Below, piece by piece: positions 1-15,161 of a stretch of DNA of 15,161 bases; position 1 is the stretch's first letter; each line of letters opens with the position of its first letter. This DNA comes from Acidimicrobiales bacterium (GTDB lineage: Bacteria; Actinomycetota; Acidimicrobiia; Acidimicrobiales; VFJN01), in NCBI GenBank assembly GCA_016936035.1, contig JAFGPU010000383.1, forward strand, positions 1 to 15,161. Reading direction: 5' to 3'. The notes under the pieces are model-generated. The model saw only the letters and a list, made by a program, of their open reading frames with translations. It had not been told where the DNA came from and did no database searches. The position numbers and the translations under genes were made by a program.

Positions 1-791
1 CCCCACGAGGGCTCCGGGGGCTGGGTGCCCAGTCCGATGAACGACAGGGCGGCCTCGGACAGGATGGCGAACGCCAGGCTGACCGACGTCTGGACGATCA
101 CCGGGGCGGCCACGTTGGGCAGCACGTGGCGGCCCATGATGCGCAGGTCGCCGGCGCCGATGGAGCGGGCGGCCCGCACGTACACCTCTTCGCGGACGCT
201 GAGCACGCTGGCCCGGGTGACCCGGGCGAAGATCGGCGTGTAGACGATGCCGATGGCGATCATCGCGTTGGTCGAGCCCCGCCCGCGGATGGCGAGGATG
301 GCGATGGCCAGCAGGATCGCCGGGAACGCGAACAGCACGTCCATGGCGCGCATGATCACGTCGTCGATCCAGCCCCGGTAGAAGCCGGCGACCAGGCCCA
401 GCACGACGCCGCCGACCAGGGCGATGCTGACCGCCACCAGGCCGACCCGCAGCGACGACTCGGCCCCGATGAGCACCCGCGAGAACACGTCCCGCCCGAG
501 CTGGTCGGTGCCGAAGAGGTGGTCGAGGCTGGGGCCCTGCAACCTGTCGGCGCTCGACACCTCGTTCCGTCCGTAGGGGGCGAGCCGGTCGCCCGCCAGG
601 GCGACCACGACGAACACGGCCAGCACGGCGAGCGCCACGGCCGCCAGCCGGTTGCGCACCACCACGCGCAGGACGCCGGCGATGCCGGTGGCCTCGTCGG
701 GCGCCGCCACGGTGCCCGCCTCGGTGCCGTCGTCGGCGCCGGCCCCGGTGCCCGTCACGCTGCCCGGCTCGTTGTCCGCATCGGTGGTCAT
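1..791 (-). CDS. ABC transporter permease, DppC/OppC type (3' end missing, cut by window edge)
   Basis: This is the second membrane subunit of a dipeptide/oligopeptide-type ABC importer. It would pair with the DppB-like permease encoded just upstream and move substrate delivered by the lipoprotein of the same operon. The ATG at 791 lies 7 nt after the upstream permease stop, so the two genes are probably translationally coupled. There are 263 codons before the left edge; the family is usually about 290-320 residues, so a short C-terminus is missing. A Ser/Thr/Gly/Ala-rich N-terminus (1-38) precedes TM1 (about 49-66). The OppC-type motif HLFGTDQLGRDVFSRVL is at 91-107, the AFPAILLAI segment at 155-163, and the ABC-docking EAA-like loop around 200-230 (VRAARSIGAGD, then HVLPN). 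ATPase genes would be expected beyond the left edge. The substrate cannot be told from sequence. Confidence 0.93.
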   Translation of the reverse strand, partial: MTTDADNEPGSVTGTGAGADDGTEAGTVAAPDEATGIAGVLRVVVRNRLAAVALAVLAVFVVVALAGDRLAPYGRNEVSSADRLQGPSLDHLFGTDQLGRDVFSRVLIGAESSLRVGLVAVSIALVGGVVLGLVAGFYRGWIDDVIMRAMDVLFAFPAILLAIAILAIRGRGSTNAMIAIGIVYTPIFARVTRASVLSVREEVYVRAARSIGAGDLRIMGRHVLPNVAAPVIVQTSVSLAFAILSEAALSFIGLGTQPPEPSW

Positions 792-798
792 CGTCGGG

Positions 799-1743
799 TC
801 ACCGGTGCGAGATGCGGGGATCGACGACCGCGTAGATGAGGTCGACGATCAGGTTGACGACGAGGAAGAACACGGCGAACAGCAGGACGGCGCCCTGCAG
901 CAGGGGGTAGTCGCGGGTCTCGACGGCCTGCAGCGCGAGCTGGCCCAGGCCCTGCCAGGCGAAGACCACCTCGACCACCACGACGCCCGACAGCAGGTAG
1001 GCGAGCTGGATGCCGGTGACCGTGATGACCGGCACGAGCGCGTTGCGCAGCACGTGGCGGTTGATGACCGTGCGGGCCGGCAGGCCCTTGGCCCGGGCGG
1101 TGCGGGTGTAGTCCTGGCTCAGCGCCTCCAGCGCGCTGGACCGCACGAAGCGGGTGAGGATCGCACCGGAGACCGTGCCGACCACGACGGCGGGCAGCAC
1201 CAGGTGGCGGGCCCACTCGACCGGGTCGTCGGTGAGGGGCACGTAGCCGCTGGAGGGCAGCCAGCCGAGGGTCAGCGAGAAGAGGAGGATGGCGACGATG
1301 GCCAACCAGAAGTCGGGGATGCTGAGGCCCGCCTGGCTCGCGAACGTGGCCACGTAGTCGACCGCCGAACGGGGCCGCAGCGCGGACACGAGCCCGAGCG
1401 GCAGCGCGATGAGCAGGGCCACCACGATGGCCGCCAGGGCGAGCGACATCGTGGCGGGCAGGCGCTCGAGGATGAGGTCGGTGACGGGCTGGCCCGAGCG
1501 GAAGCTGACGCCGAGGTCGCCCCGGACCGCGTTGCCCAGCCAGTTGACGTACTGCGCGATCAGCGGGTCGTCGAGTCCGGCCCGGGCCACCAGGGCGTCG
1601 TAGGTCTGCTGGTTGAACCGGGTGCCGAGCGCCAGCCGCACGGGGTCGCCCGGCACCAGGTGGATGATCGAGAAGACCGCGACGCTGACACCGAACAGCA
1701 CCACCACGGCCTGCCCCAGCCGCCGCACCAGGTAGCGGGTCAC
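799..1743 (-). CDS. ABC transporter permease, DppB/OppB type
   Basis: This is an inner-membrane permease of a peptide/nickel-type ABC importer, 314 residues, which is normal for the family. TM1 is in the canonical N-terminus (MTRYLVRRLGQAVVVLFGVS), followed by HLVPGDPVRLALG (28-40), the GDLGVSFRSGQPV motif (75-87), several further TM segments, and the EAA loop at about 205-232 (QDYTRTARAKGLPARTV, then HVLRNALVP) that docks on the ATPase. It starts with GTG at 1743; no better start keeps the conserved N-terminus. That GTG lies in the 3' arm of a perfect 16-bp hairpin (1735-1775), so initiation may depend on unfolding. The gene is 43 bp downstream of the binding-protein stop and 7 bp upstream of the next permease, as in a dppABC-type operon. 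Confidence 0.95.
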   Translation of the reverse strand: MTRYLVRRLGQAVVVLFGVSVAVFSIIHLVPGDPVRLALGTRFNQQTYDALVARAGLDDPLIAQYVNWLGNAVRGDLGVSFRSGQPVTDLILERLPATMSLALAAIVVALLIALPLGLVSALRPRSAVDYVATFASQAGLSIPDFWLAIVAILLFSLTLGWLPSSGYVPLTDDPVEWARHLVLPAVVVGTVSGAILTRFVRSSALEALSQDYTRTARAKGLPARTVINRHVLRNALVPVITVTGIQLAYLLSGVVVVEVVFAWQGLGQLALQAVETRDYPLLQGAVLLFAVFFLVVNLIVDLIYAVVDPRISHR

Positions 1744-1775
1744 CGGCGCGGCCGCCCGCCGCGCCGGTGACCCGC
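1735..1775 (-). promoter_or_regulatory. Intercistronic hairpin over the dppB-like start codon
   Basis: The perfect 16-bp inverted repeat GCGGGTCACCGGCGCG (1735-1750) and CGCGCCGGTGACCCGC (1760-1775) has a 9-nt loop. It lies between the stop of the binding-protein gene (1787) and the first codons of the permease gene, and it contains the permease GTG start (1743-1741) and the place a ribosome binding site would occupy. There is no U-tract, so it is not a standard terminator. Inferred role: stabilise the 3' end of the binding-protein mRNA and limit permease translation, giving more lipoprotein than permease. Confidence 0.7.
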
Positions 1776-1786
1776 CGGCCCTGTGG

Positions 1787-3313
1787 TCACGACAGGCTGA
1801 CCGTCTCGAAGTTGATGGCCCGGTCGGCCCGGATCTCGTAGCCCTCGACGTCCTCGCCCCAGCCCTGCACGACGCTCGGGTTGTACAGGTAGATGTAGCT
1901 GTTGGCGTCGACGATGCGCTCGGCGGCCTCGTCGTAGAGCTGCTTGCGGGCGTCTTCGTCCTCTTCGGTGGCCGCGTCGTCGAGCAGCTGGTCGGTCTCC
2001 GGGTCGCAGTAGCCCTGGTAGTTGTTCTCGCCGTCGCAGATGTGCTGGCTGTGGTAGTAGCCGTACGGGTCGAGGTTGCCGAGCCACCCGAGCATGAAGG
2101 CGTCGAAGTCGCCCTGGCCCTGGCGGTCGAGCCAGGTGCTGAACTGCTCGGTCTGGATGTCGACGGTGATGCCGATCTCGCCCAGGTTGGCGGCGATGAC
2201 CTGGGCGACCTCGACGGTCTCGGGGTACTCGTCGGTGACCATCAGGCCCATGGTGACGTCGCTCACGCCAGCGTCGTCGAGCAGCTGCTGGGCGGCGTCG
2301 ACGTCACGCTCGTAGGGCGCGTAGTCGTGGTACCAGAACGAGTCCTCGGGGATGGCGGTCTGGTTGACCGTGGCCAGCCCGAACTGGGCGGCGTCTGCGA
2401 TGGCCTCGCGGTCGAGGGCGAGGGCGATGGCCTCGCGCACCTCGGCCTGGTCGAACGGGGGCACGGCGAAGTTGGTGGCCATGTACCAGTAGTCGACGCT
2501 GGGCACGGTCTCGACGGTGACGCCGCTGCCGCCCTCGAGCTCCTCGACGCGCTGGGGCGGGATGTTGTCGGTCCAGTGGACCTCGCCGGTCTCGAGGGCC
2601 GTCAGCGCCGTGGTCGGCTCGCTGATGAACTGGAACTCGACCGAGCCGACCTCGGGCCCGTCGCCCCAGTAGTCGTCGAACGCCTCGAGGGTGATGCCGC
2701 TGGCCGTCGAGCTGGCCAGCGTGAACGGGCCGGTGCCGTTGGCCTCGGTGGCCAGGTCGAGGTCGTCGGCGGCCCCCTCGGGCAGGATGGCGACCCCCTT
2801 GTAGCTGCCCACGTGGTCGAGCAGGTTGGGGGTGGGCTCACTCAGCTCGAACTCGACGGTGGTGGCGTCGGGCGCGGTGATGTCGCTGACCGTGGCGAAC
2901 CGGTAGGCGTTCTGCAGCTCGTCGTCGATGATGCGCCGGAACGTGTAGACGACGTCGTCCGCGTCGAACTCGGAGCCGTCGTGGAACGTGACGTCGTCGC
3001 GCAGGGTGAAGGTCCACGTGAGGCCGTCGTCACTCGTCTCCCACTCGGTGGCGAGGGCCGGTTCGAACGTCAGGTCCTCCGGGTCGGGCACCACCAGGGT
3101 GTCGTAGACGTTCTCGAGGACCTGGAAGCTGGCGTACGCCGTGGTCTGGTGGGGGTCGAGCTGGTCGGGCTGGGCGCTGATCGCGGCGACGAAGTCGCCC
3201 CCGCCGCCCGCGCCGTCGACCGGCACCCCCTCGTCGTCGTCAGAGCAGGCGGACGCCGCCACGAGGGCGGCGCCCAGGGCGACTGTGAGGGCACGACGGA
3301 TCGGCCAGCGCAT
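1787..3313 (-). CDS. ABC transporter substrate-binding lipoprotein, family 5 (DppA/OppA-like)
   Basis: This is the extracellular solute-binding protein of the importer encoded downstream, 508 residues and typical for SBP_bac_5. The start is the ATG at 3313, with GGGGGAA just upstream; a longer in-frame reading to 3577 runs into the kinase gene and has no family similarity. The lipoprotein signal is clear: basic RR at 6-7, a hydrophobic stretch, then lipobox AASAC with Cys23, followed by an Asp/Gly-rich linker. Family hallmarks follow: AQPDQLDPHQTTAYASF, PALATEWETSDDGLTWTFTLR, VTFHDGSEFDADDVVYTFRR, and the mid-region DREAIADAAQFG. It should be anchored to the outer face of the membrane and bind a peptide-like ligand, though family 5 also binds nickel, opines and sugars, so the substrate is open. 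It lies 100 bp downstream of the hybrid kinase gene on the same strand. Confidence 0.93.
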   Translation of the reverse strand: MRWPIRRALTVALGAALVAASACSDDDEGVPVDGAGGGGDFVAAISAQPDQLDPHQTTAYASFQVLENVYDTLVVPDPEDLTFEPALATEWETSDDGLTWTFTLRDDVTFHDGSEFDADDVVYTFRRIIDDELQNAYRFATVSDITAPDATTVEFELSEPTPNLLDHVGSYKGVAILPEGAADDLDLATEANGTGPFTLASSTASGITLEAFDDYWGDGPEVGSVEFQFISEPTTALTALETGEVHWTDNIPPQRVEELEGGSGVTVETVPSVDYWYMATNFAVPPFDQAEVREAIALALDREAIADAAQFGLATVNQTAIPEDSFWYHDYAPYERDVDAAQQLLDDAGVSDVTMGLMVTDEYPETVEVAQVIAANLGEIGITVDIQTEQFSTWLDRQGQGDFDAFMLGWLGNLDPYGYYHSQHICDGENNYQGYCDPETDQLLDDAATEEDEDARKQLYDEAAERIVDANSYIYLYNPSVVQGWGEDVEGYEIRADRAINFETVSLS

Positions 3314-3388
3314 GGTGAATCTTCCCCCGGGGCTGTCGTCGGTTGTCGGGCGCCCGCCTTCGCGTCCACCGGGCACCTGGCGTCCCCC

Positions 3389-3411
3389 CACCCGTACCCA
3401 GCGAACGGGTG
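3389..3411 (-). terminator. Possible hairpin after the hybrid kinase gene
   Basis: CACCCGT (3389-3395) pairs with ACGGGTG (3405-3411) across a 9-nt loop, 2 nt past the kinase TAG stop (3416-3414). It has no U-tract and only a 7-bp stem, so it is a weak candidate for termination or attenuation between the kinase and the binding-protein gene. The rest of the 100-bp gap should hold the transporter promoter, but I see no convincing -35/-10 pair there. Confidence 0.3.
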
Positions 3412-3413
3412 TC

Positions 3414-5456
3414 CTATGCGCGCATCGACGCGCGACGACGTTCGCCCGTGGAGCCGTCGGCCGCCGTGGCGGCGAAGCGGTCCAGCAGGTCGACGAGATC
3501 ACCCACCTGCACCGGCTTCGCCATGTACCCCACCGCACCCTCCCGGTACAGCCGGTCGCGGGAGCGCTGGGTCGCATCCGCGGAGATCACGACGACGGGG
3601 ATGTCGGCGGTACCCGGGTCGGCCTTCAGCCGCTCGAGCACCTCGTGGCCGTCCAGGTCGGGCAGTCCGAGGTCGAGCAGCACGAGGTGGGGTCGGTGCT
3701 CGCGCGTGGCATCGATGCCCGCCTGTCCGGTCGCCACCATCTCGAGGCGCTCCGGGCGGTCGCGTAGCACCCTCTCGACCAGGCGCTGGTTGGCCCGGTT
3801 GTCCTCGATGTAGAGCACGAGGGGCCCCGGGCCCTCGCCCCGGATCGTCGTCCGCGGTGACGGCGGCGCCGCCGCGGGTGCGGGGACGCGCGTGCTGTCG
3901 CCCCGGGGGAGGTCGACCCAGAACGTGGAGCCCGTCCCGAGCGTCGATTCCACGCCGATCGCGCCGCCCATGGCCTCGACCAGCCCCTTCGACAGCGCGA
4001 GGCCGACGCCGGTGCCGTCGATGCCCAGGTCGTCGACGCCCAGCCGCTCGAACGGCTCGAACAGCTGGTCGAGGCCGTCGGGGGCGATGCCCGGTCCCGT
4101 GTCGGTGACCGAGAGGCGCACCCACCGGTCGTCGTCGTCCCGGCCGGCCCCCGGGGGCGGGTCGGTGGCCGTGGCCGCCACCGCGATGCGCCCGCCGTGG
4201 CGGTTGTACTTCACGGCGTTGGTCAGCAGGTTCAGCATCACCTGCTCGAGGCGCTGCCGGTCGGCCTGCACGGTCAGCTGGTCCGGCGCGTCGACGGTTA
4301 TCGAGAGCTCCCGGTCGTCGGCCTGGCGCCGGACGAACGCCACGGCCTCGCCGACGACGTCGTCGACGAGGACGGGCTCGACCGACATCGAGACCGCACC
4401 GGCCTCGATCCGCGCGATGTCGAGGACCTCGTTGATGAGGGAGAGCAGGTGGTGACCCGCCCGGACGATGTGGTCGACGCTCTCGCGGTCGTCGTCGCTC
4501 AGCTCCTCGGTCTGCAGGAGCTGTCCGAACCCGATGATGGCGCTCAGCGGTGTGCGCAGCTCGTGGCTGACCCGCGAGAGGAACTCGTCCTTGGCCGCGG
4601 TGGCCGCCAGCGCCTCGTCGCGGCTCGCTCGGAGGTCGCGCTCGTTCTCGGCGAGGAGGCGACCCACCCGGCCCAGTGAGGCGCTCAACTGCCCGATCTC
4701 GTCTCGCGCATCGACGACGGGCGTGAGGGGCCTGCCCTGCCAGAACCGCCTGATGTTGTCGGACAGCACCACCGTGCGGTCGATGATGCTGCTGGCGATG
4801 ATGGCCCCGCCGGCGAGGCTGGTGGCGATCACCGCGAGCAGGCCGAGCATCAGCGTCCACTGGGTCAGGTCCTGCAGGCGCAGCGACTCGTCGGCCTGGT
4901 CGGTGACATCGCTCAGCAGGTCGGTGCGCACGACGGCGGCGGTGGCCAGGAACGTCTCGACGTCCGCGATCTCCTCCTGGAGGATCGCTGCGGCGCTGGC
5001 CCGGTCCTCCGGTGCGGTCGCGATCCCGTCACGCGCCCGTCCCAGGGCGTCGACCGCCCCCGTCGCTGCCTGCGCCGTCTCCTGGAGGCCCGCGAGGTGG
5101 GCGTCGGGTGCGCCGGCGGTGATCTGGCGCAGGCGGGTGGGCAGCGTGGCGTCGAGGGACTGGTACGGGCCGAGCAACCCCGGATCTCCCGTGGCCGCGT
5201 AGCCGCGCACGGCGCTGTCGGCCTCGCCCACGGCCTCCGTGAGCAGCGAGGTCTCGATGAGCGTGTTGGTGCCGACGCGCAGCTCCTCGCGCAGGTTGGC
5301 CGCCCTCTGCTGGAGCACGAAGGCGGCGACGAGCACCCCGACCGTGACGGCCAGCGGCACCATGATCAGCACGGCGCCCTTGCTGCGCAGCGGCAGACCG
5401 AGCCACCAGCGACCGAAGCGGGTCCGTGCCCGGAGCGGCGCCGGAAGGGCCGACAT
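3414..5456 (-). CDS. CHASE3 hybrid sensor histidine kinase with C-terminal receiver domain
   Basis: This is a membrane sensor kinase of 680 residues. In order it has TM1 (about 28-49); a mainly helical extracytoplasmic region at 50-195 that fits CHASE3; TM2 (about 200-223); HAMP (about 224-275); HisKA with the phospho-acceptor His298 in RVSHELRTPL; HATPase_c with the N-box Asn413 (NLLTNAVKYN), G1 DTGPGIAP at 452-459 and G2 GTGVGLALSKGL; and a receiver domain at about 545-662 with acidic pair Glu551/Asp552, phospho-Asp595 (LLDLGLPDLDG), Ser625 and Lys647. All catalytic residues look intact. The start at 5456 is preferred because GAGAGAG lies about 6 nt upstream and the nine extra codons from the ATG at 5483 include rare ones such as AGA. 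It is divergent from the receiver-PIG-L gene, its likely partner. There is no DNA-binding domain, so output runs through the receiver or by phosphotransfer. Confidence 0.93.
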   Translation of the reverse strand: MSALPAPLRARTRFGRWWLGLPLRSKGAVLIMVPLAVTVGVLVAAFVLQQRAANLREELRVGTNTLIETSLLTEAVGEADSAVRGYAATGDPGLLGPYQSLDATLPTRLRQITAGAPDAHLAGLQETAQAATGAVDALGRARDGIATAPEDRASAAAILQEEIADVETFLATAAVVRTDLLSDVTDQADESLRLQDLTQWTLMLGLLAVIATSLAGGAIIASSIIDRTVVLSDNIRRFWQGRPLTPVVDARDEIGQLSASLGRVGRLLAENERDLRASRDEALAATAAKDEFLSRVSHELRTPLSAIIGFGQLLQTEELSDDDRESVDHIVRAGHHLLSLINEVLDIARIEAGAVSMSVEPVLVDDVVGEAVAFVRRQADDRELSITVDAPDQLTVQADRQRLEQVMLNLLTNAVKYNRHGGRIAVAATATDPPPGAGRDDDDRWVRLSVTDTGPGIAPDGLDQLFEPFERLGVDDLGIDGTGVGLALSKGLVEAMGGAIGVESTLGTGSTFWVDLPRGDSTRVPAPAAAPPSPRTTIRGEGPGPLVLYIEDNRANQRLVERVLRDRPERLEMVATGQAGIDATREHRPHLVLLDLGLPDLDGHEVLERLKADPGTADIPVVVISADATQRSRDRLYREGAVGYMAKPVQVGDLVDLLDRFAATAADGSTGERRRASMRA

Positions 5457-5490
5457 GCGCCGCTCTCTCGATGTGGCCGCCATGTCGCTC

Positions 5491-5506
5491 ACAGTGGTTG
5501 CACTGT
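5491..5506. promoter_or_regulatory. Palindrome in the divergent kinase/receiver-PIG-L promoter region
   Basis: ACAGTGGTTGCACTGT is a 6-bp inverted repeat with a 4-nt spacer. It lies in the short region between the divergently read kinase (start 5456) and receiver-PIG-L gene (start 5567). It could be an operator controlling both genes or a small hairpin. A TACAGT box on the minus strand (5507-5502) overlaps it and could be the -10 of the kinase gene. No regulator can be named. Confidence 0.4.
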
Positions 5507-5566
5507 ACCGTTGGGTCACAGAGAGCGCGCGGGTCGCAGGCTCGCTCCACGACGCAGGCGGTGACC

Positions 5567-6625
5567 ATGGCAAGCTCAGGCGACACGGGTGCACGCCCGC
5601 CCGGACACGTCCTGATCGTCGAGGACGACGAGGGCACCGCGCGCTTCCTGGTGCGGGCGCTCGAACGGGCCGGGTACACGGCCACCGCCGTCGGCGACGC
5701 CATCGCGGCCGAGCGGCACCTCGATGCGGCGGACTACGACGCCCTCCTCGTCGACATCGGGCTGCCCGGCGCGTCGGGCTTCGACCTCGTCCGGGAGATG
5801 AAGGCGGCGCACCCGGGCCTGCCGATGGCCCTGATGACGGCGAACGCCGACTTGGAGGTGGCGGTTCAGGCCCTGCGCAGCGAGGTCGACGACTTCCTGG
5901 TGAAGCCCATCGAGCCCCAGGCGCTGGCCGATCAGGTCGGCCGGCTGGTCCGGCGGGGCCGGGCCGCCGGCGCGGGGAACGAGCGGGTGCTGGCCGTCGG
6001 CGCCCATCCCGATGCCGTCGAGGTCGGCGTCGGCGGCACGCTGCTGCGCCACCGCTTCATGGGCGACGAGGTGGCGGTGCTCGCCCTGAGCCACGGCGCC
6101 GACGGCGACGTGCGCCTGGAGCGTGCCGCCCAGGCGGCGCGGGCCGCCGAGCTGCTCGGCGCCGAGCTGTACCTGTACGACCTCGAGCCCGACCGCATCT
6201 CCGAGACCGAGCCGACGGTGGGCCTGATCGACGGGGTCGTCGCCGAGTTCGCTCCCACCATCGTCTACACGCACACGGCCAACGACCAGCGCAAGGACCA
6301 CCGCAACACGCACCAGGCCACCCTGTCCGCGACGCGCCGGGTCCGCGCGGTCTACTGCTACGAGGGACCGTCGGCCACCGTCGACTTCCGACCCGGCCGG
6401 TTCGTGACCGTCGATCCGTTCATCGAAGCGAAGATCGAGGCGATCGGTGCCTTCGGCACCCAGATCACGGCCCGCAGGTACCTCGATCCCGAGATGGTGC
6501 GGGCGACGGGCCGCTACTGGGGGCGCTTCGGCGACAGCCGGTACTGCGAGCCGTTCGAGGTGGTGCGCGAGGGGGTGCGGCAACGGAGCACCGTCGCGGT
6601 CGGCGAGGCGGGTGCCACCCCGTGA
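5567..6625 (+). CDS. Response regulator with PIG-L/LmbE-family deacetylase output domain
   Basis: This 352-residue fusion has a CheY-like receiver at about 14-128 and a PIG-L (GlcNAc-PI de-N-acetylase/LmbE) domain at about 141-330. The receiver looks functional: Glu19/Asp20/Asp21, phospho-Asp63 (LLVDIGLPG), Thr91 and Lys113 (LVKPIEP). The PIG-L domain starts with VGAHPDAVEVGVGGTLLRH (145-162 region) and carries the later THTANDQRKDHRNTH motif with His245 (235-249). Family members normally have HPDD, in which the first Asp is the general base and the second Asp is a zinc ligand; here the second is Ala150. Known members hydrolyse N-acetyl groups from GlcNAc conjugates or related amides, and the substrate here is unknown. 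The start at 5567 (ATG, AGGCGG about 6 nt upstream) is preferred over in-frame codons reading back into the kinase promoter. It has no signal peptide, so is cytoplasmic. It is probably phosphorylated by the divergent hybrid kinase. Confidence 0.9.
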   Translation: MASSGDTGARPPGHVLIVEDDEGTARFLVRALERAGYTATAVGDAIAAERHLDAADYDALLVDIGLPGASGFDLVREMKAAHPGLPMALMTANADLEVAVQALRSEVDDFLVKPIEPQALADQVGRLVRRGRAAGAGNERVLAVGAHPDAVEVGVGGTLLRHRFMGDEVAVLALSHGADGDVRLERAAQAARAAELLGAELYLYDLEPDRISETEPTVGLIDGVVAEFAPTIVYTHTANDQRKDHRNTHQATLSATRRVRAVYCYEGPSATVDFRPGRFVTVDPFIEAKIEAIGAFGTQITARRYLDPEMVRATGRYWGRFGDSRYCEPFEVVREGVRQRSTVAVGEAGATP

Positions 6626-6646
6626 CCGTTTCCCGGCTGCAGACTG

Positions 6647-6674
6647 TTGTGACAGCCGCTAGCCTACGTACCGT
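6647..6674 (+). promoter_or_regulatory. Candidate promoter of the acyl-CoA dehydrogenase gene
   Basis: TTGTGA (6647-6652) and TACCGT (6669-6674) are 16 bp apart, matching a -35/-10 arrangement and placing the transcription start near 6681, inside the palindrome at 6678-6693. TAGCCT (6660-6665) is an alternative -10. Seen by eye only. Confidence 0.4.
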
Positions 6675-6677
6675 CTT

Positions 6678-6693
6678 GTTACCGGCCGGTAAC
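6678..6693. promoter_or_regulatory. Operator-like palindrome GTTACCGGCCGGTAAC
   Basis: This is a perfect 16-bp palindrome, 51 bp upstream of the acyl-CoA dehydrogenase start and at the predicted transcription start. The arms GTTACC and GGTAAC and the 4-bp centre spacing match the site at 11958-11973 in front of the TetR gene. Its position suggests repression by the TetR-family protein encoded at 11310-11912. Confidence 0.65.
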
Positions 6694-6744
6694 CGTTCCG
6701 GTCGTGGCGTCCCCGACCAGCACACCCGACCGAAGGGCTGACCG

Positions 6745-7962
6745 ATGAGCGAGTTCTCCCTCACCCTGAACGAAGACCAGCAGCAGATCCAGAAGTGGGT
6801 CCACGACTTCGCCGAGTCCGTGGTGCGACCGGCGGCCGAGGAGTGGGACGAGAAAGAGGAGTTCCCCTGGCCGATCGTCGAGGAGGCCGCCAAGATCGGC
6901 CTCTACTCGTTCGACTTCTTCGCCCAGTCCTCGCTCGGCGACCCGTCGGGCCTGACGCTGCCGGTCGCCCTCGAGGAGCTGTTCTGGGGCGACGCCGGCA
7001 TCGGCCTGGCGATCTTCGGCTCCGGCCTCGCCGCCGCTGGCATCGCCGGCACCGGCACCCCCGAGCAGGTCATGGAGTGGGTGCCCCAGTGCTTCGGGAC
7101 CGCTGACCAGATCCAGCTCGGCGCGTTCTGCGTGTCCGAACCCGACGCCGGCTCGGATGTCAGCTCGCTCAAGACCCGCGCCGTCTACGACGAGGCCAAC
7201 GACGAGTGGGTGCTCAACGGCACCAAGGCGTGGATCACCAACGGCGGCATCGCGGACGTCCACGTCGTGGTGGCCGCGGTCGACCCGGCGCTGAAGGGCC
7301 GGGGCCAGGCGAGCTTCATCGTCCCGCCCGGCACCAAGGGCATCTCGCAGGGCCAGAAGTACAAGAAGCACGGCATCCGGGCCTCGCACACCGCCGAGGT
7401 GGTGCTCGACGACGTGCGCGTCCCCGGAAGCCTGCTGCTCGGTGGCAAGGAGAAGCTCGACGAGAAGCTGGCGCGCGCCCGCGACCAGCAGAAGACCGGC
7501 GCCAAGCAGCCGGCCATGGCCACCTTCGAGGCCACCCGGCCGGCGGTGGCCGCCATGGCCATCGGCATCGCCCGTGCCGCCTACGAGTACGCGCTCGACT
7601 ACGCCAAGGAGCGCCGGGCGTTCGGCAAGGCCATCATCGAGAACCAGGCGATCTCGTTCATGCTGGCCGACATGGCCACCGAGATCGACGCCGCCCGCCT
7701 GCTCGTCCACCGGGCCGCGTGGCTGTCGCGCAACGGCGGCTACACCAACGCCGAGGGCTCGATGTCCAAGCTCAAGGCCGGCCGCGTCGCTGTGTGGGCC
7801 ACCGAGCGGGCCATCCAGATCCTGGGCGGCTACGGCTACACGCGCGAGTACCCCGTCGAGCGCTTCCACCGCGACGCGAAGATCTACGACATCTTCGAGG
7901 GCACCGAGCAGATCCAGCAGCTCGTCATCGCCCGGGCGATCAGCGGCCTGCGCGTCGAGTAG
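6745..7962 (+). CDS. Acyl-CoA dehydrogenase
   Basis: This FAD-dependent flavoenzyme would introduce the alpha-beta double bond in an acyl-CoA during fatty-acid or branched-chain acid breakdown and pass electrons to ETF. It has 405 residues, near the family norm. The signature CVSEPDAGSDVSSLKTRA (129-146) and WITNGG (163-168) line the FAD and substrate sites. The C-terminal block GGYGYTREYPVERFHRDAKI is followed by IFEGTEQIQQ with the likely catalytic base at about Glu385. The start ATG at 6745 has AAGGG about 9 nt upstream. Residues about 234-262 (KEKLDEKLARARDQQK onward) are a charged insertion compared with the short loop in medium-chain enzymes. The gene stands alone with its own promoter and a palindrome shared with the TetR gene, which suggests lipid-responsive control. 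Chain-length preference cannot be read from the sequence. Confidence 0.95.
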   Translation: MSEFSLTLNEDQQQIQKWVHDFAESVVRPAAEEWDEKEEFPWPIVEEAAKIGLYSFDFFAQSSLGDPSGLTLPVALEELFWGDAGIGLAIFGSGLAAAGIAGTGTPEQVMEWVPQCFGTADQIQLGAFCVSEPDAGSDVSSLKTRAVYDEANDEWVLNGTKAWITNGGIADVHVVVAAVDPALKGRGQASFIVPPGTKGISQGQKYKKHGIRASHTAEVVLDDVRVPGSLLLGGKEKLDEKLARARDQQKTGAKQPAMATFEATRPAVAAMAIGIARAAYEYALDYAKERRAFGKAIIENQAISFMLADMATEIDAARLLVHRAAWLSRNGGYTNAEGSMSKLKAGRVAVWATERAIQILGGYGYTREYPVERFHRDAKIYDIFEGTEQIQQLVIARAISGLRVE

Positions 7963-8053
7963 TCGCCGACCTGGGGTTTCGTCCTCGCCAGGGCGGATGA
8001 CTTCGTCGCGGACGGGCGGCCCTCTCCAGTCGGCTCGATCGGCCAGTATCTAG
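7963..8053. other. Gene-free spacer after the acyl-CoA dehydrogenase
   Basis: I see no gene, clear promoter or strong terminator here; a 5-bp CCTGG/CCAGG pair is too weak to call. It leads directly into the degenerate coding remnant. Confidence 0.4.
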
Positions 8054-8481
8054 ATCTCGTTCGATTTCGGCGCGCTCGACCCCGGCCGGCCCGTCGCTCG
8101 CCTCGTGACCGCAGCGATCGCCGACGCTGCCGGCGAGGCGCGTCCGGTGACGGCCGAGGAGCTCCGTGCGACCTGGGAGCTCGTGCGGGTGATCCCCCGA
8201 TCCGCTGTCGTCGAACGTCCTCGCCCTCGGGCTCGACCTGGGAGCCGGCCTGCGCTCGCGCCCGTACTGCGTCTGCACCGTGACGTGTCGGAGCCGCTGG
8301 AGCTCACGCTCTCGCAGCTCCAGCGCTGGCCGATCGAGCCCCTTGCGCCCGACCGGGCGGCGTTCGTGGTCGAGAACCCCGCCCTGACCCCGTGCCTGGC
8401 GCAGGCCATGGCCGATCAGGGCACGCCGTGTTCGAGGAGGAGCTCGCCGATGCACTCCTCCGGGCGATGTGTTCGAGCTGA
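8054..8481 (+). pseudogene. Degraded remnant resembling TIGR02679/DUF2399 (JetD-like, type II Wadjet)
   Basis: No single frame is intact, but the pieces read as one protein. The first frame gives FDFGALDPGRPVARLV and then AEELRATWELVRVIP. At the five-C run 8194-8198 the frame shifts by one base and continues DPLSSNVLALGLDLGAGLRS. It then returns to the first frame for LRLHRDVSEPLELTLSQLQR and AAFVVENPAL. After that the family's remaining middle part is absent, and a third frame gives VFEEELADALLRAMCSS and stops at TGA 8481. The order DPGRPL...V(I/V)PD.LSS.VL.LGL...H.DVSEPL.LTL..L...V.ENPAL is what I recall of the TIGR02679/DUF2399 family, the toprim-like JetD subunit of type II Wadjet plasmid-defence complexes. 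No jetA, jetB or jetC is in the window. The upstream in-frame TAG (8051) and missing N-terminus confirm it is non-functional. Family assignment is from memory of motifs. Confidence 0.6.
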
Positions 8482-8517
8482 CTGGCGGAACACCCAGCGG
8501 CGATGGCGCGGGGTAGA

Positions 8518-8586
8518 GTGCTCAGATATTCCGGTTAGATGTGCTCAGATCTTCTGGTTAGATGAGCTCTGAAACTACGGTTAGAT
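8518..8586. repeat. Three 23-bp tandem direct repeats upstream of the ATPase gene
   Basis: Units at 8518-8540, 8541-8563 and 8564-8586 abut without gaps. All begin G(T/A)GCTC(A/T)GA and end GGTTAGAT, with a variable centre (TATTCC, TCTTCT, AACTAC). Units 1 and 2 differ at only two positions. The block is AT-richer than its surroundings and ends 2 bp before the TAGGGT -10-like box of the downstream gene, so it sits where an activator or repressor would bind. A decayed fourth copy may precede it (GGGTAGAG around 8511-8518). Confidence 0.85.
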
Positions 8587-8588
8587 GG

Positions 8589-8594
8589 TAGGGT
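8589..8594 (+). promoter_or_regulatory. -10-like TAGGGT box, leaderless start of the ATPase gene
   Basis: TAGGGT ends 6 nt before the GTG start at 8601 and there is no ribosome binding site between them. This spacing puts the transcription start at or next to the start codon. The -35 region would fall inside the third 23-bp repeat. Confidence 0.5.
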
Positions 8595-8600
8595 CGGTGC

Positions 8601-9884
8601 GTGGCCGAGCTGTCGGAACGGATCGTTGCCCGTCGGATCCAGGAGGTGCTCGCGGCACTCATCGCCGACGAGCCGGTGATCGCGCTGCATGGTCCTCGTT
8701 CGGTGGGCAAGTCCACCCTGTTGCAGAGCTTCGCGTTGGAGCACGGAGTCGAGGTGATCGATCTCGACGATCCGGCGGTGCTCGACGCGGTCGTGGCGAA
8801 CCCGTCGTTGGCGGTGTCCGGCCCGCCGCCGGTGTGCATCGACGAGTACCAGCGGGCGGTCGACCTGCTCGACGCGCTCAAGGCCCGGCTGAACCGGGAG
8901 GGCACTGTCCCAGGCACGGCGGTCCTCACCGGGTCGACCCGTCACGACGCGATTCCCCGCACCGCGCAGGCACTGACGGGCCGGCTCCACGTGCTGACGA
9001 TCCTTCCGTTGTCCCAGGGCGAGATCGCCGGGGTGCGAGAGGATCTGCTTCCTGCGCTCCTGGACGATTCGGCTCAGGCGGTTGCCGCGGTCCCGCGGTC
9101 GCTGACCTCGCGGGGTGACTACATCGACCGGGTGTGTGCCGGGGGATTCCCACTCGCCCTGCGTCGCCAGGGCGCCGCCCGGTCGCGGTGGTTCCGTGAC
9201 TACGTGAGGCTCAGCGTCGAACGCGACGCGGCCGAGTTGGCGAAGGTCCGTCAACGGGCGGTGCTGTCGCAGCTGCTCGATCGCTTGGCGGGCCAGACCG
9301 GTCAGGTGCTGAACGTCGCCGCGGCATCGAGCGGCCTCGAGGTCCACCGGGAGACGATCGACAGCTACGTCCGTCTCCTCGAGGACTTGTGCCTGGTGCA
9401 GCGGTTGCCAGCATGGGGCAAGACGCTACGGGCCCGAGCGGCGCGCCTGCCCAAGGTCCACGTCGTCGACTCGGGGCTCGCTGCCTGGTTGCTCGGGTCG
9501 AACCCGCAGCGGTTGGCCACGCTCGATCCGACGGCGCTCAGCGAGTTCGGGCATCTCCTGGAAACCTTCGTCGTCGGAGAGCTGCGCAAGCAGGTCTCCT
9601 GGCTCGACGAGCCTGTGACTCTCGGCCATTGGCGAGCGGACGATGACGAGGTCGACCTCGTCGTGGAGTTCGAGGACGGTCGGGTGCTCGCGTTCGAGGT
9701 CAAGGCCAACCAGCGCATCGCCGGCAAGGACCTGCGCGGGTTGGTGAAACTGCGTGACCTGCTAGGTGACCGCCTTGTTGCCGGTGTCGCGCTCAGTACC
9801 GGCGAGCGTTCATACAGCACCGACCAGGACCGGATCCACGTCTTGCCCGTCGACCGGCTTTGGCAGCCCGTCCAGCGCCCCTGA
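8601..9884 (+). CDS. ATP-binding protein, AAA_14 plus DUF4143
   Basis: This is a 427-residue P-loop ATPase of the widespread AAA_14/DUF4143 family. Walker A is GPRSVGKSTLL (31-41) and Walker B is PPVCIDEYQRA (77-86, Asp81/Glu82). The sensor-like LTGSTR is at 109-114 and LPLSQGEI at 135-142. The C-terminal DUF4143 part (about 195-420) contains VHVVDSGLAAWLLG, LLETFVVGELRKQ, and Asp352...Glu366-x-Lys368 (VDLVVEF, then FEVKAN), which matches a PD-(D/E)XK nuclease-like core. The cellular role of the family is not settled; nucleic-acid-related and toxin-antitoxin-like functions have been suggested. The GTG start at 8601 is supported by the TAGGGT box 6 nt upstream. It follows a decayed defence-gene remnant and a tandem-repeat block and is probably a horizontally acquired, self-contained unit. 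Confidence 0.9.
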   Translation: MAELSERIVARRIQEVLAALIADEPVIALHGPRSVGKSTLLQSFALEHGVEVIDLDDPAVLDAVVANPSLAVSGPPPVCIDEYQRAVDLLDALKARLNREGTVPGTAVLTGSTRHDAIPRTAQALTGRLHVLTILPLSQGEIAGVREDLLPALLDDSAQAVAAVPRSLTSRGDYIDRVCAGGFPLALRRQGAARSRWFRDYVRLSVERDAAELAKVRQRAVLSQLLDRLAGQTGQVLNVAAASSGLEVHRETIDSYVRLLEDLCLVQRLPAWGKTLRARAARLPKVHVVDSGLAAWLLGSNPQRLATLDPTALSEFGHLLETFVVGELRKQVSWLDEPVTLGHWRADDDEVDLVVEFEDGRVLAFEVKANQRIAGKDLRGLVKLRDLLGDRLVAGVALSTGERSYSTDQDRIHVLPVDRLWQPVQRP

Positions 9885-9921
9885 CCACCACACCCCCTGG
9901 CCGCGTCGTCCTCGTGCGCGA

Positions 9922-9952
9922 GGCGCCGGCCCGGTCGATCGGGCCCGGCGCC
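9922..9952 (+). terminator. GC-rich hairpin after the ATPase gene
   Basis: GGCGCCGGCCCG (9922-9933) pairs with CGGGCCCGGCGCC (9940-9952) around a 6-nt loop with one bulged C. It starts 37 nt past the ATPase stop and precedes the promoter of the next gene. There is no U-tract. Confidence 0.5.
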
Positions 9953-9984
9953 GTCGTGCGTCCCACCCCGAGCCGTCCCCCCGG

Positions 9985-9990
9985 TACCGT
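9985..9990 (+). promoter_or_regulatory. -10-like TACCGT box, leaderless start of the polymerase-domain gene
   Basis: TACCGT ends 7 nt before the ATG at 9998, with no ribosome binding site between them, as in leaderless actinobacterial genes. No good -35 is visible. Confidence 0.45.
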
Positions 9991-9997
9991 CACGCAG

Positions 9998-10969
9998 ATG
10001 GCGAAGGCTCCGGCGGCAGAGGTGCAGGTGGGCGAGAGGACGGTGCGCGTCACCAACCCGGACCGCGTGTACTTCCCCGCCACCGGAGCCACCAAGCTCG
10101 ACCTCGTCGAGTACTACCTGGCCGTCGGGCCGGGCATCGTCAACGCCCTGCGCGAGCGGCCCTGCATGCTGCACCGCTTCCCGACGGGGGTCGCCGGCGA
10201 CAAGGTCCACCAGAAGCGCGTCCCGGCCGGGGCGCCCCCGTGGCTCGAGATCGTGCGCGTCCACTTCCCGCGCTACGGGCAGCACGCCGACGAGCTGTGC
10301 GTGACCGAGCTGGCCCACGTCGTCTGGGCGGTGCAGATGTCGACCGTCGAGTTCCACCCCTGGAACTCGCGCCGGGCGGACACCGAGAAGCCCGACGAGT
10401 GGCGCATCGACCTCGACCCCATGCCGGCATGCCCCCTCGCCACCGTGCGCCGCGTGGCCCATGTGGCGCACGAGGTGCTGGACGAGCTCGGGGCGGTCGG
10501 CTGGCCGAAGACCTCGGGCGGCAACGGGCTCCACGTCTACGTGCGCATCGAGCCGGCGTTCGGGTTCACCGACGTGCGGCGCGCCGCGCTCGCCTTCGCC
10601 CGCGAGGTCGAGCGGCGTGCCCCGGATGCCGTGACGACCACGTGGTGGCGCAAGGACCGTGACCCCACGGCCGTCTTCGTCGACTACAACCAGAACGCCC
10701 GAGACCACACGATGGCTGCGGCCTACTCCGTGCGGGGGGTGCCCGAGGCCACCGTGTCGACGCCGATCACCTGGGACGAGGTCGACACGGTCGAACCGGG
10801 GGACTGCACGCTGCACACCGTGCCCCGGCGGTTCGCCGAGCTCGGTGACCTCCACGCGGGCATCGACGGGGCCGTCTTCGCCATCGACGAGCTGCTCGAG
10901 TGGGCCGACCGGGACGAGCGCGCCGGCGAGACCGACGGTGGCGTCCCGGACGAGCCGGGTGCGGGCTGA
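9998..10969 (+). CDS. LigD-type polymerase/primase domain protein (NHEJ-type PolDom)
   Basis: This stand-alone archaeo-eukaryotic-primase-like polymerase domain has 323 residues, the usual size for ligD_pol. Visible motifs are the N-terminal VTNPDRVYFPATGATKLDLVEYY (split at 18-40), VEFHPWNSR (117-125), the catalytic metal pair Asp138/Asp140 in DLDP, the nucleotide-binding TSGGNGLHVYVRI (172-184), third acidic residue Asp229 in VFVDYNQNARDHTMAAAYSVR, and ATVSTPITWDEV (251-262). In mycobacteria such proteins add nucleotides, including ribonucleotides, at DNA ends during non-homologous end joining or gap repair. No ligase or nuclease domain is attached and no ku gene is in the window, so its partner is elsewhere or it acts alone. 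The ATG at 9998 is chosen because a TACCGT box lies 7 nt upstream and the family N-terminus begins there. Confidence 0.92.
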   Translation: MAKAPAAEVQVGERTVRVTNPDRVYFPATGATKLDLVEYYLAVGPGIVNALRERPCMLHRFPTGVAGDKVHQKRVPAGAPPWLEIVRVHFPRYGQHADELCVTELAHVVWAVQMSTVEFHPWNSRRADTEKPDEWRIDLDPMPACPLATVRRVAHVAHEVLDELGAVGWPKTSGGNGLHVYVRIEPAFGFTDVRRAALAFAREVERRAPDAVTTTWWRKDRDPTAVFVDYNQNARDHTMAAAYSVRGVPEATVSTPITWDEVDTVEPGDCTLHTVPRRFAELGDLHAGIDGAVFAIDELLEWADRDERAGETDGGVPDEPGAG

Positions 10970-10987
10970 GCAGGCGTCCAACCTCGA

Positions 10988-11008
10988 ACGACCGCTCTGT
11001 GCGGTCGT
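10988..11008 (+). terminator. Hairpin after the polymerase-domain gene
   Basis: ACGACCGC (10988-10995) and GCGGTCGT (11001-11008) form a perfect 8-bp stem with a 5-nt loop TCTGT, 18 nt after the stop codon. There is no U-tract, so it is a non-canonical terminator candidate. Confidence 0.5.
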
Positions 11009-11261
11009 GCCCGCACGACGTGACAACTGACACGCGCTGCTGACGGGTCACCGGCGCGTCGTCGCTCTATCATGATCCCCGTAACGCTCACCGGGTGGCG
11101 GCAGCCATCCGGGGGCCAAGGTTTGACAGTTCAACAAGGCCTGCGGATCGAGTACGAGTACTCCCCCCTCCACTCGTCGCTCTCTGCAGAATGACGGTGC
11201 CGTCTGTATCCCCCCTACAGGCGGCGCTGTCGCGTCCGGGCACATGTCGGTCGCCCGAGGT
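11009..11261. other. Gene-free gap with secondary structure, possible small RNA
   Basis: No convincing coding frame is present. A TATCAT box (11068-11073) could be a plus-strand -10. Downstream are a 9-bp stem (11091-11099 with 11104-11112, one G-U pair) and a 10-bp stem (11199-11208 with 11216-11225, one G-U pair, loop of T plus six C). TTGACA at 11123-11128 has no good -10 at 17-18 bp. A short structured transcript of about 150 nt is possible; I recognise no known riboswitch or RNA family. Confidence 0.3.
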
Positions 11262-11297
11262 CGGGCCCGGGCACGAGCGTTCGCAGCCCGGGGCCCG
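11262..11297 (-). terminator. GC-rich hairpin after the TetR gene
   Basis: CGGGCCCGGGC (11262-11272) pairs with GCCCGGGGCCCG (11286-11297) with a single bulged G. The 13-nt loop itself contains GCG-TT-CGC. It starts 12 nt past the tetR stop in the direction of tetR transcription. It lacks a U-tract. Confidence 0.45.
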
Positions 11298-11309
11298 CTG
11301 CCCCCGGGG

Positions 11310-11912
11310 TCAGGGCTCGACGCCGCGCAGCCCGCGCCAGGCCAGGTCGGCGAGCTGGTGGGCGAGCGTGGCCGGGTCGGCCTCGCTGCTGGTCTTGAGC
11401 CAGTGGATGCTCGCCCCCTCGATCATGCCGACGATGCCGTGACCGAGCACGCGGCGCTGGTCGGGCGGGACGCCGTCGATCTCGATGAGCTCGGCCACCA
11501 TGTCGGCCAGTGCGCTCTCGGTCTGGTTGACGACCTCGGCGAACTCCTGGTCGCGAGCCATGCTGCCGCCGTAGAACAGCTGGAAGGCGTTGCGGTGCTC
11601 GTTGACGTACGAGAAGTACGCCACGAACCCGAGCTCCACCATCTCGCGGGGGCTCTCGGCGGCCGTGACCGCCTTGGTGATCGTGTCCTGCAGGTCGCGC
11701 CCCACGTCACCGAGCAGCTCGGCGAAGAGCTCGCGCTTCGAGGTGAAGTGCTGGTACAGGACGGGCTTGGTGACGCCGGCGGCGACGGCGATGTCGTTCA
11801 TCGAGGCGTCGTGGAACCCCTGTTCCGCGAAGACCCGGAGCGCGACGTCGAGCAGCTGGCGGCGCCGACGAGCGGCGGGCAGGCGGGTGGCCACGTGGCT
11901 GGTGTCCTTCAT
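11310..11912 (-). CDS. TetR-family transcriptional regulator, FasR-like
   Basis: This is a 200-residue DNA-binding regulator. The TetR_N domain covers about 14-64: RRRRQLLDVALRVFAEQGFH, then the helix-turn-helix MNDIAVAAGVTKPVLYQHFTSKRELF (38-63). The C-terminal ligand/dimer domain includes FSYVNEHRNAFQLFYGG and GIVGMIEGASIHWLK. From memory these blocks resemble mycobacterial FasR (Rv3208), a regulator of fatty-acid synthesis that senses long-chain acyl-CoA; that similarity is a motif comparison, not a search. The ATG at 11912 has GGGGG about 6 nt upstream and is preferred over the GTG at 11933, which has no ribosome binding site. GTTACCTCACGGTAAC lies 45 bp upstream, suggesting autoregulation, and the same pattern fronts the acyl-CoA dehydrogenase gene. 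Likely effector: an acyl-CoA. Confidence 0.9.
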   Translation of the reverse strand: MKDTSHVATRLPAARRRRQLLDVALRVFAEQGFHDASMNDIAVAAGVTKPVLYQHFTSKRELFAELLGDVGRDLQDTITKAVTAAESPREMVELGFVAYFSYVNEHRNAFQLFYGGSMARDQEFAEVVNQTESALADMVAELIEIDGVPPDQRRVLGHGIVGMIEGASIHWLKTSSEADPATLAHQLADLAWRGLRGVEP

Positions 11913-11957
11913 GGGTGCCCCCAGCGACGCCACCCCGGTGTGACGCCGTTCATATGG

Positions 11958-11973
11958 GTTACCTCACGGTAAC
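11958..11973. promoter_or_regulatory. Operator-like inverted repeat GTTACCTCACGGTAAC upstream of the TetR gene
   Basis: A 6-bp inverted repeat GTTACC/GGTAAC with a 4-nt centre lies between the small membrane-protein gene and tetR. On the minus strand a CATATGAA stretch directly downstream could hold the -10. The arms and spacing are identical to the palindrome at 6678-6693. Confidence 0.65.
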
Positions 11974-12014
11974 AGTCGAGGGCGATCCGCGCAGTGACGT
12001 TCGGCCGGGATCGC

Positions 12015-12317
12015 CTACCTGCCCACGCCGCGCTCCCGATCCTCGCGATCCGCGGCCTTGACCGCGTAGCCGATGACGATGGCAGGGGCGAGCAGCACCG
12101 AGCCGACGCCCATGCACACGACGATGACGGCGACGAGGCCGTCGGTCAGACGGGTGGCGAAGCCGACGAAGAACAGCACGACCGCCACACCGAACAGGGC
12201 GTAGCCGACACGCTTGGCCGCCCTGGCGCCCCGTGCCATCTGCCGGCGCCGCACCAGCACCGGGTCGGTGGTCGCCGGTCGGTCGTCGTCACGGGGGGCG
12301 GTGCTCACCCGGGGCAT
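12015..12317 (-). CDS. Small two-TM membrane protein of unknown function
   Basis: This is a 100-residue protein with a polar, Arg/Asp-rich N-terminus (1-36, including VLVRRRQMARGARAAKR). Two hydrophobic helices follow at about 37-55 (VGYALFGVAVVLFFVGFAT) and 60-85 (GLVAVIVVCMGVGSVLLAP onward), then a charged tail KAADREDRERGVGR. The positive-inside rule suggests both ends face the cytoplasm. The start at 12317 has the good ribosome binding site GAGGGGG a few bases upstream. I do not know its function; similar short proteins occur in high-GC actinobacteria. It is upstream of tetR on the same strand but separated by the operator-bearing gap, and divergent from the enoyl-CoA hydratase-family gene, with 53 bp between starts. 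Confidence 0.8.
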   Translation of the reverse strand: MPRVSTAPRDDDRPATTDPVLVRRRQMARGARAAKRVGYALFGVAVVLFFVGFATRLTDGLVAVIVVCMGVGSVLLAPAIVIGYAVKAADREDRERGVGR

Positions 12318-12356
12318 GGTGCCCCCTCGGCCGGCACGCGGGCCAGACGGGCGACC

Positions 12357-12362
12357 TAGCGT
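12357..12362 (+). promoter_or_regulatory. -10-like TAGCGT box, near-leaderless start
   Basis: TAGCGT ends 8 nt before the ATG at 12371. The identical hexamer stands 6 nt before the second crotonase gene (14161-14166), which supports its role as a -10 element. Confidence 0.5.
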
Positions 12363-12370
12363 GGGCGGCC

Positions 12371-13180
12371 ATGGCCACCGACTCGCCACCAGCGACCCCG
12401 GCCGCCGACGGTGCCGTGCGGTACGAGGTCGCCGATCACGTCGCCCGGCTCACCATCGACCGGCCGGAACGGCGCAACGCCGTGACGTGGTCGATGCTCG
12501 CCGACTTGCGAGCCGCGTTCGCCCGCGCCCGAGCCGACGACGACGTGCGCGTGTGCGTGCTGACCGGGGCCGGCGAGCGCGCGTTCTGCGCCGGCGCCGA
12601 CCTGGCGGGCATGGCCGGGGCCGGCGCGTTCGACCTGCACGAGGCCCGCGGCGAGCTGGCCCGGCTCTTCCAGGACATGTACGCGCTCGGCAAGCCGATC
12701 GTCGCCCGGGTCCGGGGGTACGCCCTGGCCGGCGGCTTCGGGCTGGCGCTGGCGTGCGACATGGTGGTGGCGGCGGACGACGCCGTCTTCGGCGCCCCCG
12801 AGGTCGACGTGGGGCTGTGGCCCCACATGATCACCGTGCCCCTCATCCGGTCGATGCCGCCCAAGGTGGCTCTCGACCTGATGCTGACCGGCCGGCGGGT
12901 CGACGCCGCCGAGGCCGCCCGGATCGGGTTCGTCACCCGGGTCGTGACCCCGGCTGAGCTCGACGCGGCGGTGGACGAGCTCGCCGCCACGCTCGCCGCG
13001 AAGTCGCCGGCGGCCGTCAGGTTGGGCCGCGATGCCTTCTACGCCGTCTGGGACCAGGACGTCGAGACGTCGCTGCGCATGCTGCACCCGCTGCTGGCGG
13101 TGACGGCCGCCACCGAGGACGCGGCCGAGGGCATCGCTGCGTTCCGCGAGAAGCGGCCGCCCCGGTGGAGCGGCCGCTGA
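12371..13180 (+). CDS. Enoyl-CoA hydratase/isomerase family protein
   Basis: This crotonase-fold acyl-CoA enzyme has 269 residues. It contains LTIDRPERRNAV (27-38), the first oxyanion-hole block AFCAGADLAGM (71-81), the second block RGYALAGGFGLALACDMVVA (115-134), and GAPEVDVGLWPHMI (141-154). Compared with rat mitochondrial hydratase, the second catalytic acid (rat Glu164) is present as Glu144 in PEVDVG, whereas the position of rat Glu144 is Gly124 (GGFGLA in place of GGGCELA). Loss of one acid is common in isomerases and other crotonases, so a plain hydratase reaction is uncertain. Start at 12371: TAGCGT box 8 nt upstream and no ribosome binding site; an N-terminal extension in the same frame has no family similarity. 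It probably acts in cytosolic acyl-CoA breakdown or modification. Confidence 0.93.
   Translation: MATDSPPATPAADGAVRYEVADHVARLTIDRPERRNAVTWSMLADLRAAFARARADDDVRVCVLTGAGERAFCAGADLAGMAGAGAFDLHEARGELARLFQDMYALGKPIVARVRGYALAGGFGLALACDMVVAADDAVFGAPEVDVGLWPHMITVPLIRSMPPKVALDLMLTGRRVDAAEAARIGFVTRVVTPAELDAAVDELAATLAAKSPAAVRLGRDAFYAVWDQDVETSLRMLHPLLAVTAATEDAAEGIAAFREKRPPRWSGR
13152..13178 (+). terminator. Hairpin overlapping the end of the enoyl-CoA hydratase-family gene
   Basis: AGCGGCCG (13152-13159) and CGGCCGCT (13171-13178) form an 8-bp stem with an 11-nt loop; the last pair includes the T of the TGA stop. It lies just before a convergent gene and may help terminate transcription, though part or all of it could simply be coding constraint. 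Confidence 0.35.
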
Positions 13181-13225
13181 CGCCCGGCGCCGCGCGTGGG
13201 ACCGGTGATCCGCCGTCGGGCGGGG

Positions 13226-14032
13226 TCAGCCGTCGCCGCCCATGCCCATGAGCACGTCGGCCGGGATGCAATCGGTCATGGCCGTGATGATGGCGGCCTG
13301 CTGCTCGCTGGTCAGGGCCCCGCTGGTGAAGGGGTCCTCGCCGCTGTTGCCGATCTCGATCAGTCCCTCGAGCCCGATCTCGTCGAGCATCGCCTCCGCC
13401 GCGCACTCGGCCTGCTCGGTGGTGATCTGGCCGCCGGCGCCTTCCTCGAGTCCTGCGGCCAGCACCGAGACGAGCGCGTCGTCCGAGGCGCCGTCCCCGA
13501 GGTCGTCGAGCTCGTCGAGGCCGAGGTCGTCACCGCCGTCCGCCGTGTCGTCCGTGGAGTCGGCAGCGGTCGCGTCGCTCGTCGCTGACGTTTCGTCCGT
13601 GGCGAGGTCGTCGTCGCCGTCGTCGTCGCTGACCAGCACGAACGTGATGCCGGCGATGAGGGCGACGGCCAGGGCGGCCAATCCGACGATCAGCCCCGTC
13701 GACGGGCCCGACCGGGGTGGCTGGGCCCAGGCCACCTCGCCGCTGCCAGGCGGGGACGGGTGGCCGGACTCGCCGTAGCCGCCGTGCGGCGCGGGGCCGG
13801 GCGGCGTGCCGAAACCCGCCGGCTGGGGCGCGTAGGGCTGCGTCGCGTCCATGGGCCTCGTGGCGTCGGCGACCGTCGTGGGGTCGCCCGCCGTGGGTGC
13901 ACCTCCGGCGACGGGATCGACGGAGGCGACGCCCCCGTCGGCCACGTTGTCGGTCCAGGCGGTGCCGTCCCAGTAGCGATGCTCGTGGCGCCCCGTGGGA
14001 TCGGGGTTCCACCCGGCTGCGGGTGCGTTCAT
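13226..14032 (-). CDS. DUF2510 domain membrane protein with acidic linker
   Basis: The protein has 268 residues. The N-terminal DUF2510 motif is GWNPDPTGRHEHRYWDGTAWTDNV (7-30; written here only as its key residues G7-W8, P10-D11-P12, RYWDG 19-23, W26). A Pro/Gly/Ala-rich linker follows to about 110, then one TM helix (112-134), a strongly acidic Asp/Ser/Thr/Ala stretch (136-185), and a C-terminal domain with Cys210 and Cys255 that could form a disulfide (QAECAAEAML and ITAMTDCIPADVLMG). The layout suggests a cytoplasmic N-terminus and an extracytoplasmic C-terminal domain. Function is unknown; DUF2510 is common in actinobacterial membrane proteins. The ATG at 14032 has GAGGA about 7 nt upstream. 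It is convergent with the upstream crotonase gene and divergent from the next. Confidence 0.88.
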   Translation of the reverse strand: MNAPAAGWNPDPTGRHEHRYWDGTAWTDNVADGGVASVDPVAGGAPTAGDPTTVADATRPMDATQPYAPQPAGFGTPPGPAPHGGYGESGHPSPPGSGEVAWAQPPRSGPSTGLIVGLAALAVALIAGITFVLVSDDDGDDDLATDETSATSDATAADSTDDTADGGDDLGLDELDDLGDGASDDALVSVLAAGLEEGAGGQITTEQAECAAEAMLDEIGLEGLIEIGNSGEDPFTSGALTSEQQAAIITAMTDCIPADVLMGMGGDG

Positions 14033-14160
14033 GGTCCGTCCTCGTGTGTCGTGTGCGCGCCGCCAGCCCGAGCCGGGGCACGTCCGCCGGCGCCGATGCT
14101 ATGGGGTGGGCGCTCCACGGGAGGGTTCGCCTCGGCTCGGAGGCGGCGCGACCGTCGCTG

Positions 14161-14166
14161 TAGCGT
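14161..14166 (+). promoter_or_regulatory. -10-like TAGCGT box, leaderless start
   Basis: TAGCGT ends 6 nt before the GTG at 14173, with no ribosome binding site. It is identical to the hexamer at 12357-12362. Confidence 0.5.
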
Positions 14167-14172
14167 GCCGCC

Positions 14173-14877
14173 GTGATCCAGACCGACGCCCGAGGCCCCG
14201 TCACCGTCCTGACGATCGATCGCCCGCAACGGCGCAACGCCGTCGATCACGCCACCCTCGAGGCCCTGGTCGGGGCCATCGACGCCTGCGGGGACGACGT
14301 GCGGGCCCTGGTGCTCACCGGCGCCGGCGGTCACTTCTGCGCCGGTGCCGACCTCAGCGGCGTCGAGGACGCGTCGTTCACCGCCCTGCTGCGATCGGTG
14401 CTCGACGGCCTCCGGCTGGCGCCGTTCGTCACCATCGCCGCCGCGGACGGCGCCGCCCTGGGGGCGGGCACGCAGCTGGCGATCGCCTGCGACCTGCGGG
14501 TGGCGACGCCGCAGGCGGGCTTCGGCATCCCCGCCGGGCGCCTCGGCCTGGCCGTCGACCTCTGGAGCGTGGAACGCCTGGCGCAGCTCGCGGGACACGG
14601 GCCGGCGCGGTCCATGCTGCTGGCCGCCGAGGTGGTCTCGGGCGAGCAGGCGCACGCCCTGGGCCTGGTGCAGCGCCTCGGCACCCTCGACGACGCCCTC
14701 GGGTGGGCCGCCACCATCGCAGAGCTGGCGCCGCTCACCCTGCGGGCGCACAAGGCCGCGCTGGAGGCACGGCCGGACGCAGCCGCCGCCCTCGAGCAGG
14801 CCTGGGCCAGCGAGGACCTGCAGGAGGGGCTGGCGGCGTTCCGCGAGCGCCGGCGCCCGGCCTTCCGCGCCCGCTGA
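14173..14877 (+). CDS. EchA6-like crotonase-family protein, probably non-catalytic
   Basis: A short crotonase-fold protein of 234 residues. It has LTIDRPQRRNAV (13-24), GHFCAGADLSGV (53-64), GAALGAGTQLAIACDLRV (93-110), FGIPAGRLGLAVDLWSVERL (117-136) and GHGPARSMLLAAE. Both catalytic acids of enoyl-CoA hydratase are gone: the first position is Gln101 (GTQLA instead of GCELA) and the second is in PAGRLG rather than PEIKIG. From memory, the central half closely resembles mycobacterial EchA6 (Rv0905), which also lacks the acids and binds long-chain acyl-CoA for delivery to FAS-II in mycolate synthesis instead of hydrating it. An acyl-CoA carrier or binding role is therefore plausible; mycolate involvement is not implied. 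The GTG start at 14173 is set by the TAGCGT box. Confidence 0.9.
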   Translation: MIQTDARGPVTVLTIDRPQRRNAVDHATLEALVGAIDACGDDVRALVLTGAGGHFCAGADLSGVEDASFTALLRSVLDGLRLAPFVTIAAADGAALGAGTQLAIACDLRVATPQAGFGIPAGRLGLAVDLWSVERLAQLAGHGPARSMLLAAEVVSGEQAHALGLVQRLGTLDDALGWAATIAELAPLTLRAHKAALEARPDAAAALEQAWASEDLQEGLAAFRERRRPAFRAR

Positions 14878-14888
14878 GCAGCAGGCCT

Positions 14889-14916
14889 CCCGCGCCCGCT
14901 GGTCGGCGGGCGCGGG
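14889..14916. terminator. Bidirectional GC-rich terminator hairpin between convergent genes
   Basis: CCCGCGCCCGC (14889-14899) and GCGGGCGCGGG (14906-14916) form a perfect 11-bp stem with a 6-nt loop. It lies 11 nt after the crotonase stop and 13 nt from the stop of the convergent gene. A second small stem, CCCGCT/AGCGGG (14921-14937), overlaps the minus-strand stop. No U-tract on either strand. Confidence 0.65.
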
Positions 14917-14929
14917 TCGGCCCGCTCGG

Positions 14930-15161
14930 TCAGCGGGCGGTGCCCTGCGCCGAGCCGGTCATCTCGCCCGCCGGGTCGACGAGCATGCACAGCAGCTCGC
15001 GGTCGCCGGCGTCCCACGACCCGGGCGTGGGCTCGAGCCAGGTGACCTGCAGCACCGAGTCCTCGTACGGCACCCCCACGAAGGTCTCGAACACCGGCAG
15101 GCACTGGTCGGTGACGATCGCCTCCATCTCGTCGGCTCCGGGCAGGGACTCGGTCTCGATC
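14930..15161 (-). CDS. Septum-formation-family-like protein, 5' part beyond the right edge
   Basis: The frame is open from the right edge to a TGA at 14930; 77 codons are visible. The segment CLPVFETFVGVPYEDSVLQV followed by TWLEPTPGSWDAGDRELLCMLVD matches what I recall of the C-terminal part of the actinobacterial septum-formation/DUF4190-linked family: a Cys, an aromatic-rich PYEDS stretch, a W-x-x-GDR motif and a second Cys (C-L-P ... L-L-C-M) likely to form a disulfide outside the cell. The tail PAGEMTGSAQGTAR is low complexity. An internal ATG at 15127 is not a likely start because the same frame continues upstream with ETESLPGADE. Membrane anchoring and any DUF2510-like part would lie outside the window. 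The name reflects family resemblance only; a role in septation is not shown. Confidence 0.65.
   Translation of the reverse strand, partial: IETESLPGADEMEAIVTDQCLPVFETFVGVPYEDSVLQVTWLEPTPGSWDAGDRELLCMLVDPAGEMTGSAQGTAR

Follow-up and report, generated by a model that had tools for sequence, protein, structure and literature searches.

A kinase-linked receiver-PIG-L protein as a candidate pseudo-deacetylase response regulator in an Acidimicrobiales bacterium

A divergent gene pair in a 15,161-base stretch of Acidimicrobiales DNA (hereafter, the window) is interpreted here, with moderate confidence, as a two-component system with a putative pseudo-deacetylase response regulator, in which the PIG-L half would be non-catalytic. 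Judging from aligned residues, the active site of this half looks broken while the receiver is retained, and the regulator probably signals without catalysis. The window is a complete contig (C369) of the 3.2-Mb assembly G000 (67.9% complete) and has a G+C content of approximately 72%.

The gene pair and its signalling residues

The features are collected in Table 1. The preliminary description of this DNA had reported a CHASE3 hybrid kinase divergent from a receiver/PIG-L gene, with the phospho-accepting Asp and the Lys kept in both receivers; Pfam and the open reading frames confirmed both genes and their ends, and the four residues are present. The regulator scored 82.4 bits for Response_reg (cut-off 30.2) and 62.4 bits for PIG-L (cut-off 28.2), and the kinase 72.3, 95.7 and 71.4 bits for HisKA, HATPase_c and Response_reg, respectively. 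The CHASE3 score of the window kinase was 24 bits, below the Pfam cut-off of 28; the call is supported by the annotation of PF05227 in close homologues and by the score of 53.5 bits in the divergent kinase of a relative (G110). The start codon of the regulator is the ATG at 5567. For the kinase, the ATG at 5483 (689 aa) and that at 5456 (680 aa) are equally possible, because a 95%-identical homologue (P0121) has 680 aa.

Table 1. Features of the window
Feature	Position	Strand	Evidence or remarks
Oligopeptide-type ABC transporter, neighbour of kinase	3-3313	-	
CHASE3-type hybrid histidine kinase, 689 aa, phospho-acceptor His307	3414..5483	-	Pfam; H and N boxes
C-terminal receiver of kinase, residues 556-667, Asp604 and Lys656	3483..3818	-	Pfam, alignment
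Divergent intergenic region, 83 bases, ATG to ATG	5484..5566	.	
Receiver-PIG-L response regulator, 352 aa	5567..6625	+	Pfam Response_reg and PIG-L; homologue search
REC domain of regulator, residues 14-131	5606..5959	+	Phospho-Asp63 codon 5753-5755, Lys113 codon 5903-5905
PIG-L/LmbE-fold domain of regulator, residues 139-340	5981..6586	+	
HPDA site (family HPDD): His147, Asp149, Ala150 replacing zinc-ligand Asp	6005..6016	+	
QRKDH site (family xHxDH): Arg242 for BshB His110-equivalent; Asp244 and third ligand His245 present	6287..6301	+	
Acyl-CoA dehydrogenase, neighbour of regulator	6745-7962	+	

The receiver of the window regulator has the acidic pair (D20, D21), the phospho-Asp (D63), the Thr/Ser (T91) and the Lys (K113), and Asp63 and Lys113 are conserved in 202/205 and 205/205 listed rows of the family alignment, respectively. 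No DNA-binding domain was found in the regulator by Pfam. By its receiver residues and its linked kinase, the protein is a two-component response regulator.

By linkage and co-divergence, the kinase appears to be paired with the regulator, and the linkage in relatives that the preliminary description anticipated was found. The two genes are divergent in the window, in the genus-mate G263 and in G110, and are also linked at L009. A further 11 of the 15 kinase-regulator pairs are metagenomic and were inferred from both genes lying on equally long contigs, not from direct linkage; one pair (P0006/P0198) was not counted as linked, 2492 bases being too short to hold both genes. The H and N boxes are present in all of the 15 linked kinases, and the Asp and Lys of the kinase's own receiver in 14. 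Over the 15 pairs, the mirror correlation was r = 0.81 between kinase and receiver and r = 0.53 between kinase and PIG-L domain; neither was reached in 2000 permutations, and common ancestry contributes to both. The CHASE3 hybrid kinase is not a general partner of the family: among 84 listed loci, a match above 200 bits to a profile made from relatives of the window kinase was obtained only at the window, G110, G263 and L009, and the kinases scanned with Pfam at L066, L074, L087 and L067 are of PAS types.

A multistep phosphorelay seems unlikely. The kinase of G263 has no C-terminal receiver, and a search of four genomes (G000, at 67.9% completeness, G263, G110 and G043) found no Hpt domain; the control of this search was positive in 8/14 genomes, and a divergent Hpt might escape it. 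A relay based on Hpt was thus set aside, and direct transfer from His to Asp63 would be the simplest route.

Active site and evolutionary constraint of the PIG-L domain

According to PMC4101496, LmbE-like/PIG-L proteins share the motif HXD1D2 and a further His, in which D2 and two His are metal ligands and D1 is the general base; among the ligand mutants of rPIG-L the largest loss was that of D52A (D2), and H110A significantly lowers the activity of BshB. The window regulator has the PIG-L fold of these zinc deacetylases (BshB, MshB and TT1542), but differs from them in having Ala for the second Asp, Arg for the His110 equivalent and a fused receiver. We placed the site residues by phmmer alignment to BshB (2ixd). 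In the alignment of 205 listed rows, which contains the identical pairs L033/L106 and P0020/L091, position 150 (D2) is Asp in 203 rows and Ala in two, the window and P0001; there the motif reads HPDA, and the metal-binding D2 of HXD1D2 is missing. Position 242, equivalent to His110 of BshB and His144 of MshB, is His in 178/205 rows and Arg in the window, so that the conserved pocket His is lost. The general-base Asp149 (D1) and the third ligand His245 are present. A sequencing error at Ala150 was ruled out, since P0001 (95% identity, 25 contigs) carries this Ala as well, along with 18 differences elsewhere. The preliminary description was silent on these changes in the PIG-L half (HPDA for HPDD and QRKDH for xHxDH).

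For the phylogeny, a tree of 109 rows was made with the site columns removed, leaving out the partial sequences P0066, P0070, P0073 and P0089 as well as L033, and with the remoter rows thinned to one in four. The window falls in a clade of 21 rows (SH-aLRT 94), all of which are missing the pocket His. Asp150 is kept by 18 of the 20 distinct clade members, and thus the metal ligand itself is lost only in the window and P0001; several rows of the clade are also without D1 or a nearby Glu.

In this clade the faster-evolving domain is PIG-L, whereas in the remainder of the tree it is the receiver; the regulator of the window is thus derived and atypical of the receiver-PIG-L family. With the topology fixed, the ratio of PIG-L to receiver length was 1.34 inside the clade and 0.59 outside, giving a ratio of ratios of 2.25 (range 1.74-2.80 in 100 site bootstraps). 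Among the clades of 5-40 rows that were tested, those that do not overlap the window's clade gave raw ratios of 0.37-0.67 and ratios of ratios of at most 0.91, whereas clades wholly within it gave 1.06-1.56 and at least 1.50, respectively; the raw ratios should be preferred here, because the outside value of the non-overlapping clades contains the window's clade. On the stem of the clade, 0.13 changes per site were estimated for the PIG-L domain (bootstrap 0.05-0.23) and about none for the receiver (0-0.07). The PIG-L domain was better conserved than the receiver in only 3% of 190 pairs within the clade, against 89% of 378 and 81% of 276 pairs in two outside sets. The groups for these comparisons, and for the comparison of Microbacteriaceae-type, L067 and Cellulomonas loci given below, were hand-picked from trees and record titles; in the latter, the families of some MAGs and some genera are those to which we take them to belong. 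The dN/dS values (counted by the plain NG86 method from hand-chosen gene starts) were 0.72 for the kinase core, 0.56 for the PIG-L domain, 0.33 for the receiver and 0.15-0.34 for the neighbour genes.

Distribution of the family and its glycan-type cluster

Receiver-PIG-L proteins are a widespread family. Of 8000 candidates scored in the search with the regulator, 479 were homologues at E<=1e-3, and both Response_reg and PIG-L were found in all of the best 120 of them. A scan of the genome collection gave at least 536 encoding stretches, the best 80 loci of which are mostly from Actinobacteria, with a few from Proteobacteria and Bacteroidetes; the sample of the best 120 of 479 homologues and the best 80 loci carries a top-match bias toward relatives of the window. 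The family looks rare in the window's class, with a full-length match in at least 4/296 genomes, including G000, and the PIG-L part alone in 10 others. A full-length match was found in at least 5/298 genomes of the order, with the PIG-L part alone in a sixth, and a match at a stricter cut-off in at least 3/396 genomes of the phylum sample. These three tallies are lower bounds, as only 5-7 candidates were scored per genome and copies may be missed. With all candidates scored, two of the seven genomes of the window's family, both of its genus, had a match; G263 is the sole genus-mate compared. We found no description of receiver-PIG-L proteins in the titles and abstract openings listed from the open-licence PMC literature.

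The 84 distinct loci (the window, G110, G263, G043, G338 and 79 others, with L033 dropped as identical to L106) were screened for relatives of the neighbours of the Microbacterium copy. ATP-grasp, PHP, family-2 glycosyltransferase (GT2) and histidine kinase genes were found near the regulator gene in 67, 59, 59 and 65 of the 84 listed loci, respectively, and in 48, 44, 44 and 53 of the 60 flanked by 5 kb or more on each side. At least one of the ATP-grasp, PHP and processive-type GT2 genes (Pfam ATPgrasp_Ter, PHP and Glyco_tranf_2_3) was near it in 70/84. Among solved structures, the GT2 is closest in sequence to a family-2 glycosyltransferase (6yv7) and to cellulose and hyaluronan synthases. 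These neighbours and relatives place the canonical receiver-PIG-L gene in a cluster that resembles one for glycan synthesis, as far as function can be predicted from homology. Cluster-bearing proteins of Microbacterium, Cellulomonas, Blastococcus and G110 have the same domain order as the window regulator, which is 57.9% identical to that of G110 over residues 7-335, and G110 shares the divergent CHASE3 hybrid kinase.

The window lies outside this cluster: neither the 15,161-base contig nor 16.8 kb around the G263 copy showed an ATP-grasp, PHP or GT2 gene beside the regulator. Relocation of the cluster to another part of the genome was set aside after a genome-wide search that covered GT2 and ATP-grasp. 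In G263 (95% complete), there was no GT2 at E<=1e-20 and only an ATP-grasp of 36% identity; in G000, only a GT2 of 34% and an ATP-grasp of 36% identity were found, and the absence from G000 itself is weak because of its 67.9% completeness. Synteny between the window and G263 is otherwise preserved around the regulator-kinase pair, with identities of 84-90% for the permeases, 85% for the binding protein and 91% for the acyl-CoA dehydrogenase; the regulator (64%) and the kinase (54%) are less similar.

Site integrity is associated with the cluster. Unlike in the window, all eight checked site residues are intact in 69 of the 70 listed loci with any cluster gene, the exception being D240E at L018; without any cluster gene they are intact in 7/14. 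Among the cluster-less listed loci that have 5 kb flanks on each side, 6/11 have an intact site, which goes against our reading. Fisher's test gave p = 5.6e-6, a value that ignores relatedness, many loci being close kin (Cellulomonas, Blastococcus and Microbacterium). Of seven phylogeny-aware pairs, a pairing incapable of reaching significance, two to three agree, none oppose and four to five tie; when D240E of L018 is counted as a loss, one pair opposes in a few pairings. The association of cluster loss with site loss thus appears as a pattern of few independent events and is not proof. Altered sites without the cluster occur in three lineages: the window with G263; L067; and a Microbacteriaceae-type group (L074, L076, L080 and L087). 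L068 of that group has an intact site, and L080, scored as cluster-less, has a different cellulose-synthase-like glycosyltransferase upstream. The constraint is also reversed in the Microbacteriaceae-type group, where the PIG-L domain was ahead in 0/10 pairs, compared with 99% of 153 pairs among 18 hand-picked relatives with the cluster. At L067 a site His is lost and the reversal is absent. In Cellulomonas with the cluster, both domains are about equally conserved (PIG-L ahead in 53% of 55 pairs). The partial repeat in Microbacteriaceae suggests that conversion to a non-catalytic form may recur.

Possible explanations for the gene pair

One possible history of a pseudo-deacetylase regulator is as follows. 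An ancestor would have had the CHASE3 hybrid kinase together with a receiver-PIG-L enzyme in a cluster of ATP-grasp, PHP phosphatase and processive-type GT2 synthase genes, in which phosphorylation of the receiver presumably gated deacetylation of a GlcNAc-type substrate. In the window lineage, the glycan genes would have left the neighbourhood and the PIG-L site would have decayed, the zinc-ligand Asp becoming Ala and the pocket His becoming Arg, with retention of the PIG-L fold, the receiver and the link to the kinase. The membrane kinase would autophosphorylate at His307 and hand the phosphate straight to Asp63, and the phosphorylated regulator might bind a putative partner protein or sugar-like ligand through its PIG-L fold, without deacetylation. 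Of this history, the computation bears out the architecture, the lost residues, the linkage, the altered constraint and the missing neighbours; inactivity, phosphotransfer, binding and the role of the ancestral cluster are inferred.

The persistence of His147, Asp149, Asp244 and His245 counts against this reading, since weak or altered metal chemistry would be possible with them. So do the Asp150 kept by most of the clade, the few independent events that link cluster absence to site loss, and the even conservation of the two domains in cluster-bearing Cellulomonas. A working phospho-regulated deacetylase, in which some other residue would make up for the missing ligand, is nonetheless quite improbable: the metal-ligand Asp and the pocket His are at positions important in rPIG-L and BshB (PMC4101496), the constraint on the domain is relaxed, and the regulator is the weakest (65.5 bits) of the four PIG-L matches in the window genome. 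It is very improbable that the PIG-L fold has changed its chemistry in the manner of the hydratase GalB (5cgz), which has the same fold, is named in its entry title for a reaction other than deacetylation and has no receiver in the aligned chain. Different members of the clade have lost different site residues, and such scattered losses look like release from constraint, not like a new fixed active site. In a further reading, the kinase and regulator, left without a role after loss of the glycan cluster, would be drifting relics unbroken by chance. The dN/dS of the kinase core and the PIG-L domain above that of the neighbours and the missing receiver of the G263 kinase are compatible with such a module on its way out, which tells against a retained pseudo-deacetylase, and the patchy distribution (two of seven family genomes) fits as well. 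However, neither reading frame is interrupted in the window or in G263, the dN/dS of the receiver is close to that of the neighbours, its mean pairwise identity of 0.715 in the window's clade exceeds the 0.629 of the sister set, and 39 PIG-L positions are invariant across the 20 distinct clade members. We consider a decaying relic unlikely, and less probable than a pseudo-deacetylase that still signals.

The preliminary description had proposed a deacetylase under phospho-control. This idea fits the canonical relatives better: the active site is intact in most of the family, and phospho-control is thus plausible for its canonical members, whereas the window protein has lost the zinc ligand and pocket His, shows relaxed constraint on the domain and has no adjoining glycan genes. 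The canonical members combine receiver and PIG-L enzyme in one protein, encoded in a conserved glycan-type cluster, and offer a concrete place to ask whether phosphorylation can gate a sugar deacetylase. In one branch the enzyme half has apparently been abandoned and the signalling half kept, and this branch is a natural test of catalysis versus shape of an output domain in signalling. More tentatively, and with some doubt on our part, receiver-PIG-L enzymes might repeatedly become non-catalytic when the glycan genes are lost, the fold then serving as a phospho-controlled module that binds a sugar, a metabolite or a protein; if true, this would be a pseudo-enzyme class of response-regulator output.

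Like the response regulators with enzymatic output treated in PMC5847659, the window protein has a receiver on a metabolic-enzyme fold and no DNA-binding domain by Pfam; unlike them, its enzyme half looks inactive. Neither PIG-L nor LmbE occurs in the text of that paper. The REC-BcsA-like glycosyltransferase fusions described there carry PF13641, the same Pfam family as the GT2 of the canonical receiver-PIG-L cluster.

A cluster around receiver-PIG-L genes

Comparison of the neighbouring genes of the loci showed that receiver-PIG-L, ATP-grasp, PHP and GT2 genes form a conserved cluster across Actinobacteria, and in some Proteobacteria, too, receiver-PIG-L copies have ATP-grasp and GT2 relatives nearby. 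No description of the four-gene cluster was found in our searches of open-licence PMC papers. The MBOAT and GH5 genes at the kinase of G110, a canonical relative, are in keeping with a glycan locus.

Features of the window and of the compared loci (L-numbers)
Feature	Position	Setting
AAA_14/DUF4143 ATPase and LigD-type primase-polymerase genes	window 8601-10969	flanked by acyl-CoA dehydrogenase and TetR genes
Receiver-PIG-L/ATP-grasp/PHP/GT2 cluster (examples)	L066:7920-12146; L103:8130-12480; also L045, L020	
MBOAT acyltransferase and GH5 cellulase-family genes	L103:2846-5861	adjoining divergent kinase of G110
RsbW-like (HATPase_c_2) gene	L080:4147-4557	directly upstream of receiver-PIG-L gene
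Single-domain receiver gene	L087:9012-9401	between receiver-PIG-L gene and downstream kinase

The window and its genus-mate

The dN/dS of the kinase core between the window (3414-5483) and the genus-mate, G263, is 0.72, against far lower values of 0.15-0.34 for the neighbours; the sensor has changed fast. The genus-mate kinase (L104:7001-8617) stops after the ATPase domain and lacks the C-terminal receiver. Furthermore, the AAA_14/DUF4143 ATPase and LigD-type genes are unmatched in the 16.8 kb around the receiver-PIG-L copy of G263, so this block was either inserted in one lineage or lost from the other.

Loci without the cluster

With the RsbW-like gene before it in L080 and the single-domain receiver gene after it in L087, the receiver-PIG-L of the Microbacteriaceae-type lineage that lacks the cluster looks as if it had been recruited into a signalling hub.
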